Shown here in pieces: positions 1 to 64,000 of a DNA stretch of 64,000 nucleotides. Below the pieces are notes generated by a model that saw only the letters and a list, made by a program, of their open reading frames with translations, was not told the origin of the DNA and searched no databases. The translations under genes and the position numbers were made by a program. Positions within the stretch are counted from its first letter, which is position 1. Each line of letters opens with the position of its first letter. The stretch comes from Paenibacillus sp. 481 (GTDB lineage Bacteria > Bacillota > Bacilli > Paenibacillales > Paenibacillaceae): positions 2,672,501 to 2,736,500 of the forward strand of contig NZ_CP075175.1 in the NCBI RefSeq assembly GCF_021223605.1, in the 5' to 3' direction.

Positions 1-2
1 AC

Positions 3-101
3 CATTCCGAAGTAGCAGAAGAAGAAGTGTTCTATAGCATGGAAGAGATTAATAAGATGACTTCTGAGGAACGTGCAGCAAAAGGAATCCCAGTGAAATA
101 A
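3..101 (+). CDS. C-terminal end of an unidentified protein (5' truncated by window edge)
   Basis: An open frame enters from the left edge and ends at a TAA at 99-101, giving 33 residues ending in GIPVK. The tail is acidic and hydrophilic. I do not recognise the family from this fragment. It is followed after about 20 bases by a strong hairpin, so it is the last gene of its transcription unit and converges on the M24 peptidase gene. Confidence 0.5.
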   Translation, partial: HSEVAEEEVFYSMEEINKMTSEERAAKGIPVK

Positions 102-121
102 TGTTGTAACCCTAAATAGAG

Positions 122-160
122 CAGGCTAGCTGAGCCACATACGCTCAGCTAGCCTGTTTG
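122..160. terminator. Bidirectional intrinsic terminator between convergent genes
   Basis: A 13-bp perfect stem (122-134 with 144-156) encloses a 9-base loop and is followed by TTTGTTT. It lies between the truncated plus-strand gene and the stop of the minus-strand peptidase gene, so it can serve both. Confidence 0.8.
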
Positions 161-213
161 TTTAATGAATGTCGACTAGCTTCACTTCGCATACTAGGCT
201 TCGCTTACTAAGC

Positions 214-1305
214 CTATACGCCGATTACCGTCAATTCCTTCGGATAAGTCGTCAATACGTTGACGCCATCCTCAGTCACTACGACGTCATCTTCGATACG
301 GACACCGCCGCGGCCTGGCACGTAAATGCCTGGCTCAATCGTAAACGCCATACCTGGCTGCAACAATTCTTCCGCTTGCCCATGCACCGACGGATACTCA
401 TGGACATCGATACCTAGTCCATGTCCAAGGCGATGAGTAAAGTATTGCCCATAGCCTTTATCCGTGATCACGTCACGCGCTGTGCGATCGAGCGAGCCGA
501 ACGTTACACCTGGCTTAACCGCTTCAATGGCACGCATATTCGCTTCCAGCACAGTGTTGTAAATCGTCTTCAACTCGTCGTCAATCTCACCGACGGCAAA
601 AGTACGCGTAATGTCAGACGCGTAGCCATTCACATATACGCCAAGATCGAACAACAGCAACTCGCCTGCTTGAATCTTGCGCGTACCCGGCGAGCCGTGT
701 GGCAGAGCCGACTTCTCACCTGCGAGCACCATCGTGCTGAAGGAAGGACCAGAAGCGCCAAGTTTCTTCATCTGGTATTCCAACTCAGCGACGATTTCTA
801 CTTCCGTCACGCCGATCTTCACACGGCTGACACCTTCACGTAGCACCGCTTCCACGACACGCACCGCTTCAGCCATAAGCTCGACTTCCGCAGCGGTCTT
901 AATGAGACGCATTTCACGCAACGTTGGCCCGATATCCATATAGCGTTTGGCTTGTACCGCCTCGTGCAGCGCTTCGTAGCGCTGGACAGACATATGCTCT
1001 TTTTCAATCGCGATCACTTCTAAACCAGCTGGCAAATGCTGCTTCAGGATGTGATACGGATTATCCGTATCGGTATGTGTGGCAATACGTTGTACAGACG
1101 ATACAGATGCAGCTTTGTCTGCATCCAGTACAGGTACAATAAGTACAGGCTCTTGTCCTTTGCACATGACAATACCTAAGAAGCGTTCATGCGGATCACA
1201 AGCAAATCCAGTTAAATAGTATACATGCGTTGGATCTGTAATGAGTAGTGCGTCCAATTGCTGTTCTTCCATAGTAGCCAGCAACTGGTTCCATTTTTTA
1301 TCCAC
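214..1305 (-). CDS. Xaa-Pro dipeptidase/aminopeptidase P-like M24 metallopeptidase
   Basis: A cytosolic dimetal peptidase expected to cleave N-terminal X-Pro bonds. The 363-residue length matches Bacillus PapB/YkvY-type proteins. The N-terminal creatinase-like domain covers about residues 1-125 and the pita-bread domain follows. Metal ligands are visible in order: two Asp in FDLGVYVNGYASDITR, His in HRLGHGLGIDVHEYP, Glu in FTIEPGIYVPGRGGVR and Glu in the final RIEDD. The start is a GTG at 1305 with an AAAGGAA-type RBS; an ATG 8 bases upstream is out of frame and closes at once. The gene stands alone, converging on the gene to its left. The family call is firm; the exact paralogue (YkvY or YqhT type) is not. 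Confidence 0.9.
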   Translation of the reverse strand: MDKKWNQLLATMEEQQLDALLITDPTHVYYLTGFACDPHERFLGIVMCKGQEPVLIVPVLDADKAASVSSVQRIATHTDTDNPYHILKQHLPAGLEVIAIEKEHMSVQRYEALHEAVQAKRYMDIGPTLREMRLIKTAAEVELMAEAVRVVEAVLREGVSRVKIGVTEVEIVAELEYQMKKLGASGPSFSTMVLAGEKSALPHGSPGTRKIQAGELLLFDLGVYVNGYASDITRTFAVGEIDDELKTIYNTVLEANMRAIEAVKPGVTFGSLDRTARDVITDKGYGQYFTHRLGHGLGIDVHEYPSVHGQAEELLQPGMAFTIEPGIYVPGRGGVRIEDDVVVTEDGVNVLTTYPKELTVIGV

Positions 1306-1509
1306 GGGCAGTCATTCCTTTCGTTAACACAATCAATCGTATATCTCGAAGATAACACGTACCTGCTTGAAATGGAATCGCCTTAAACATATATCCTATA
1401 TTTGCCCGCGCAAATGAAGTGAACGTAGAGGCGCATACATGTGCGATGAAAGGTTACCGATGAAAAGTTGTTGGCGAAAATTTGCCGATTAAAAGTTGCT
1501 GACGAAACA

Positions 1510-2604
1510 TCAGGTTTGCCGATTCACCGCTTTTGGCACCTTCTTTTTTCGTTGCGGACGTTGCGATACCCACAAGGCAAATGGAATGAGCAGGCCCATA
1601 ACAAAGGCGAGCACGGGCCACAGCTCGGTCGTCTGAAAGCCTTGCACCACGACATCGTCCTGCAAGTTAGCAACGCCGAACAAAATGAGCGCAGCGGTGG
1701 GTGCGGTAAGCCAACGATTTTCCGCGATGCGGCATACGTAGGCAAGTGAATTCGAACAGGCTTCAAACAACAGCGTAAGTTTAATGAAAAAGCCGCTAAG
1801 CCACACAGTAGACAACAGCGCTTCAACTCGAAACGTTTTTAATCCAATCCCCCAACGGTCGACTAGTGAATAGGTGGCGTATGCGTTGTGCTTCGTATTG
1901 ATCGGCCCATAGACGAGCAAAGCTGCCACAATAAAGATCAGTAAGATGAAGCTTCCAATCAACATCCCTTTCGCAAATGATCGAGCACGAGGGCGATCGA
2001 AATGCTGAGCAAAAAACATAAAGGCAGCTACTTCAAGCAATGGATAGCCTGCATAGTTGAATAGCCCCTGATAGATGGCACGCTTATCAATGAAACCTGT
2101 AGGCAATAGCTGTTCGGGGTCCATGGACGGCATGAGCCCGATAATAAATATAATGACAGCTGCGATGACCATCCAAAATAAAATTTCGCCCGTTCGCGCC
2201 ACTGCCGTCACACCTAGACGGTGCGCATAGCAAATCAAAAACATAAACAATAGCCCGAGCGCAATGAGCGGGGTGTTGCGCAATAAAATAATTTTCAAAA
2301 AGTAGGATAAAAAGTTGAGGAGCAAAGCGCATGTAGTAAAGAAGTAAATGACATACATGACTCCCAAAATGCGCCCAGCCCATACTCCCCAGCGTGACTC
2401 TACAATTTGCAAAAAGTTTTTCCCCTGATTGTTCTCACATATTTCGCCGTACAAAAAGCCTGCCGCAACAGCTACCACGCAGCCTAACACGGCAACTAAC
2501 CACGCATCCTGCTCTGCCATAGCGGCTGTAAAGTTAGGCACCTGCAAGAAGGCGCCGCCCATCAGAAACAAAGGTATAAGAATCATAATTTGACGATTGG
2601 TCAT
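1510..2604 (-). CDS. GerAB/GerKB-type spore germination permease (B subunit)
   Basis: Integral membrane B subunit of a nutrient germinant receptor, from the APC-type transporter superfamily and expected in the spore inner membrane. The 364-residue protein has about ten hydrophobic segments. It starts MTNRQIMILIPLFLMGGAFL, typical of spore permeases, and ends in a basic cytoplasmic tail. An AAGGGGGG-type RBS precedes the ATG. It is the last gene of a four-gene minus-strand operon (A, C, D, B), 35 bases after the small D gene. In this family the B subunit contributes most to germinant recognition. The ligand cannot be read from sequence. Confidence 0.9.
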   Translation of the reverse strand: MTNRQIMILIPLFLMGGAFLQVPNFTAAMAEQDAWLVAVLGCVVAVAAGFLYGEICENNQGKNFLQIVESRWGVWAGRILGVMYVIYFFTTCALLLNFLSYFLKIILLRNTPLIALGLLFMFLICYAHRLGVTAVARTGEILFWMVIAAVIIFIIGLMPSMDPEQLLPTGFIDKRAIYQGLFNYAGYPLLEVAAFMFFAQHFDRPRARSFAKGMLIGSFILLIFIVAALLVYGPINTKHNAYATYSLVDRWGIGLKTFRVEALLSTVWLSGFFIKLTLLFEACSNSLAYVCRIAENRWLTAPTAALILFGVANLQDDVVVQGFQTTELWPVLAFVMGLLIPFALWVSQRPQRKKKVPKAVNRQT

Positions 2605-2639
2605 GATGGGCGCCCCCCTTTCTTCCTAACAAAGTGCTT

Positions 2640-2888
2640 CTATCCTGGTGGCTTATACATTAAAGAAAGAATCGGTTTTAAGATCGTATACAAAATAGGG
2701 ATTACTTTCGGCATCAGCTTCCCGAACACTTGCTGGGCGACTGCCAATGTGCCAAAAGCAATCGTAATGGAGATATATGTACGACGATCACGCTTCGTTG
2801 CTTTGGATGCTTTGCTCTTAATTTGCCGCCAGTCAAAGGCAGTAATAAGCAGTAAGGTTACCATGATAATGAAAGCACTGTGTAACAT
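2640..2888 (-). CDS. Small two-helix membrane protein of ger operon (GerD-subunit type)
   Basis: An 82-residue protein with a hydrophobic segment at about residues 3-17, a highly basic stretch near 21-36 and a second hydrophobic region at about 39-75. Small two-helix 'D subunits' are known in some germinant receptor operons of Bacillus, where they modulate receptor activity. Size, topology and position between the C and B genes support that reading; sequence similarity alone would not. The RBS GGAGGAATAACA precedes the ATG. It lies 40 bases after the lipoprotein gene and 35 before the permease gene on the same strand. Confidence 0.65.
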   Translation of the reverse strand: MLHSAFIIMVTLLLITAFDWRQIKSKASKATKRDRRTYISITIAFGTLAVAQQVFGKLMPKVIPILYTILKPILSLMYKPPG

Positions 2889-2928
2889 TGTTATTCCTCC
2901 GGTATAGCTCTTTCAGATCCATACACCA

Positions 2929-4158
2929 TCAATTCATATATGGTTTTTTCTCCAGCAGTAGAGGCTTATTTTTTAAGCCGGTCGAAATGATTTGCAGATC
3001 AGTTTGAACCTCTACGGCTAAGTTAGCGAAATTTCGTTCCCAATCTTTCGCTAAGCCTTTCCATTGCAAAGGCAGATAGCTATGTAGCTTGTTCGCAAAG
3101 CCAAACACGTCCGATTTATAGACATGTTGCAGCTTATCAAGCAGTTGATAAATATGCGTCACCATGTATTGATTTAATTCATCCTGTAATCGGTGCAGAA
3201 CATCCGGCTTGGTGAAGTCCGAATCGCAATGTGTTTCGGCAATAAAGGCACTGCCTTTTAACTTGATTGTGATGACCGGCTTATTATTTTTCATTTCAGG
3301 TATGATCCGACTCGAGCTGCGTGTCATTTCATACACAATGGCATCAAACGTATTTTTTTTCGTGCAGGGCACCGATATTAACGCATTTTCAACCTGATCA
3401 TTCAAAAAGTTATACGTTTTCGCATCCATCCCCTCAAGCCAACCTGCCAAGAGTCCCTTGCTAAAGACAGCAATGCTGTCGAATGTAATGAGGGGTAATT
3501 TCTCGACAGAGTCTAACCCTTTTTTGTTGCCGAGATTTTGTTTGTCTCCTTTAATAGAGACGGCAGGCAGCACGATGTTTTTTAGACGGATTAAGTAATC
3601 ACCAACCATCCGATCAAAGTCTACCTGTGAGGATAGGGCGAACGACTTTTTAGACAATTCAGGTATACGGAACAGAGCCGTGGACGGGTTTTTGTCCAAT
3701 GGATGTAAGGCTTGCAATACTTTGTTCGCACTAATACCACGGGCCAGCATGACATTAAAGTCGGCACGAACTTCCAGATCGCGGTCAAAAAAGTCAAGAA
3801 TCCGCAAGACGGCATACTTTTTTTGGACAATGGACTCACTAATGACGAGAACGCGTAGATGACCTAAATTAAGGATACGCCCAGCCTGTGTATTTATTTG
3901 ACGTAAACATTCGAATACGCTATTGCCGTGCGCTTTAAAAATGTGGACAGGAGCACCGTAATCGGAAGAACCGCGTGCAGCTGATCCACGAGGGTTAACG
4001 ACTTGAGCGGTCACGGTGTATTTCTCATTTTTCGAATCGATGCCGACTCCCATAATAAAGCCAACTTCATTCAGTTCTCTGCCATCCCAGCACCCTGTTG
4101 CTGCTAGCAGTAATATAATGGCACACAATAGCTTTGCTACTCGCATAGTTACATTCAT
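2929..4158 (-). CDS. Ger(x)C-family spore germination lipoprotein (C subunit)
   Basis: Lipoprotein subunit of the germinant receptor, 409 residues. The signal peptide ends in lipobox AATGC, followed by the family-typical WDGRELNEVGFIMGVGID. The rest is soluble alpha/beta sequence as in GerAC proteins, which sit on the outer face of the spore inner membrane. The start overlaps the A-subunit stop by four bases (ATGA), showing translational coupling. A second Met five codons in (MRVAKLL) is also possible, since an AAAGG precedes both. It is followed by the small D gene. Confidence 0.9.
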   Translation of the reverse strand: MNVTMRVAKLLCAIILLLAATGCWDGRELNEVGFIMGVGIDSKNEKYTVTAQVVNPRGSAARGSSDYGAPVHIFKAHGNSVFECLRQINTQAGRILNLGHLRVLVISESIVQKKYAVLRILDFFDRDLEVRADFNVMLARGISANKVLQALHPLDKNPSTALFRIPELSKKSFALSSQVDFDRMVGDYLIRLKNIVLPAVSIKGDKQNLGNKKGLDSVEKLPLITFDSIAVFSKGLLAGWLEGMDAKTYNFLNDQVENALISVPCTKKNTFDAIVYEMTRSSSRIIPEMKNNKPVITIKLKGSAFIAETHCDSDFTKPDVLHRLQDELNQYMVTHIYQLLDKLQHVYKSDVFGFANKLHSYLPLQWKGLAKDWERNFANLAVEVQTDLQIISTGLKNKPLLLEKKPYMN

Positions 4159-5681
4159 CCTTTGTTCTCACTCATGGATGGGGAGGATTCCACGTGAGAT
4201 GCAGTTGCTGCATCCGTGGTAGAAGCGTCCGCGTCGTTCGTTCCCCAGAGAGGGGCGCGAACGACCCCATCTTGCTGCGCTCTTGTACTCCATGGTGCTA
4301 CAGGGAATAAGTACGGCTGTCCAAAGGAATGCAGATGATTGATATGCAGCAGCAGTGTGATAAAGCCAACAAATACGCCGTACAAGCCAAAGGTAGAAGC
4401 GAGTAGCATAAAGCCGAAGCGCAACCAGCGTATCGTATAGTTCATTTCGTAGTTAGGCATCGTAAGTGCGCAGATGGCAGTAACGGCTACAATAATGACC
4501 ATTACAGGCGACACGATGCCAGCTTCTACAGCAGATTGACCTAAGACGAGCGCACCAACAATAGATACCGATGTACCGATAGCACGGGGAAGGCGAACGC
4601 TCGCTTCTTGCAGGAACTCAAACGTACTAATCATAATTAACGCTTCACCAAGCGCGGGCAGGGGAACCCCTTCGCGCTGGGCTGCGAGATCAATGAGCAG
4701 CGTCGTTGGAATCATTTCTTGATGGAAATTCGTTACCGCAATAAAAAAAGCGGGCAATAGCACCGAGATCATAAATGAGACTAAGCGCAGGATACGCAGT
4801 AAACCGATATCCACACGGTGATTGTAATCTTCCGGTGATTCAAAAAAGTGCAAAAAGGTTGCAGGTGCAATTAATGCAAACGGTGTACCGTCTACCGCAA
4901 TGACGACTCTGCCTTCCATTAAGGCAGCCACAGCGCGATCCGGCCGCTGGGTCGAGAGTACGGTAGGAAACATGGAGAATTTGTTTTCCTGCAAAAACTC
5001 TTCGATGTAGTTGCTATCAAGCACGACATCTATCTTAATGTGCGCCAGCGTTTCGCGCATATGACGCGTAAATTCAGGATCAGCTGCTTGCTGATCGTAC
5101 ACGAGCGCGATCCGCGTCTTCGATTTATCGCCAACGACCAGCTCTTCTATACGTAGAGAAGGCAGCCGCATTCGTTTGCGAATAAGCGCCAGCATATCCT
5201 CGAGTGATTCGTTAAAGCCTTCTTGTGGCCCGCGGATTACACTCTCCGATTCGGGTTTCTCTACCGAACGCCGCACAGCGCCGCAAGTGCGCATAACGAA
5301 CCATTTTCCTGTTGGCGGGTAATGAAGTAGCGTCTCTCCAGCTAACAAAGATAATAGCGCGTCCTCCATATCCTTCGGCGTGCTGGCCGCAATGGAACCT
5401 CGCAGTACCGCTCGTTCGAATTGCTGTCCCCGTTGAGAGATTGGTTGCGGTTGCTGCTCGTCCGTATGTATTTCAAGCTCAACGCCAGTGACCTGTTGAT
5501 CCTTGTAATGCCGATAAATCGCCTCCAACATATCGTACAGACGATCGGGATTAACGAGTGTCTCCAAAAAGGCGAATTGCAGTTCAGTGCCATCATCCAA
5601 AGGAATCGTGCCGATGACCAGATCACTGCTCTCTCCAAGCTCGCGTTTAATGTCTGCAACGGTAAACATATTCTCGGACAT
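4155..5681 (-). CDS. GerAA-type spore germination protein (A subunit)
   Basis: A subunit of a nutrient germinant receptor: a large soluble N-terminal domain (about 1-270) followed by about five membrane segments and a hydrophilic C-terminal tail. Family hallmarks include EGRVVIAVDGTPFALIAPA and PTTLLIDLAAQREGVPLP. The open frame reaches 5810, but the ATG at 5681 (MSENMF) has a GGGAG RBS at correct spacing, so I start there (508 residues). It is the first gene of the operon and overlaps the C gene by four bases. Forespore (sigma-G) expression is expected for the family; I could not pick a convincing promoter. Confidence 0.9.
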   Translation of the reverse strand: MSENMFTVADIKRELGESSDLVIGTIPLDDGTELQFAFLETLVNPDRLYDMLEAIYRHYKDQQVTGVELEIHTDEQQPQPISQRGQQFERAVLRGSIAASTPKDMEDALLSLLAGETLLHYPPTGKWFVMRTCGAVRRSVEKPESESVIRGPQEGFNESLEDMLALIRKRMRLPSLRIEELVVGDKSKTRIALVYDQQAADPEFTRHMRETLAHIKIDVVLDSNYIEEFLQENKFSMFPTVLSTQRPDRAVAALMEGRVVIAVDGTPFALIAPATFLHFFESPEDYNHRVDIGLLRILRLVSFMISVLLPAFFIAVTNFHQEMIPTTLLIDLAAQREGVPLPALGEALIMISTFEFLQEASVRLPRAIGTSVSIVGALVLGQSAVEAGIVSPVMVIIVAVTAICALTMPNYEMNYTIRWLRFGFMLLASTFGLYGVFVGFITLLLHINHLHSFGQPYLFPVAPWSTRAQQDGVVRAPLWGTNDADASTTDAATASHVESSPSMSENKG

Positions 5682-5930
5682 ATGCGCTCCCGTTTGTTCT
5701 TGTGGACTACAGCATGGAAAAAACGATAACCGGTTCACTCCGCACGACTCCTTTATTAAAGCTTCAACAGTTAAGATGGATAAAGACGTGAAAATATATG
5801 CATGTTTCACAAATGCGACACATAAAGCGCTTCCAAACTAGCAATTGTTTACATTTTGTCACAACTAAATCGTCCGTTTTATGGGATAATATGGTTGTAA
5901 GAGGATTGTTTGTTCAGGAGGGGAAGGACG

Positions 5931-6602
5931 ATGCTGTTGACGGCGGAACGACCTGTAAGTTGGAATGAACAGACCGTAGATCAGCTAGAGCTGCGCAAAG
6001 TGTCGTATCAACTATTGGTTGATTTTATAAGTGAAGCACCGACGTTGGAAATGTGGATGCATTGGCGTAACGATGAAGGATTGAATCGATTAGCTGAATC
6101 GTTCGAAGGAGCGCGTTTGTTACAAGTACAGTTGCAACAGCCTTCTTTAGAGGAGATATACGCACTGAACGCTTCATTGAGTGAACAATATAGCCGCTTG
6201 TTCGGCATTACGGGGCAACTGCCGGTTGTACCTTGTGAGACGATGTACCGTGCCAAGGAGCAGATGCTGCCAAGAAGCTATGCGCAGGACGTATGCGGAA
6301 TGTACGCTGATTTTAGTTTGTATTTTAAAAAAGTGAACGGTGAGCCGGACGATCATATTGCGGTTGAATTAGAGTTTATGGCTGTGCTCATCGAGAAAAT
6401 GATGAACAGTGTGATGACAGAAATGCGATTTACGCGCTATATGAACGGCCAGCGTGAATTTATTACGCAGCATTTGCAGCGCTGGGTACCGCTGTTTGCT
6501 GATGATGTCGTACAGCATGCGCAGCATCCTGTATACCAAGCTATCGGGCTACTGCTTGCGGAGTTTATCGAAGCGGAAGCAGCTTGGGCGAATCAAAGTT
6601 AA
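5931..6602 (+). CDS. TorD/NarJ-family molybdoenzyme maturation chaperone
   Basis: An all-helical cytosolic chaperone of the TorD/DmsD/NarJ group, which binds the Tat signal of molybdopterin oxidoreductases and proofreads cofactor loading. The 223-residue size fits. The conserved motif is seen as PDDHIAVELEFMAVL near residue 145, with a preceding F-Y-F-K region matching the family. The ATG at 5931 is chosen because AGGAGGGG lies just upstream; a TTG seven codons earlier would bury that RBS in the gene. No molybdoenzyme or cofactor gene lies next to it: the left neighbour is the divergent ger operon and the right one a DUF1540 gene. Its client is unknown. Confidence 0.82.
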   Translation: MLLTAERPVSWNEQTVDQLELRKVSYQLLVDFISEAPTLEMWMHWRNDEGLNRLAESFEGARLLQVQLQQPSLEEIYALNASLSEQYSRLFGITGQLPVVPCETMYRAKEQMLPRSYAQDVCGMYADFSLYFKKVNGEPDDHIAVELEFMAVLIEKMMNSVMTEMRFTRYMNGQREFITQHLQRWVPLFADDVVQHAQHPVYQAIGLLLAEFIEAEAAWANQS

Positions 6603-6673
6603 GTTAGCTAGGCAAGACAAGTATAAATAGCCATAGTATTCGTCCATCCTTAGTAGGTAAGGAGGTGAAGACT

Positions 6674-6829
6674 ATGGCTCAAGATGTATTGTGTGAGGTT
6701 AGCAATTGCAGGTTCTGGGCAGCGGGCAACAAATGCGCCGCATCGTCCATTTATGTGGTGAGCAATCGTGGCCAGCATGCCAGCAATAGCCAAGAGACAG
6801 ACTGCAAAACGTTCGAAGCGAAAATCTAA
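6674..6829 (+). CDS. DUF1540 small Cys-containing protein
   Basis: A 51-residue protein starting MAQDVLCEVSNCRFW with an ideal GGAGGTGA RBS. Cysteines occur as C-x4-C, then C at about residue 21 and C at about 44, the arrangement of DUF1540 (often one or two such domains in Firmicutes). The motif suggests metal binding but no function is established for this family as far as I know. Spaced 71 bases after the chaperone gene and followed by a terminator at 6900, so it may be cotranscribed with it. Confidence 0.75.
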   Translation: MAQDVLCEVSNCRFWAAGNKCAASSIYVVSNRGQHASNSQETDCKTFEAKI

Positions 6830-6899
6830 CTAACAATCACATTAGCGAACCTGTTTCGCGAACTAGGCGAATTTAATTTACTTAAATGAGCCTGCATCT

Positions 6900-6930
6900 A
6901 GAGCAGCCCTGGGCGGGGTTGCTCTTTTTG
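6900..6930 (+). terminator. Intrinsic terminator after DUF1540 gene
   Basis: A ten-base stem with one G-T pair (6900-6909 with 6916-6925), a six-base loop and a run of T at 6924-6929. Confidence 0.8.
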
Positions 6931-7208
6931 TTTGCTCTGCTACAGGGGAGGGAGTCATTTGTGCTAGACTCTGCCCGCGCTACATTGCGTAGCTCGCACA
7001 TTGCGTTTCTTGCGATCATGCAGCCATGCTGTTATACTGTCGTACATTTCGTATCTCGACCGAGCATAACGCAGTGAAATCTGTCTCCTCAGTAAAAGTA
7101 TAACCCTTATTGAGAATTATTTTCACTGTATGCGTCATTAGTTTATTTTTAAAAAATACATAATGGAATTCAAGCCAGCAGTAAGTCGAAAAAGTTACTG
7201 TTGATTCT

Positions 7209-7389
7209 AACGGTTGCCACAGACGTTATGTTGATAAATAAACAGCCATTTGGATTCTAACGGTTCTGGTGGGGCTTATATTAATGAAATCGGAAACATA
7301 AAGCCCCCCATTATCAAAATAAGCTCTCTGATAACCGTTGCAAATCAAAAACGTGTATTTTTAGCAAAATAGCCCCTGTGGCAACCGTT
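7209..7389. repeat. 181-bp dyad-symmetric element, copy A (left of island)
   Basis: Four heptamer boxes sit at 7209 (AACGGTT), 7259 (AACGGTT), 7333 (AACCGTT) and 7383 (AACCGTT), so the orientation is plus, plus, minus, minus. Spacings are 50, 74 and 50 bases, all symmetric about 7299. The outer arms extend to a perfect 15-bp inverted repeat (7208-7222 with 7376-7390), and a 13-bp direct repeat covers the first two boxes. The copy at 18175-18355 has exactly the same box positions. The rest of 6930-7545 holds no gene I can support. Confidence 0.8.
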
Positions 7390-7545
7390 ACAGGATACCG
7401 ACTTACGTTAGTTCATTTCCGCGTACACAATAACCTTCGTTTATGTAAATACAGTCCGGCTTAAAGTGCTGAAACCTCATTTACTTAAACGTAACAACAT
7501 GGTAAATTTAAACTAATTACTTCATCTTTTAGAAAGGGTGGGATC

Positions 7546-8862
7546 ATGTCATCGGGTTCGCACGAATATACTCCGATTGGCGACCTCATCAGACATTACA
7601 GACAAGAAGCCAAATTGACGGTAACGGAATTAGCCAAGTTAGCCAATGTTTATAAAGGGAATATTTCAAAGATCGAACACGGAGACGTGAAGAAACCGGA
7701 CTACAATATGGTTCTGTCCCTTTCCAACGTGCTACATATTCCATACACTGAAATAGCCGTAAGCTACAGTGAAATTGAGAAAAAACCAGAATCGCTGTTA
7801 GCCATATTAATGGAGACGATCCAGACCGGGAACGAACTCGTCATAACCCAAGTTGCAGACAAATTCCTTAACTCATATGGGGAAAGTGAAGACCTCATCG
7901 CGCAGTTACACTCCCATACACATCAAATAGAAGACACCCCCATTCAACTTGCACTCTACAAAGTCATCATCGAATATTCAAGAAATCATGGCATTATGCC
8001 TTATATCGCAAAAGGTTTGTATGAAGAATATATTATTGAACGAAATGATTTTACGAAGCTCACCGCAACCTATTATTCAGGTAGAGCGGTTCTACATTAT
8101 GCGAACTTTCTTAGTGAGCGAGAAAGGTTAAGATTGTATTATGCTCTTGCAGTTCATGCGTTTAGTCTTATGAAGTATGACGAAGCCATTGATCTAAGTA
8201 AGTATGTGATAGAGAATGACACTGCAAAAGGTGAGTATCGTGTACATGCAGTATATACGATATGTTGTGCTTATTATTACTTGGATAAATATGAAATTTG
8301 CCAGACTTATCTTGAAGAGTATCGCAAATTTCCATACGACTATATAGACGATAATGTGAAGTTGATGATTGGACTAATCAGTGGTCGAACAGGTGACTTT
8401 TATTTAGGTATTAAACAGCTAGAACATTATTTAGAGAGTCCGTCTTCTTATAACTTAATATATTCTGTTACAGCACTTTTTGACTTTTACATGAATATAA
8501 ATGATTTAGAATCAGCAGGCAAGCTACGCAGATATGAGGAACAAATGGAACTATCTCTTCAAGATATTCGCACGACCCCAGAAAAAAGGGCTGAATTAGC
8601 CTTGTACTATGAACTGAACGGACATCATCAACTTTCAAATAATGATTTTAAGGATGCAATTCAGTATTTTCGTAAAAGTATTACACAGTATATGGGGGTA
8701 GCTAAATACAGAAAGGCTTTTTATATCGTTTCAGTGCTTATAAAATTAATTGTAAATAAGATTAATGACAGTTCATTTCTTGAGAATTACTGCATTCAGG
8801 ATATTAGTGAATTGTGTGAAAATTTAAGCCTGAAAATGATAGAGGAAGGGGATTGGCGTTAA
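7546..8862 (+). CDS. AloR/RNPP-type peptide-sensing transcriptional regulator (HTH + TPR), copy 1
   Basis: A 438-residue regulator. Residues about 10-65 form an XRE-type helix-turn-helix (IGDLIRHYRQEAKLTVTELA onward, with SKIEHGD as the recognition end). Residues about 100-430 are helical repeats of the TPR type used by RNPP receptors (Rap, NprR, PlcR, AimR) and by AloR of Paenibacillus polymyxa to bind a short re-imported peptide. The RBS AAAGGGTGGG precedes the ATG. The stop codon TAA overlaps the ATG of a 40-codon secreted peptide gene, the classic receptor/pheromone arrangement. A paralogue lies at 26290-27570; both share the N-terminal MSSGS...IGDL and the block YIIERNDFTKL / YLIERNDFTKL. 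Target genes are inferred, not shown. Confidence 0.85.
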   Translation: MSSGSHEYTPIGDLIRHYRQEAKLTVTELAKLANVYKGNISKIEHGDVKKPDYNMVLSLSNVLHIPYTEIAVSYSEIEKKPESLLAILMETIQTGNELVITQVADKFLNSYGESEDLIAQLHSHTHQIEDTPIQLALYKVIIEYSRNHGIMPYIAKGLYEEYIIERNDFTKLTATYYSGRAVLHYANFLSERERLRLYYALAVHAFSLMKYDEAIDLSKYVIENDTAKGEYRVHAVYTICCAYYYLDKYEICQTYLEEYRKFPYDYIDDNVKLMIGLISGRTGDFYLGIKQLEHYLESPSSYNLIYSVTALFDFYMNINDLESAGKLRRYEEQMELSLQDIRTTPEKRAELALYYELNGHHQLSNNDFKDAIQYFRKSITQYMGVAKYRKAFYIVSVLIKLIVNKINDSSFLENYCIQDISELCENLSLKMIEEGDWR

Positions 8863-8984
8863 TGAAAAAGGTGATAATTAAACTGCCGATTCTACTTTTC
8901 GTAATGTTTCTCATCGTAGGTCAATTTTCAGTAGATAATACGGTAGATCCATTAGTTGGCTCGCCTTGGATTGTGCCTAAATAA
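8862..8984 (+). CDS. AloP/Phr-like secreted signalling pro-peptide, copy 1
   Basis: A 40-residue open frame whose ATG overlaps the receptor stop by one base (TAATG). Residues 1-21 form a Sec signal (MKK then a hydrophobic core), followed by a short polar region (SVDNTVDP) and the C-terminal tail LVGSPWIVPK. Size, export signal and coupling to an RNPP-type receptor are those of Phr/AloP precursors, whose mature signal is usually 5-10 residues from the C-terminal half. The mature ends cannot be read; the tail containing SPWIVPK is the candidate. It is followed directly by a terminator, so receptor and peptide form a closed bicistron. Confidence 0.75.
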   Translation: MKKVIIKLPILLFVMFLIVGQFSVDNTVDPLVGSPWIVPK

Positions 8985-9000
8985 TGTAGTTCTTGTAATG

Positions 9001-9025
9001 GACGCCTTAGGGCGTCTTTTTATTT
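9001..9025 (+). terminator. Intrinsic terminator after receptor/peptide bicistron
   Basis: Stem GACGCC/GGCGTC (9001-9006 with 9011-9016) followed by TTTTTATTT. Confidence 0.8.
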
Positions 9026-9082
9026 ACGAAAGGTGAGTTGTATCTTCAAAATGTGATTTGTTTTACATTATATGGTTACCGA

Positions 9083-9137
9083 CTAAACGAACTTATAGTT
9101 GAATATATGGATAAAAATGCTATGATTTGATCATCCA
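9083..9137 (+). promoter_or_regulatory. Promoter/operator block shared by two cargo genes, copy 1
   Basis: A -35-like TTGAAT at 9099-9104, 16 bases, then -10 TATGAT at 9121-9126. A near-perfect 13-bp palindrome, ATGATTTGATCAT (9122-9134), overlaps the -10. The whole block from ACTAAA to ATCCA recurs at 14092-14148 with few changes, while the genes downstream are unrelated, which argues for a shared regulator. A 210-base leader follows before the start codon at 9336; I see no other gene in 8985-9335. Confidence 0.6.
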
Positions 9138-9335
9138 AGAATAAACAAAAAGTTGAAAAATTAAGTTCAATCTTCAAAGAACAAGGTTCAAACGAGAAAT
9201 TTTGATATGAATTGAAAGGTGGCCACCTCTCAAGATAAATTCTTCTATGTTCTACTTCATGATCTATTACCTCACATAAGTCATCACAGCACCATTTTTG
9301 CTGCAGTACATTCATTTGAGGAGGATATTGTAATC

Positions 9336-10178
9336 ATGAAAAAATTAGTGGCTGTCCTTTCATTGAGTATTTCCCTTTGTCTTTTGTCAGCTCCATTTGC
9401 ATTTGCCAACTCTTTGGGCAAGTCAAACATCAAGCAAGAGATTTTTGATGCAAAAAAAGCAACAGGGCAGGAAGAGTATTTTAATTATCTGGACTCTCTC
9501 GATCCGGAACTGGTGAAAAAGCTTTATATTCATGAAGATGGAACAGTTACGTCAAGAGACAACAACGTTGATGAGAGTTTTGTGAAGGAGTTTGAGCAGA
9601 AGCTGAAGGCTTACACAAGCAAAATTGCACAGCACAATAAACAATTGGGTATTATCTCAGATGGTTTAGAAACAGACGGTAGCGGCAATATAAGCATATC
9701 AAGTGGTGGTGGGGGTAAAGGTAGAAACAGCATCACTACAGATGGATTGGTTAAAGGAGACATTATGCTCCTTAATGATCCTGGTACTAGTCTTCAAGGG
9801 AATATAGATCATGCTGGCATGTATGATGGAACAAAAGATGATAATTGTATTTACACGGCTCAACCTGGTGAGGGTGTAAAGTGGGAAAGGGTTAGCCATT
9901 GGAGAGGTCATGATGAGGCATGGGGGTTAGAAGTAACAGGGGTAACTACTTCAACTAAAGCAAATGCTTTTGATCAAGCACGAAGTGCGGCGCGTTTAGG
10001 AGAAACATATTATTGGTATGCAGGAAAAGGTGACCACAACTCATGGTATTGCTCCAAAATACCTTGGCATGGTTATAGTGCGTTAGGTACCGAAATCGAT
10101 ACAAATGGGGGTTACTGGGTTACACCAGATGATCTATACATGTCACACAGAACTGGAACAATAAAATATTCTACTTAA
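9336..10178 (+). CDS. Secreted YycO-like permuted NlpC/P60 (papain-like) hydrolase
   Basis: A 280-residue exported protein with a signal peptide ending about AFAN (residues 1-25). The C-terminal half carries the order of a permuted NlpC/P60 fold as in YycO/YiiX: GDIMLLNDPG at 131-140, catalytic His candidate at 149 in DHAGMYDG, and catalytic Cys candidate at 229 in WYCSKIPW. Such enzymes cleave peptide or amide bonds in cell wall or lipid substrates; the substrate here is unknown. Residues 26-120 are unique and end in a Gly/Ser-rich hinge. The open frame extends upstream to 9219, but GAGGAGG and the signal peptide fix the start at 9336. It is the first cargo gene of the island and is expressed from the shared promoter block. 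Confidence 0.78.
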   Translation: MKKLVAVLSLSISLCLLSAPFAFANSLGKSNIKQEIFDAKKATGQEEYFNYLDSLDPELVKKLYIHEDGTVTSRDNNVDESFVKEFEQKLKAYTSKIAQHNKQLGIISDGLETDGSGNISISSGGGGKGRNSITTDGLVKGDIMLLNDPGTSLQGNIDHAGMYDGTKDDNCIYTAQPGEGVKWERVSHWRGHDEAWGLEVTGVTTSTKANAFDQARSAARLGETYYWYAGKGDHNSWYCSKIPWHGYSALGTEIDTNGGYWVTPDDLYMSHRTGTIKYST

Positions 10179-10187
10179 ATGATTAAA

Positions 10188-10226
10188 CAAGTAAGGAACA
10201 CGTTCAGAGCGTGTTCCTTACTTGCT
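10188..10226 (+). terminator. Hairpin between hydrolase and lipoprotein genes
   Basis: A perfect 15-bp stem (10188-10202 with 10210-10224) and a 7-base loop, with only a weak T tract after it. It may act as a partial terminator or mRNA 3' stabiliser, allowing the next gene to be read at lower level. Confidence 0.65.
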
Positions 10227-10249
10227 TATCTATATAAGGGGTGAAACTT

Positions 10250-11356
10250 ATGTTGAAAATACAAAAGATGATATTACTTCTGTTAGCAATTCTCATACTG
10301 GTGGCTTGCAAGGATTCCAAACCAACTGAATATTCGAATACATCAACGTATGACCTGTATGTGAATCATGGCGGCGATCTAGGACTTTCTCAAATTAGCA
10401 AAAAAGGAAGCTCTCTAGAAGCTACAGACCCGCAATTAGTTAACTTTAGACATGACGGTAGTATCTTGAGCTCGTTAGAAATAACGCAGGATAAGCACGT
10501 TTATGCCTCATTTTATGATCGAGTTGGCGGAAAACCAGATAGACGAGTGAAAATATTAAAGGATGGTACAGAGGTAAAAGAGTTAACGTTTGATGAGAAG
10601 GGCCCTCATGAAATGATTTCTGATCAGGAAAAAGGGAAAATATATGTTGTATTTGCCTTTTACGTGAATACAGGGAAATCCAAAGGAATCCCCCTTAAAA
10701 TCATCAACACCAAGACAAAGGAAGTTGAACGTACGTTATACATTAAAGGAGGCCTTATGCATTGGGGCATAGCAGGGGATTATATTTATAGCTTTGTTAT
10801 GAAAGCACATGATTTAGGTTATGGTGACGTACCAGATCGTTATATCATTGCGATACACCGAGATACTGGTGAGACGAAGATTATTTCCAACGTTGATTAT
10901 GCTTCCAAAGGAATGGCTATTGGTGCAGACGGGAATATATACGCTATACATATGTCTATCAATAATTTGCGTGAGGAATACAATAATAGTGAACTAACAG
11001 TCTACAGTCCAACTGGAAATCAGATAGCACAGTATAAGCTTGGTATCGGTGTTCGTGATATTGTAATTGATGACGATAATGGCCTAGCTTATATCGCACA
11101 TAATGACAAATATTCATATGACGACCGCAAAGGAGACAGCATTACCGTCTTCGATACGAAATCCAAAAAGGTAATTCAGACCTTAAAAGGGTTTAGCTGT
11201 CCTACAGAACTTCAAATCGTGGATGACTACTTATTTGTGTTGAATGAGGCGACTTCTTCGGTGAAAATCCTCGATAAGCGTACATATAAGGTAGTAAACG
11301 AAGTGAAATTTGACGAGACTTTCTTAAGCTCCATGAATGTTCTGAAAAGAAAATAA
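10250..11356 (+). CDS. Beta-propeller-like lipoprotein, copy 1
   Basis: A 368-residue lipoprotein. The signal peptide ends in lipobox LVAC (Cys at about residue 19) and is followed by a Ser/Thr-rich spacer. The body contains repeated motifs of YVTN/NHL-like beta-propellers, such as ITVFDTKSKKVIQTLKGF and SSVKILDKRTYKVVNEVKF, so it probably forms a surface propeller anchored on the outer face of the membrane. Function is unknown. The ATG at 10250 is chosen because the earlier GTG at 10241 lies inside the AGGGGTG RBS. A close paralogue is at 15655-16758 and a 25-bp fragment of this gene recurs at 12206. Confidence 0.75.
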   Translation: MLKIQKMILLLLAILILVACKDSKPTEYSNTSTYDLYVNHGGDLGLSQISKKGSSLEATDPQLVNFRHDGSILSSLEITQDKHVYASFYDRVGGKPDRRVKILKDGTEVKELTFDEKGPHEMISDQEKGKIYVVFAFYVNTGKSKGIPLKIINTKTKEVERTLYIKGGLMHWGIAGDYIYSFVMKAHDLGYGDVPDRYIIAIHRDTGETKIISNVDYASKGMAIGADGNIYAIHMSINNLREEYNNSELTVYSPTGNQIAQYKLGIGVRDIVIDDDNGLAYIAHNDKYSYDDRKGDSITVFDTKSKKVIQTLKGFSCPTELQIVDDYLFVLNEATSSVKILDKRTYKVVNEVKFDETFLSSMNVLKRK

Positions 11357-11407
11357 TTTTTTATATTGAGAGGGAATACCCTCGGAATGAAAAAAGGTTC
11401 GCCTTGA

Positions 11408-11659
11408 TCTCCCACACATTTCGTTTGGTCATGCAAGGATTATCCCGGAGCAATGAGAATTGATCTTGATTTCTGGAAAGATGGTTCCCATCAGTATGCA
11501 TCTTATCATTTTGTAGCAATAATAGGTTATAGTTTCGGTGGCAGTTCTAATTCCATATCTATCCTTGATTCTGATGGTGGTCAGCGCAACACAGTAATAA
11601 AGGTCATTGATCGGGATTACAATAAGAATTATGTAGATGTAGGATGGGGTTACTGGTAA
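11408..11659 (+). pseudogene. Remnant of a possible papain/C39-like protein
   Basis: An 84-codon open frame after a TGA. The only ATG (11453) has no ribosome binding site, and the frame reads as a C-terminal domain without its start. HFVAIIGYSF followed by ILDSDGG resembles the His and Asp blocks of C39/papain-like peptidases, but the Cys block is missing apart from a Cys in FVWSCKDYPG. I read it as a decayed gene end. A strong terminator follows. The identification is tentative. Confidence 0.4.
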
Positions 11660-11665
11660 AACTGG

Positions 11666-11700
11666 AATCAGTGCTGTAACACCACAGCACTGATTTGTTT
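11666..11700 (+). terminator. Intrinsic terminator after gene remnant
   Basis: A 12-bp perfect stem (11666-11677 with 11684-11695), 6-base loop, then TTGTTTC. Confidence 0.75.
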
Positions 11701-11782
11701 CAAGGAGGGATTCTTTATAAACCGTCATACCATTATAGCCTTACTGGGCTTAACCTTCTTATTTCTTATTCATATAAACATT

Positions 11783-12187
11783 ATGATATGTGATACTCTT
11801 ACTGCCCGCCCCAACCAAAGTTCAGGCAATGGCAATATTGGTGCTTTTTTTGTCGTTGTATCGTATATATTTCTTTTTTGTTTTCTGGTTACTTTATCTT
11901 TATGGTTATACAGTCGCTTACATCAACTAACATCCAAACATCTAATACTAATGATAGGTTATTTCGTTATTTTATTGTTAACCTCACTTTATGGACAGAT
12001 AGGCTTGGTCGAGTATACGTTTAGCTTGGTGAATGTACACGAGGCTGGTTCTTATATAGCTAGAGATCTTAATACATACACCAATAAGCTATATTTCAAT
12101 TATTATCTTGTTTCATTGTTCAGTTCTGCAATAGCCATACTGGTCATTTTAAAATGCATGCTCGATAATTTAATTGATAGAAAATGA
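11783..12187 (+). CDS. Unknown membrane protein (start possibly upstream at a non-ATG codon)
   Basis: A protein of 134 residues from the first ATG with three further hydrophobic segments (about 17-47, 51-69 and 105-126). It is not recognised. The same frame is open upstream to 11711 and encodes another hydrophobic segment (IIALLGLTFLFLIHINI), while an AAGGAGGG at 11702-11709 is ideally placed for initiation at the ATA at 11717, not at the ATG at 11783, which has no RBS. Either the gene uses a rare ATA start or its ATG has been lost. It lies between a terminator and the Spo0E-like pair. Confidence 0.5.
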   Translation: MICDTLTARPNQSSGNGNIGAFFVVVSYIFLFCFLVTLSLWLYSRLHQLTSKHLILMIGYFVILLLTSLYGQIGLVEYTFSLVNVHEAGSYIARDLNTYTNKLYFNYYLVSLFSSAIAILVILKCMLDNLIDRK

Positions 12188-12205
12188 ATGGAGAATTTTT
12201 TATTT

Positions 12206-12230
12206 AAAGGGATGGCTATTGGTGCAGACG
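12206..12230 (+). repeat. 25-bp fragment of the lipoprotein gene
   Basis: Matches 10907-10931 inside lipoprotein gene 1 at 24 of 25 bases (codes KGMAIGAD in the parent gene). It is not in a reading frame here. Probably a recombination scar or the last trace of a further lipoprotein copy. Confidence 0.6.
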
Positions 12231-12418
12231 TAAGGTTTTCCTTTATACCCCCCCACATTCTAGTTGGTTAGATAATTATTGCTTCTTATGACGCCTTCGG
12301 TCGTTTTTTTGTATTTTACAGGATTGATTTCCGAAAAATATAAAAATAAAGAGGGTTGGAAACGCATGCTATACTTTGCCAAGAACAGTTTATTCGTACA
12401 CATGGAGGTGGCATACGA

Positions 12419-12622
12419 ATGCATGTTTTTCAGTACAGCAACGACGACATCTTGTTATTCAAAATGAACAGCTTAAAGAAACGACTAGATCAGGCAGTGG
12501 AAGAATGCCACAACTTAACCGATGAGCGGGTACTGGAAATTAGTCGAGAGCTGGACATGTATGTACTACAGTTTCAAAAAAATGTTTGGTCTAAAAAATG
12601 TAACAGGGAGGTTCTACAATGA
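12419..12622 (+). CDS. Spo0E-like aspartyl-phosphate phosphatase, copy 1
   Basis: A 67-residue protein predicted as a two-helix hairpin. The family signature SQELD is present as SRELD in EISRELDMYVLQFQK. Spo0E-type proteins dephosphorylate Spo0A~P and so delay sporulation; whether this member acts on Spo0A or another response regulator is not known. The ATG at 12419 has GGAGGTG upstream; the open frame extends to 12356 without one. It overlaps the following XRE gene by four bases (ATGA). A paralogous pair with the same overlap lies at 25447-25862 next to the second receptor/peptide unit. Confidence 0.75.
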   Translation: MHVFQYSNDDILLFKMNSLKKRLDQAVEECHNLTDERVLEISRELDMYVLQFQKNVWSKKCNREVLQ

Positions 12623-12894
12623 TTGAGCCGCGTAATTGGCTTATCCGCTGTCGGGGGTCTAGAACACAAATCGAAGTTGCACAATTGTCCTTAATTCAGC
12701 GCAGCTCCTACTCCAATATTGAGCGAGGACGGCGTGACCCAAGTGTTTCTGTAGCGAAGCGAATTGGACAAGCGCTCGGATTTCAATGGCAGCGATTTTT
12801 CGAGGGGAGTGATGCGATTGATTGTGATCGAGTAGAGGCTGTGCTTACTCGCGATAAACACAGCCGATTAACAAATACCACAATTTCATTATGA
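12619..12894 (+). CDS. Small XRE-family DNA-binding protein, copy 1
   Basis: A 91-residue helix-turn-helix protein: SRTQIEVAQLSLIQRSSYSN then IERGRRDPSVSVAKRIGQAL spans the HTH (about 14-52). The four-base overlap with the Spo0E-like gene implies coupled synthesis. Compared with its paralogue (71 residues, 25447-25662), this copy is frameshifted near its end and reads about 20 codons through what is a terminator hairpin in the other copy, so its C-terminal tail after about residue 68 is probably not ancestral. Confidence 0.8.
   Translation: MIEPRNWLIRCRGSRTQIEVAQLSLIQRSSYSNIERGRRDPSVSVAKRIGQALGFQWQRFFEGSDAIDCDRVEAVLTRDKHSRLTNTTISL
12837..12865 (+). terminator. Ancestral terminator hairpin now inside the XRE gene
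   Basis: GGCTGTGCTTA (12837-12847) pairs with TAAACACAGCC (12855-12865) with one mismatch. It is homologous to the hairpin just after the stop of the second XRE copy (25418-25446), but there is no good T tract here and the reading frame passes through it. Confidence 0.45.
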
Positions 12895-13000
12895 AACAAG
12901 TTGCGTCTAGTACTAGGTATTCTATTTTTTGCGAAAACTACCACGATCAACTACATATGTGTACATTTTAACCCCTTACAGCATCTCATGCCATCAAGCA

Positions 13001-13531
13001 ATGAAATGGGGACTCGCGTTGAACAACAATTACAGAACAATCGATATTGTACAAGGTCTGAAAAAGAGGCTGAATCAATGCACCTTAGTTGTTCCTGATG
13101 TCTACGGCAATTGGCACGTCGCTAGATTTACATTTCATCCGCCCGCAACCACAGATGAACTCCGCGCCTTTTATGACCAATATAAGTTTACCCTTCATAG
13201 TGAATACATCGAATTTCTAAAGCTTCATAATGGTGCGAAATTGTTCAGCATTGGCACAGATAAGGGCATTGAACTATTTGGCCTAGAGCAGCTTGCCAAG
13301 CAGCTAGAAGTAGGAACACCACATTATTTGAACATTGTCGAAGGCCACTTAACCAGATTCTGCATTCGAGAGACGGCTGACGGAATGTACTTAGTTGGTC
13401 ATGACGGCTGGGTCAATACGTATTTGCAAATCAATTTCGCCCAATGGCTTGGGCATTTAATAGCAGTAAGTGGCGCAGATTATTGGAACTGGAAGCATTC
13501 ACGACAAGTGCAACAAGAGCAGATACATTAG
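13001..13531 (+). CDS. SMI1/KNR4 (SUKH) family protein
   Basis: A 176-residue cytosolic protein. The SUKH domain spans about residues 50-155, with the typical ATTDELRAFYDQYKFTLHSE, then FLKLHNGAKLF and GIELFGLEQL. SUKH proteins often act as immunity proteins against contact-dependent or exported toxins. No obvious cognate toxin is adjacent, so immunity is only a suggestion. I chose the ATG at 13001 (MKWGLALNNN) over a TTG at 12929 because the segment upstream does not look like protein. The RBS is weak. A terminator-like hairpin follows the stop. Confidence 0.75.
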   Translation: MKWGLALNNNYRTIDIVQGLKKRLNQCTLVVPDVYGNWHVARFTFHPPATTDELRAFYDQYKFTLHSEYIEFLKLHNGAKLFSIGTDKGIELFGLEQLAKQLEVGTPHYLNIVEGHLTRFCIRETADGMYLVGHDGWVNTYLQINFAQWLGHLIAVSGADYWNWKHSRQVQQEQIH

Positions 13532-13660
13532 ATTAATCCCCTGCTTGTGAGAGGGGTGAGGCCATTGCTTGCAGGTTGCTAGGTTTGATCTCTCGTACGT
13601 TTTTACAGTCTCATGATGCTAATTTGGAAACCACCGCGAAACACTGGTAATACACACAGG

Positions 13661-13690
13661 ACCGCCCTAACCCTTGGGGCGGTTTCTTAC
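13661..13690 (+). terminator. Intrinsic terminator
   Basis: ACCGCCC (13661-13667) pairs with GGGCGGT (13677-13683), followed by TTCTT. It ends the SUKH transcription unit. Confidence 0.65.
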
Positions 13691-13736
13691 ATGAAGAAGT
13701 CAAGGAGAGTGATTTAGTATCGAACATTTTCCTACA

Positions 13737-14057
13737 ATGACAGTTCAACTGGGAAGTCACGTTTATATAGATTTCGGCAGACACCTCATTCAGAAACACG
13801 ACACTACTATTTCACTAAGTCCAACGGAACTTCGCTTACTATGTCGATTATCCATGTCCCTCAATCAAGTCGTGCCTATCAAGACATTAATTGCTCACAC
13901 ATGGGTCGTTGATGCAGAGCAGGTTTCATCACATCAGCTTCATGTCTACATTGGGAAAGTACGAAAAAAACTAGAAGATAACCCGTGTCAGCCCGAGTAT
14001 ATTTTAAACGTTCAAAATGTGGGTTATGTGCTATGTTCGCAGCATCAAAACACCTAA
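13737..14057 (+). CDS. Stand-alone OmpR/PhoB-type winged-helix DNA-binding protein
   Basis: 106 residues consisting only of a Trans_reg_C winged helix: LSPTELRLLCRLSMSLNQVV, then HQLHVYIGKVRKKLEDNP and ILNVQNVGYVL. No receiver domain precedes it. The ATG at 13737 has no RBS. An AAGGAGAG at 13701-13708 lies upstream and the frame is open back to 13713, so initiation at a non-standard codon near 13719 (ATC) cannot be excluded, and a truncated response regulator is a further possibility. It lies just upstream of the second shared promoter block. Confidence 0.65.
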   Translation: MTVQLGSHVYIDFGRHLIQKHDTTISLSPTELRLLCRLSMSLNQVVPIKTLIAHTWVVDAEQVSSHQLHVYIGKVRKKLEDNPCQPEYILNVQNVGYVLCSQHQNT

Positions 14058-14091
14058 ATATCATGCATTTATACCATTTTTTTGCTCAAAA

Positions 14092-14148
14092 CTAAATAAA
14101 CTTATAGTTGAATATATGGTTATAAATGTTATGATCTGATCATCCAGT
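14092..14148 (+). promoter_or_regulatory. Promoter/operator block shared by two cargo genes, copy 2
   Basis: TTGAAT at 14108-14113, 16 bases, TATGAT at 14130-14135, with the 13-bp palindrome ATGATCTGATCAT at 14131-14143 over the -10. It is nearly identical to 9083-9137. It drives the secreted-protein gene at 14259 after a 124-base leader. Confidence 0.6.
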
Positions 14149-14258
14149 AATAACCAATATATTGCTGGAAAAACAGTTAAGGAGGGTAGAGTCTTTTAGG
14201 GGCCCATAATTGTTCATGTTTGTTTTATTTTTATAAACAGTGAATAGGAGGCATTAAA

Positions 14259-14798
14259 ATGAAAAGACTGTTTGTTCTTTTTTTGACTGCAACATTCTCG
14301 CTCACTTTACTTTCTCCCTTTGTTAAGGCTGACACAACTCCACGAGTTTCCACTGAAGCAGAAATTACATCTAACCCAGTAGGACATACCTATGAAGACA
14401 CGGATTTGATTAGTATTTGGAGAGTCACAAGACAAGGTTCTATATATAGTCCAGTAAGTGTAACTTCAAAAGTTACGATTATTAGACAAGAAAATCCTCA
14501 TGCATATTACGTTACCAAGCGTGAGCTTATGAGCCAAACGTTTAAGTCTTATTTCGACATTTATCCTAGTGCACAATTTGGACCAAGAGAGCTAAACATT
14601 CGAGGGCAAATTCAACACCTTCCTAAGTCAGGGTCGTATATAATAGGTGCACCCTATACCGCACAGGGAATTTTATCAGATGACCCAATTTCTTTTGATA
14701 GGAATGGTTACGGTGCCTCCTATGGTAAAACAGGCTTCTTCGCTGGTTCGGGTGCGATACAGTTCGATAACACAGGGCAAGTGGACTTTAATTGGTGA
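14259..14798 (+). CDS. Secreted protein of unknown function
   Basis: A 179-residue protein with a clear Sec signal peptide (MKRLFVLFLTATFSLTLLSP, cleavage about KA-DT near residue 25). The mature part is about 155 residues, rich in Ser, Thr, Tyr and Gly and without cysteines, suggesting a small beta-rich extracellular domain. I do not recognise the family. The RBS TAGGAGGC is close to the ATG. It is transcribed from the second shared promoter block and followed after 83 bases by another exported protein. Confidence 0.75.
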   Translation: MKRLFVLFLTATFSLTLLSPFVKADTTPRVSTEAEITSNPVGHTYEDTDLISIWRVTRQGSIYSPVSVTSKVTIIRQENPHAYYVTKRELMSQTFKSYFDIYPSAQFGPRELNIRGQIQHLPKSGSYIIGAPYTAQGILSDDPISFDRNGYGASYGKTGFFAGSGAIQFDNTGQVDFNW

Positions 14799-14881
14799 AG
14801 TAAGTAATTTATCACATTTTGAAAAGTGGCATAATTGAAAATTCCAACATAAAATATGAATAATGAGGGAGGTTCATCAGA

Positions 14882-15526
14882 ATGAAAAAGCGAATTTTGC
14901 TTGTCGTTTCTTCTATAGCAGCATTATCAATTTTGATTGGTTCATTTGCTGGGGCTACTGATCCTCTAACAACTGTGTCATCTCAAGTCAATGTCGAAAT
15001 AAGAGCAATAAACTCAAACCAACCAATTGATTTGGTTAAAATCGGAGATGTGCTCATCACTAACAATGATTTACAGAGCTTAAAGGCGTATAAAAAGTTG
15101 GAGGAGAAGCCTGTTCCTTCTGATTCTGAATTGCTTAAAGAAATCATTATTGACGAACTTTACTTACTGAAGGCCAAGGAAGAAGGCGTGTACGTTTCAT
15201 TAGAAGATGGTAAGAGAGAAGCGGAAAGGCTAAGAGCTGTCTTAAACGCGCAACCATCCAACGTACAAGAAGTACAGAAAAAGATACTGATAGCCATGGG
15301 AAAAAGCGATGATGAATATTGGAGCGATTTTGCTCCCGTAGAATATCAAAAGCTCCTTTCCCGTCAAAATCTAACGAATAAACTGATGGAGACCAACGTG
15401 TTAGATGAGTCCTTGCAGTATGAAGACTTCTCTAAAAAACTACAAGAGTATAAGAATAACATGTTTAATTCCGAGTTCAACACAAAAGTGCAAGTACTGA
15501 ATCATGAACTTGTACAGGTAAAATAG
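14882..15526 (+). CDS. Exported SurA-N-like chaperone domain protein
   Basis: A 214-residue protein with a signal peptide (MKKRILLVVSSIAALSILIG; cleavage near AGA-TD). Residues about 55-190 are helical and resemble the SurA/PrsA N-terminal chaperone region (ITNNDLQSLKAYKKL, then IIIDELYLLKAKEEGVYVS), but no parvulin PPIase domain follows and no lipobox is present. It could assist folding of the exported cargo encoded beside it. The RBS GAGGGAGG precedes the ATG. The chaperone reading rests on pattern only. Confidence 0.65.
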   Translation: MKKRILLVVSSIAALSILIGSFAGATDPLTTVSSQVNVEIRAINSNQPIDLVKIGDVLITNNDLQSLKAYKKLEEKPVPSDSELLKEIIIDELYLLKAKEEGVYVSLEDGKREAERLRAVLNAQPSNVQEVQKKILIAMGKSDDEYWSDFAPVEYQKLLSRQNLTNKLMETNVLDESLQYEDFSKKLQEYKNNMFNSEFNTKVQVLNHELVQVK

Positions 15527-15584
15527 CGACAGTGTTTGACTAACGTTGGAATGAAACGGTTACAACTTCATTATTCTTTCTATA

Positions 15585-15632
15585 TTCGCCTTGTTATTCT
15601 TATTTCCCTATAAGAAAGCAAGGCGATTTTCA
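15585..15632 (+). terminator. Intrinsic terminator
   Basis: TCGCCTTG (15586-15593) pairs with CAAGGCGA (15619-15626) around a 25-base loop, followed by TTTTC. Confidence 0.55.
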
Positions 15633-15654
15633 TCATTTCGAAAGGGTGATGTAT

Positions 15655-16758
15655 ATGCTGAAAATGAAAAAGATAATAATAATTATGTTGACTGTCCTCG
15701 TACTTGCGGCTTGCAAGGAGTCAAACCAGATAGAGTACTCCTCTACCTCAATGTATGACTTGTATGTGAATCACGGTGGCAATCTGGGATTTTCTCAAAT
15801 TAGCAAAAAAGGAAGCTCTCTAGAAGCTACAGACCCGCAACTGGTTAACTTTAGAGATGATGGTAGTATTCTAAGCTCGTTAGAAATATCAAAGGATAAG
15901 CACATCTTTGCTTCTTTTTATGACAGAGTTGGTATGGAATCAGATAAAAGAGTGAAAATATTCAAAGATGCAAAAGAAATAAAAGAGCTTACGTTTAATG
16001 AAACAGGCCCTCATTCGATGGTATCCGATCAGGAAAAGGAGAAGTTGTATGTCGTCTTTGCATATAAAGTGAATACAGGTGAATCTCAAGGTATTCCCCT
16101 CAAAATCATTAATACTACAACAAAGGAAGTTGAAGATACAATATTTATTAAAGGGGCTCTAATGCATTGGGCTATAGAAGGAGACTATATCTACAGTTTC
16201 GTCATGAAAGCTCATGATTTGGGCTATAAAGATGTACCTGATCATTACATTATTGCGATAAACAGAGATACGGGCGAGACTAAAATAACCTCGAAAATAG
16301 ACTACGCCTCAAAAGGGATGGATATCGGTCCTGATGGAAATATATACGCAATAAACATACCAATTAATATATCACGTGAAAATTATAGTAGTAGCAACCT
16401 GACCGTCTATAGTCCAATTGGAAACAAAATTGCCGATTATGAACTTGATTTTGGTGTCCGAGATATCGCTATTGATGATAATGGTGTAGCCTATATTGCT
16501 CACAATGATAAGCATTCATACGATGATCGGAAAGGAGATAGCATAACCGTCTTCGATACGAAATCGAAAAAGGTGATTCAGACCCTAAAAGGGTTTGACT
16601 GCCCTACGGAACTTCAAATTGTGGATGATTACTTATTTGTGTTGAATGAGGCGACTTCTTCAGTGAAAATTCTCGATAAACATACATACAAAGAAATAAA
16701 AGAAATACAGTTCGAGGATACTTTTTTAACATGGTTGCAGGTTCTGAAAAGAAAATAG
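15655..16758 (+). CDS. Beta-propeller-like lipoprotein, copy 2
   Basis: A 367-residue lipoprotein with lipobox VLAAC, strongly similar along its whole length to the protein at 10250-11356 (for example both have LYVNHGG, SKKGSSLEATDPQLVNFR and SITVFDTKSKKVIQTLKGF). Differences are spread through the gene, so this is an old duplication, not an assembly artefact. The ATG at 15655 matches the start of copy 1 and follows AAAGGGTG; earlier GTG and ATG codons lie within the RBS. Surface propeller with unknown partner; possibly in one unit with the membrane protein that follows 24 bases later. Confidence 0.75.
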   Translation: MLKMKKIIIIMLTVLVLAACKESNQIEYSSTSMYDLYVNHGGNLGFSQISKKGSSLEATDPQLVNFRDDGSILSSLEISKDKHIFASFYDRVGMESDKRVKIFKDAKEIKELTFNETGPHSMVSDQEKEKLYVVFAYKVNTGESQGIPLKIINTTTKEVEDTIFIKGALMHWAIEGDYIYSFVMKAHDLGYKDVPDHYIIAINRDTGETKITSKIDYASKGMDIGPDGNIYAINIPINISRENYSSSNLTVYSPIGNKIADYELDFGVRDIAIDDNGVAYIAHNDKHSYDDRKGDSITVFDTKSKKVIQTLKGFDCPTELQIVDDYLFVLNEATSSVKILDKHTYKEIKEIQFEDTFLTWLQVLKRK

Positions 16759-16782
16759 TTTTATAATTCAGGGGGGCTTTCC

Positions 16783-17109
16783 ATGAAGCAATCCATTATA
16801 TCTATTCTTTTCATTTGTTTTGTTGTTTCCCTTCTGGGTAAATTAGGTCTCCATACATACCTAGAGATTTTTATTATCATGTGTTTGGTTACAGCCTTTG
16901 ATAATGTACGCAACATTAAAAATATTAAAAAGAATGCTCTTTCTTCCATTATGACCATCGCGTATTTCTTTTTGATTTATTTGATCGAGGTTACTTTTTT
17001 CACAGGCGAATACATTTTCTTTTGGGAGATCACAGGACTAATTACTTATTTCACTATTTTCATAGTAGTGTTGGTACGCCACGATAGAAAAAGAAATATA
17101 AAAAGCTAA
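16783..17109 (+). CDS. Small membrane protein of unknown function
   Basis: A 108-residue protein with three or four hydrophobic segments (about 4-20, 24-40, 52-75 and 83-100) and a basic tail (RHDRKRNIKS). The RBS AGGGGGG precedes the ATG. It is separated from lipoprotein 2 by 24 bases and is probably cotranscribed. It is not recognised. Confidence 0.6.
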   Translation: MKQSIISILFICFVVSLLGKLGLHTYLEIFIIMCLVTAFDNVRNIKNIKKNALSSIMTIAYFFLIYLIEVTFFTGEYIFFWEITGLITYFTIFIVVLVRHDRKRNIKS

Positions 17110-17293
17110 GGACAGAGCGAGTTCCCCTTCGAGTATAAGCCTCTTGAGTTCAGGGTCTAATGAACAAATATTTGATTGTTGCCATCGTTCAAAAGCTTTG
17201 CTGGGGTAATCGGGCTAGAAAAGGATGTTGTATTATCAGGTAAACCTAAGAAGTGCATCAGGAACCATATTCACACATCACAAGGAGAAACAT

Positions 17294-17578
17294 ATGAGGG
17301 AAAAGCTCACTACAATCGCTCTAATTTTACTGATTATGTGTTGGGGATGCCTGTTATTTTTAAATAAAATCTTTGATAACATCACGAACACGACGGGTCT
17401 AAATCCAATCATACTCGTATTTTTTCTAACCTTATTGGCCTTAGTATTAGGAATAATAGGCTTAATAGGAAGCTCCAAAAAGCCTGTAATCTTCACAGGA
17501 CTCCTCACAATAGTACTTTGTATAATTTCACTTCTATTCTTTGGTTACATTATTTTTATTGGGCGATTGTTGTCTTAA
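17294..17578 (+). CDS. Small membrane protein, tandem copy 1
   Basis: 94 residues with three hydrophobic segments: about 4-22, 37-58 and 68-90. AAGGAGA lies 7 bases before the ATG; the longer open frame from 17225 lacks an RBS. A related gene follows at 17799, and the 60 bases upstream of each copy are also similar (SGKPKK is encoded in both), showing that a larger unit was duplicated in tandem. Function unknown. Confidence 0.6.
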   Translation: MREKLTTIALILLIMCWGCLLFLNKIFDNITNTTGLNPIILVFFLTLLALVLGIIGLIGSSKKPVIFTGLLTIVLCIISLLFFGYIIFIGRLLS

Positions 17579-17798
17579 GCATAAATTTAAGCACAAACAT
17601 GGATGCACCCTGCTGGAATGGGAGATAGCTATGGAAAATGAGACAATGATACAGAAACCGTGACCGTAGCCGTTTATCGCTAGTGAAGGAAGTTGTACCG
17701 TCAGGTAAACCTAAGAAGCATCCTAGTAACTTTGATTGATAAATAGGGGAGTAGATGCTTTCTTGGATACCATATTCACACATAATAAGAAGAAACAT

Positions 17799-18038
17799 AT
17801 GAGGGATAAGCTCATTACAACCGCTCTAATTTCACTGGGTATATGCGTAGGATTCCTGCTATTTTCAAATAAAATTTTTAATTATATCACGAAAATAACA
17901 GGGTTAAACCCACTCATACTCGTAACTTTGCTAACCTTTTTGTTCTTAGTATTAGGTATAATCGGATTAGCAATAAACTCCAAAAAGTCTGTGATCTTCA
18001 CAGGGCTCCTTACAATCTTGCTTTGGGAAAGGGCTTGA
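17799..18038 (+). pseudogene. Small membrane protein, tandem copy 2 (decaying)
   Basis: 79 codons, clearly homologous to 17294-17578 up to FTGLLTIL, after which a frameshift replaces the last hydrophobic segment with WERA and a stop. Codons resembling the original end (ILGRLF) continue in another frame. The ribosome binding site has also decayed from AAGGAG to AAGAAG. Probably non-functional. Confidence 0.55.
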
Positions 18039-18114
18039 TTTTTACTGCCATTCCTTGGGGGTATCCTGATTCTTGGACGATTATTTCCTTATTCATTTGT
18101 AGAATAATGGACAG

Positions 18115-18560
18115 AAAAAAGAGCTACCCCTAGGGGCAGCTCCTCAGGCTGTCGAGAAAGCAAAGTTAGTTCTTAACGGTTGCCATAGTGGCTATATCGC
18201 CAGATTTAGCTCGTTTTGATTTCTAATGGTTATAGGTGAGCTTATTTCTCGAATTTCATTCAAAATCCAGCTGTTTTCATCGTAATAAGCGCCATCATAA
18301 CCGTTAAATGTTGAACGGGTTCATATTCGCTGAAATAACAACTGTGGCGACCGTTAGGAGTGGAGGCACGGTGAATGAGCTGACCACCTACGGTTAGGGC
18401 ACAGTGAATCAACAGACTACCAACTGACTATCAAATAACTACCAACCGATAAGTGCAAAGCTGCTTGCCGTTATCTTAACTAAGAGAAACCATCGTCTTA
18501 ACAAACAGAGGTTTCTAGACAAGCTGAAGAGCTGCCCCTAGGGGCAGCTCCTTTTTAATA
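18115..18560. mobile_element. Non-coding element with about 46-bp terminal inverted repeats (MITE-like)
   Basis: 18115-18160 and 18513-18558 are inverted copies of each other (about 40 of 46 bases). Each contains a near-palindromic core around GCCCCTAGGGGC and the outer ends run into A or T tracts. No reading frame of note lies between. The right core (18529-18550) is a perfect 22-bp palindrome. The element encloses the second 181-bp dyad element. It could be a miniature transposable element or a pair of terminators in opposite orientation; the similarity beyond the palindrome, into the AGGCTGTCGAGAAAG region, favours the former. Confidence 0.5.
18175..18355. repeat. 181-bp dyad-symmetric element, copy B (right of island)
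   Basis: Boxes at 18175 (AACGGTT), 18225 (AATGGTT), 18299 (AACCGTT) and 18349 (GACCGTT), symmetric about 18265, with spacings 50, 74 and 50, identical to copy A. By hand alignment without gaps the copies agree at roughly 58 percent of positions, with matches concentrated at the boxes and at an inner AGCTTATT/AATAAGC pair. Confidence 0.8.
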
Positions 18561-18659
18561 AAGAACGTATATGTTAGTACTACACTCAACAACTATTCAA
18601 TAATTGCACTACACAATACAGGCTACACGCTCACACGCTACACGCCCACACCCACACGC

Positions 18660-18974
18660 TTAAGTGAGCAATTTCAAGCCCACAGCGGAACTAATGATGA
18701 GGCAGATACACAAAATACGTTTCCAGTCCTTTGGCTCGCCGAATACGAACATACCGAGCAATGTACTACCAGCCGTACCAATCCCCGTCCAAATCGCATA
18801 GGCCGTTCCCATTGGAATCGAATCCATGGCCATAGAGAGCAGGGTAAAGCTCGTTCCGAAGGCTAAGGCAAAGTACAAGTAAGACAACAATCCACCTTTA
18901 TCTGTAATGCGCTTCAGGGACAATACACCAAGTACTTCACATAGCCCAGCGCCAAGTAACATTAACCAAGCCAT
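18660..18974 (-). CDS. SMR-family efflux protein, subunit 2 of a pair
   Basis: A 104-residue, four-helix membrane protein of the small multidrug resistance family (SugE/YvdR type). The essential membrane Glu is present in LLGAGLCEVLGVLSLK, and the GTAYAIWTGIGTAGSTLLGM loop-helix is typical. The start ATG overlaps the stop of the partner gene by one base (TAATG), indicating equimolar synthesis of a heterodimer. Regulated by the adjacent TetR gene, as in the yvdT-yvdS-yvdR arrangement of Bacillus subtilis. The substrate is probably a cationic compound or guanidinium-like molecule; not determinable here. Confidence 0.9.
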   Translation of the reverse strand: MAWLMLLGAGLCEVLGVLSLKRITDKGGLLSYLYFALAFGTSFTLLSMAMDSIPMGTAYAIWTGIGTAGSTLLGMFVFGEPKDWKRILCICLIISSAVGLKLLT

Positions 18975-19315
18975 TATGCAGTCCCCTCCTTCGTATCTTC
19001 CGGTTTAGTTAGCAATTTTAAGCCGATAACACCACTTGCCATCAAGGCGATAAACAGCAACTTTGTAATCTGCACAGGCTCGCCGAACAGTAGCATTTCC
19101 ACGATAACGGTTCCCGCTGTTCCGAGTCCAGTAAAGACGGCGTACACCGTCCCGAGCGGGAGCTTACGGGATGCCTCAATAACTACTTTAAAGCTTACGA
19201 TAATGAACAGAATTGTGATTAACCATTCCCACCAGGCACTGGAATATTTTAATCCAGACACCCAGATCACTTCCAACAGTCCGGCAATGAGCACTAATAG
19301 CCAGCTTTTGTTCAT
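18974..19315 (-). CDS. SMR-family efflux protein, subunit 1 of a pair
   Basis: A 113-residue SMR protein with four helices. The conserved Glu occurs in LIAGLLEVIWVSGLKYSS and the GTVYAVFTGLGTAGTVIVEM segment is typical. It is the partner of the protein at 18660-18974; the pair probably forms an antiparallel heterodimer. It lies 55 bases downstream of the TetR gene on the same strand, so all three form one operon. An AGGAGGAGAAC RBS precedes the ATG. Confidence 0.9.
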   Translation of the reverse strand: MNKSWLLVLIAGLLEVIWVSGLKYSSAWWEWLITILFIIVSFKVVIEASRKLPLGTVYAVFTGLGTAGTVIVEMLLFGEPVQITKLLFIALMASGVIGLKLLTKPEDTKEGTA

Positions 19316-19370
19316 GATGTTCTCCTCCTATTAATAAAGCTACATTGAAGTTCAATGAAGTCTAATCCAT

Positions 19371-19961
19371 CTAATTCGTTAACCCACGCCAATATAAAGG
19401 CCAAGCAGCCTCTAATTTCTTGGATACGCGCTCCGGCTCACCGTACAGCATTTCTACAAATAACGCATCCAGTATGCACATAAAGGCGGTTGCAGCCTCG
19501 CTTGCCGCTACGCCTGCGTTAGGCGGAACTTCTCCGGTCTCCATCGCTTGTTGTAGACGGAGCATGAGCTTCTGCTCCAAATCATCTAAATAAACGTACA
19601 GCCTGTGCATTACTTCACTCTGCACCACAGCAGGTGGAAAAAAGGATACACGCAGCAGAAACTTCAATTCCAACTGCTGTGCATAACGTTGACGATACAA
19701 GTAAAGTAGCTGCTTCAACTGATATTCAAGTGAAGGTCTTGTTTCATTTTGCTCGGTAAAATAAGCCTCAATCCACTGCTGCTCACGGTTGTACACATAT
19801 TGCACAACATGCAGGAACAAGTCCTCTTTACTCTTATAATGCGCATATATGGAAGGCTTCTTAATGCCAACGTCGTCAGCAATTTTTGCTAATGAAGCTC
19901 CATCGTAACCATGCTCAGCAAAATGCGCTAAAGCGACCTGTTGAATGCGGTTTGCGGTCAT
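19371..19961 (-). CDS. TetR-family repressor of the SMR pump operon
   Basis: A 196-residue regulator. The N-terminal HTH is ALAHFAEHGYDGASLAKIAD with DVGIKKPSIYAHYKSKEDLF (about 8-50); the C-terminal ligand domain follows. The open frame reaches 19997, but the ATG at 19961 (MTANRIQQ) has a GGAGGGAT RBS. A palindrome just upstream at 20015-20028 is the likely operator, giving autoregulation and control of the two SMR genes behind it. Confidence 0.88.
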   Translation of the reverse strand: MTANRIQQVALAHFAEHGYDGASLAKIADDVGIKKPSIYAHYKSKEDLFLHVVQYVYNREQQWIEAYFTEQNETRPSLEYQLKQLLYLYRQRYAQQLELKFLLRVSFFPPAVVQSEVMHRLYVYLDDLEQKLMLRLQQAMETGEVPPNAGVAASEAATAFMCILDALFVEMLYGEPERVSKKLEAAWPLYWRGLTN

Positions 19962-20014
19962 TGAATGATCCCTCCATAGCGAGTAATATAACTTCAACGC
20001 TTATTCATTATTAC

Positions 20015-20028
20015 CTAACGACCGTTAG
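20015..20028. promoter_or_regulatory. Probable TetR operator
   Basis: CTAACG-AC-CGTTAG is a perfect interrupted palindrome about 55 bases upstream of the repressor start, extended on the flank by TTAGTTAG. Sequence, size and position fit a TetR-family site. The rest of 19962-20259 shows nothing further that I can support. Confidence 0.65.
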
Positions 20029-20259
20029 TTAGTTTACGCCTGAATTATTTCACATGAGCAGCACCTTGTCAATCCTTTTCCTTTTAGTTGCAAAATGGTT
20101 TTTCGGGAATAGTAAATATGGTTGATAAGGGAGAGTTAGGGAGAGCTCACAGGAACAAGGCGAACGTTGGGAGTCAAATGTTGAAGAATTAAACGAAGTT
20201 ATGTCGTATTATATAAATAGGATAAATCCGATAGGTGAATCATGTTGGGGGGCCAAGCT

Positions 20260-21771
20260 ATGCGAAGAGGGCTACAGATCGGATTGTTCGTCATTATGTT
20301 AATGACATTGGGCTATTACGTGAATGATGCATTTGGTCGATCCATTGCGACGACTTTAAGTATTATGACGACGTTAGCGGTCGTCACGTTGGCGATTATG
20401 ATATTTATGGAGAATCGGCATCCTTCGAGTACGGTGGCTTGGATTCTTATTTTAGCGCTCGTGCCGGTTGTCGGCTTCATATTTTATTTGCTCTTTGGGC
20501 AAAATTATCGCAAGCGGCGGAGCTACAATCGCAAGGCAAAGAGGAACAAGCAAGCGTACGCCTTTATTGATAACGACGCGCTCGTGCGTGGAGAACAAAT
20601 TCTGGATACGTATACGGAAGACGAGCGCATGCTGCTCCGTTTGACGAGCCAGATGAGCAAGAGCCCGATTAGTTTCGGCTCGGAAACCCGTATATTAACG
20701 AACGGCGAAGAGACGTTTACGGAGTTGCTCGCGGAGCTCAAGAAGGCACGTCATCATATTCATATGGAGTATTACATTTACCGCGATGATGAAATTGGAC
20801 GGAGCATCAAACATATTTTGATGGAAAAAGCGCTATCCGGCGTGGAAGTCCGCTTTATGTATGATGCGGTAGGCAGTATGCAGCTGCCAAAATCATTTTT
20901 GCACGATTTGAGAGCGGCTGGAGTAGAAGTGCAAGCTTTTGGTGCAGTCAAATTTCCACTGCTGTCCAGTCGGGTAAACTACCGCAATCATCGCAAAATT
21001 GTTATTGTCGATGGTGATGTCGGCTTTATGGGCGGCTTAAACGTGGGTGACGAATATTTGAGCCGCAACAAGACGTACGGCTTTTGGCGCGACACGCATA
21101 TGATTGTGCGTGGCGAGGCTGTGCAGTCGCTGCAAATTATCTTTTTGCAGGATTGGTCGCACGTCACTGGCAGCACGCTTTATGGTGCTCAGTATTTGCT
21201 GCCGCAGCCTGTGGAGGCAACGGGCGGCGCTGTGCAAATTATTGCGAGCGGTCCGGACCATGAGTTCAGTACGATGAAGAACGTCTTTTTTTCGATGCTA
21301 ACCTCAGCCAAACGTTCGATCTGGATTGCGACCCCTTATTTTATACCTGATGATGATATTTTTACAGCTTTGAAGGTGGCGTCGCTATCGGGTGTGGATG
21401 TACGGCTTTTATTTCCGGCTAAGCCTGACAAGTGGCTACCATTTCTCGCTTCGCACTCTTATTTCCCGAGTTTAATTAATGCGGGAGTACGCATTTATGA
21501 GTATGAAAAAGGATTCCTTCATTCCAAAATTATTATTATTGATGGTGAAGTGGCGACGATCGGCACGGCCAATATGGACATGCGAAGCTTTCATCTTAAT
21601 TTTGAGGTTAACGCGCTGCTTGTGCATACGGAAAGTGTTAATTGTTTGCGTGATGATTTTGAGCGGGATTTGCAATATGCGACCCGCATTCGCGAGGAGA
21701 ATTTTGCTCGTAAGCGGACGATTACCCGTTTTCTTGAATCGTTGGCGCGATTGTTCTCGCCGCTGCTGTAG
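20260..21771 (+). CDS. cls: Cardiolipin synthase (phospholipase D superfamily)
   Basis: A membrane enzyme condensing two phosphatidylglycerol molecules to cardiolipin and glycerol. The 503-residue length is usual. Two N-terminal membrane helices (about 5-60) are followed by two HKD motifs: HRKIVIVDGDVGFMGG and HSKIIIIDGEVATIGTANMD, with the flanking YRNHR and FLHSK. The ATG at 20260 is used because GGGGGG lies 7 bases before it; an ATG at 20242 lacks an RBS. It stands as a single gene with its own downstream hairpin. Confidence 0.93.
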   Translation: MRRGLQIGLFVIMLMTLGYYVNDAFGRSIATTLSIMTTLAVVTLAIMIFMENRHPSSTVAWILILALVPVVGFIFYLLFGQNYRKRRSYNRKAKRNKQAYAFIDNDALVRGEQILDTYTEDERMLLRLTSQMSKSPISFGSETRILTNGEETFTELLAELKKARHHIHMEYYIYRDDEIGRSIKHILMEKALSGVEVRFMYDAVGSMQLPKSFLHDLRAAGVEVQAFGAVKFPLLSSRVNYRNHRKIVIVDGDVGFMGGLNVGDEYLSRNKTYGFWRDTHMIVRGEAVQSLQIIFLQDWSHVTGSTLYGAQYLLPQPVEATGGAVQIIASGPDHEFSTMKNVFFSMLTSAKRSIWIATPYFIPDDDIFTALKVASLSGVDVRLLFPAKPDKWLPFLASHSYFPSLINAGVRIYEYEKGFLHSKIIIIDGEVATIGTANMDMRSFHLNFEVNALLVHTESVNCLRDDFERDLQYATRIREENFARKRTITRFLESLARLFSPLL

Positions 21772-21816
21772 TATACACGATACAGTTAAGACTATAGATA
21801 AGGTACACATTCTGGC

Positions 21817-21866
21817 AGGGGATGTCTCGTCGTCATTTTGCAATGGCTATTGAGACATCCCCTCTT
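21817..21866 (+). terminator. Hairpin terminator after cls
   Basis: A 12-bp perfect stem (21817-21828 with 21852-21863) with a 23-base loop; the T tract after it is weak. The remainder of 21772-22137 contains the Fur box and otherwise nothing I can support. Confidence 0.6.
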
Positions 21867-22007
21867 GATATTGTGCGAGCGTATGTGGCGAGCGGGATGT
21901 CCTGTACGTTGTCGAAGGATAAAAGATATTTAAAATTGTTGTTCAAACAAATTGGAATACATTGACGGAAGTCGTCGTTTGTGGCATCATAAACTTGTCT
22001 ATGTTTA

Positions 22008-22027
22008 TGAGAACGATTTTCATTATC
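22008..22027. promoter_or_regulatory. Fur box
   Basis: TGAGAACGATTTTCATTATC matches the classic 19-bp Fur consensus at about 15 positions and lies 110 bases upstream of an iron-siderophore ATPase gene. It implies iron repression of that gene. Confidence 0.75.
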
Positions 22028-22137
22028 CCTCATTTATTTTCATCTATTTTCAAGTGCTAAGTTACATAAGTGAGCGATAAGATGATTCATATATACGCCA
22101 ACAATACGAACAGAACGGGTAAGGGGGAACGAGGACC

Positions 22138-23007
22138 ATGTCTACGTTAACGACACAGTCTCTGACATTATCTTATGGTGATTCCAATATTATCGAAGAT
22201 TTGTCATTAAACATTCCGGAAGGTAAAATTACGGTACTTATCGGCAGCAACGGATGTGGTAAATCGACATTGCTTCGCTCGCTTGCGCGGTTGTTGAAGC
22301 CGAAGCAAGGTTCGGTATTGTTGGATGGCAAAGATATTCACCGTACGTCCACGAAAGAAGTGGCGCGTCGCATGGCTATTTTGCCGCAAGGGCCTACTGC
22401 GCCAGAAGGATTAACGGTGCTTCAACTCGTGAAGCAAGGACGTTTTCCTTATCAATCGTGGCTGAATCAATGGTCGGCAGAGGACGAGCGACTCGTTCGC
22501 CAAGCGTTAGAAGTGACGGGATTGACTGACTTGGCTGACCGTCCTGTGGATGCGTTGTCAGGTGGTCAACGCCAACGAGCATGGATAGCGATGACACTAG
22601 CGCAAAACACTGATGTTCTGTTGCTGGATGAGCCTACAACATATTTGGATATGACGCACCAGATCGAGATTCTTGATTTGCTGTATGAATTGAATCTTAC
22701 AGAAGGCCGCACCATTATTATGGTGCTGCACGATTTGAACTTAGCATGCCGATATGCCCATCATATCGTAGCTGTGCGTGAGCGCACGGTCTATGTAGAA
22801 GGGGCACCGGAAGATGTGCTGACGCCGCAAATGGTAAAGGACGTATTCAGCATGGAATGCGTCGTCTGCTTTGACCCTCTGTTTGGCACACCGATGTGTG
22901 TGCCACGTGGCAAAGGCCGCGTTTGCGCAGAGAACTGTGAGCTTAGAGACGATTGCAGCTCTCCAGACAAGGTGAAGCTGCGTTTTCCGGCAAGCACGGC
23001 TGTATAA
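22138..23007 (+). CDS. Iron-siderophore ABC transporter ATPase (YusV/FecE-like) with Cys-rich tail
   Basis: A 289-residue ATPase: Walker [10 protein letters not shown] (about 38-46), signature LSGGQRQR, Walker [14 protein letters not shown]-loop HDLN. These features and the Fur box place it with FecE/YusV ATPases that power ferric-siderophore permeases. No permease or binding protein is adjacent, as with YusV, which serves several permeases encoded elsewhere. The C-terminal 45 residues carry many cysteines: CVVC, GTPMC, then [12 protein letters not shown]. The first part is typical of the subgroup, the last cluster less so and could bind metal. Confidence 0.88.
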
Positions 23008-23011
23008 ATAC

Positions 23012-23047
23012 AATAAGGCTGCTCCACATATGTGGAGCAGCCTTATT
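23012..23047. terminator. Bidirectional terminator (36-bp perfect palindrome)
   Basis: 18-base arms 23012-23029 and 23030-23047 are perfectly complementary, with AATAA/TTATT ends supplying T tracts on both strands. It lies between the convergent ATPase and methyltransferase stops. Confidence 0.85.
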
Positions 23048-23051
23048 ACGA

Positions 23052-23840
23052 TTATTGCATAATAACATTCGGTATGCTGCCATGCTCCAGAATGGATTCC
23101 AATGCTGTCGGCACGGGCTGGCCATTCGGATCGATGAGAAAAAACTGTTTCCCGTACTCCATGGCGTAGCGCCGGAGCAGGGCGTGGAATTTCGGCTCAT
23201 CGTGTTGCAGCATCATCCGGTTCAGCTCAAAAACAACGACTTTCACCTGCTCCCTTATGATCGTCTCCATCCCAGCAAAAGCGTGATACTCTCCACCTTC
23301 AATGTCTATTTTCAGAAAATCAACCTTATCAACACCCAGTTGCTTCAAATGCGTATCCAGTGCTACACCTTGTACAGACACCGTTTTAATATCGTCCCGA
23401 TAATGATGATGATACTCCTCATTATGCTGTTGAAGCGAGCTGTTGCCCATATAGCGGTAGGAGGCCTGAAAATGAATCAGCTCGTCTCTAGAGTAGACCG
23501 CATAAGGAAACGTAAGCGCACGATCATGCATCGTGTTTAAGGATAAATTATGTTCTAAGTAGCGATGCATGTCTGGGTGGGCCTCATAAGCGTATACACG
23601 TCCGCTCGGACCTACTAGATGACTAAGTAGCACGGAGAAGTAGCCGATGTTGGCACCGACATCAACCACAGTTTGACCAGGTTGCACATGATCGTGCAAA
23701 TATTTCGTTAAAGGCCATTCCATAGAACCGTGCATGACTAGCTCAGGTGTAATGCTTAAATCGTCGGCAGGGGCTATCAGTTTCCCTCCATATGCCGCCT
23801 TAATGAGCATTCGGTTGCTGCCGATATAAACACCGTTCAT
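23052..23840 (-). CDS. FkbM-family SAM-dependent methyltransferase
   Basis: A 262-residue methyltransferase. SAM motif I is VVDVGANIGYFSVLLSHLVG, motif II YAYEAHP, and the FkbM-typical VDFLKIDIEGGEYHAFAGM follows. FkbM enzymes O-methylate sugars or small-molecule hydroxyls; the acceptor here is unknown. The start is the ATG at 23840 with GAGGTGATT upstream; the GTG at 23849 lies inside that RBS. It is a single gene converging on the ATPase gene. Confidence 0.85.
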   Translation of the reverse strand: MNGVYIGSNRMLIKAAYGGKLIAPADDLSITPELVMHGSMEWPLTKYLHDHVQPGQTVVDVGANIGYFSVLLSHLVGPSGRVYAYEAHPDMHRYLEHNLSLNTMHDRALTFPYAVYSRDELIHFQASYRYMGNSSLQQHNEEYHHHYRDDIKTVSVQGVALDTHLKQLGVDKVDFLKIDIEGGEYHAFAGMETIIREQVKVVVFELNRMMLQHDEPKFHALLRRYAMEYGKQFFLIDPNGQPVPTALESILEHGSIPNVIMQ

Positions 23841-24001
23841 GTTAATCACCTCACTACATAAATGTAGTAGGGTTGTTAGTCATTCATGCATGGCGATTCA
23901 CAATGGGACAAGCTATTGGAAAAATAAGACTACATTCGGTAAACTTATAAGTAAGGGAGCATGATTCATGTATTCATTCACTTATAAAGGAGAAGGAAGC
24001 G

Positions 24002-25231
24002 ATGAACAAGAAGCTAGTGGCACTACTTGTAGCAAGTCTGCTCGTTATGGCACCCCAAATGGCTCTGGCCGGAAGCTTTAAAATGCTGAATCAACAACAT
24101 GATATAGGTGACATCTTCGGAAGCGCGACGAAGGCACTAATTGATGAGTATGAAATCCCATTGTATGAGCATCCGACGGGAGGCAAAGTATTATTAAAAG
24201 ATTTAGCCCAATATGGATTTGATATTCATATTGGTGATAACGATACGCAATTTGTACGCGTGAAGCGCATTGCGAATAAAGACGTCGAAGGGGTAGTTGT
24301 ACCTGCCGTTGCCGTGGGCAGTAAGATCGGGGATTTGCAAGCCTCAAATTGGTCTGTGCAGTTAGGGAATCGTGCTGTAGTCTCTTACCTTATTAAGGGG
24401 AGTACAGCCATTAACTTTAAAGACTTGAGCGTGTTCGGCGACATTCAATATGACGCAACAGCAAAAACCTTGCAATTGACGTTGAACAATGAATCGTATG
24501 AAGGTCCGGCCGGTGTTGAGCTGAAGCTAGAAGCCGTAAAGAACAATACAGAACATCTGATTAAAGAAGCGCAAGTCGTACATTTTTTTTATCATGCTGG
24601 AAAGAAGCAAGTAAGAACTGAGAAGGAGACAGTGCGTCACATTGAAAGTGGGAAAGAAGTGAAGTTTGACAACGAGGCGACATGGTCAAAGTATAAAGAT
24701 GAAATGAAACACATTTTTTATATGGGGGCAAGTGTTGAGCATTATAAGGATCACGAAATGAAGGTTGTTTCGAATCCGCAATTCGAACAGGATAGCACGT
24801 ACTATAAGACGAAGTACAAACAGAATCTGACCTATTATGTGGAGCTTGATGCGAAGTTGTTTCAACAATATTTAGACACAGAGTTCAAAAAAAATAAGTA
24901 TGGCCCGATCAAAATTACACGTGCGATAGTCGAACAAGTGAATGATGCGAATGTGAAGCAAGCCGTAATCGACCATATTAATTTGTCGCACAAAACGGTG
25001 AAATCGTTCGAGGTTGCGCTGCGTTTCTATGATAAACATAACAAGCTAGTGACAGAAAAAGAGACGAAGTATGAGTCGTTTTTTGGCGTTGTGAACAATG
25101 GAGATGTTGCACGGGGAGACAGAGGGCGCTCGTACTGGGAGCTGATGACTTATAGTAACGCGGTCGTCAAAATGAGTGTGGAAGTGACCAAGGTTGTGTA
25201 TCAGGACGGCACGGTGTGGAAATCAAAATAA
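24002..25231 (+). CDS. Large secreted protein of unknown function
   Basis: A 409-residue exported protein. The signal peptide MNKKLVALLVASLLVMAPQM ends at ALA-GS (about 24). The mature part is lysine-rich, highly charged and lacks cysteines, and contains long alternating charged/hydrophobic stretches suggesting beta domains. No family is recognised. RBS AAAGGAGAAGG precedes the ATG. It lies between the FkbM gene (divergent) and the second signalling module (convergent), with its own terminator. Confidence 0.7.
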   Translation: MNKKLVALLVASLLVMAPQMALAGSFKMLNQQHDIGDIFGSATKALIDEYEIPLYEHPTGGKVLLKDLAQYGFDIHIGDNDTQFVRVKRIANKDVEGVVVPAVAVGSKIGDLQASNWSVQLGNRAVVSYLIKGSTAINFKDLSVFGDIQYDATAKTLQLTLNNESYEGPAGVELKLEAVKNNTEHLIKEAQVVHFFYHAGKKQVRTEKETVRHIESGKEVKFDNEATWSKYKDEMKHIFYMGASVEHYKDHEMKVVSNPQFEQDSTYYKTKYKQNLTYYVELDAKLFQQYLDTEFKKNKYGPIKITRAIVEQVNDANVKQAVIDHINLSHKTVKSFEVALRFYDKHNKLVTEKETKYESFFGVVNNGDVARGDRGRSYWELMTYSNAVVKMSVEVTKVVYQDGTVWKSK

Positions 25232-25243
25232 TATCGCAAAATA

Positions 25244-25285
25244 AGTAAGACACCGTCCTTAGTGCATAAGGGAGGTGTCTTACTC
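25244..25285 (+). terminator. Intrinsic terminator after secreted protein gene
   Basis: An 11-bp perfect stem (25244-25254 with 25274-25284) with a 19-base loop. Confidence 0.65.
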
Positions 25286-25417
25286 ATTAACATGGGATAT
25301 TTAAAGAGGTTGCAAAGATGTGTTGTTCGTTATGTTGATTCACAAAAATTACACGGAATCAAATTAATCCGATAGTGTGAAAGTTGGTGTATTATTTAAT
25401 TTGGATATAACTTAATC

Positions 25418-25446
25418 GGCTGTGTTTATTCGCAGTAAACTCAGCC
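25418..25446 (-). terminator. Hairpin terminator after XRE copy 2
   Basis: On the minus strand GGCTGAGTTTA pairs with TAAACACAGCC (one mismatch) immediately after the TAA stop at 25447. It is homologous to the hairpin inside the XRE copy 1 gene (12837-12865). Confidence 0.6.
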
Positions 25447-25662
25447 TTATTCCTCACATACAAACGGATCACCAACTTCGAAAAAAAGCTTCCAATCGAA
25501 ACCTAGAACTTGTCCGATATTTTTAGCTACTTGGACACTCGGATCGCGTCTTCCACGCTCTATGTTAGAGTAGGAGCTACGCTGAATCATCGACATTTTT
25601 GCTACTTCGATTTGAGTTCTAGATCCTCGGTAGTGGATTAGCCATTTACGCGGCTGTTTCAT
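25447..25662 (-). CDS. Small XRE-family DNA-binding protein, copy 2
   Basis: 71 residues; HTH in SRTQIEVAKMSMIQRSSYSN then IERGRRDPSVQVAKNIGQVL. It is close to the protein at 12619-12894 and shows the probable original C-terminus (GDPFVCEE). The ATG overlaps the Spo0E-like stop by four bases. It may repress or tune its own operon or relay the peptide signal; no target can be read. Confidence 0.8.
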   Translation of the reverse strand: MKQPRKWLIHYRGSRTQIEVAKMSMIQRSSYSNIERGRRDPSVQVAKNIGQVLGFDWKLFFEVGDPFVCEE

Positions 25663-25862
25663 TGTAAAACCTCCTTTACTCTTTTTTTAGTACATACGGC
25701 CTTTTGACACTGTAAAATGTAGATGTCTAATTGTTGGCTAAGTTGTACTACAGGATCAGCGGTTAAGCTGTGATGCTCTTGTACAGCTTGTGCTAGCTGC
25801 TTTTGTAGGTTGTTCATTTTGTACAACAGAGAGGTATGACCGTCGTATTGTGAAAAAGTCAT
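25659..25862 (-). CDS. Spo0E-like aspartyl-phosphate phosphatase, copy 2
   Basis: 67 residues, the same length as copy 1, with the signature seen as SQQLD in QLSQQLDIYILQCQK. A GAGGTGAT-type RBS precedes the ATG. The first 16 residues precede a second Met (MNNLQKQL), where the conserved domain begins; both copies share this layout. It is encoded downstream of the second receptor/peptide pair on the same strand, with two hairpins between, so a separate or readthrough transcript is possible. Confidence 0.75.
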   Translation of the reverse strand: MTFSQYDGHTSLLYKMNNLQKQLAQAVQEHHSLTADPVVQLSQQLDIYILQCQKAVCTKKRVKEVLQ

Positions 25863-25989
25863 CAGCTTATCACCTCGTGTATTTAAGCTCGTCGTCTATC
25901 TTTTAACGGTAGTGTATAACGCCGTGCGCGGGCTTCCTTTTTTTAACTTTACATGCTCGATGATAGGGGAGATAGCAAAAATAGGGCAT

Positions 25990-26018
25990 AAAAAAGTGCT
26001 TGCATGATGCCAAGCACT
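25990..26018 (-). terminator. Intrinsic terminator (minus strand)
   Basis: AGTGCTTG (25995-26002) pairs with CAAGCACT (26011-26018); on the minus strand it is followed by TTTTT. It lies between the second pro-peptide and the Spo0E-like gene and is the second of two terminators in this interval. I see no other gene in 25863-26165. Confidence 0.65.
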
Positions 26019-26129
26019 GGCGAAATTCTTATGCTAATGAAATGGAGTTGTTATTACTCTATCAGCTTAGTAAATGGACTTGAGCACCCACAAAAGCTAA
26101 ACACCCAGCTTATGTTATGTGTGAAAATA

Positions 26130-26158
26130 GAAAAGCGCCCTGCATTGTGTAAGGCGCT
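26130..26158 (-). terminator. Intrinsic terminator after second receptor/peptide unit
   Basis: On the minus strand AGCGCC pairs with GGCGCT around a 13-base loop, followed by TTTTC; it starts 8 bases after the pro-peptide stop. Confidence 0.65.
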
Positions 26159-26165
26159 CACATTA

Positions 26166-26276
26166 TTATTGGTGCCAAGGATGATCATTGAAGAGGAATA
26201 CGGAATCCGGTTCGAACATACCAAGCGGCAAAGTAAGAAAGAAAACAGTTAATAGTAATGATTTAATAACTTTCAT
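26166..26276 (-). CDS. AloP/Phr-like secreted signalling pro-peptide, copy 2
   Basis: A 36-residue open frame beginning 13 bases after the second receptor stop, with an excellent GGGAGGATT RBS. Residues 1-19 form a Sec signal (MKVIKSLLLTVFFLTLPLG), then a short linker and the C-terminal tail FLFNDHPWHQ. Its layout matches the pro-peptide at 8862-8984; both tails contain Pro-Trp. The likely mature signal lies in the last ten residues, exact ends unknown. Too small for standard gene calling but well supported by position, RBS and topology. Confidence 0.75.
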   Translation of the reverse strand: MKVIKSLLLTVFFLTLPLGMFEPDSVFLFNDHPWHQ

Positions 26277-26289
26277 GGTAATCCTCCCT

Positions 26290-27570
26290 CTATATATTTT
26301 CAGGATGACAATAAACGGAACGAAGTTTCTTTAGAATTAAATTGTCTAGAATACTACTGTTATTGATTTGAAGATCTAGTATTAGACCAATGCAAAGACG
26401 TTCATTTTTACTATCATCTACTTTTGCATACTTCAGGGCGCTTTCCAAATAACAATTAGCACCTTCTATTATTTCTCCCATTGCAACTTGGTAATCCCCT
26501 TTTAATTTATAAAAGAGAGCTAGTTCTGATTGTTTATAGGGTGAAGTGTACGAGAAAGAAGTGATTTTTTCTTCAAAAGTTAATAATTTTTCAATTTCGA
26601 GTAGATTATTCATTTTTTGTTGCAATTTAATAAGCTTATTTACTACATGAAGCAATGAATTTTCGCTAACTTTTTCTAGTAATTCATTAAATAAAGATAT
26701 GGCAAGTGCGGTGTTGCCTTTTTTGTCATGTAAAGTTGCTGTTGTGACTTTAACATGTTCCTTAACATGTTTATAGGTATATGTATCGTACAGTTTTAAA
26801 TATTCTTCAGCTTTTTCATAATTACCTAAACGCTCATAGGAGTCGCACATTATACCAATTGCATCTGCTTTGGTTTGACCTTGAAAATCATTTTGAGCAA
26901 CAATTACACTACACAATTCGATACTTTCTTGAAATAGTCTCAAATTATAGGAGTGTACGCCTAATTTGTAATGCAACATTATGCGCTCTTCGGTAGATAA
27001 AAAATGAGAATAGGGAAGGATATAACGCCCATTGTAATACGTTGCTTTTAATTTGGTGAAATCGTTTCGTTCAATTAGATAAGATTGTAATTGCCCTTTC
27101 GCTATATACGGCATCACGCCGTGGTCACGTGCATAGCTAACAATCGATTGAAACAAGGAAAGTTTTAATGCGGGATCAGCTTTGCAAGTAGAAGTCGTAT
27201 TGTACAGTCGCTCAATCGAATCGTAACTATCTTCATTTGGGGATTCCAAATATTTAAGGGCTACTTTGGAAGTTAATGAAATATTACCTGTCGGGATCGT
27301 GTCTTCAAGAATTAAGAATAGTGTATCGGACTTTTGGTCAGCACAAATATAATATTCAACTGTTTCCTCAAAGGGGATGTTCATGGCATTAGCAATACGC
27401 TGAACGGTAACGAATTCAGGTCGCTTGATCTCCCCATTTTCAATTCTTGTTATGCTTGTTCGATGAACCCCAGACATTTCTTGTAGTTGGTGGACAGATA
27501 TACCTGTATCTATTCTGCGTTGTCTAAGGAGATCGCCTATAGTTGAATATAGTAGCGAACCCGAGGACAT
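26290..27570 (-). CDS. AloR/RNPP-type peptide-sensing transcriptional regulator (HTH + TPR), copy 2
   Basis: A 426-residue paralogue of the regulator at 7546-8862. HTH at about 10-62 (IGDLLRQRRIDTGISVHQLQ then ITRIENGEIKRPE), then helical repeats. Shared blocks include MPYIAKG, YLIERNDFTKL, ATYYNGR and ELALFYKLKGDY. The RBS GAGGGAACAACT precedes the ATG. The pro-peptide gene follows directly. The two receptors are diverged enough in the repeat region to expect different peptide specificities, in agreement with the different peptide tails. Confidence 0.85.
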   Translation of the reverse strand: MSSGSLLYSTIGDLLRQRRIDTGISVHQLQEMSGVHRTSITRIENGEIKRPEFVTVQRIANAMNIPFEETVEYYICADQKSDTLFLILEDTIPTGNISLTSKVALKYLESPNEDSYDSIERLYNTTSTCKADPALKLSLFQSIVSYARDHGVMPYIAKGQLQSYLIERNDFTKLKATYYNGRYILPYSHFLSTEERIMLHYKLGVHSYNLRLFQESIELCSVIVAQNDFQGQTKADAIGIMCDSYERLGNYEKAEEYLKLYDTYTYKHVKEHVKVTTATLHDKKGNTALAISLFNELLEKVSENSLLHVVNKLIKLQQKMNNLLEIEKLLTFEEKITSFSYTSPYKQSELALFYKLKGDYQVAMGEIIEGANCYLESALKYAKVDDSKNERLCIGLILDLQINNSSILDNLILKKLRSVYCHPENI

Positions 27571-27817
27571 AGTTGTTCCCTCCTCAAAACGTAGTGATAT
27601 TTGTATTTTATAGTACCATGTATTTCCTATTTGGTAAATTAGCTTTGATTAAATTAAATAGAAATGAAAGAGTTTTCTTTTTTTAGTATTTTAACCGGAA
27701 TTACGTGTAGCACATGGAAAAATAAATATATGGCTGACGGATGGTACTTTGTCGCGTTTTTACGTACAATATGAGTGGAATGTAGTTATTGGGAGGACGA
27801 AGCGGAGGAGAATCGGT

Positions 27818-28480
27818 ATGAAGTATCGCAGCGTATTTGACATCATCGGACCGATTATGGTGGGGCCTTCAAGCTCTCATACAGCAGGAGCGGCAAAAAT
27901 CGGGAGATTGGCACGCAGCATATTCGGCAAGCAACCTAAGCAGGTGGACGTATTTTTGTATGGATCTTTTGCGGAGACGCATAAAGGGCATGCAACAGAC
28001 GTTGCGCTTATTGCGGGTGTGCTTGATTTTGATACAGATGATGACCGTTTGCCGCAAGCGTTGGTGCTGGCGGAGCAAGCAGGTGTTGAGGTTAAGTTCT
28101 TTATCGAGGATGCGGTTCCAGAGCATCCAAATACGGCACGCATCCGTTTGATTGATGGGGGAGAGCAATTAGAGGTTGTCGGCATTTCGATCGGCGGCGG
28201 TAAGGTTGAGATCGTTGAGTTGAACGGGTTTGAATTGCGTTTGTCTGGCGCGTGCCCAGCTATTCTGATTTTGAATCATGATCGTTATGGGGTTATTGCT
28301 GGGGTTACGCAAATTTTGAGCCGTGAAGAGGTTAATATCGGCCATATGGAAGTGTCCCGTAAAGAAAAAGGGCAGATGGCGCTGATGGTTATCGAGACGG
28401 ATGATCGCATTGCCGAGCAAGTAATTAATGAAATTCGTGATCTGACAGGGGTAAGCCGCGTGCTACGGATGGAAGATTAG
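27818..28480 (+). CDS. sdaAB: L-serine dehydratase, iron-sulfur dependent, beta subunit
   Basis: Beta subunit of the [4Fe-4S] L-serine ammonia-lyase that makes pyruvate and ammonia. 220 residues: an N-terminal catalytic lobe with the hallmark IMVGPSSSHTAGAAKIGRLA and a C-terminal ACT domain (about 145-220, GVIAGVTQILSREEVNIGHM). The start at 27818 (MKYRSVFDII) has GGAGGAG upstream; an open frame from 27749 has none. The alpha subunit gene follows after 102 bases. Confidence 0.93.
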   Translation: MKYRSVFDIIGPIMVGPSSSHTAGAAKIGRLARSIFGKQPKQVDVFLYGSFAETHKGHATDVALIAGVLDFDTDDDRLPQALVLAEQAGVEVKFFIEDAVPEHPNTARIRLIDGGEQLEVVGISIGGGKVEIVELNGFELRLSGACPAILILNHDRYGVIAGVTQILSREEVNIGHMEVSRKEKGQMALMVIETDDRIAEQVINEIRDLTGVSRVLRMED

Positions 28481-28582
28481 GAAGTAGAGATTGAGCGGGG
28501 ACTGTGTTATTGAATACGCTTTCATAAAAGGTGTTGGAATAGTTGGTTTTGAGCTTGAGGATGAGAGGGGTAGGTAAAGGTG

Positions 28583-29476
28583 ATGTTTCGCAATGTGGCG
28601 GAGCTGGTGGCATTAGCCGAGCAGAAGTCATGTAAGATTGCTCATATTATGATTGAGCAGGAGATGCAAGTGGCGCAGTTGACGCGCGAGGAAGTTATCG
28701 AGCGCATGGGCCGCAACTTGGACGTGATGGAGCAGGCCGTAGAGCGCGGCTTGTCGGGCGTAAAGTCGCATTCCGGTTTAACGGGTGGCGATGCTGTGAA
28801 GATTCAGCAGTATGTGCAAGCGGGCAAAATGCTTAGCGGCTACACGATTATGGACGCTGTGAGTAAAGCGGTGGCTACGAATGAAGTGAACGCGGCAATG
28901 GGCCTTATTTGCGCGACGCCTACAGCAGGAGCGGCAGGGGTTGTGCCTGGCGTGTTGTTCGCGCTTAAAGAGAAGCTGAACCCGTCCCGTGAGCAGATGA
29001 TTGAGTTTCTGTTCACAGCAGGTGCATTCGGTTTAGTGGTGGCAAACAATGCGTCGATCAGCGGCGCAGCAGGTGGCTGCCAAGCGGAAGTCGGTAGCGC
29101 ATCAGCGATGGCGGCAGCTTCTGTGGTCGAGCTTGTCGGTGGAACGCCGCGGCAAGCGGGCCATGGGATGGCGATCGCATTGAAAAATTTGCTCGGGCTT
29201 GTGTGCGATCCCGTTGCAGGTCTTGTTGAGGTGCCATGTGTGAAGCGGAACGCGATGGGTGCTGCAGTAGCGATGGTGGCAGCGGATATGGCGATGGCTG
29301 GTGTAGAAAGCGTTATTCCATGCGATGAAGTTATTGAAGCGATGTTCCGTATTGGGCAGGCGATGCCAATGACGATGAAGGAAACGGCGCTTGGAGGTTT
29401 GGCGGCTACACCGACAGGTGTGCGCTTGAAGCAAGAAATTTTCGGTACGGAACCGAGTAAGGTCGTCAGTTCCTAG
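28583..29476 (+). CDS. sdaAA: L-serine dehydratase, iron-sulfur dependent, alpha subunit
   Basis: Alpha subunit of L-serine dehydratase, 297 residues. Cysteines that ligate the Fe-S cluster are in GGCQAEVGSASAMAAA, VCDPVAG and VPCVKRNAMGA; the glycine-rich TPTAGAAGVVPG is conserved. The ATG at 28583 follows AAAGGTG; the GTG at 28580 overlaps that RBS. Cotranscribed with sdaAB. The downstream 380 bases hold no gene. Confidence 0.93.
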   Translation: MFRNVAELVALAEQKSCKIAHIMIEQEMQVAQLTREEVIERMGRNLDVMEQAVERGLSGVKSHSGLTGGDAVKIQQYVQAGKMLSGYTIMDAVSKAVATNEVNAAMGLICATPTAGAAGVVPGVLFALKEKLNPSREQMIEFLFTAGAFGLVVANNASISGAAGGCQAEVGSASAMAAASVVELVGGTPRQAGHGMAIALKNLLGLVCDPVAGLVEVPCVKRNAMGAAVAMVAADMAMAGVESVIPCDEVIEAMFRIGQAMPMTMKETALGGLAATPTGVRLKQEIFGTEPSKVVSS

Positions 29477-29689
29477 AAATTATTATTCATTTTTACATTT
29501 TAAAATGATACGGGGTACCTCGCTTTCTAATCGGTGCGCAACGCATTGGATATGGGGTGGGGTATTTCTTTTTATATTGCGGACTGTGCTTACGTCATCC
29601 CATGTACGTGAATCGTAATTTTTGCTATGCTAGGTCATGTTGAAATCAAGTTCGTTCAGGGTACAATACAATTGGCAAAATACAAACAT

Positions 29690-29790
29690 AGAAGCAACAT
29701 AGCAACATAGTAGCAACGTAGAAACATGGGTAATAGGGGCAACCTAGATACGTAGGCAGTAGAGACAACATAGACAAATAGGCAGCAGCT
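29690..29790. repeat. Degenerate short tandem repeats (GCAACATAG-like)
   Basis: About ten imperfect copies of a 9-14 base unit around AGCAACATAG / GACAACATAG lie between sdaAA and the IPP isomerase gene. No hairpin or frame of note. The rest of the 29477-29860 gap shows nothing that I can support. Confidence 0.5.
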
Positions 29791-29860
29791 TTAACACAGA
29801 CGGCTGTTACACGTTTTAAGATGCTTTTTACGATAAGAGACAGGAATAGGAGAATAACGC

Positions 29861-30916
29861 ATGCGGGAACGATCAAACGACACGACACAGCATACGACCG
29901 AACAGCGGAAGACAGAGCACGTACGTATATGCTTGGAAGAGCAAGTGAACGGCGTAGGTGTGACGACGGGTTTGGAGCGATTTCGTTTTCGTCATCAGGC
30001 TTTGCCAGAAGTGAATTTTCACGACATTGACCTCTCGACAGAGTGGTTTGGCAAGCAGGTAGCTACACCGTTGCTCATTAGCTCGATGACAGGTGGAAGC
30101 GACCATACAGGGCCGATCAATCGTCGCCTAGCGGCAGTGGCTGAGGCGCGTGGTTGGGCGATGGGGGTCGGTTCGGTGCGTGCGGCGGTCGAAAATCCAG
30201 ACGTTGCACGTACGTTTCAATTGCGCGATGTCGCGCCAACAATTCCGCTGTTCGCGAATATAGGCGCTGTGCAGCTCAACATGGGCATGGGAGCTGACGA
30301 GTGCCGACGTGCGGTAGAAATTGTGCAGGCGGATGCGCTTATTTTGCATTTGAATGCGCTGCAAGAAGTGTTTCAGCCAGAAGGCGACCTCGACTTTGCA
30401 GGGCTATTAACTAGAATTGAAGCGGTGTGTAGCAAGCTGGATGTGCCTGTCGGTGTGAAAGAAGTCGGCTGGGGCATTGCAGCCGATACGGCACGTGATT
30501 TACATAACGCTGGCATCGCGTTTATCGATGTTGCAGGAGCGGGCGGCACGTCGTGGAGCCAAGTGGAGAAGCTCCGCGGCAACGATCCGGTACGCCGACG
30601 GGCGGCAGATGCGTTTGCCGATTGGGGCATTCCGACGGCAGACAGCGTGCGCGAAGTTCGCACTGCTCTGCCCGACGCTATGGTTATCGCCAGCGGCGGT
30701 TTGCGCACAGGCGTAGATGCGGCCAAAGCAATTGCGCTGGGCGCAGATGCAGCTGGGTTTGGCCGCGCACTGCTTGCGGCTGCAACGCACTCTGATGAAG
30801 CGATGCATGATGTGCTGGCGCAGGTGGAATTTGAGCTGCGCACAGCTATGTTCGGCATTGGCGCTCGTACAATAGACGAGCTGCGCTACACAGAGCGACT
30901 GATAGAGCGCATGTAG
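29861..30916 (+). CDS. fni: Type II isopentenyl-diphosphate delta-isomerase
   Basis: FMN- and NADPH-dependent enzyme interconverting isopentenyl and dimethylallyl diphosphate. The 351-residue length is typical. Family features in order: RKTEHVRICLEE at the N-terminus, PLLISSMTGGSD, MGVGSVRAAVENP, HLNALQEVFQPEGD, VGVKEVGWGI, DVAGAGGTSW and the FMN-phosphate loop ASGGLRTGVDAAKAIALGAD. The ATG has AGGAG at good spacing. It stands alone. Confidence 0.93.
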   Translation: MRERSNDTTQHTTEQRKTEHVRICLEEQVNGVGVTTGLERFRFRHQALPEVNFHDIDLSTEWFGKQVATPLLISSMTGGSDHTGPINRRLAAVAEARGWAMGVGSVRAAVENPDVARTFQLRDVAPTIPLFANIGAVQLNMGMGADECRRAVEIVQADALILHLNALQEVFQPEGDLDFAGLLTRIEAVCSKLDVPVGVKEVGWGIAADTARDLHNAGIAFIDVAGAGGTSWSQVEKLRGNDPVRRRAADAFADWGIPTADSVREVRTALPDAMVIASGGLRTGVDAAKAIALGADAAGFGRALLAAATHSDEAMHDVLAQVEFELRTAMFGIGARTIDELRYTERLIERM

Positions 30917-31094
30917 CACTGATTCCGCGCTGATGATTGAGGGCACTGCATGTTGTGGCGCTGCATCAATGCGTCAGCTCAAGGCCTCTGCTCAGAGCCT
31001 CTAATCAGGGCATCCACTCTACTCGAAATAGGCATTACCATTAGCGCATAGCACCCCTCCCTCACATAGCTTAATCACAGAAGGAGGGGTCAGT

Positions 31095-31433
31095 GTGCCT
31101 CAATATCGCATCATTGTCGATTTGTCGGATCGGATGCTCTACCTGCTAGACGGAAATATAGTCGTAAGGGGCTTCCCTGTCGGCATCGGCAAGATGGTTA
31201 CCCAGACCCCTAGAGGCGAGTTCACCATTATTAACAAGGAGCCGAACCCCGGCGGGCCCTTCGGAGCGATGTGGATGGGTCTTTCCAAGCCCCATTATGG
31301 CATCCATGGTACCAACGATCCTTCATCTATAGGGCGAATCGTATCGCATGGCTGCATCCGAATGTACAACGAAGATGTACTTGAATTATCTAAATTAGTT
31401 CCGATAGGAACTAGAGTTACAATTCGCCAATAG
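31095..31433 (+). CDS. L,D-transpeptidase (YkuD domain only)
   Basis: A 112-residue protein consisting of a YkuD catalytic domain, which forms 3-3 peptidoglycan crosslinks. Catalytic motif HGCIRM with the preceding [14 protein letters not shown] is complete. There is no LysM domain (present in Bacillus YkuD) and no signal peptide, as in several short Bacillus homologues linked to spores. GTG start with an AAGGAGGGG RBS. Single gene. Confidence 0.9.
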
Positions 31434-31534
31434 GGAACTAGAGCTATAAGAACAACTCTCTCATCTACAGTGAGAGATTACCTATTTATCATATTGATAG
31501 TTTTTAATCCAAGCATCTCATTCATATTCAACAT

Positions 31535-31572
31535 AAAATACATCATCCATATCAAAGGAGATGATGTATTTT
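31535..31572 (+). promoter_or_regulatory. Hairpin holding the RBS and start codon of the next gene
   Basis: 13-base arms AAAATACATCATC (31535-31547) and GATGATGTATTTT (31560-31572) are perfectly complementary. The loop contains AAAGGAG and the right arm runs into the TTG start at 31571. The fold would occlude initiation, so temperature, protein binding or upstream translation could control it. It may instead act as a plain mRNA 5' stem. Confidence 0.45.
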
Positions 31573-31993
31573 GTCACGAGTATTGGATTACAGAGCTGTT
31601 CAACCTCTTAGTAGATTTAGCTTATCTAATTCCGTTATCATTGCTCAATCGCCGCGCAGAACTAGATTTGCTATTTTTAGCCTCAACATTCCTCAAAGTG
31701 CCAATTTAAATAACAGAGTAGAATTGATCGCAAGTGTGGGAGTAAGAGGGGTCACTGGTATTGCTCAGGTGGTGTTCAGAATTTTTCGAGACGGCAACGA
31801 AATTTTTAGAACGCAGCAAGGTGTTGAATCGGCAGCTTCTGAACAGAATTATATTTTTTCCTTTCAAGGGATTGATGCCAATTTAAGGTCTGGATCGCAC
31901 ACTTACTTCGTAACAGCTGAAAATTTAACGACAGGGACTAGGGCGGATATAGTCGGTCCTACATCATTTAGTGGCTTGGCTATTCAGAGATAA
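31571..31993 (+). CDS. Exosporium-protein-C-like or other spore-surface-like protein, unknown function
   Basis: 140 residues, TTG start, with AAAGGAG upstream inside a hairpin. The sequence is beta-rich, with RTRFAIFSLNIPQSANLNNR, then IAQVVFRIFRDGNEIFRTQQ and a Ser/Thr-rich end. It resembles exosporium protein C-like proteins of spore formers in general character, but I am not certain of the family. No signal peptide and no cysteines. Confidence 0.55.
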   Translation: MSRVLDYRAVQPLSRFSLSNSVIIAQSPRRTRFAIFSLNIPQSANLNNRVELIASVGVRGVTGIAQVVFRIFRDGNEIFRTQQGVESAASEQNYIFSFQGIDANLRSGSHTYFVTAENLTTGTRADIVGPTSFSGLAIQR

Positions 31994-32080
31994 TAAAAGG
32001 AAAACCTGCGGCCTGTACCTCACCCCAACACTTATGCTATCATTAGGTCGACATTTTAGCAGAGAACGGAGTTGCGTAAG

Positions 32081-32653
32081 TTGGCTCAGTTATATTTTCG
32101 ATATGGAGCAATGAATAGTGGAAAGTCGATCGAAATTTTAAAAGTTGCCCACAATTATGAGGAACAAAACAAATCTGTCCTTATTTTTACGTCCGCAGTG
32201 GACAACCGGGATGAGGTTGGATATGTATCTTCGCGCGTTGGCATGCGATCAGAAGCGACACCCATTTATGAAGACACGAATGTGTATGCGATTGTAAAGC
32301 GCCATCCCGGCAAAATTTCGTGTGTGTTGGTCGATGAGGTGCAATTTCTTCACAAGAAGCACATTATGCAGTTTACACAAATCGTAGATGAGTTGAACAT
32401 TCCCGTGATGGGCTTTGGTTTGAAAAATGATTTCCGCAACGAATTGTTTGAGGGCAGCCAGTATATGCTACTGTATGCGGATAAAATTGAAGAAATGAAA
32501 ACGATTTGCTGGTTCTGTGAGCGAAAAGCGACCATGAATATGCGCGTTGATGAACAAGGAAAGTCGATATACAGTGGTGAACAAATTCAAATCGGAGGTA
32601 ATGATAGTTATTATCCGGTTTGTCGCAAATGTTACAAAAATCCACCGTTATAA
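32081..32653 (+). CDS. tdk: Thymidine kinase
   Basis: A cytosolic type II thymidine kinase phosphorylating thymidine with ATP. 190 residues from the TTG at 32081 ([16 protein letters not shown] with the P-loop), chosen because GGAG lies 10 bases upstream; a TTG at 32072 overlaps the [12 protein letters not shown] carries the Walker B Asp and catalytic Glu. Zinc ligands are CWFC and CRKC. A strong terminator follows. Confidence 0.93.
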
Positions 32654-32668
32654 GTTTGTACACGGTTT

Positions 32669-32702
32669 AACCTCTGAAGCGCCGCTTCAGGGGTTTTTTT
32701 TG
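32669..32702 (+). terminator. Intrinsic terminator after tdk
   Basis: A 12-bp stem (32669-32680 with 32684-32695, one G-T pair), 3-base loop, and a run of eight T. Confidence 0.88.
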
Positions 32703-32780
32703 CTGCGCATCATGTTGTCCGTTCTAAACTCCTACTATGATCATAGAAATACAATACATTGTACAAGAAGGGTGATCCAT

Positions 32781-33344
32781 ATGAAATCGTCCACGTTCTC
32801 ATTTTCCACGAAAATGGTTGTTGCGATTGGAATTGGAGCGGCATTGTATGGGCTAATTGGCAACTTGTCGCTTCCGCTTGTTCCACAAACGGGTTTAAGG
32901 GTGTCCGTTGCGATTTTGACTATTTTCGGGGCGCTGTTTGGCCCGGTGGTTGGCTTTCTGATTGGGGCTATTGGTCATATCATTACGGATTTGACATGGG
33001 GTGGCGGGCAAATTTGGTGGTCATGGGTATTAGGTTCTGGGCTCGCAGGTTTGAGCATGGGTTTGGTATTTCTAGCTTCGTCATTCAACGTGAGTGAAGG
33101 TGCGGCTAAGAAATCAAATCTTATTGCGTTAGGTGTCATCGGTTCGCTTGGTTTGGCCATTTCCTATGGCATTTCTAGTGTGTTGGACGTTTATTTATTC
33201 GGAGAACCAGCGGCTAAAATGTGGCTGCAATGGGCTGTGTCGTCTATCGCTAACATTGTGGTGCATCTTGTGCTTGGTGTATCCGCAGTAGCGGGTCTCA
33301 TTCATGTGAACCGCCGTAGCTCAAATTTAAGGGTGCAAAAATAA
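32781..33344 (+). CDS. ECF transporter S component (UPF0397 type)
   Basis: Substrate-binding membrane subunit of an energy-coupling factor transporter, 187 residues with about six helices. [20 protein letters not shown], then [20 protein letters not shown] with TDLTWGG is characteristic of UPF0397 proteins. The ATG at 32781 has AAGGGTGATC; upstream frame is not coding. The fused ATPase and the T component follow, giving a complete group-I ECF system. The substrate is not established; vitamins or cobalamin-like compounds are typical of the class. Confidence 0.82.
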
Positions 33345-33386
33345 GGTTGCTGAGCGTTTGAGTGTTGAATAACAGGAGGGGCATTC

Positions 33387-35456
33387 ATGAGGCTAAAGAG
33401 GCGAGCGGAACGAGTGAAACGAATGAAACGAATGAAACGAATGAAACAAGTGATACAGGCGACACAATTGCTGCCAATGGAACAAATACTCCAAATGCCA
33501 CAAGGGGAAACAATTCGAACACCGCTTATCTCATTTCGCGACTTCAGCTTTCAGTATCGGAGCTTGTCGGAGCCGACGCTGCAACATATTACGCTAGACA
33601 TTTATCCAGGAGAAAAAATAGGCGTTGTCGGGCCGAGTGGCTCCGGCAAGTCGACTTTGGCCCATTGTATTAATGGGCTTATTCCATTTACATACAGCGG
33701 CATGATTACTGGCAGCTATTCGCTTCAGGGCAAATGCCCCGCCGAGATGAACATAGCGGAAATTAGTTGCACGGTGGGCACGATTTTGCAAGATCAAGAC
33801 GGTCAATTTATTGGGTTGTCGGTCGGTGAGGATGTTGCATTTGCATTTGAAAATGAGGGCATGCCGCAGGCCGAAATGAAGCCTAAGGTAGAAGCGGCAC
33901 TCGACATTGTGGACATGCTGCCCTTTGAGGCGTGCAGCCCGCATGAGTTATCTGGCGGGCAGAAGCAGCGCGTGTCACTGGCGGGCATTTTGTCGATGGA
34001 TGTTGAGGTGCTGCTCTTTGATGAGCCGCTCGCTAACTTGGACCCCGTAAGTGCGAAGCGGGCTATGGCGTTGATTGATCGAATTCATCGCCAAACGAAT
34101 AAGACTACGATTATGATTGAACATCGGTTGGAGGATATGCTTGCACAGCCGTTCGATCGGATTATCTTGATGGCGGAAGGACGTATTGTTGCAGTGGGGG
34201 CGCCAGACGAGATTGTGGCGTCTGGTGTGCTAGGTGTGCACGGCTTGCGCGAGCCGCTGTATGCGGTAGCGCTCAAGCGTGCAGGATGTGTGTTACGCGC
34301 CGACGAGCGGCCTGCGTCACTCGACGCGGTGGCGGCTTCACCGCGTGTGCGGCAGAAGCTAGCGCAATGGCTAGACGCGTCGATGGCGGAGGCGACGGTG
34401 TCGACAATGTCGACATGGTCGACTTCACCGACGAGACATGACCTTGCTGTACGGAATGAGGCGGATAGCTCTCGTGAGGTGAATGTCTCGTATGGGATGT
34501 ATGCTTCACATGACGTGAATGTCGGAAGTGAGATGAATACTTCACATGAGGTGAATGGCTCACGAGGAATGATTGCTTCACATGACGTGAAAGCCCCTCA
34601 TAAAGTGAGCAAGTCATCCGTCACGCATGAGCCTCTAATTAAATTGACCAATGTACAATTTACATATGACGGCGAACATCAAGTGTTGCGTGACGTTTCG
34701 CTTGCCATCAGGCAGGGCGAGCGAATGGCGCTTCTCGGCAACAATGGTGCCGGTAAGTCAACCCTATGCCGTCTGCTTACAGGCATCGCCAAGCCGACAG
34801 CAGGTGACATACGGCTGCATGGAGAGCGTATCAACGACTGGTCGATACGCCGTCGCGCGCAACATATCGGCTACGTCATGCAAAATCCGAATCATATGGT
34901 TACCCAGCATATGATCGCCGATGAAGTCGCACTCGGCTTGCGTATGCAAGGATTGCCTGAAGAAGAGATACGGTGCAACGTGGAAGCAACGCTGCAAATA
35001 TGCGGCTTAAGCGGGTATCGTACGTGGCCGATTTCCGCACTAAGTTACGGACAGAAGAAACGAGTTACGATTGCCTCTATACTCGTGATGAGACCGTCGC
35101 TTATCGTCTTGGATGAACCGACAGCAGGGCAAGATTACAGGCACTACACTGATTTTATGCGCTTCATTACGAAGCTGGCGGACAGCGGGATTTCATTTTT
35201 ATTTATTACCCACGATATGCATGTAGCGCTTGAATATACGGAACGAGCAGCTGTGCTGTGCAATGGGGAGCTAATTGCAGTAGGGGACACGGTACAAGTG
35301 CTGACGGATACGACCACTATGGCCCGTGCCAATTTGAACGAAACGTCCCTGAGCGCGTTAGCGCGCCAGACAGGTGTGGCTGACCCGACTGAATTTGTAC
35401 GCCACTTTTTGAGGCAAGAAAGGCTGCTGCGGGTACAATTAGGTGGCGAACGATGA
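33387..35456 (+). CDS. ECF transporter dual-domain ATPase (fused A1-A2)
   Basis: A 689-residue protein with two ABC ATPase domains. Domain 1: Walker A GPSGSGKST (82-90), signature LSGGQKQR, Walker B VLLFDEPLANLD. Domain 2: Walker A GNNGAGKST, signature LSYGQKKR, Walker B LIVLDEPTAGQD. The domains are joined by a linker of about 75 residues containing a 24-residue tandem repeat (ASHDVN / TSHEVN types). The first 45 residues are a basic KRM-repeat extension. AGGAGGGG precedes the ATG. It powers the S and T components encoded on either side. Confidence 0.9.
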   Translation: MRLKRRAERVKRMKRMKRMKQVIQATQLLPMEQILQMPQGETIRTPLISFRDFSFQYRSLSEPTLQHITLDIYPGEKIGVVGPSGSGKSTLAHCINGLIPFTYSGMITGSYSLQGKCPAEMNIAEISCTVGTILQDQDGQFIGLSVGEDVAFAFENEGMPQAEMKPKVEAALDIVDMLPFEACSPHELSGGQKQRVSLAGILSMDVEVLLFDEPLANLDPVSAKRAMALIDRIHRQTNKTTIMIEHRLEDMLAQPFDRIILMAEGRIVAVGAPDEIVASGVLGVHGLREPLYAVALKRAGCVLRADERPASLDAVAASPRVRQKLAQWLDASMAEATVSTMSTWSTSPTRHDLAVRNEADSSREVNVSYGMYASHDVNVGSEMNTSHEVNGSRGMIASHDVKAPHKVSKSSVTHEPLIKLTNVQFTYDGEHQVLRDVSLAIRQGERMALLGNNGAGKSTLCRLLTGIAKPTAGDIRLHGERINDWSIRRRAQHIGYVMQNPNHMVTQHMIADEVALGLRMQGLPEEEIRCNVEATLQICGLSGYRTWPISALSYGQKKRVTIASILVMRPSLIVLDEPTAGQDYRHYTDFMRFITKLADSGISFLFITHDMHVALEYTERAAVLCNGELIAVGDTVQVLTDTTTMARANLNETSLSALARQTGVADPTEFVRHFLRQERLLRVQLGGER

Positions 35457-36277
35457 GTCAAATGACGCTATACATCGCACGTGACACGCTGTTCCATCGG
35501 ATGGATGGAGCAGCTAAAATGCTTCTGCTGGCGGCTTGGACCGTCATCGTGTTTCTATTTCAGGACATACGTATTTTTATAGGGCTATTTGTCGTCGGTT
35601 TGCTGTTGTTATCCTCTGCGCGTCTTCCTGTTAGACGTGTCCGGTTTCTCATTTGGCTGATGATTGGCTTTAACGTCTTTAACTCGCTGCTTAACATGTG
35701 GATTACACCGACATATGGGAGTGAAATAGCGGGGTCGACAACCGTGCTGCTTCATTTAGGCTACAATGTGCTGACGCTGGAAACGGTATTTTACGTGCTG
35801 ACGTTATCGATGAAATACATGTCGCTTATGCCGATTACGGTGCTGTTTATTTTTACGACACACCCGACACGCTTTGCAAGCAGCTTAAATCGCATCGGGG
35901 TGCCGTATAAGATTGCCTATGCTTTTAATATTGCCTTTCGCTACTTGCCAGAGTTGCAGGCCGAGTTTCGTCACATTTTGCATGCGTTACAGGCTAGAGG
36001 CGTCGGCTTTGGCAAAGGCGAAGGGACAATCAGCCAACGACTGAAGCACGTTGCATGGATTGCCATTCCACTGGTGCAATCTTCTTTACAACGTATTGAG
36101 CAAGTGTCGAATGCGATGGATTTGCGCGGGTTCGGCAAGCATCCGCTGCGTAGCTGGTATTCAGCGACGGTGTGGCGTAGCATCGATAGTGCAGTAGCCG
36201 CAATCAGCCTAATCATGCTGCTTATAGCGATTTACATACGTATCCAAGGCTTCGGAACGTTTTGGTATCCATTTTAA
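35453..36277 (+). CDS. ECF transporter T component
   Basis: A 274-residue membrane coupling subunit with about five helices. The two coupling motifs that dock onto the ATPases are seen as ALQARGVGFG and AMDLRGFGKH. The start overlaps the ATPase stop by four bases (ATGA). It completes the S-A-T operon. Confidence 0.9.
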   Translation: MSQMTLYIARDTLFHRMDGAAKMLLLAAWTVIVFLFQDIRIFIGLFVVGLLLLSSARLPVRRVRFLIWLMIGFNVFNSLLNMWITPTYGSEIAGSTTVLLHLGYNVLTLETVFYVLTLSMKYMSLMPITVLFIFTTHPTRFASSLNRIGVPYKIAYAFNIAFRYLPELQAEFRHILHALQARGVGFGKGEGTISQRLKHVAWIAIPLVQSSLQRIEQVSNAMDLRGFGKHPLRSWYSATVWRSIDSAVAAISLIMLLIAIYIRIQGFGTFWYPF

Positions 36278-36481
36278 TAAACCTTTTAAAAATGCTGTAA
36301 AGGGCTTTCAATTACCAAACATTATGATTAATATAAATATGAATATGTATAAAATCAGTTTGCTGATGGGTCTATATACTTAGTGGAGGAATGGTTATAA
36401 TGGTTCCATATACCTAATTAGAGGGTGTTCCAATTTTCCAGCCAAATACATATACAGTTACGTGAGGAAGAGGTGTAGAAC

Positions 36482-38248
36482 ATGAAAGCCATTCAATCCA
36501 TAATCCGCAATATGTCGATTGCAAAAAAGTTTATGACTCTACTAGTTGTTATGGTTGTTGGATTTGTATCACTAGGCTTGTCGTCATTCGTGCATTTAAA
36601 CAAGACGATGGACGATGTTGAAGAAATTTACACCCATCATATGATGTCCGTCGTGTGGATTGAAAAAATGATGGTATCTTATAAGCGTGGAACAATCGGG
36701 CTTGAAACGATGATTGATGTGCCGAGCATAGAGCGGGCGAAAAAGCATCAAGCGAATTTACAAAAACATATGAATGCCGTAAATAGCTATTATTTAGAGT
36801 TTAAAGCAGCATCAATCGGTGAAGGCAAAGATCATGCTGAATCAGGAAGCGATGAAGAACTCGCAAAGGATTTATATGAAAAACTGGACCAGTATCGCCA
36901 AATACGAGTGAAGCTGGAGCAACTATCCGTAGAAGGTAAATTCACCGAGGCACAGCAATTGTATGCTGAGCGAGGAGAGGCTGCGGAGAAAGCTGCTTTT
37001 GAAGTGATGGTGCAGTTGGAAGAAATCAACTTGCAAGCTGCTGAAACGATTTATCAACAAATGGTCAAGGATGGCGAAAGAGGTCAAGTCGTATCTATCC
37101 TGACCATCGTCATTGTATCCGTCATTTGTATGGTCATTGCAGGCTTTATTATGTATGCGATACGACAGCCACTGCGCCGAATGATGGCGCTGATGGAGCG
37201 AGCGGAGCAGGGAGATTTGACGGTACAGAGTAGTGACGAGTCGAAGAGTGATGTCGGACAGCTTGCACGCAATTTCAATGCGATGGTTGTGGGCTTGCGC
37301 GAGCTTATTGCCCATATTCAGACAAGCTCTAACCAAATATTAAACGGAACAGCTGACGTGGTGGAGTTCACGGTAAAATCACACCAGTCTTCGGAACAAA
37401 CGGTTGGTGTTATGAACGAAGTATCTGAAGGTTCAAAAATGCAGAAGCAAGCGACAGACGAAACAGGCCGAGCGATGGAAGAAATGTCGCGTGGCATTCA
37501 AGATATTGTGCAAACCGCTACTTCTGTAGCAGAAATAGCGGGACAAGCAGGCGCGATGACCGAGGAAGGTAACGTCGCGATGGCCAACGTTATTCAAGAG
37601 ATGGAGCGCATTACAGACTCTGTGCACCAGACCTCTCAGCGTGTACAGTTGTTGCATGAGCATTCCGACCGCATTGGTAACATCGTCAATGCGATTCGGG
37701 ATATTGCATCGCAAACGAACTTGCTCGCCCTTAACGCCTCAATTGAGGCTGCTCGAGCAGGCGAGCATGGGCGCGGCTTTAGCGTCGTAGCGACAGAAGT
37801 ACGCAAATTGTCGGAGCAGTCTACCGAATCAGTGCACCATATTCAGCAGCTTATTCAATCGATTCAGATCGATACGAATGCTGTCGTGCAATCGATGGGT
37901 GAAGTGCGACAGCGTACAGATGAAGGTAAGCTGGCGGTGGAGCAAGCGGGGCACACATTCAAAGGCATTAATGAGCGCGTACATGAAGTTGTCGCGCAGA
38001 TGGAAGAAGTGTCGGCATCGACTGAGGAAATGAGTGCATGTTCCGAACAAGTAGCAGCTTCGATGGGAGAAATGGCGAATATTGCTGACCATTCTTCGCG
38101 GCAAGTAGAGAACGTTTCAACGGTGGCGAAGGAACAGTTAGTATCTATGGACAGCATTTCGCAGACGATGGATCAGCTTTACGAAATGGCAACTAGCTTA
38201 CAAGACAGAGTTGCGCGGTTCCATATTGATAAGAAAACGGACAGCTAA
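36482..38248 (+). CDS. Methyl-accepting chemotaxis protein
   Basis: A 588-residue transmembrane chemoreceptor. TM1 at about 17-37, a four-helix-bundle-type extracellular domain (about 38-203), TM2 at about 204-226, HAMP (about 227-280), and a signalling domain with the hairpin tip [20 protein letters not shown] followed by [20 protein letters not shown]. The extracellular domain is charged and may sense directly or through a binding protein. It stands alone with its own terminator; the ligand is unknown. Confidence 0.93.
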
Positions 38249-38267
38249 ATAGGAACGAATGTAGAGA

Positions 38268-38302
38268 AAGAAGATGGCGTATTGGCCATCTTCTTTTTTT
38301 TA
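38268..38302 (+). terminator. Intrinsic terminator after chemoreceptor gene
   Basis: An 11-bp stem (38268-38278 with 38285-38295) and a long T run. Confidence 0.88.
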
Positions 38303-38307
38303 TTTTC

Positions 38308-38425
38308 AATGAAGTTTAATGAAATCTAATGAAATCTAATGAAGTCTGAAGTCTAATGACATCTAATGAAGTTCTAATACAAGTTCTAATGCAGTTCTAC
38401 GAGATCCGTTAAAGTTCGATGATGT
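38308..38425. repeat. Degenerate tandem repeats (TCTAATGAAG-like)
   Basis: About ten imperfect copies of a 10-12 base unit, TCTAATGAAG and variants, follow the chemoreceptor terminator. There is no coding potential. The 38249-38747 gap also contains an inverted repeat near 38620 and otherwise nothing I can support. Confidence 0.55.
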
Positions 38426-38619
38426 CCGTCATAGTTGGACATACTAGGTGCAATGATAGCCGCTTATGGACAGTATGCGCTTGCAATGTGTTTGTGAAAT
38501 ATTACCTTAGCGCTTTAGCGCGGTTTTGCATATAATGCAGTTTATATTTGCAACCGGAATTGCATGATATATACATACGAGCGTTTTGCATAAATCCACT
38601 TAGCGGCTTCAAATTATCG

Positions 38620-38655
38620 ATATATGGATCGAAATGAACGTATTCGTCCATATAT
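38620..38655. promoter_or_regulatory. Inverted repeat upstream of the SNF symporter gene
   Basis: ATATATGGATCGAAAT (38620-38635) faces ATTCGTCCATATAT (38642-38655); the arms match apart from two unpaired bases. It lies about 95 bases upstream of the transporter start and could be a regulator site. No family is assigned. Confidence 0.35.
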
Positions 38656-38747
38656 GGCACTATGGAGCGATACATATTGAATTGTGCAAAATGCTGACAA
38701 CATGCAATCAGAATCTACATACACAATGAGGAGTGGCAAGGAGAGCC

Positions 38748-40100
38748 ATGGCAAAAGGGAAAAAGTCTTTGGAGCAGCAGAACTCCGGCAAGACAGAGCA
38801 ATTTAGCTCTACGGGATTCATATTAGCTGCTATCGGAAGTTCAGTGGGTCTCGGAAACATGTGGAAGTTTCCGTATGTAACAGGCCAGAACGGTGGGGGA
38901 GCCTTCTTCCTGTTGTTCGTACTATGTCTAATTATTGTTGGTTTGCCCGTTTTACTTGGAGAGTTGGCTATCGGTCGCGCAGGACGCGGTGATGCGTATA
39001 CATCTTTTAAGAAGCTAGGCGGCTCAAAATGGTGGGGATGGCTAGGCTTTATTGGTATCCTTGCTGCCTTTTTAATTATGACTTTTTACAGTACAATTGC
39101 AGGCTGGACGCTGCATTATGCTGTTCAATCTTTATCAGGTAATTTGTTTAGCAATGGCGACTACGCGGGTCAGTTTACCGCATTTACCGCCAGTACGTCC
39201 CCGATCATTTGGCAAATCGTTGTCATGGTCATGACAGGATTCGTTATAGCGCGTGGTATTTCGAGTGGAATTGAGAAGTTCAATAAAATCGTTATTCCTG
39301 GCTTGCTTGTCATATTGCTAATTATGCTAGCACGTACGCTAACGTTGGACGGTGCAGCAGAAGGAGTTAGATACTTCCTTTACCCTGACTTTTCACAAAT
39401 CACGTTTGAATCGGCGTTGCTTGCGCTTGGACTAGCCTTCTTCTCCTTGTCTTTAGGTATGGGGGCTATGCTTACATATGGCGCATATGTGGACAAGAAT
39501 CAATCACTGCCGGCTGCTACATTAGCAGTAGGGGCTGGGGACTTGATTTATGCATTAATCGCGGGTCTAATTATTTTCCCAACGACGTTTACGTTTGGGA
39601 TTGAACCAGGTTCTGGACCAGGCTTAGTGTTTGTTGCTTTGCCCGCAGCCTTTGAATCCATGCCATACGGCAATTTATTCGGTGGCCTGTTCTTTATTTT
39701 GCTCGCCATCGCGGCAGTAACTTCTTGTCTGGCATTGACAGAAGTGCCTGTTGCTTACATGATGCGTCGGTTTAAGATGAGCCGTAGCAAGGCTACCATC
39801 TGGATCATGATCGCGATGTACGCTATCGCCTTACCGTGTACGTTGTCGGCAGGTGGTGTTCTTAGTGGGTACACATGGGGAGGCAGGACGTTCTTCGATT
39901 GGATGGACTATATTACGCAGAACATCATGCTGCCGCTAGTCGGTTTGCTTGTAACGATATTGGTTGGCTATGTGTGGAAAGGCTCCGGTGAAGAGACGGG
40001 ACTTTCGCCAACATGGATGAAGTGGTGGCGCTTCTCTATGCGAGTGGTAGCCCCAATCTTGATTCTTTTTATTTTCTTGTCATCGATCGGTCTTGTGTAA
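38748..40100 (+). CDS. Sodium-dependent transporter of the SNF (neurotransmitter:sodium symporter) family
   Basis: A 450-residue LeuT-fold symporter, Na+-coupled, probably importing an amino acid or amine. TM1 signature SSVGLGNMWKFPYVTGQNGG and the following GGAFFLLF are typical; about eleven hydrophobic segments. I start at the ATG at 38748 (MAKGKKSLEQ) after AAGGAGA; a GTG five codons earlier has no proper RBS. Single gene with strong terminator. Confidence 0.9.
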   Translation: MAKGKKSLEQQNSGKTEQFSSTGFILAAIGSSVGLGNMWKFPYVTGQNGGGAFFLLFVLCLIIVGLPVLLGELAIGRAGRGDAYTSFKKLGGSKWWGWLGFIGILAAFLIMTFYSTIAGWTLHYAVQSLSGNLFSNGDYAGQFTAFTASTSPIIWQIVVMVMTGFVIARGISSGIEKFNKIVIPGLLVILLIMLARTLTLDGAAEGVRYFLYPDFSQITFESALLALGLAFFSLSLGMGAMLTYGAYVDKNQSLPAATLAVGAGDLIYALIAGLIIFPTTFTFGIEPGSGPGLVFVALPAAFESMPYGNLFGGLFFILLAIAAVTSCLALTEVPVAYMMRRFKMSRSKATIWIMIAMYAIALPCTLSAGGVLSGYTWGGRTFFDWMDYITQNIMLPLVGLLVTILVGYVWKGSGEETGLSPTWMKWWRFSMRVVAPILILFIFLSSIGLV

Positions 40101-40124
40101 GCACCTGCATCCATAACAAGTATA

Positions 40125-40158
40125 AAAAAGCCGTTCCTTCGGGGAGCGGTTTTTTTAT
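40125..40158 (+). terminator. Intrinsic terminator after symporter gene
   Basis: AAGCCGTTCC pairs with GGGGAGCGGTT with small imperfections, followed by seven T. Confidence 0.8.
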
Positions 40159-40244
40159 AACTTTTTTGGAATGAACTGTTTCACTCACTCAGATTAGGGT
40201 AATTATCCGTGGGTGATGATCGTGAAGCAAAGGAGGTGATTACA

Positions 40245-40448
40245 TTGAGACGTAAGCTAATGCGAATCGGAAACAGCTTTGGCGTTATTTTTACAAAAGA
40301 TATTTTAGCAAAACTGAACGCAGACTATGGAGATACATTCGATATGGAATGGAACGAGCTTACAGGTGAAGTCATCATCCGCAAAGTCGAAAGTGAACGA
40401 AATCGCAACATTCCCTTAGAGCGAACATCGGAACCTGTAGCGCTTTGA
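40245..40448 (+). CDS. MazE/AbrB-like swapped-hairpin DNA-binding protein (orphan)
   Basis: 67 residues from a TTG at 40245 with a perfect AAAGGAGGTGATT RBS. The beta-hairpin LRRKLMRIGNSFGVIFTKDI is typical of MazE/SpoVT-AbrB domains. No toxin gene of the MazF/PemK type follows; a terminator comes directly. It is therefore a solitary regulator or orphan antitoxin. An ORF start at 40209 would put the RBS inside the gene. Confidence 0.75.
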   Translation: MRRKLMRIGNSFGVIFTKDILAKLNADYGDTFDMEWNELTGEVIIRKVESERNRNIPLERTSEPVAL

Positions 40449-40483
40449 CAGGATCTTTGCATATAAAAATATAATTACTAGAC

Positions 40484-40524
40484 AAGGCCTTCGCAGAGTG
40501 TAGGATACTGCGAAGGCCTTTTTC
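40484..40524 (+). terminator. Intrinsic terminator
   Basis: A 13-bp perfect stem (40484-40496 with 40508-40520) followed by TTTTT. The following 290 bases up to the thioesterase gene hold no gene that I can support. Confidence 0.9.
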
Positions 40525-40814
40525 GATTTTATTGTCGAAAAAATATTAAGTTTTTGTAAATGTAAAAGAGGAAAATAGTCGATTCTGACGAATATATGAG
40601 TTCAAAGGAGGAAAAAAGTAACAATTCCGAGTGAGTGAATAGGTATTAAGAACTATATTTCCGCATTTATTTTTCATTTTTTTCACAGCACGTTCTTCCG
40701 CAATTACACAGCATCATGAACTCACATCATGCCACTCATCACGACTCACAACAAGAACAGTAAACCTAATTATCCGACAAGTAGTTCAAACACTAACTAA
40801 ACTTCATAGATGGG

Positions 40815-41243
40815 GTGATTCTTATTAGCAAACCAGTCGCGCTTGAAATCCCTGTACGTTACATCGAATGTGATCCAATGGGCATTGTGCACCATTGTAC
40901 GTATTTAGTTTGGTTTGAAATGGGGCGCGTGGAAGCTTCTCGCGTCGTTGGAGGGTACGCTTTTTTCAAAAGCAGGAAGTTCGTATACCCGGTGATAGAC
41001 ATTCAGTGCAAGTATTATGCTCCGGCCCGATTCGGCCACACCGTAGTCGTGGAAACAATGTTGCATATACCGACAAAGTCGATGCTCGAATTTACGTATC
41101 AAATTTATAGCAAGCATGGTAGACAGCTATTAGCTGAAGGAAGATCAACGCATACGCTGATGACGCCAGATGGACAAACGGTTTTTAAATTGCCAGAGCC
41201 TTTTCGTGAGCGGATTACGAAGTATTGGGAGGCAAATGCATGA
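40815..41243 (+). CDS. YbgC/4-hydroxybenzoyl-CoA-type hot-dog thioesterase
   Basis: A hot-dog acyl-(CoA or ACP) thioesterase, about 140 residues. The catalytic region VRYIECDPMGIVHHCTYLVW carries the Asp of the family motif. It is the first gene of the FAS/PKS-like operon and would release or edit the product. The start is uncertain: GTG at 40815 has no clear RBS, whereas GGGGTGA is ideally placed for an ATT at 40824, which would give the usual (M)SKPVALEIPVRY N-terminus. The stop overlaps the fabD start (ATGA). Confidence 0.82.
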   Translation: MILISKPVALEIPVRYIECDPMGIVHHCTYLVWFEMGRVEASRVVGGYAFFKSRKFVYPVIDIQCKYYAPARFGHTVVVETMLHIPTKSMLEFTYQIYSKHGRQLLAEGRSTHTLMTPDGQTVFKLPEPFRERITKYWEANA

Positions 41244-42205
41244 AGACAGCATTCTTATTTCCAGGCCAAGGTTCGCAGTTTGTAGGGATGGGAAAAGGAT
41301 TTTGTCGAAAATACGGGGCGGCGTTTGAAGATACTTTTACGGAGGCAAGTGACGCTTTGGGTTTCAATTTGAAACAGGTTTGCTTTGAAGGGCCAGAGCG
41401 TGAGCTAACGAAGACCGAATATGCCCAGCCTGCGATCGTAACGGTCAGCGTTGGCATATACCGGCTGTTAATGAACGAAGGAATCGCGCCTTCCGTTGTA
41501 GCCGGTCACAGCGTGGGCCAGTTCTCGGCCTTAGTCGCCGCAGGGGTGCTACCATTTGCAGAAGCGGTTCGCCTCGTGCGAAAGCGTGGCTTGTGTATGG
41601 CTGCGGTAGCGCAAAAAGGCGGTATGGCCGCAGTCGTTATGTCCAAGCCAGAACAACGTGCGGCGCTTATCGAGACCATCCACGAGATGGAAGTGGATGT
41701 GGCTAGCTATAACACGCCGAGCCAAATGGTTGTTTCGGGCGCAGTGGATAATATTCAGCGTATTGTTGAGTATTTGAACAATCAAGCTGGGGTGAGAACG
41801 AAGCCGCTCGCGGTTAGTCATGCCTTTCATTCTCGACTGATGGCCGAAATGGAAGCAGAGTTAATGACTTATGTGAAAGAGCTACACTTTAACGATGCAT
41901 CCATCCCGCTTGTTTTGAACGGTAATGCGAAAGCGGTTACATGTATGAATGAAATTGTGAACGATATCCGAGATCAGTGTACCCAGCCTGTCTTGTGGGA
42001 TCAGTCCATGAACACGCTGCATGATTTGGGTGTCAGCCAAGTCATCGAAGTCGGTGCAAGTAGCACCCTAATCGGAATGATGCGTGCCATCGGCTATGAT
42101 TGGCAGACGGCTGCTGTGGATACGCCGATGACGTTGGAGAAGCTACTGCGAACCGAGCGGGTATACCGCAACCTTGAACACGAAGGAAGGGCTGCCATTG
42201 TTTAA
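41240..42205 (+). CDS. Malonyl-CoA:ACP transacylase (FabD-like)
   Basis: A 321-residue acyltransferase that loads malonyl units on ACP. Motifs: [12 protein letters not shown] near the N-terminus, active-site Ser in GHSVGQ (about residue 92) and catalytic His in VSHAFHS. The ATG at 41240 overlaps the thioesterase stop by four bases and has GGGAGG. It is a second, cluster-specific copy by context, since the usual housekeeping plsX-fabD-fabG neighbours are absent. Confidence 0.9.
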
Positions 42206-42944
42206 GAACGGAGAAATTGCACTTGTTACGGGTGGCTCCAAAGGGATTGGTCGCGCCGTTGCTTATGATTTAGCCGCTAATGGGGCAACTGTTGTGCTGA
42301 CTTACGTACGCAATGAACGCGCAGCTCAAGAGGCAGTCGCCGAAATTACCGCTGCAGGTGGCACAGCGGTCGCATGGAAAGCGAACGTGGCTGATGAGGT
42401 TGAGGTCAAGCAGTTGTTCAAAAAAATTAAAAATGAATACGGACAGCTTCATATTTTGGTGAATAACGCAGGCATTACGAATGACGGTTATGTGGCCGCG
42501 ATGAGCGAAGCCAAATGGGATGAAGTGATGCAAGTCAATTTGCGCGGAACTTTTCTGTGCTGCCGCGAGGCGATGAAAGTCATGATTAAGCAGCAGGCGG
42601 GCGCCATTATTAATGTAGCTTCTACCAGTGGAATTACAGGTACGCCTGGTCAGACCAACTATGCAGCATCTAAGGGCGGCATGATTGCATTTACGCGTAG
42701 CCTCGCATTGGAGGCAGCGCCCTATCATATACGGGCAAACGTCGTTGCCCCGGGTTTTATTGATACGGATATGACGAAAAAAGTAGACAAAGCCATTCTC
42801 AATAAGTACGTGAATATGATTCCGTTGCAGCGGATCGGTAGGCCAGAAGAGGTTGCATATTTAGTATCATTTCTAGCTTCTGAGCGCGCTTCCTATATTA
42901 CAGGGAAAGTGTACACAGTAGACGGAGGAATGACGAACGGTTAA
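42198..42944 (+). CDS. 3-oxoacyl-ACP reductase (FabG-like)
   Basis: Ketoreductase of the SDR family, 248 residues: [14 protein letters not shown] site, NNAG, and catalytic Ser-Tyr-Lys in STSGITG and YAASKGG. TTG start at 42198 with AAGGAAGGG; it overlaps the fabD end by eight bases, so the genes are coupled. It reduces the beta-keto intermediate of the operon's ketosynthase. Confidence 0.9.
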
Positions 42945-42971
42945 GCAAGTACATCAATCAGGAGGCGAATT

Positions 42972-43259
42972 ATGAGAACGTATCAAGAAACGAAGCTGCA
43001 AGCGGAGGAACGGCGCGCGCTAACGGACAAAATAAAAGCCATTATCGTAGAGCGGCTTGATATGGAGTTGGAACCAGCATTTATTACGGATGATCAGCCG
43101 TTGTTCGGCCGTGGTTTAGGGCTGGATTCGATTGATGCTTTGGAGTTAATTGTCGTCATTGAGGACGAGTTCGAAGTTACTATTTTTGATGACAACATGG
43201 AAGTGTTCGGTTCAGTTAACAAGCTGGCGGACTATATTACGGCACACTCGCAGACATAG
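42972..43259 (+). CDS. Acyl carrier protein
   Basis: A 95-residue ACP with the phosphopantetheine Ser in GLGLDSIDALELIVVIEDEF (about residue 55). The N-terminal 20 residues form a charged extension not found in housekeeping AcpP. AGGAGGCGAATT precedes the ATG. It carries the growing chain for the enzymes encoded around it; no dedicated phosphopantetheinyl transferase is in the cluster. Confidence 0.9.
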   Translation: MRTYQETKLQAEERRALTDKIKAIIVERLDMELEPAFITDDQPLFGRGLGLDSIDALELIVVIEDEFEVTIFDDNMEVFGSVNKLADYITAHSQT

Positions 43260-43276
43260 AGAAGGAGGAATCTTGG

Positions 43277-43759
43277 TTGAAAATCGTGCTGAATGCGGAT
43301 GAAATTCGTAAGCTGCTTCCTCATAGATGGCCATTTTTGTTACTTGATCGCGTTGTAGAGCTTCAACCAGGAGTGAGCGGCGTCGGTATTAAAAATGTAA
43401 CGATAAGCGAGCCGTTCTTCGAGGGACATTTTCCGACTGAGTCGATTATGCCAGGTGTACTCATCGTCGAGGCGCTGGCGCAGATGACAGCTGTTGTTTA
43501 CTGCACAGGAGCTATGCAGCAAATGCAAACGACGAGTGACGATGAGCTCGTAATCGATGAGCAAGCGGCTTCACGTGTTGGTTACTTAGTGGCGATCCGA
43601 GATTTCAAATTCATGAAACCGGTTACACCGGGAGATCAGTTGCAATTAAGAGTAAAGTTGGGCCGTTCGGTCGGCGCGTTGTCGCAAGTTAAAGTGTGTG
43701 CCATGGTGGATAAGCATATTGTGGCAGAGGGGACGATGAGTGTATCGCAGCGAGTGTAA
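43277..43759 (+). CDS. 3-hydroxyacyl-ACP dehydratase (FabZ-like)
   Basis: A 160-residue hot-dog dehydratase. Catalytic His in LLPHRWPFLLLDRV and Glu region EGHFPTESIMPGVLIVEALA are intact. TTG start with GAAGGAGGA. It removes water from the 3-hydroxyacyl-ACP. No enoyl reductase gene accompanies it, so the product may keep its double bonds. Confidence 0.9.
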   Translation: MKIVLNADEIRKLLPHRWPFLLLDRVVELQPGVSGVGIKNVTISEPFFEGHFPTESIMPGVLIVEALAQMTAVVYCTGAMQQMQTTSDDELVIDEQAASRVGYLVAIRDFKFMKPVTPGDQLQLRVKLGRSVGALSQVKVCAMVDKHIVAEGTMSVSQRV

Positions 43760-43816
43760 GTGAAGTCGTAATCACGCGAGCTAGAGACATTATTTTATAA
43801 AAAAAAGGTGATGAAC

Positions 43817-44995
43817 ATGGATAAGCTGCTTAACATATCGGCCTTAACTGAAAAATTTGCTAGTGGCGGTACGCTCCGCGATGATGGTGGATACGGTGTT
43901 GTTGCTTCTTATGGAGATATTCGTGCCGAGTATAACACGATTCGTACAGGGATCGGCATTGTCAATTTGTCAGGCTCAGGCCTGTTTAAAATTAGCGGGG
44001 AAGGCGCTGTCGATTTTGTAAGTGAGCTTGTGACAAGAGATATTGAATTTCTCGACACGGAGCATGTTGTATTCACTTTAATGCTAGATGACAAGGGAGA
44101 TATCCTTGATCTCGTGAGCTTGTATCGTTTGGAGGATTCGTTTCTTATCGAAACTTCGGCCATGAAACGAGACACGATCACAGCTTGGTTGCGCGAGCGT
44201 TGTGGAGGAGCAGACAACGTCGAATTAGAAGATCTAGGATCGACACATAGCTTGATCGGCTTTGAGGGCCCGCATGCTTGGAAACTGGCACAGACGCTCA
44301 TCACGTTTGAAATTTCTTCGCTTCCGTACCAATCGTTTGTGGAGACCGACATTCAAGGGGTACAGATGCTATTTATTCGCAGCGGTTTTACGGGGGAGTA
44401 TGGCTATAAAGTTGTTGCCCCGCATGAAATGGCTTGCTCATTATGGGAGCAGCTTATGGAATTTAGCGGCGACGAAGACGATGAGCAGAGCGAAGACGAA
44501 CGTTATGTAGTGGCTCCTGTCGGTGCAGAAGCCTTGGAGATCGCCATGCTGGAGGTGCGACAGCCAAATGCCAAAGTGGACGGAAGTATTTCGGTGTATG
44601 AAGCTTGCGTGGAATGGTTCGTAAGCTTTCCGAAGGAGCATTATATCGGACGCGATGCGTTAATGGGGCCGTTGCAGCAATCGGTGAATCAGAGATTAGT
44701 TGGCTTTACGGCAAAGGCAGAGAACGAGGCCGAAGTGGAGGCCAGTGCGGAGGTCGTACTATCTCTCGAAGTTGGAAATTCAGTCATCATTGAAGACATC
44801 AAGATAGGTTCAATTGTGCAGGTTGTATATAGCCCAATCTTGGACAAGTACTTAGGGCTAGCTTTAGTGGATCAGACTTTTGCGGTATCTGGTATTCAAA
44901 TAGAAGCTTTGGATCGTACAGGTGAACGCATACGGTTAACAACGCAATCATCTCCATATGTCATCCCGAAATCTTGGTCTATTAAAATGATTTAG
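43817..44995 (+). CDS. GcvT-like aminomethyltransferase-fold protein
   Basis: A 392-residue protein of the GcvT/YgfZ folate-binding fold: IRTGIGIVNLSGSGLFKISG, then FVSELVTRDI, SGFTGEYGYKVVAP and a C-terminal barrel. Such proteins transfer one-carbon units with tetrahydrofolate or serve as folate-linked repair factors. It is not the glycine cleavage T protein, as no gcvP or gcvH is nearby. Its place between the dehydratase and ketosynthase genes suggests a tailoring role, for example one-carbon transfer to the chain; this is inference. The ATG at 43817 follows AAAAAGGTGAT. Confidence 0.75.
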   Translation: MDKLLNISALTEKFASGGTLRDDGGYGVVASYGDIRAEYNTIRTGIGIVNLSGSGLFKISGEGAVDFVSELVTRDIEFLDTEHVVFTLMLDDKGDILDLVSLYRLEDSFLIETSAMKRDTITAWLRERCGGADNVELEDLGSTHSLIGFEGPHAWKLAQTLITFEISSLPYQSFVETDIQGVQMLFIRSGFTGEYGYKVVAPHEMACSLWEQLMEFSGDEDDEQSEDERYVVAPVGAEALEIAMLEVRQPNAKVDGSISVYEACVEWFVSFPKEHYIGRDALMGPLQQSVNQRLVGFTAKAENEAEVEASAEVVLSLEVGNSVIIEDIKIGSIVQVVYSPILDKYLGLALVDQTFAVSGIQIEALDRTGERIRLTTQSSPYVIPKSWSIKMI

Positions 44996-45009
44996 GAGGC
45001 TCTGGCCGT

Positions 45010-47598
45010 ATGCCTAACCAACACACTCAAATTGCGGTAACGGGAATCGGAATTATTTGCGCCAACGGCAATTCAGTTGAACAATTTTGGCGTAACATCG
45101 TTGCTGGTAATAGCGGCATAAAGCCGATTCGAGCAGTAGATATGACCCACATTGCAGCCACCGTCGGAGGAGAGGTTGGCGATTATAAGGCAGAGCACTA
45201 TTTTAATGAGGATGAATGTAAGCGCATGGACCGTGCAGGGCAATTTGCGGTCATTGCTGCTAGAGAAGCGGTGAAGCATTCCCAGTTAGAGTTAAAAGCT
45301 TTTGACTCTTATCGAACAGGCATTGTTCTAGGAACTTCGCTCGGTGGAATGCGCAGTGGCGAATTGTTTCATGAGCAATGGATTCGGGACGGCTTGGAGC
45401 AAACGGATGAAGAGTTGCTATTCATGTATCCGATTCATACGCCGTGCGATAATATCGCGCATGATTTAGGACTGAAAGGCCCGCGCAGCGTTATCTCCAA
45501 TGCATGCGCAGCTGGAACGAACGCGATTGGCTACGCCTGCGACATGATCCGAATGGGCGCAGCGGATGTGATGCTGGCAGGAGGCGTAGACCCGCTTACT
45601 CGCTTATCCTATAGCGGATTCAACAGCTTGCAAGCTTTAAGCCCAACGGCCTGTGCGCCTTACAGCAAGAGTGATGGCCTCAACTTAGGTGAGGGGGCGG
45701 CCATTCTAGTGCTAGAGCGAATGGATGTTGCTTTGCAACGCGGAGCAACCATTATTGCGGAAGTGCTGGATTATGAGCTGTCAGCGGATGCCTATCATTT
45801 AACAGCACCTGATCCGGGTGGTGCTGGTGCGCTCCGCTCGATGAAAGGGGCACTGCGTAAGGCGGGGTTGTCCGAGCATGATGTCGATTATATTAACGGG
45901 CATGGCACGGGAACGCCGACCAACGATACTTCGGAGCCGAAAGCGTTGCGCGCGCTAATGACTGCGGGGAGCATTCCCGTATCGTCTTCCAAATCAATGG
46001 TTGGACATATGTTAGGCGCAGCTGGAGCAGCTGAAGCAGTGGCATCTGTACTAGCGATTGAGAACTCATTTATACCGCCAACGGTCAATTTTGATGTGCA
46101 GAGTCAAAAGTTCGATATCGACTTTGTTCCGAACGCAGGCCGTTCTGCCGACTTGAACGTCATCCTTTCAAATTCATTCGCATTCGGCGGGAACAATGCT
46201 ACTGTGTTGTTCGGTAAGCATAAGAAGTGTGAAGTGCGGATTCAAGAGCAAGTTCCCGAAGTAACTCAGGAACAAGCACATGAGCAAGCACGTGAACAAG
46301 CACATGAACAAGCACGTGGGCAAGCTCAAGTGCAAGACGCAGAAGAGTCAGCTCATTTTCCAAAAAAGCGCCACAAAGTAGTTATCACTGGAGTTGGTGC
46401 TATTGCTGGCAATGCCGCGAACCTGGAGCAAATCTATAGTTTGCTACGCGAGCATCAAAGCGGGTTAAGCCCGATCTCAAGCTTTGATACAAGTGGCTAC
46501 ATTCAGCGTGAGGCAGGACAAATTCCTGAACTCCGCTACAGTAAAATGATTAATCCGAGTCTCCTGCGCAAAATGGATACGTTAAGTAAGCAAGCGACAG
46601 CTGTCACGAAGATGGCGCTGGAAGATGCGAAATTGTCAGTGACTCGCCATAACAGCGAGCAAATCGGAGTTCTGTTTGCTACCGGATCAGGACCGATCGA
46701 GACGGTCGAATCGTTCAATCGGGTTGTGCTGCAAGAAGGCGCAAAGATGGCCAATGCCAAATTGTTTCCAAACACTGTAATGAATGCAGCCGCGGGCCAC
46801 ATATGTATCCATTTTAATATTAAAGGACCAACGTCTACAATTGCGGCTGGTGGGGTTTCTATCGTCAACGCGCTTTTCTACGCTAACGCGATGATTCAAT
46901 CAGGTTCGTGCCAAACGGTACTTGTCGTCTCCTCGGATGAATTTAATGAGCCGATGCTGGCTGGGCATCAGCGCTTGTCGGGATTTTTAACGCCGACAAC
47001 GATGCGTCCATTTGATGAGCAGCGGAACGGCGTTGTGCTGGGGAGCGGCAGTGTCTGCTTCGTCGTAGAGAGTGAAGCAGCAGCTCTTGCACGCGGAGCG
47101 CGAATTGTGGCGGAGCTCAAAGGTTTCGGCATGACCTCGGATTGTCGGGCAATCGGAGGAGTTAATCCACGCGGACAAGAATGGTCGGCCGCGTTTCAAA
47201 AAGCGCTGGCAGACGCCAACATGTCTGCCGAACAAATCGATTACGTTGCAGCGGCCGCCAACGGTCATCGCATGTTTGATTACGCCGAGGCCCAAGCATT
47301 GGAGCGGGTATTTGGCGGCGATGTTCCGGTTAGTGCGCCGAAGTCGATGTTCGGCGAAACACATGGTACAGCAGGCGGAATTGGCCTGTTGACAGCCTTG
47401 TACGCGATGAACGAATCGGCCATTCCAGGTATTCAGCATTTGAATGAACCACTGCGGAGCGTCAAAGTCGATTTTGTAACAGAATCGTTGCGTAAAGCTA
47501 AAGTGGATCATGCTCTTATTAGTTCATTTGCTTATGGCGGCAATTATAACGCGTTAGTTGTTGGCAAATATAATGGGGATGCTGAATGTTCTCCATAA
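45010..47598 (+). CDS. Ketosynthase - chain-length-factor-like fusion protein
   Basis: An 862-residue protein with two FabF-type ketosynthase domains. Domain 1 (about 5-402) is complete: Cys166 in SNACAAGT, His298 in NGHGTGT and His333 in SMVGHMLGAAG. Domain 2 (about 456-855) aligns without gaps but has Gly at the Cys position (residue 615, IAAGGVS) and Glu for the second His (SMFGETHGTAGG), so it cannot condense and resembles the chain length factor of type II PKS. A Gln/Ala/His-rich repeat linker (about 410-450) joins them. TTAGGAGG precedes the ATG. It is the last gene of the operon. Confidence 0.88.
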   Translation: MPNQHTQIAVTGIGIICANGNSVEQFWRNIVAGNSGIKPIRAVDMTHIAATVGGEVGDYKAEHYFNEDECKRMDRAGQFAVIAAREAVKHSQLELKAFDSYRTGIVLGTSLGGMRSGELFHEQWIRDGLEQTDEELLFMYPIHTPCDNIAHDLGLKGPRSVISNACAAGTNAIGYACDMIRMGAADVMLAGGVDPLTRLSYSGFNSLQALSPTACAPYSKSDGLNLGEGAAILVLERMDVALQRGATIIAEVLDYELSADAYHLTAPDPGGAGALRSMKGALRKAGLSEHDVDYINGHGTGTPTNDTSEPKALRALMTAGSIPVSSSKSMVGHMLGAAGAAEAVASVLAIENSFIPPTVNFDVQSQKFDIDFVPNAGRSADLNVILSNSFAFGGNNATVLFGKHKKCEVRIQEQVPEVTQEQAHEQAREQAHEQARGQAQVQDAEESAHFPKKRHKVVITGVGAIAGNAANLEQIYSLLREHQSGLSPISSFDTSGYIQREAGQIPELRYSKMINPSLLRKMDTLSKQATAVTKMALEDAKLSVTRHNSEQIGVLFATGSGPIETVESFNRVVLQEGAKMANAKLFPNTVMNAAAGHICIHFNIKGPTSTIAAGGVSIVNALFYANAMIQSGSCQTVLVVSSDEFNEPMLAGHQRLSGFLTPTTMRPFDEQRNGVVLGSGSVCFVVESEAAALARGARIVAELKGFGMTSDCRAIGGVNPRGQEWSAAFQKALADANMSAEQIDYVAAAANGHRMFDYAEAQALERVFGGDVPVSAPKSMFGETHGTAGGIGLLTALYAMNESAIPGIQHLNEPLRSVKVDFVTESLRKAKVDHALISSFAYGGNYNALVVGKYNGDAECSP

Positions 47599-47828
47599 GA
47601 GGACAAACGGCCATAATGTCTATACAAAAGAGGACAATAGGGGGGATTGTTCAGAGCGCGAATTGGTGTAGTAGGCAGTCCGTATGTAGGGTTTGAGTTG
47701 AACGTGAACACTACATATTGAATTTGTTGCATAGGATGTCGTGTATCTCCCATAGAGAAATGTGTCCACTATTTGAAAGACATTTTAGCTTGGCTTTCCG
47801 TAATACGAGGACATCGCTAATAAAATGC
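47599..47828. other. Non-coding stretch after the FAS/PKS-like operon
   Basis: No gene that I can support. Short direct repeats AAGAGGACA occur twice near the start (about 47596 and 47630), and GAGGACATC near 47808. Possibly the remains of a mobile sequence, but nothing is identifiable. Confidence 0.3.
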
Positions 47829-47866
47829 GAACCCCCTTGCGTCCGCTACTAACGCAAGGGGGTTCC
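47829..47866. terminator. Strong hairpin terminator
   Basis: A 14-bp perfect stem (47829-47842 with 47852-47865) with a 9-base loop. It is the first strong terminator after the operon. Confidence 0.75.
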
Positions 47867-48101
47867 GTCGTATCTTAAAAGGGGGAGAATGTCATGCTAT
47901 TTTATATTCACCACTATGATGGCGTTTGAAACAGGAAACATAAAAATCGTACAAAAAAGGTATGATTTATTAATGATTGGCATATATGAAAGAAACGTCC
48001 TTCCGTCCATTGCAAAAAAACAGGTTCCAGCTTCACGTTTCGACATGCTATAATGGAAAATAAAACCACGCCGATCCGTTGGCGTTACAGTTGGAGGCGT
48101 A

Positions 48102-49283
48102 ATGATGGGCATGGCGAATGGAGCAGAGTGGCAATTACTTTCATTCAGCTCAGAAGACAATATGCCAGGTTTACTATGTATTATGGAGAACGGTACAGTG
48201 GAACAATCCGCGGAAGCGGCGACTGAGCTGTTCGAACAACTATGTCATGAAGACGTCGTATCAGACGCAGCGTTCTCACTTGCAGACACACTGCTGAATA
48301 TCGTTGCTGTTCCGTATAAGACAGTGGCGAAAGCTGTTATTTTAAATGGTATGGCAAATTTGCTCCGTTGTGCGTCTGCACTTGACGCCCCCATATTTGG
48401 GACGGCACCATTAAAGCCTGCTGCTGAAACGACTTCATGTTTCAAGAACGTGGAGCGCGAGCGAGTGGCAGCCATTGCGCATCATTGGGAACAAGTGCTG
48501 TTGCAGCGGCTCCCAGAATGGCTGGAACTGTTGGAAGATGAAGAAACGACGGCGATACAAGTCGTTTATTTATTACATATGTTGCAATCGCAGGATGAAC
48601 GAATAGAAGCTGGCTTGCAACGAGCCGTCTACTCGTCTCATCGTAATCGTGTGCGGTGGAATGCGCTTACTGCCTTATCCTATTGTCGTCAAAGACTTAA
48701 CAAGCCATTTAGCCCTGCGATAGCCTTTGGACAACATTGTGGGGATACCATTTATGAAGCGCTGCGTGTCGTTTGTATGTGTGTATCGTCAGACGAAACG
48801 AGAGCAACGATGCATACTGATGATTGGCTAGCTTTAAGTAAGGGCTGCGCATTACCAAGAACCGACCGGCTTTTGTTTCCGTGGGGAGACGGGGCGCCTG
48901 CGGCCATTTGTGCGCAAGCAGCCGTTTACGCGTTAAGGCAGACTAGCGTCGAGGAGCGAGTCACATTTTGGAGTGAAACGCTAGAAAAAAGTATACAAGC
49001 ACACCAACTCTGTGCACGCAAAGTCACTTGGGAAATCGGTGGTTCCATTGTGCAATGGGATGAAGAGTGGCTGCAATGGAACTGGACTGCGCCAATGCTG
49101 GTGGCGGACAGTATGCTGCTGTCTTTGTTTGGAGAAGGAGATTCATCAACTGAAATGACGGTTGGATTAAAGCGAGTGCTACATTTATGTATTCAGCATG
49201 GAGTTGAACTACCTAATGCTGAGCGCTATTGTATCCAGCACCTTATTCATGATATTAGGCTGGAAATTGACCATTTAGGATAA
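48102..49283 (+). CDS. Unknown helical-repeat protein
   Basis: A 393-residue cytosolic protein, nearly all helical, with spaced Leu/Ala patterns like HEAT/ARM repeats; Cys and Trp are common (for example QWDEEWLQWNW). It is not recognised. TTGGAGG precedes two adjacent ATGs (48102 and 48105). It has no signal peptide or membrane segment. It stands alone between the FAS/PKS-like operon and the small minus-strand gene. Confidence 0.65.
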   Translation: MMGMANGAEWQLLSFSSEDNMPGLLCIMENGTVEQSAEAATELFEQLCHEDVVSDAAFSLADTLLNIVAVPYKTVAKAVILNGMANLLRCASALDAPIFGTAPLKPAAETTSCFKNVERERVAAIAHHWEQVLLQRLPEWLELLEDEETTAIQVVYLLHMLQSQDERIEAGLQRAVYSSHRNRVRWNALTALSYCRQRLNKPFSPAIAFGQHCGDTIYEALRVVCMCVSSDETRATMHTDDWLALSKGCALPRTDRLLFPWGDGAPAAICAQAAVYALRQTSVEERVTFWSETLEKSIQAHQLCARKVTWEIGGSIVQWDEEWLQWNWTAPMLVADSMLLSLFGEGDSSTEMTVGLKRVLHLCIQHGVELPNAERYCIQHLIHDIRLEIDHLG

Positions 49284-49421
49284 CTTTATGCGGAACAATT
49301 AGAATGGGAACATGTATATAGCCCCGCATAATAACATGAGGCAGAGCATGGCTGCTGCAAACGCTCATACCCTGCGCCCATGTTTAACTTTATTTCATAT
49401 CTTTTGATGGAGGCGGAACAA

Positions 49422-49565
49422 TTAATCCGTCTTTTTGTGTTGCTGTTGAAAAGGAACTGCTGTTTTCGCGTTTTCGATCGTATCGTTTACGAACGCCATG
49501 TCTTGATTTTTGGCATGGGTATTTGTCGTGCCTTTGTAATTTCCGCGATGTGTTTTATTTTCCAC
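49422..49565 (-). CDS. Small hydrophilic protein, 47 residues, not recognised
   Basis: The minus-strand frame from 49565 begins with GTG preceded by a perfect AAAAAGGAGG at 7-base spacing, which marks this start and not the ATGs further upstream. The product (MENKTHRGNYKGTTNTHAKN at its start) is polar, rich in Asn, Thr, Lys and Gln, and lacks hydrophobic stretches, resembling in composition the many tiny spore proteins of Bacillales. Identity unknown. Confidence 0.5.
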   Translation of the reverse strand: MENKTHRGNYKGTTNTHAKNQDMAFVNDTIENAKTAVPFQQQHKKTD

Positions 49566-49764
49566 GAATATTCCTCCTTTTTGCGCCATATCATGACCTA
49601 ACGATTGTCCTTTATGACCAAACTGTAGTCTGGTTCCAGCTTTTACAGTTTCATTGTTTGCTGTCGCCACAAAGCTTATCCACTGTAGCTTGACAAGATA
49701 CATAACGTATCATATGCTATCTTGGATACAAATTGTATCAATTTGTGTAAAAGGAGATTAAGCG

Positions 49765-50553
49765 ATGCGTACAAAGCGTTCTCATCTGACAAGTTGGTTA
49801 AGTAAAGTCATGCTGGTTGTCATGCTATTGTTATCGTTCTCTGGCACAGGATTTGCAAATGAAGAAGCGGTGGCAACAACGGAAGCAGAACTGGAAATCA
49901 ATGATGAAGAGACAGGAAAAAAGCTAGTTGTCGCCTATGCGGTTTGTTCGGACAAACCGAATTTTCACAAATGGGTCATTGACAACAAATCGACAAAAGC
50001 ACGGGGCGTCAATTGGAAGACGAGCGGACAAGAGAAATATAAGGACGATGGTTATGTGCTGATTAATGGAAAAAGTTCAGCCACTATTTATTCGGTTAAA
50101 GATCCGAAAAGTAGCAAAAACGTAAAGCTGACGGTAAAAGATGAGAAAAACAAAACGACGTTGGCGACAGCTGCAAGTGAGCAAGCGGAATGCGGAGATC
50201 CAGGGGGCGGGAAAAAACGAGGCAAAATTCAATTCACCTTATCAGACTATGGGCTGTGGGAAGACGAAGGGGGAGTCATTCTTACGATTGAACGTATCAA
50301 AGGGGATGAAGGGGAAATTACGGCTCAGGTGTGCTTGTGCAGTGGAACAGCAGATGCAGGTAAAGATTTTGATGATCAGGTCAAAACGGTTGTGTTTGGG
50401 GATGGAGAGGTTGTGAAGGAAGTTTTTATCCCGATCGTCAATGATAATCAAGTTGAAGATGATGAAAACTTTAAGGCATGGCTGCAAGCGGACGACGATG
50501 TACTCGGTTTTCGGCAAGCAACGTGGATTCATATTAAGGACGATGATTACTGA
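49765..50553 (+). CDS. Secreted Calx-beta domain protein
   Basis: A 262-residue exported protein with signal peptide (to about residue 31, GFA-NE). The middle is a beta-rich region with two Cys. A Calx-beta domain covers about 150-262: FTLSDYGLWEDEGGVILTIE, then GTADAGKDFDDQVKTVVFGD and the Ca2+-binding-like NDNQVEDDENF. Calx-beta domains bind calcium and mediate adhesion or matrix contacts. RBS AAAAGGAGATT precedes the ATG. Single gene. Confidence 0.8.
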   Translation: MRTKRSHLTSWLSKVMLVVMLLLSFSGTGFANEEAVATTEAELEINDEETGKKLVVAYAVCSDKPNFHKWVIDNKSTKARGVNWKTSGQEKYKDDGYVLINGKSSATIYSVKDPKSSKNVKLTVKDEKNKTTLATAASEQAECGDPGGGKKRGKIQFTLSDYGLWEDEGGVILTIERIKGDEGEITAQVCLCSGTADAGKDFDDQVKTVVFGDGEVVKEVFIPIVNDNQVEDDENFKAWLQADDDVLGFRQATWIHIKDDDY

Positions 50554-50582
50554 TACAAAAGTTTAATAGGATAAATATGCGG

Positions 50583-50614
50583 AAAAAATCTAGTCGATGA
50601 CTAGGTTTTTTCTG
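50583..50614. terminator. Bidirectional-type terminator
   Basis: AAAATCTAGTC pairs with GACTAGGTTTT around GAT, followed by a T run. Confidence 0.8.
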
Positions 50615-50764
50615 CGTTGTTGGTTATAATGGTTAAGGAATTTTTACTGGATAAGCGACACGCAGGTTGCGCCTATAGATCGAACCAAATCAATCTGCGA
50701 ATGTATACAATAAAGCAATAACACGATGACGATAATATATACTGTTGAGGAGTTGTAATCATAT

Positions 50765-51865
50765 ATGGCATTGAAAGCTGGTATCGTTGGATTGCCGAAC
50801 GTAGGTAAATCCACATTATTCAACGCAATTACGCAAGCAGGTGCAGAATCTGCTAACTACCCATTCTGTACGATTGACCCGAACGTCGGTGTCGTAGAAG
50901 TTCCGGACGAGCGTTTGACGAAGCTTACTGAACTTGTTGTTCCTAACCGCACGGTTCCAACTGCATTTGAATTTGTTGATATTGCAGGTTTGGTTCGCGG
51001 CGCGAGCAAAGGCGAAGGCTTGGGCAACAAATTCCTTGCTCATATTCGTGAAGTTGATGCGATTGTGCACGTTGTACGTTGTTTTGAAGATGAGAACATT
51101 ACGCACGTTGACGGCAAAGTCAACCCGATTAGCGATATTCAAACGATCAACCTTGAGCTTATCTTGGCCGATTTGGATTCAGTCGAGAAGCGTTTGGATC
51201 GTTCTAAAAAAAGCTTGAAGAGCGGCGACAAGAAAATCTTAGCTGAAGTTGAAGTGTTGGAGCGCTTGAAGGCAGCTCTGTATGACGACATGCCAGCACG
51301 CAGCTTGGAGTTGAGCGAAGATGAGAAGCTGACTGTTCGCGATTTGCATTTGTTGACGATGAAGCCTGTATTGTATGCGGCGAACGTTAGCGAAGATGGC
51401 GTAACAGATGCGGACAACAATCCGTATGTACAGCAAGTTCGTGAGTTTGCAGCTGCTGAAAATGCGGCAGTAGTACCTATTAGCGCGAAGGTAGAAGCTG
51501 AAATTGCTGAGCTTGAAGGCGAAGACAAAGCGATGTTCCTTGAGGAGCTTGGTTTGGAAGCTTCAGGTCTAGACCGTTTGATCAATGCGGCATACAGCTT
51601 GCTTGGCTTGTACACGTACTTCACTGCTGGTGTTCAAGAAGTTCGCGCGTGGACAATTCGTAAGGGCATGAAAGCGCCGCAAGCAGCTGGTGTTATTCAT
51701 ACTGATTTTGAACGCGGCTTTATTCGCGCAGAAGTTGTATCCTACAACGATTTAGTTGCAGGTGGCTCGATGAACGTGGTTAAAGAGCAAGGCAAGTTGC
51801 GTTTGGAAGGTAAAGAATACGTGGTGCAGGACGGCGATGTTATGCACTTCCGTTTTAACGTTTAA
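50765..51865 (+). CDS. ychF: YchF-family redox-responsive GTPase/ATPase
   Basis: A 366-residue Obg-family P-loop NTPase (YyaF in Bacillus subtilis), ribosome-associated and generally preferring ATP. P-loop GLPNVGKST (about 8-16), [10 protein letters not shown] as G3, the variant NVSE as G4, and a C-terminal TGS-like domain ([20 protein letters not shown]). The ATG has GAGGAG upstream. Single gene upstream of prfA. Confidence 0.95.
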
Positions 51866-51915
51866 TAGATAAAGCTAGCTTATGATTAAATGAGGATGAG
51901 AGAGGTGAGCGTGGC

Positions 51916-52992
51916 ATGATGATAGACCGTTTGCAATCCCTAGCGGATCGTTATGACAAATTGAGTGAGCTATTGTGCGATCCCGACGTAGCGAGTGATC
52001 CTAAAAAATTGCGCGACTACTCGAAAGAGCAGTCTGACCTACAACCGGCGTACGAAGCTTTTATGGAATATAAGACCGTGTCTAGTGAGCTTGAAGCAGC
52101 GAAAGCTATGATGCAAGAGAAGCTGGACGATGAAATGCGTGAAATGGTAAAAATGGAAATCGAAGAGCTGCAAGAGCGTGAAAAAGAGTTGCAGGAACGC
52201 GTTCGTATTTTGCTGTTGCCTAAAGATCCTAACGACGATAAGAACGTTGTCGTTGAGATTCGTGGCGCAGCAGGTGGCGACGAGGCAGCGTTGTTTGCGG
52301 CTGATTTGTACCGCATGTATACGCGTTATGCAGACTCCCAAGGCTGGCGTACGGAGCTGATGGAAGCGAACATCAGCGACTTGGGCGGCTTCAAGGAAGT
52401 TATTTTCATGATTAGCGGCAAAGGCGCGTACAGTAAGTTGAAGTACGAGAGCGGCGCGCACCGCGTTCAGCGTATTCCAGCAACAGAATCGGGCGGTCGT
52501 ATTCATACGTCCACATCGACGGTTGGGGTTATGCCGGAAATTGATGAGATCGAAGTTGAAATTTCAGATAAAGATATTCGTATTGATACGTTCTGTTCCT
52601 CTGGTGCAGGCGGACAGTCTGTTAATACGACGAAGTCGGCGGTACGTGTTACACATATTCCGACAGGTATCATGGCGACATGTCAAGACGGCAAGTCGCA
52701 GAACGATAACAAAGCGAAGGCGTTGCAAGTACTTCGTGCCCGTATTTTTGACATTAAACGTCAAGAAGAAGAGGCGAAGTATGCGGGCGAGCGCAAGAGT
52801 AAAGTTGGTACGGGAGATCGCTCTGAGCGCATTCGTACGTACAACTATCCACAAAGCCGTATAACGGATCACCGTATCGGTTTGACCTTGCACAAGCTGG
52901 ATCAAGTCATGAATGGCGATATGGAAGAGATCGTGCAGGCGTTGACAATGACGGAGCAAGCAGAGTTGTTGGAGCGTGAGAATTTAGCATGA
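51916..52992 (+). CDS. prfA: Peptide chain release factor 1
   Basis: RF1, recognising UAA and UAG. 358 residues with the GGQ motif in [20 protein letters not shown] (about 233) and the PxT-type codon recognition region in [17 protein letters not shown] precedes two adjacent ATGs. The stop overlaps the prmC start (ATGA), which couples the factor to the methyltransferase that modifies its GGQ glutamine. Confidence 0.96.
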
Positions 52993-53927
52993 GTAGACAA
53001 AGCGACGGGTTGAATGGTGCGGGACCGCAAGGTCATGACCGCTTCTGCCTCGCTTTGCCGTTAACGATAAGGGAAGCCTGGGTACAGGCTTCTTCTTTTT
53101 TATCGGCGAACGGGGTAGACGATGCGGCGCATCATGCTGAGCTGCTGCTGCGTCATGTGCTGCGCATGGAGCGGACGGAATATTTGGTTCGCCTGATGGA
53201 TGAGTTCCCTGAAGCAAATGAGGCAGGTGCATTGTACGAGGAAGCCATAGCACGGCGGGCGCTTGGTGAGCCGACGCAATATATTATCGGAGAGCAATAT
53301 TTTTATGGCTTGCCGTTTGCGGTTACATCGGACGTGCTTATTCCGCGTCCAGAGACTGAACTGCTCGTCGAGGCGCTGCTCGAAGAAGCAGGCTGTCTGT
53401 GGCAGGATGATGCGACGCTTGCCGTGGCTGATATCGGCACGGGCAGTGGTGCTATCGCCTGTACGCTTGCGCATGAGCGTCCAGCATGGCGGGTGACCGC
53501 CGCCGACATTTCACCTGCGGCGCTTGTAGTCGCACGGCGCAATGCCAAGTCGCTTGGCGTAGCAGAGCGTATGCTGTGGCAGCAGGGCGACCTGCTAGAG
53601 CCATTCGCAGGCAAGCGGTTGGACATTCTTGTGTCCAACCCACCTTATATCCCTGCGGAGGACATTGCAGGGCTTATGCGCGAGGTGCGCGATCATGAGC
53701 CGCGCTCGGCGCTGGACGGCGGGCCGGACGGGCTAGACCCTTACCGCCGACTTGTTGCCATGCTATCCCTGTTAGCCGAGCAGCCGCGTTTAATCGGCTT
53801 TGAGGTTGGCCAAGGGCAAGCTCGTGATGTGGCAGCTATGCTCGAAGCTGCGGGCTACAACGCCCGCCTGCGCATCGTGGAGGACTTAGCGGGCATAGAA
53901 CGGCACGTTATCGGCGTGCGGGCTTAA
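52989..53927 (+). CDS. prmC: Release factor glutamine methyltransferase
   Basis: N5-glutamine methyltransferase acting on the GGQ motif of RF1/RF2. 312 residues: SAM motif [17 protein letters not shown] and the substrate-binding NPPY in LVSNPPYIP (about 216). The N-terminal 20 residues are an extension of no known role. It overlaps prfA by four bases. A repeat-rich intergenic region follows. Confidence 0.94.
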
Positions 53928-53929
53928 GC

Positions 53930-54055
53930 GAGCTAAGTGCTCTAAGTGAGCTAGGCACTCTAAGTGCTCTACGTGCTTTAAGTGTGCTACGTGCTCTAAG
54001 TACTTTAAGTGAGCTAAGGTGCTCTAAGTGTGCTAAGTGATCATAAGTGAGCGTG
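53930..54055. repeat. Tandem 9-10 bp repeats (GTGCTCTAA-like)
   Basis: About fourteen imperfect copies of a unit TGCTCTAAG / TGAGCTAAG / TGCTTTAAG begin within the prmC stop region and continue for 125 bases. No open frame or hairpin of significance. It separates prmC from the terminator at 54118. Confidence 0.65.
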
Positions 54056-54117
54056 CATAGAGCAAGTGATCGGGAATCTCCGCATGCTCAAGCAGGTAAT
54101 ATACATCGTGTACACAT

Positions 54118-54144
54118 GAGCCCCCAACGGGGGCTCTATTTTTT
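54118..54144 (+). terminator. Intrinsic terminator after prmC
   Basis: Perfect 8-bp stem GAGCCCCC/GGGGGCTC with a 3-base loop and a T run. Confidence 0.9.
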
Positions 54145-54164
54145 TGTGCAAATGATAGATTACA

Positions 54165-54194
54165 CGTTTAAATAGATTCCTACCGGACATAATG
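54165..54194 (+). promoter_or_regulatory. Candidate sigma-F promoter of spoIIR
   Basis: GGACATAATG at 54185-54194 fits the sigma-F -10 (GGnnAnAnTR); a weak -35 (CGTTT region) lies 15 bases upstream. The position, 43 bases before spoIIR, and the known forespore expression of that gene support it. The -35 match is poor. Confidence 0.4.
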
Positions 54195-54236
54195 ATAGAC
54201 AAGAGGCGCGCCCAACCTCACAAGGAGTAGAATCAC

Positions 54237-55064
54237 ATGAACTTACGTGTATTCGTGCTCGGTTTAGCTGTTATTACATTAGTGACGGGAACCGTGATGA
54301 GTTGGGAACAAAGCCGCATGCAAGCGGCTGAAGCAAGAACGACAATAACCACAAAGGCATCAGCAGTAACAACGACTTCAAATATAACAACCACATCCAC
54401 AACAGCAACGACTGTCAATTCGACCGTTATTCCCGAGGATGCGATCCGACTTCGTATTTTGGCTAACTCTGATCGTGCACAAGACCAAATCATCAAACGT
54501 GCGGTAAGAGACCGCATCGTAGAAGTGATGAACGGTTGGTTAGCCGCAGATGACAGTCAAGGACAAGCCAAACAGCCACAAACGCGTGCAGAAGCCCGCG
54601 AACTCATAACTGCAAATATGGAGCAGCTCGATGAAGCTGCCAGCGAAGTATTGCAATCATACAACGTATCTTATACCGCAAAGTTAGAACTGAAAGTCGT
54701 ACCTTTTCCGGCAAAATGGTATGGAGGACAAGCCTATCCTGCCGGTGACTACGAGGCGCTACGTATAACGTTAGGCACTGGTGAAGGTCAGAACTGGTGG
54801 TGCGTACTATTTCCTCCACTCTGTTTCATAGATGGGGACACTGCGCAAGCGAAGAGCAGTGAATCCGAGCAGACGAACAACAACAAATCCGAATCTGCAA
54901 CAGCAAAAGAGAGCGACTCCGCTTCTAATGGTTCACATAACGCTGATAACTTTGATCATTCTAATAACTCTGGTCAAACGCAAGAAGTTCGATTTTTTCT
55001 GTGGGATCTTATCGCTTCCTTTTTCACCCTAGTAGGCGACTTGTTGAAAGCGTTGTTTGGATAA
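54237..55064 (+). CDS. spoIIR: Stage II sporulation protein R
   Basis: Signalling protein made in the forespore and exported to the intermembrane space, where it triggers SpoIIGA processing of pro-sigma-E. 275 residues: signal/anchor segment (1-20), Thr-rich spacer (about 30-65), then the conserved IRLRILANSDRAQDQIIKRA, VRDRIV and WWCVLFPPLCFID. A Ser/Asn/Glu-rich segment precedes the hydrophobic C-terminus. AAGGAG precedes the ATG. It follows prfA-prmC as in Bacillus. Confidence 0.93.
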   Translation: MNLRVFVLGLAVITLVTGTVMSWEQSRMQAAEARTTITTKASAVTTTSNITTTSTTATTVNSTVIPEDAIRLRILANSDRAQDQIIKRAVRDRIVEVMNGWLAADDSQGQAKQPQTRAEARELITANMEQLDEAASEVLQSYNVSYTAKLELKVVPFPAKWYGGQAYPAGDYEALRITLGTGEGQNWWCVLFPPLCFIDGDTAQAKSSESEQTNNNKSESATAKESDSASNGSHNADNFDHSNNSGQTQEVRFFLWDLIASFFTLVGDLLKALFG

Positions 55065-55173
55065 TCAGCGAGTAGTTAGCGAGCAGCAGTCAATATGTGA
55101 TTTGAGATTGGACTAGCGAGAACAAGGTGTATATGTTAAAACTAAATAATTGAACTTGTAACCTTAAATAAAG

Positions 55174-55206
55174 AAGATGTCGGAGTCGATTCGGCATCTT
55201 TTCTAT
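55174..55206 (+). terminator. Intrinsic terminator after spoIIR
   Basis: AAGATGTCG (55174-55182) pairs with CGGCATCTT (55192-55200, one G-T pair), followed by TTCTATTG. Confidence 0.6.
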
Positions 55207-55247
55207 TGTTAATAATAAACATGATTAAATATAAGGACGGATTGAAT

Positions 55248-56483
55248 ATGAACGAACAGAATGAGCAGCATACGCAGCACGGGCAAGCGGCGCACGTCCG
55301 AAGTGAGCAGTTAGGGTTGAAAAAAGGAGAAGCGAGTACGACACGTTGGTGGCATATAGCCGATGCTTCTAATGTTTCCAATGCCCCTACTACGCCTACT
55401 ATTTCTACTACTGAGCAGGGTGCGATGCTGCGAGAAGCGGCTGCTATGTTGGCAGCTGGACAGACAGTAGCCTTCCCAACGGAAACGGTGTACGGGCTAG
55501 GTGCAGATGCTCGCAATACCGCTGCTGTGGAACGTATTTTTGCAGCTAAAGGACGTCCATCAGACAATCCGCTTATCGTTCACATTGCCGAGCAAGCCCA
55601 GCTTGACGCGCTGGTCATGCCTTATGGAGATACAGCACGTCGCTTGATGAAGCGCTTTTGGCCTGGGCCGCTCACCATCGTCCTTCCCGTTCGCCCGGAT
55701 TCATTATCACCGCGCGTAACGGCTGGCTTGGACACGGTAGGTGTGCGCATGCCTGCACATGAGATTGCCCTTGCTTTAATCGCAGCAGCGGGCTGCCCTG
55801 TTGCTGCACCGAGTGCAAACCGCTCCGGCAGACCAAGTCCAACCAAAGCCGAGCATGTCCGTGACGATTTAGACGGCCTCATCGGCGGCATCGTTGACGG
55901 TGGGACTACAGGTGTTGGACTGGAGTCCACCGTTGTAGAGCTTATTGGCGATCGTGTGCACGTGCTGCGTCCAGGTGGAATTACCGTAGATATGCTGCGT
56001 GAAGTAGTAGCCGTCGTCACGGTCGATCCAGCAGTAGATCCTGCGGGAGATATGGTGCGAGGTTCTGAATGGGCATCCGGTACACAAGCGGATCATGGAA
56101 ACGATGCGGCCCCCCGTTCCCCGGGAATGAAATATGCACATTACGCCCCTAAGGGTACCATGCAGCTCGTGCAAGGCCGCGATACGGATCAAGTCTCGAC
56201 ATGGATACAACATGCACTAGACGAGGCAAAGCATCGCGGTGAGACGACGGGAGTGCTTGCTTTCAACGAAACCGTATCCCGTTATCAGGCCGACTCTGTC
56301 GTCTCGTTAGGAAGCTTAGCCCACTTAGAAGAAGCGGCGCAGCGTCTGTACGATGCGTTACGCAGCTTTGACGAAGCAGGGGCCTCCGTTATTTATGCAG
56401 AAGCATGTCCTTCTGAAGGAATCGGTATGGCTGTCATGAACCGCCTGGTGAAGGCGGCAGGGCATCGAGTCATCCAACTATAA
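55248..56483 (+). CDS. ywlC: Threonylcarbamoyl-AMP synthase (Sua5/YwlC type)
   Basis: Makes threonylcarbamoyl-AMP from threonine, bicarbonate and ATP for t6A37 of ANN-decoding tRNAs. Long form with YrdC domain (about 60-255; FPTETVYGLGADARN, RPSDNPLIVHI, APSANRSGRPSPT) and C-terminal Sua5 domain (from about 280, SPGMKYAHYAPKG). The ATG at 55248 has AAGGACGG; from there an unusual polar extension of about 60 residues precedes the YrdC domain, so an internal start nearer MLREAAAMLAAGQ is possible. Order matches Bacillus ywlC. Confidence 0.93.
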   Translation: MNEQNEQHTQHGQAAHVRSEQLGLKKGEASTTRWWHIADASNVSNAPTTPTISTTEQGAMLREAAAMLAAGQTVAFPTETVYGLGADARNTAAVERIFAAKGRPSDNPLIVHIAEQAQLDALVMPYGDTARRLMKRFWPGPLTIVLPVRPDSLSPRVTAGLDTVGVRMPAHEIALALIAAAGCPVAAPSANRSGRPSPTKAEHVRDDLDGLIGGIVDGGTTGVGLESTVVELIGDRVHVLRPGGITVDMLREVVAVVTVDPAVDPAGDMVRGSEWASGTQADHGNDAAPRSPGMKYAHYAPKGTMQLVQGRDTDQVSTWIQHALDEAKHRGETTGVLAFNETVSRYQADSVVSLGSLAHLEEAAQRLYDALRSFDEAGASVIYAEACPSEGIGMAVMNRLVKAAGHRVIQL

Positions 56484-56581
56484 GCAAGGAGTAGCATACT
56501 CTAATCACCAGTCCCATTCCGTCATGTTTATGACCTTGTCCGCATAGGTTGAAATAGATAATGGGACGAGGAGAGAGAGCC

Positions 56582-57148
56582 ATGTGGGAGACGATCGAGT
56601 CGGCGGGACAGTGGACAACGATAATCATTATGGCTGTTGCGCTTGGATTCGATGCTTTTTCACTCTGCTTAGGCATCGGGATGAGAGGAGTACGGCACAT
56701 ATATGCTCTTCGAGTTAGCTTCGTTATAGGCATGTTTCACATATTAATGCCGTTAATTGGTATCCTTACAGGTGTGTATATGACAGCTGTGCTCGGGAAC
56801 ATGACTACCTTTGCCGCAGGCGGCTTGCTCATCATGCTCGGGATTCATATGCTATATAGCTCTTTAAAAGGTTCTTCATCGGATTGGATTGATATTAGTA
56901 CGCTCGGAGGCATGTTTCTTTTCGCTGCCAGCGTTTCCGTAGATGCTTTTTCCGTGGGTGTGTCATTAGGGCTTTACCGTTCCGATCTATGGTTGACGAT
57001 CTGTGCCTTTGGTTTGTTTGGTGGCTTGATGTCTGTGCTTGGATTAATGCTTGGCAATCGCATCGGACAGCGGCTAGGTGAATATGGTGAGGCAGCGGGC
57101 GGTGCTATTTTGTTAGCCTTTGGTGTCTTGTTTTTGTTTCCCTCTTGA
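56582..57148 (+). CDS. ywlD: MntP/YwlD-family manganese efflux pump
   Basis: 188 residues with six membrane segments in two repeats, each with the acidic motif: ALGFDAFSLCLGIGM (about 22) and SVSVDAFSVGVSLGL. The MntP family exports Mn2+. The ATG at 56582 follows AGGAGAGA; the frame from 56561 includes that RBS. No Mn-sensing riboswitch or MntR site was identified upstream. Position equals ywlD in Bacillus. Confidence 0.88.
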   Translation: MWETIESAGQWTTIIIMAVALGFDAFSLCLGIGMRGVRHIYALRVSFVIGMFHILMPLIGILTGVYMTAVLGNMTTFAAGGLLIMLGIHMLYSSLKGSSSDWIDISTLGGMFLFAASVSVDAFSVGVSLGLYRSDLWLTICAFGLFGGLMSVLGLMLGNRIGQRLGEYGEAAGGAILLAFGVLFLFPS

Positions 57149-57211
57149 AAAGGGTAAAATATATACAACTCGATCTAGCTACTTTGTAAAGCAGGACGGA
57201 GGGAGATTTGC

Positions 57212-57796
57212 ATGATGAATCGAATATTGTTTGTCTGCACCGGAAATACGTGTCGCAGCCCGATGGCGGAATCATTATTGCGCAAGCTGGCGCAGGAACG
57301 TGGTATTGAGGTGGAAGTGAAATCAGCAGGCGTGGCCGCTTGGAACGGCACTTCGATGTCGGAGCATGCTGCTCAAGTACTTAAGCAGTATGATGCTTCC
57401 AATGATTCTTTTCAATCCACGAGTGTGAATCAAGAAGATATTCAGTGGGCTGATTTAGTACTGACCTTAACAGTAGGACACAAGCAGCAAGTGCTGTATC
57501 AATTTCCAGAAATGACGGACAAGACGTATACCTTAAAGGAATACGTCTTAGATCATAAACAGGCAGAGCAAGCACAACAAGCGTTGCAGGCGCTAATTGC
57601 TGATTTGCAATTAAAGTTATCGCTTGGCACACAGCCAACAGAAGAAGAGCGGGCACAACTGATTGAATTGCAGCGACAGTGTCCCAATTTAGATATTTCG
57701 GATCCTTTTGGCGGCTCGCTTGAACAGTATCAAGCAACAGCTGCGGAAATTCGAGCGATGGTCGAATTATTGTTAGATAAGCTTGCGAAAAAATAA
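57212..57796 (+). CDS. ywlE: Protein-arginine phosphatase (YwlE-like) with an insertion
   Basis: Low-molecular-weight phosphatase fold; YwlE removes phosphate from arginine residues placed by McsB. P-loop CTGNTCRSPMAE (from about residue 9; the Thr after Cys is diagnostic of arginine phosphatases) and general acid in DISDPFGGS. At 194 residues it exceeds the usual 150: about 40 extra residues (from KQAEQAQQALQALI) are inserted ahead of the DP loop. GGAGGGAG precedes the ATG. The riboswitch region follows. Confidence 0.88.
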   Translation: MMNRILFVCTGNTCRSPMAESLLRKLAQERGIEVEVKSAGVAAWNGTSMSEHAAQVLKQYDASNDSFQSTSVNQEDIQWADLVLTLTVGHKQQVLYQFPEMTDKTYTLKEYVLDHKQAEQAQQALQALIADLQLKLSLGTQPTEEERAQLIELQRQCPNLDISDPFGGSLEQYQATAAEIRAMVELLLDKLAKK

Positions 57797-57835
57797 TTGC
57801 GTTTCCTAAGGCAATGCGCTATGATCAAATGCAAA

Positions 57836-57913
57836 CGCAAGGTTCGATGTAACTGGCGACGGAAGTGGGCAACCACGGTGGAGCATCGAACGATACGGCC
57901 GGTCGCCTGGGCA
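57836..57913 (+). promoter_or_regulatory. ZTP (pfl) riboswitch aptamer upstream of rpiB-ywlG-glyA
   Basis: P1 is GTTCGATG (57842-57849) pairing with CATCGAAC (57884-57891). Inside are the invariant ACTGGCG, then a GTGG/CCAC hairpin and GGTGGAGCA. After P1 comes the small GGC/GCC hairpin and the diagnostic CGCCTGGGCA, which forms the pseudoknot with CTGGCG. These are the consensus features of the ZTP/ZMP-sensing pfl RNA, which turns on one-carbon and purine genes when 10-formyl-THF is short. glyA, two genes on, fits that regulon. Confidence 0.88.
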
Positions 57914-57914
57914 A

Positions 57915-57957
57915 AAGAGCAGTGTATGACATTAGTCATGCTATGCTCTTTTTTTCG
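57915..57957 (+). terminator. Riboswitch-controlled terminator
   Basis: AAGAGCA (57915-57921) pairs with TGCTCTT (57944-57950), with a nested ATGAC/GTCAT stem and eight T. It directly abuts the aptamer's pseudoknot strand, the usual layout of a ZTP on-switch. I see no gene in 57958-58131. Confidence 0.85.
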
Positions 57958-58131
57958 TCTTTACGTAAAAAATTCGCTATAATAAGCCTATAGCTTGGTC
58001 ATGAATAGCCGTGCAGATGGATACGAACTTGGACTTGGATGAACTAGTTTATCGTTCCGTATTGCGTTAGTGCTGTTAATGAATGGTTATGTTACACGTA
58101 TAGGTTACGATTTTGATTGGAGGATGAAAAG

Positions 58132-58590
58132 ATGAAAGTTGCAATTGGAGCAGACCACGGTGGCGTGCGTCTGAAAAATGATATTATCGCTGTTATTCAG
58201 GAGCTTGGACATGAGGTTATCGATGTGGGATGCAATTGTTCCGATTCCGTAGACTACCCGGATTATGCTTTACCTGTAGCTGAAATGGTTGCAAAAGGTG
58301 AGGCAGACCGTGGCATTTTGCTATGCGGTACAGGCATTGGTATGTCGATCGCAGCCAACAAAGTGCCAGGTATTCGCTGCGCACTTGTACATGATTTATT
58401 TTCCGCGCAAGCGACGCGTGATCATAACGATACGAACATGCTGGCGATGGGCGAGCGTGTCGTCGGTCCAGGACTGGCGCAAGAAATCGCGCGTGTCTGG
58501 TTATCGACAGAATTTAGCCAAGGTGAACGCCATATGGGTCGCCTTCGTAAAGTGTCGGAAATCGAACAGAAGTACATTTCCACAACATAA
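58132..58590 (+). CDS. rpiB: Ribose-5-phosphate isomerase B
   Basis: RpiB/LacAB-family isomerase interconverting ribose 5-phosphate and ribulose 5-phosphate. 152 residues: GADHGGVRLKNDI, SVDYPDYA, active-site Cys in GILLCGTGIGMSIAANK and the HNDTNMLAMG helix. ATG at 58132 with GGAGGATG upstream; the frame from 58117 includes it. It is the first gene under the ZTP riboswitch. Ribose 5-phosphate is the precursor of PRPP and purines, so the link is sensible. Confidence 0.93.
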   Translation: MKVAIGADHGGVRLKNDIIAVIQELGHEVIDVGCNCSDSVDYPDYALPVAEMVAKGEADRGILLCGTGIGMSIAANKVPGIRCALVHDLFSAQATRDHNDTNMLAMGERVVGPGLAQEIARVWLSTEFSQGERHMGRLRKVSEIEQKYISTT

Positions 58591-58634
58591 ACACCAAGCC
58601 ACATAGATGCTTCATTTAGCGGGAGGTGGTCAGG

Positions 58635-59279
58635 ATGAATGATAACAACAGCAGCATTGACCATGTTGAAAATGAGCTTAAGCGTTCCCGTGATGCACAA
58701 TCCGCTGAGCGTGTTGAGCAAGTGACAGCAGCAGCGGAACGTGCAGCACGAACGCTTGTAGAGGCGGCTGAGCTAAAGTCCGGCCAAATCGTCGTCATCG
58801 GATGCAGTACGAGTGAAATCATCGGCCGTCGCATAGGAACGTCAGGAGCTATCGAGATCGCACAGCAACTGCTGGCAGGCTTCGATGTACTGCGCACGGA
58901 ATATGGGCTCCATGTCGCATATCAATGCTGCGAGCATTTGAACCGTGCATTAGTCGTAGAGCGGCGGACATTGGACATGTACCGCCTCGAAGAGGTGGCA
59001 GCAGTTCCGGTGCCGAAAGCGGGTGGCTCTATGGCTGCAAGTGCATACCTGCACTTGCCAGATGCTTGTCTGGCGGAGTCTATTTCCGCACATGCGGGCA
59101 TTGACATCGGGGAGACGCTTATTGGCATGCACTTGCGTCACGTTGCCGTACCATTGCGTACTGAGGTGCGCTTTATTGGTGAGGCACGCGTCGCGATGGC
59201 GCGTACGCGTCCGAAGCTTATTGGCGGTGAGCGGGCCGTCTATCAGCTGCCGCAGGATGCAGCGGGCAACTGTGAATAA
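58635..59279 (+). CDS. ywlG: YwlG/TIGR01440 family protein
   Basis: A 214-residue protein of the conserved YwlG family (DUF436), always found between rpiB and glyA in Bacillales and of unknown biochemical role. Conserved features include VVIGCSTSEIIGRRIGTSGA, HVAYQCCEHLNRALVVER and PHAGID-like HAGIDIGETLIGMHL. ATG at 58635 with GGGAGGTGG. Part of the rpiB operon. Confidence 0.88.
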   Translation: MNDNNSSIDHVENELKRSRDAQSAERVEQVTAAAERAARTLVEAAELKSGQIVVIGCSTSEIIGRRIGTSGAIEIAQQLLAGFDVLRTEYGLHVAYQCCEHLNRALVVERRTLDMYRLEEVAAVPVPKAGGSMAASAYLHLPDACLAESISAHAGIDIGETLIGMHLRHVAVPLRTEVRFIGEARVAMARTRPKLIGGERAVYQLPQDAAGNCE

Positions 59280-59564
59280 GCATTTGCAATAAGCACTCGA
59301 ATATCCATTCGAATAAGCACGCGAATAACCGTAAGAATGCGCATGTGCATGTGCATTTGTGATATCGCGCTGAATCATTCAAATGGCACAGCATCAACAT
59401 GGATACAATCACCTTCAGTAGTTTGCAGATCTGTCAACAGAATGTATGGTGTTAGTGTAGGAAATCGGTCTACACTGTAAAACATTCAGCCTTCGCTAGA
59501 TCTTATCGTTTTCGACTATTGTCGAGAGAAATCCAAATCAGTAAATTATTTGGGAGGGAATTAA

Positions 59565-60815
59565 ATGGTAGATCATTTGAGAAAAGCAGACCCTGCAGTA
59601 CTTGAGGCAATGAACTTGGAGCTTCAACGTCAACGTGACAACATCGAATTGATAGCATCTGAAAATATCGTCAGCGAAGCGGTTATGGAAGCAATGGGCA
59701 CAGTGCTGACGAATAAATATGCGGAAGGCTACCCTGGTAAACGCTACTATGGCGGCTGTGAGCACGTTGATATCGTCGAAGATATCGCACGCGACCGCGC
59801 TAAAGAGTTGTTCGGTGCAGAACACGTCAACGTACAACCGCACTCTGGCGCACAAGCGAACATGGCTGTTTACTTGGCAGCATTGAAACCTGGTGACACG
59901 GTGCTTGGCATGAACTTGGCGCACGGTGGACACTTGACGCACGGTAGCCCAGTTAATGCTTCTGGCGTTCTGTACAACTTCGTTGCATACGGTGTGGACG
60001 AGCAAACGTTCCGCATCGATTACGATGAAGTTCGCAAATTGGCATTTAAGCATCGTCCGAAAATGCTCGTGGCAGGTGCAAGTGCATACCCACGCACGAT
60101 CGACTTTGAAGCACTTGCTGCCATCGCTAACGATGTAGGCGCATTGTTTATGGTTGATATGGCGCATATCGCCGGTCTTGTTGCTGCGGGCTTGCACCCT
60201 AACCCAGTACCACATGCACACTTCGTTACGACTACGACGCACAAGACATTGCGTGGTCCACGTGGTGGTTTGATTATATGCCGTAAATCATGGGCACAAG
60301 CGATCGATAAAGCTGTGTTCCCTGGTACACAAGGCGGCCCGTTGATGCACGTTATCGCGGCGAAAGCTGTTGCGCTTGGCGAAGCATTAGATCCGTCCTT
60401 CAAGCAGCACGCGGAGCAAGTGGTGAAGAATGCTCAAGCATTGGCAGAAGGCTTGATTGCGGAAGGCTTGAACCTCGTATCCGGTGGTACAGAGAACCAC
60501 TTGATGCTTATCGATACACGTAACATTAACATTACAGGTAAAGACGCGGAAAAAGTGCTCGACTCTGTCGGCATTACAGCGAACAAAAACGCGATCCCGT
60601 TCGATCCGACAAGCCCGTTTGTAACGAGCGGTATTCGTCTTGGTACGCCAGCGGCGACTTCACGCGGTATGGATGAAGCAGCAATGCGCACAATCGCTAA
60701 AGCTGTTGCTATGACGCTGAAGAACCCGACAGACGAAGCGACACTTAACACAGCGCGCGGTCTAGTTCGCGATCTTACAGCGCAATATCCGTTGTATCCT
60801 GCGCTTAAATATTAA
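59565..60815 (+). CDS. glyA: Serine hydroxymethyltransferase
   Basis: PLP enzyme converting serine and THF to glycine and 5,10-methylene-THF. 416 residues: [30 protein letters not shown] Lys in [14 protein letters not shown] (about 225). GGGAGGG precedes the ATG. A 285-base gap with short repeats separates it from ywlG, so it may also have its own promoter. Readthrough from the ZTP riboswitch operon would raise one-carbon supply. Confidence 0.96.
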
Positions 60816-60827
60816 TATCATTAACAA

Positions 60828-60886
60828 TTGAGAACCCGAAGGTGGTTTTGCTATTACAGCATAGCCATTTTCGGGTTTTCTTTTTG
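60828..60886 (+). terminator. Intrinsic terminator after glyA
   Basis: GAACCCGAA (60831-60839) pairs with TTCGGGTTTTC around a structured 30-base loop, followed by TTTTTG. Confidence 0.75.
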
Positions 60887-60968
60887 ACACATCTCTTCCC
60901 GAATTTCCCAAATGCAATTACAATGGAGAGGAGAAATGATTTTGTAGAGGCGAAGGGGGAAGGTGCGG

Positions 60969-62027
60969 ATGACTTCAATCATGGGACTAATAATTTCGAT
61001 TGTAATTATTTCTGTTCTTGTAATCCTTTATTTGTATAGGGAACATACTAAACGAAGAAATCGCCAACTTGTCTTTAAAGGAAACCCACCTCTGCATCTT
61101 GGCGTAGACAGGGAGCATCCTGTATATCCTTTAGTTGTGCGTTATGAGGAGGCATGGCCTGCTGGCTTTGCAAATCATTTGCGTACGCGGACATTCGCTG
61201 AGCACCCAGAGATGTCAGTTGCGGAATACAAATGGCGCAAACTGGAGCTGGATCGTTTTTTTATCATTAGCGGTATTTTGCGTGAGTCGCATATGTTTAG
61301 CATAAAAGTAGATGATTTATGGCATGAAATGCTTATGTTCACAGAGGAATACGACAGCTGGTGTCAAAATTATATAGGTGTTAAACTTCACCACCGCCCA
61401 AACGTTGCTGCGCAATTAGAGCCAATGCCACATGCACGGGCATGGTTTGATTGGGTGTATAGCCAGTTGTTTGCGCATACACCGTATACGGAGGCGATAT
61501 GGGGGGAGTTTTTCCAATATCGAATGGACTCTAACATACTTCAGTTATTGGAGTCGAGTACAACAGAGCGCTCCATGACATCTACAGCCGGACAGCTTTT
61601 TCATCCCGTGACCTCTGTCACGATTGAGGAAGTAAGTACAGCGGTCAATTATTTAGTGAGCCAAGCTAGAACAAGTATAGAATCAGCGAAATTATCCAAT
61701 TGGGAGTCTGATCTTGAAGGCAGAGGGAATAATGTACACCGAAAGTCTTGTAGCTGCTCGGATTGTTCCAATAGTCGCGATTTAACTTGGGCAGCAACAA
61801 TCATGCTAATCATATCTTGGAATATGACAGACGATAATGACTATGAAAAAGCAATGCAGCCTTTCTTGGATGATATAAGCAATGATCAGCATAAGGCGGC
61901 CACGAGCACGTCCAGCTGCGGTACTGCATATTCATGCTCGTCCCGACCATCAAAATCACCTGTCTCCTCGTGTTCATCAGATGGAGACGCATCCCCCGGC
62001 TGTGGATCGGGCTGCTCTAGTGGCTAA
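60969..62027 (+). CDS. Membrane-anchored GRDP-like (DUF1399) protein with Cys-rich tail
   Basis: 352 residues. One N-terminal membrane helix (about 5-21) and a basic stop-transfer, then a soluble domain with the motif VDDLWHEMLMFTEEYDSWCQ ... GVKLHHRP, the conserved D-x-x-W-H-x-x-x / C / H-H pattern of the glycine-rich-domain-protein-like family. The C-terminus changes to Ser/Cys/Gly-rich sequence: CSCSDC near 260 and a tail ending CGSGCSSG. The ATG at 60969 follows GGGGGAAGG; a GTG two codons earlier is also possible. Function unknown. Confidence 0.7.
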   Translation: MTSIMGLIISIVIISVLVILYLYREHTKRRNRQLVFKGNPPLHLGVDREHPVYPLVVRYEEAWPAGFANHLRTRTFAEHPEMSVAEYKWRKLELDRFFIISGILRESHMFSIKVDDLWHEMLMFTEEYDSWCQNYIGVKLHHRPNVAAQLEPMPHARAWFDWVYSQLFAHTPYTEAIWGEFFQYRMDSNILQLLESSTTERSMTSTAGQLFHPVTSVTIEEVSTAVNYLVSQARTSIESAKLSNWESDLEGRGNNVHRKSCSCSDCSNSRDLTWAATIMLIISWNMTDDNDYEKAMQPFLDDISNDQHKAATSTSSCGTAYSCSSRPSKSPVSSCSSDGDASPGCGSGCSSG

Positions 62028-62136
62028 TCAGGCTTGAATGGGAACGTGTACGGGTACGCGGGCAATAGAAATGTGATTATAGAATTATGAATGTAAAAAT
62101 GTAAGGATGTAAAAATTAAAGGATCATACCCAAATG

Positions 62137-62174
62137 AAGAGGTCGATGCGACAAGTGCAGCGGCCTCTTTTTTA
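62137..62174 (+). terminator. Intrinsic terminator
   Basis: AAGAGGTCG (62137-62145) pairs with CGGCCTCTT (62161-62169, one G-T pair) followed by TTTTT. The rest of 62028-62381 has a possible promoter (TATAATAG near 62302) but no gene that I can support. Confidence 0.75.
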
Positions 62175-62381
62175 CGGATTATGTATAACGATCTTCAGGA
62201 ATGCTTACAAATAGTAAAGCACACGATCAGCAGATAAAGACGATAATTATCAGAAGTTGGCCGAAAAGTGATGTCGAACACGTGCAGTCCTAGGTTGTCA
62301 ATGTTATAATAGACCCTGTTTACAACAAGGACCATTTTGGTCGTGACGAGAAGAGAGTTTATAGCGGAGGGACATTGTTCT

Positions 62382-63011
62382 ATGAGCAAAGTGATCATTT
62401 GCGATCATCCATTGATTCAGCACAAGCTAACATTAATTCGTGACAAGCGCACGACGACAAAAGAGTTTCGTGAGTTAGTTGATGAAGTTGCCACGTTGAT
62501 GGCATATGAAATTACACGTGAGTTGCGTCTGCAAACGATAACCGTCGAGACTCCTGTAGCAAAAACAGAGACGAAAGTTATCGCTGGCCGTATGCTCGGT
62601 TTGATCCCTATTTTGCGCGCAGGTCTTGGTATGGTAGACGGTGTCGTTAAGTTGATCCCCGGCGCGAAAATCGGTCATGTAGGCTTATTCCGTGACCCGG
62701 AAACGTTACAACCAGTTGAATATTACACAAAGCTTCCTACTGATGTACACGAACGTGAGCTTATCATCATCGATCCGATGCTTGCTACGGGCGGTTCAGC
62801 AATTGCTGCTGTCGATGCGTTGAAGAAGCGCAACTGCACGCAAATGAAGTTGATGTGTCTGATCGCAGCTCCAGAAGGCGTAAAGCTGTTCCAAGAAGCT
62901 CATCCAGACGTAGACATCTATTTGGCTGCACTTGATGAGAGATTGGACGATCATGGCTATATTGTGCCAGGCCTTGGCGATGCAGGTGATCGTCTATTTG
63001 GCACGAAGTAA
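62382..63011 (+). CDS. upp: Uracil phosphoribosyltransferase
   Basis: Makes UMP from uracil and PRPP. 209 residues: [14 protein letters not shown], the PRPP loop [13 protein letters not shown] (about 128-140) and uracil-binding [15 protein letters not shown] at 62382 with GGAGGG upstream; the frame from 62337 lacks an RBS. Follows glyA as in Bacillus, with the GRDP-like gene inserted between. Confidence 0.96.
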
Positions 63012-63065
63012 TATTGTATAGTGCATAAGCTGGCGACTGAATTAGAGCTAACGGAGGACAGATTC

Positions 63066-64000
63066 ATGTCTAAAATTAAAGTAATGACGGTGTTCGGCGT
63101 TCGCCCTGAAGCGATCAAAATGGCACCGCTTATTTTGGAATTGCAAAAACATCCCGAGCATATTGAATCCATCGTGTGCGTAACAGGACAGCACCGCCAG
63201 ATGTTAGATCAAGTGCTTGAAATTTTTAATATTAAGCCCGATTATGACTTGAATATTATGCAGCAGAGCCAGACGTTGAACGATGTTTCAATTCGTGTCC
63301 TACAAGGCTTGCAGCCGATACTGGAAGAAGTGAAGCCGGACATCGTACTTGTACATGGTGACACATTGACGACGTTCCTAGCTAGTTACGCGGCATTCTT
63401 GCAGCAAATCAAAGTAGGTCACGTCGAAGCTGGCTTACGTACGTGGGACAAGCTGTCTCCGTACCCAGAGGAAATGAATCGTCAATTGGCAGGCGTCATT
63501 GCTGATTTGCATTTTGCGCCTACCGATTGGTCGGCTAACAACTTGCGCAAAGAAAATAAGCAAGAGCCGCAAATCTATATTACAGGTAATACAGCTACAG
63601 ATGTGTTCCAGTACACGGTTCGTAACGATTACACGCACGAGGTGTTGGATTGGGCTGAAGGCAAGCGCCTTGTGCTGATGACAGCGCATCGTCGTGAGTC
63701 CCAAGGTGAGCCGCACCGTAACATTTTCCGTGCTGTTCGTCGCATTGCGGACGAGTTCGAAGACATCGCCATCGTATATCCGGTGCATCCGAGCCCGGCT
63801 GTACGCGAGCCTGCGCATGCCATGCTTGGCGATCACCCGCGTATTAAACTTATCGATCCGCTAGATGTTGTAGATTTCCACAACATTTATCCACATACGC
63901 ACCTAATCTTGACGGATTCGGGAGGTATGCAGGAAGAAGCGCCATCATTCGGTATTCCGGCGCTTGTGCTTCGCGACACGACAGAGAGACCAGAAGGAAT
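63066..64000 (+). CDS. UDP-N-acetylglucosamine 2-epimerase, non-hydrolysing (3' end outside window)
   Basis: WecB/MnaA-type epimerase converting UDP-GlcNAc to UDP-ManNAc for teichoic acid linkage units or other surface polymers. VMTVFGVRPEAIKMAPLILE, VTGQHRQMLDQVL, VHGDTLTTF, HVEAGLRTWDKLSPYPEEMN and DSGGMQEEAPSFG are all present. The frame is open to the window end at about residue 312 of an expected 370-380. ACGGAGGA precedes the ATG 54 bases after upp. Confidence 0.95.
   Translation, partial: MSKIKVMTVFGVRPEAIKMAPLILELQKHPEHIESIVCVTGQHRQMLDQVLEIFNIKPDYDLNIMQQSQTLNDVSIRVLQGLQPILEEVKPDIVLVHGDTLTTFLASYAAFLQQIKVGHVEAGLRTWDKLSPYPEEMNRQLAGVIADLHFAPTDWSANNLRKENKQEPQIYITGNTATDVFQYTVRNDYTHEVLDWAEGKRLVLMTAHRRESQGEPHRNIFRAVRRIADEFEDIAIVYPVHPSPAVREPAHAMLGDHPRIKLIDPLDVVDFHNIYPHTHLILTDSGGMQEEAPSFGIPALVLRDTTERPEG

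Follow-up and report, generated by a model that had tools for sequence, protein, structure and literature searches.

The window analysed here, a 64,000-nt stretch of the Paenibacillus sp. 481 genome, holds two copies of a dyad element made of four short boxes. In element A, the AACGGTT boxes at 7209 and 7259 and the AACCGTT boxes at 7333 and 7383 are exact and symmetric about 7299, as the earlier note described, and the outer inverted repeat TAACGGTTGCCACAG spans 15 bp including its leading T (14 bp from the box). Copy B (18175–18355) keeps the offsets of A with the boxes AACGGTT, AATGGTT, AACCGTT and GACCGTT; its same-strand identity to A is 58.0%, matching an earlier hand count, and 64.1% when B is turned round. 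The two-box pattern matches twice in the window and in none of 100 window shuffles, and the geometry of A and B is therefore not due to chance. The features are listed below, where R1 is a sequence-only profile built from copies with 50-bp arms.

7209–7389, no strand: element A, four-site dyad, 181 bp (R1, 105.4 bits, E = 7.5e-32)
7209–7232, + strand: element A site 1 (box AACGGTT + GCCACAGACGTTATG..; motif profile)
7259–7282, + strand: element A site 2 (motif profile)
7316–7339, − strand: element A site 3, inverted (motif profile)
7366–7389, − strand: element A site 4, inverted (motif profile)
18119–18144, no strand: terminator-like hairpin AAGAGCTACCCCTAGGGGCAGCTCCT, left copy, target duplication
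18145–18526, + strand: class I unit carrying element B, with ends CAGGCTGTCGAGAAA (18145–18159) and TTTCTAGACAAGCTG (18512–18526)
18175–18355, no strand: element B, geometry of A, member of the class I subfamily (R1, 103.3 bits)
18527–18552, no strand: terminator-like hairpin AAGAGCTGCCCCTAGGGGCAGCTCCT, right copy, followed by a T run

Besides A and B, the profile search of the window returned one 12.5-bit match (E = 0.0045) at 38298–38462, which sits in a run of approximately 10-bp TCTAATGAAA-like repeats and was taken as low complexity. As to a coding reading of the element, those frames that were read by eye contain stop codons. An HTH regulator gene (7546–8862, + strand), with a TPR match below cut-off, begins 157 bp past the end of element A; its ORF cluster has members at four fetched loci, that of the window included, and the product may resemble AimR/Rap-type regulators. 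The window also carries a ZMP/ZTP riboswitch (RF01750, 55.8 bits) at 57839–57919 on the + strand.

The element family, its geometry and its helical phasing

Similarity and pattern searches found 46 copies in the window's own genome (a single 5.69-Mb contig), and a genome-wide two-box search gave, at one mismatch or fewer, 38 forward and 44 reverse matches, compared with 3 and 2 for a reversed-pattern control. These copies fall into subfamilies that differ in their flanks and have only the 181-bp core in common: class I, to which copy B belongs, accounts for 27 of the 46 and shares long flanks, one subfamily is flanked by CGCCGCT/AGAGGTAA, that of copy A has CCTGT/AGAATCGAAAGG-like flanks, and there are further ones. 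Further copies in related genomes, on which the earlier reading had been made to depend, are plentiful. A contig scan yielded at least 120 stretches, with all 120 titled Paenibacillus, Cohnella or Paenibacillaceae, and R1, scored on the best 8 candidates per genome, detected the element in 210 of 295 family genomes (E ≤ 1e-3; 16 of 19 genera). Within the window's own genus it is present in 5 genomes and missing from at least 14 (R1). A class-wide draw of 398 genomes gave 37 with a match at E ≤ 1e-6, 33 of them within the family and 4 outside, and one genome (G066) carries 60 copies. Open reading frames (calls of ≥80 aa), mostly short, overlap 5 of the 46 own copies and 18 of the 120 others.

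Two other origins were considered. An origin in phages or plasmids was rejected, given zero blastn matches in phage and plasmid collections (one query, weakly sensitive for a diverged family) and, in viral contigs, two stretches with the four-box pattern and one with the two-site pattern. The middle half of the contig contains 32 of the window genome's 46 copies (origin not located), yet a role as a replication-terminus element was dropped because the copies in G066, a partial list, look spread by eye.

Each box opens a site of approximately 24 bp, and the four sites stand symmetrically at 50|80|50 bp. In 42 copies that are less than 65% identical, the site motif TAACGGWTGYYA..G.GSYTATTT recurs at 0 and +50, and in inverted form when the element is read from its opposite end. 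The linkers have little common sequence; A/T-rich and G/C-rich stretches alternate along them, and an A/T peak coincides with the centre of symmetry. In the core the 10-bp A/T amplitude is 0.128, compared with 0.004 in the flanks, and the pattern stops at −3. Over a whole half including its sites the best period is 10.00 bp; in the linkers alone, the 10-bp amplitude was reached in 0 of 20,000 permutations, but their best period is 12.3 rather than 10.0. Because the pattern suggests wrapping, a strong gyrase site, which gyrase binds and cleaves at the centre, was also considered as a possible likeness.

Arms and middles were measured at 23 loci (20 fetched from profile hits), five of which had incomplete boxes and were left out. 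The arms were 50 bp at all 18 four-box loci, and the middle was 80 or 79 bp at four and 90 bp at fourteen. All fourteen long middles come from AACGAAY-box copies of genus g6; a middle of 80 bp was found in a single copy of that genus. The 50|90|50 form is longer by one helical turn, as an assembly on one face of the DNA predicts. Among the matches listed in the contig scan, lengths were 181 bp (n = 87), 180 bp (n = 31) and 182 bp (n = 2); as that scan fixed the arms at 50 bp and placed the inner boxes 64–70 bp apart, these lengths are informative for the middle alone, inside those limits, and the histogram of box distances is circular as regards the arms. The measurement at the 18 four-box loci is the better test, although R1 itself derives from copies with 50-bp arms. 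The earlier claim that there are no indels needs softening: exact register is preserved in 36 of the 46 own copies, and small indels do occur.

The same note had offered a long folded structure as an alternative. RNAalifold gave a consensus of −4.8 kcal/mol, to which covariation contributes −0.19 and in which a single pair shows changes at both positions, thus neither a stable fold nor compensatory changes of the kind found in structured non-coding RNAs, and the Rfam scan of the window returned no match to the element above gathering score. The dyad, although imperfect, would suit a hairpin: for the named symmetric structure, cells changed on both sides numbered 110, a slight excess over the 92.6 in shuffles (4 of 500 shuffles as high; 9 of 500 for the covariation score), and sites 1 and 4, which would pair, are alike (z = 4.2). 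However, so are sites 3 and 4, which would not (z = 3.9), whereas the pairing sites 2 and 3 are not (z = 0.1). Since the covariation of base pairs is weak and shows no preference for pairing partners, and since the 10-bp A/T phasing and the whole-turn length change are features of DNA, it is very improbable that the element is a structured RNA or a long RNA hairpin repeat.

A linked protein gene and its proposed specificity

To look for a partner, 975 ORFs around 164 loci were clustered, and one of the 30 largest clusters was chosen for its closeness to the element (seven loci, six within 425 bp of an element; a protein of approximately 220 aa). In the window's own genome the gene lies outside the window, at G000:C1:4002618–4003286, approximately 120 bp from an element. 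The linkage and co-occurrence tests that followed the choice of cluster draw on other genomes. Of the 38 orthologue loci, 32 have an element by R1, compared with 0 of 12 paralogue loci. At the 32 positive loci, a copy lies within 500 bp after the gene in 28 and overlaps the 3′ end of the frame in two; the nearest copy precedes the gene in two, and seven have copies on both sides (1.5-kb flanks). With copies at the 3′ side of the gene in 30 of 32, the element would not be mainly a promoter operator. Two of the six R1-negative orthologue loci are at contig ends, three have variant boxes and one (L306) has no element that we could see. Tandem repeats of the element together with the 3′ part of the gene, with elements 562 bp apart, were observed at G222:C1:2575772–2577534 (L287).

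Across the 295 genomes, 159 have both element and protein, 51 the element only, 7 the protein only and 78 neither (odds 35, Fisher 4e-28, ignoring relatedness), and at R1 E ≤ 1e-20 the protein is present in 53 of 56 genomes. Rescanning 15 element-only genomes with a profile of the family found some family member in 11 and none in 4; one genome with strong elements (G056) has only a single remote member with an internal stop. Among the protein-only genomes examined (3/7), a GCGGAC-box element adjoins the gene in G069 and G079, and G010 has AACGGACATTCAGTCCGTT-like palindromes. The protein family was found in 6 of 398 Bacillota genomes drawn (E ≤ 1e-15), five of them Paenibacillaceae, and is thus nearly confined to that family in the draw made. 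One member of the protein family, followed by a dyad, lies in a 1.6-Mb genome from outside the Paenibacillaceae (G419:C10:10347–10991, L337), through transfer or contamination. We regard the approximately 220-aa protein as the probable partner of the element.

The C-terminal domain of the protein is a winged helix. Winged helices took up the structure-match list of the complete model, so the N-terminal domain was predicted alone, and it is modelled as a Vsr-like PD-(D/E)XK fold of the homing-endonuclease type. Residues D78, E91 and H98 (numbering of L282) are invariant in 18 members, and the position of the catalytic Lys is occupied by H, Q, D, K or M, which leaves cutting by this protein uncertain. 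In the PDB, the profile of the whole protein matched winged helices, ribosomal eS25 and an ESCRT-III chain. The N-domain sequence matched nothing in the PDB (best E = 0.19); a Pfam scan of the 18 members listed 13 families, with no Y1 transposase, and gave no match at 0.01 for the own-genome orthologue; and NCBIfam, PADLOC and PHROGs contained nothing that names the protein.

Across 34 loci, recognition helix and box vary in step in most cases. SENRTR goes with AACGGTT, SERRTR or TDRHTR with AACGGAA or AACGGAC, SKQHTR with AACGCTT, SEQHSR with AACGAAT and TDACAR with AACGAAC, and genus g6 pairs TDQHAR with AACGAAY. By residue and base, with box labels assigned by hand, 20 loci are non-R/T and 10 are R/A, and the exceptions are three non-R/A (L290, L309 and L315) and one R/C (L323). 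On a tree inferred with the helix left out, of uneven supports (0 to 1), two branches carry a change in both helix and box, and in one further case the two changes fall on adjacent branches (hypergeometric P = 0.026). If true, such natural protein/box pairs would be a ready-made code between winged helix and site.

Some paralogues have dyads or arrays of their own. A phased symmetric dyad comes after the gene at 28 of 40 loci of orthologues and 10 of 21 of paralogues; it comes before the gene at 9 and 3, respectively, and is found in a far control at 1 of 40 and 1 of 21. The thresholds were chosen once examples had been inspected, and an orthologue locus that lies at a contig end was dropped (40 of 41). 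Two paralogue loci (L296 and L344) carry tandem arrays of 20–26-bp palindromes with centres 51 bp apart; at a third (L310), steps of 51 and 61 bp between centres alternate, apart from a single exception in each direction. The paralogue in the window's own genome, at 4031344, has its own dyad, which five further places resemble at E ≤ 0.1, although two have E > 0.005. A partial copy from this second, paralogue-type element family, at G000:C1:4900566–4900635, adjoins a class I copy at 4900643.

Assembly, mobility and possible functions

The earlier note had argued for selection on a DNA–protein assembly, and the near-fixed geometry, the helical phasing, the linked probable partner and the helix/box co-variation support it. 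These features, like the dispersal and the co-occurrence, are read from sequence; direct binding, dimers and wrapping we infer. The reading that we prefer, and consider likely, is that the element is the site of a one-face multi-dimer assembly of the protein encoded by the adjoining gene, within a two-part system. The four sites, of approximately 20–24 bp, would be a scaffold for the protein encoded beside one of the copies. Each would probably hold one dimer, as the sites are perfect palindromes in some variants and degenerate here, and the dimers would all lie on one face of the DNA, given spacings of whole turns (50, 80 or 90, and 50 bp, at 10.0 bp per turn). The 181-bp DNA would then be bent or wrapped into one symmetric particle. 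If true, this is a defined multi-site geometry with a length variant that differs by a whole helical turn, and its predictions are directly testable (one-face assembly, 5-bp compared with 10-bp insertions, and swaps of helix and box). A further step, that a nuclease fold of the homing type has been turned into a DNA-packing protein and that Paenibacillaceae hold a set of protein/array pairs with different specificities, is one we consider doubtful; if true, each bacterium would have several parallel sets of sequence-addressed nucleoprotein particles.

How the copies spread is a separate matter. The element had been held not to be a recent MITE, which fits the old, diverged core and does not fit the 27 own copies of class I with their long shared flanks. 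Both ends were found in 19 of these 27, and define units of 324–474 bp. A hairpin duplication flanks 13 of the 19 two-ended units, above the largest of 200 mismatched controls, and the length of the duplication in these 13 follows that of the terminator-like hairpin. A family in P. macerans/oralis has CACTAGCGTTGCA-type ends on both sides in 10 of 40 copies and a 9-bp duplication that is, by eye, exact in three (L122, L156 and L219) and matches at 8 of 9 positions in four more. Unit ends, where found, thus differ between subfamilies, as do the target duplications, which suggests that unrelated machinery carried the core about and speaks against mobilization by the partner protein.

These ends bear on one serious alternative, which we rate as possible but short of probable: that copying or movement of the elements is the work of the linked nuclease-fold protein itself, by homing (cutting and repair) or transposition, in a selfish spread like that of REPINs and RAYTs, with the dispersed copies as non-autonomous progeny. 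The gene adjoins an element and lies between two at 7 of 32 loci, copies number in the tens and are patchy within a genus, the element and gene 3′ end are duplicated in tandem in G222, several family members share a genome (with a second element family in the window's own), and the fold is of the homing type. However, the unrelated ends and the dissimilar duplications (terminator hairpins in class I, approximately 9 bp in P. macerans/oralis) point to other transposases, the small families that were inspected by eye show no shared ends beyond the core, the catalytic Lys is not conserved, and dozens of intact sites should, we would expect, be lethal with an active cutter.

The elements might also, or instead, serve the host, a reading to which we also give some credence, if less than even: the particles would organize or insulate the chromosome, and unrelated transposons would have taken the elements to new places. 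Boxes average 90.5–93.5% identity in pairs of own in-register copies (n = 36) whose linkers are less than 60% identical, although this conservation is partly ascertainment, because the copies were gathered largely with box patterns; at one shared locus, in comparisons with the own copy, boxes (0.86–0.93) are kept only slightly better than linkers (0.78–0.84). Sister species keep copies at shared loci: the own copy at 3976489 and one in G024 have reading frames in common on their left, equally far away and with stretches 66–96% identical, and copies in G098 and G153 share flanking reading frames. Elements also favour gaps between convergent genes (46, with 15 divergent; other long gaps at the same loci, 20 and 31; P = 1.2e-4), and the null result in phage and plasmid collections (one query), with two stretches in viral contigs, also speaks for this reading. 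Against such a role stand the patchiness within the genus and the element-bearing genomes that lack the protein.

We consider it improbable that the arrays are a DNA sponge or addiction device that titrates or inactivates a potentially harmful nuclease, with array loss punished: a phased dyad or array adjoins the gene at roughly half of the paralogue loci and the sites are kept intact, but element-only genomes exist and the catalytic Lys is lost in orthologues.

Comparison with known systems

An open-access literature search (titles and abstract starts) found no description of the element or its partner protein, and the two together look like a so far undescribed DNA–protein system in Paenibacillaceae; if true, it would account for a large class of repeats that lack annotation in that family.

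Long arrays of perfect or near-perfect palindromes at two paralogue loci (L310 in G222, approximately 113–1150; L296 in G028, approximately 2300–2990) resemble CRISPRs in their regular spacing, and the CRISPR reading was rejected as their spacers are repeated, not unique. Class I and the P. macerans/oralis units are like MITEs in having terminal repeats and target duplications, and differ in that the core geometry is independent of the unit ends and the class I duplications are whole terminator hairpins. Compared with Vsr-like/EDxHD homing endonucleases (I-Bth0305I), DUF559 and REase_MTES_1575, the partner protein has a fused winged helix, is linked to dispersed arrays and varies at the Lys position.

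The closest likeness in organization is to REPINs and RAYTs. Excerpts of the published accounts (PMC2817692, PMC3116915) describe dispersed intergenic palindromic repeats with the cognate gene beside a copy, distinct pairs in one genome, and co-evolution of protein and repeat. The present family likewise has many dispersed intergenic copies (46 in the window's genome, 60 in G066), a cognate gene at one copy, several pairs per genome and signs of co-evolution. A RAYT is a Y1 enzyme of the IS200/IS605 type, whereas the partner here combines a predicted Vsr-like nuclease fold with a winged helix; by the Pfam scan and the predicted N domain, the cognate gene is not of the Y1 type (IS200/IS605, Transposase_17). 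A REPIN consists of two inverted REPs, whereas the element here has four helically phased sites in 181 or 191 bp, and some paralogues adjoin tandem palindrome arrays at 51/61 bp. A RAYT gene would be expected between two repeats in inverted orientation; here, both sides of the gene are occupied at 7 of 32 loci (1.5-kb flanks only), and the element is itself symmetric. The gene and its dispersed elements would thus be a two-part system of REPIN–RAYT-like organization with an unrelated protein and, if true, an independent instance, besides REPIN–RAYT, in which a repeat family and a cognate chromosomal protein belong together.
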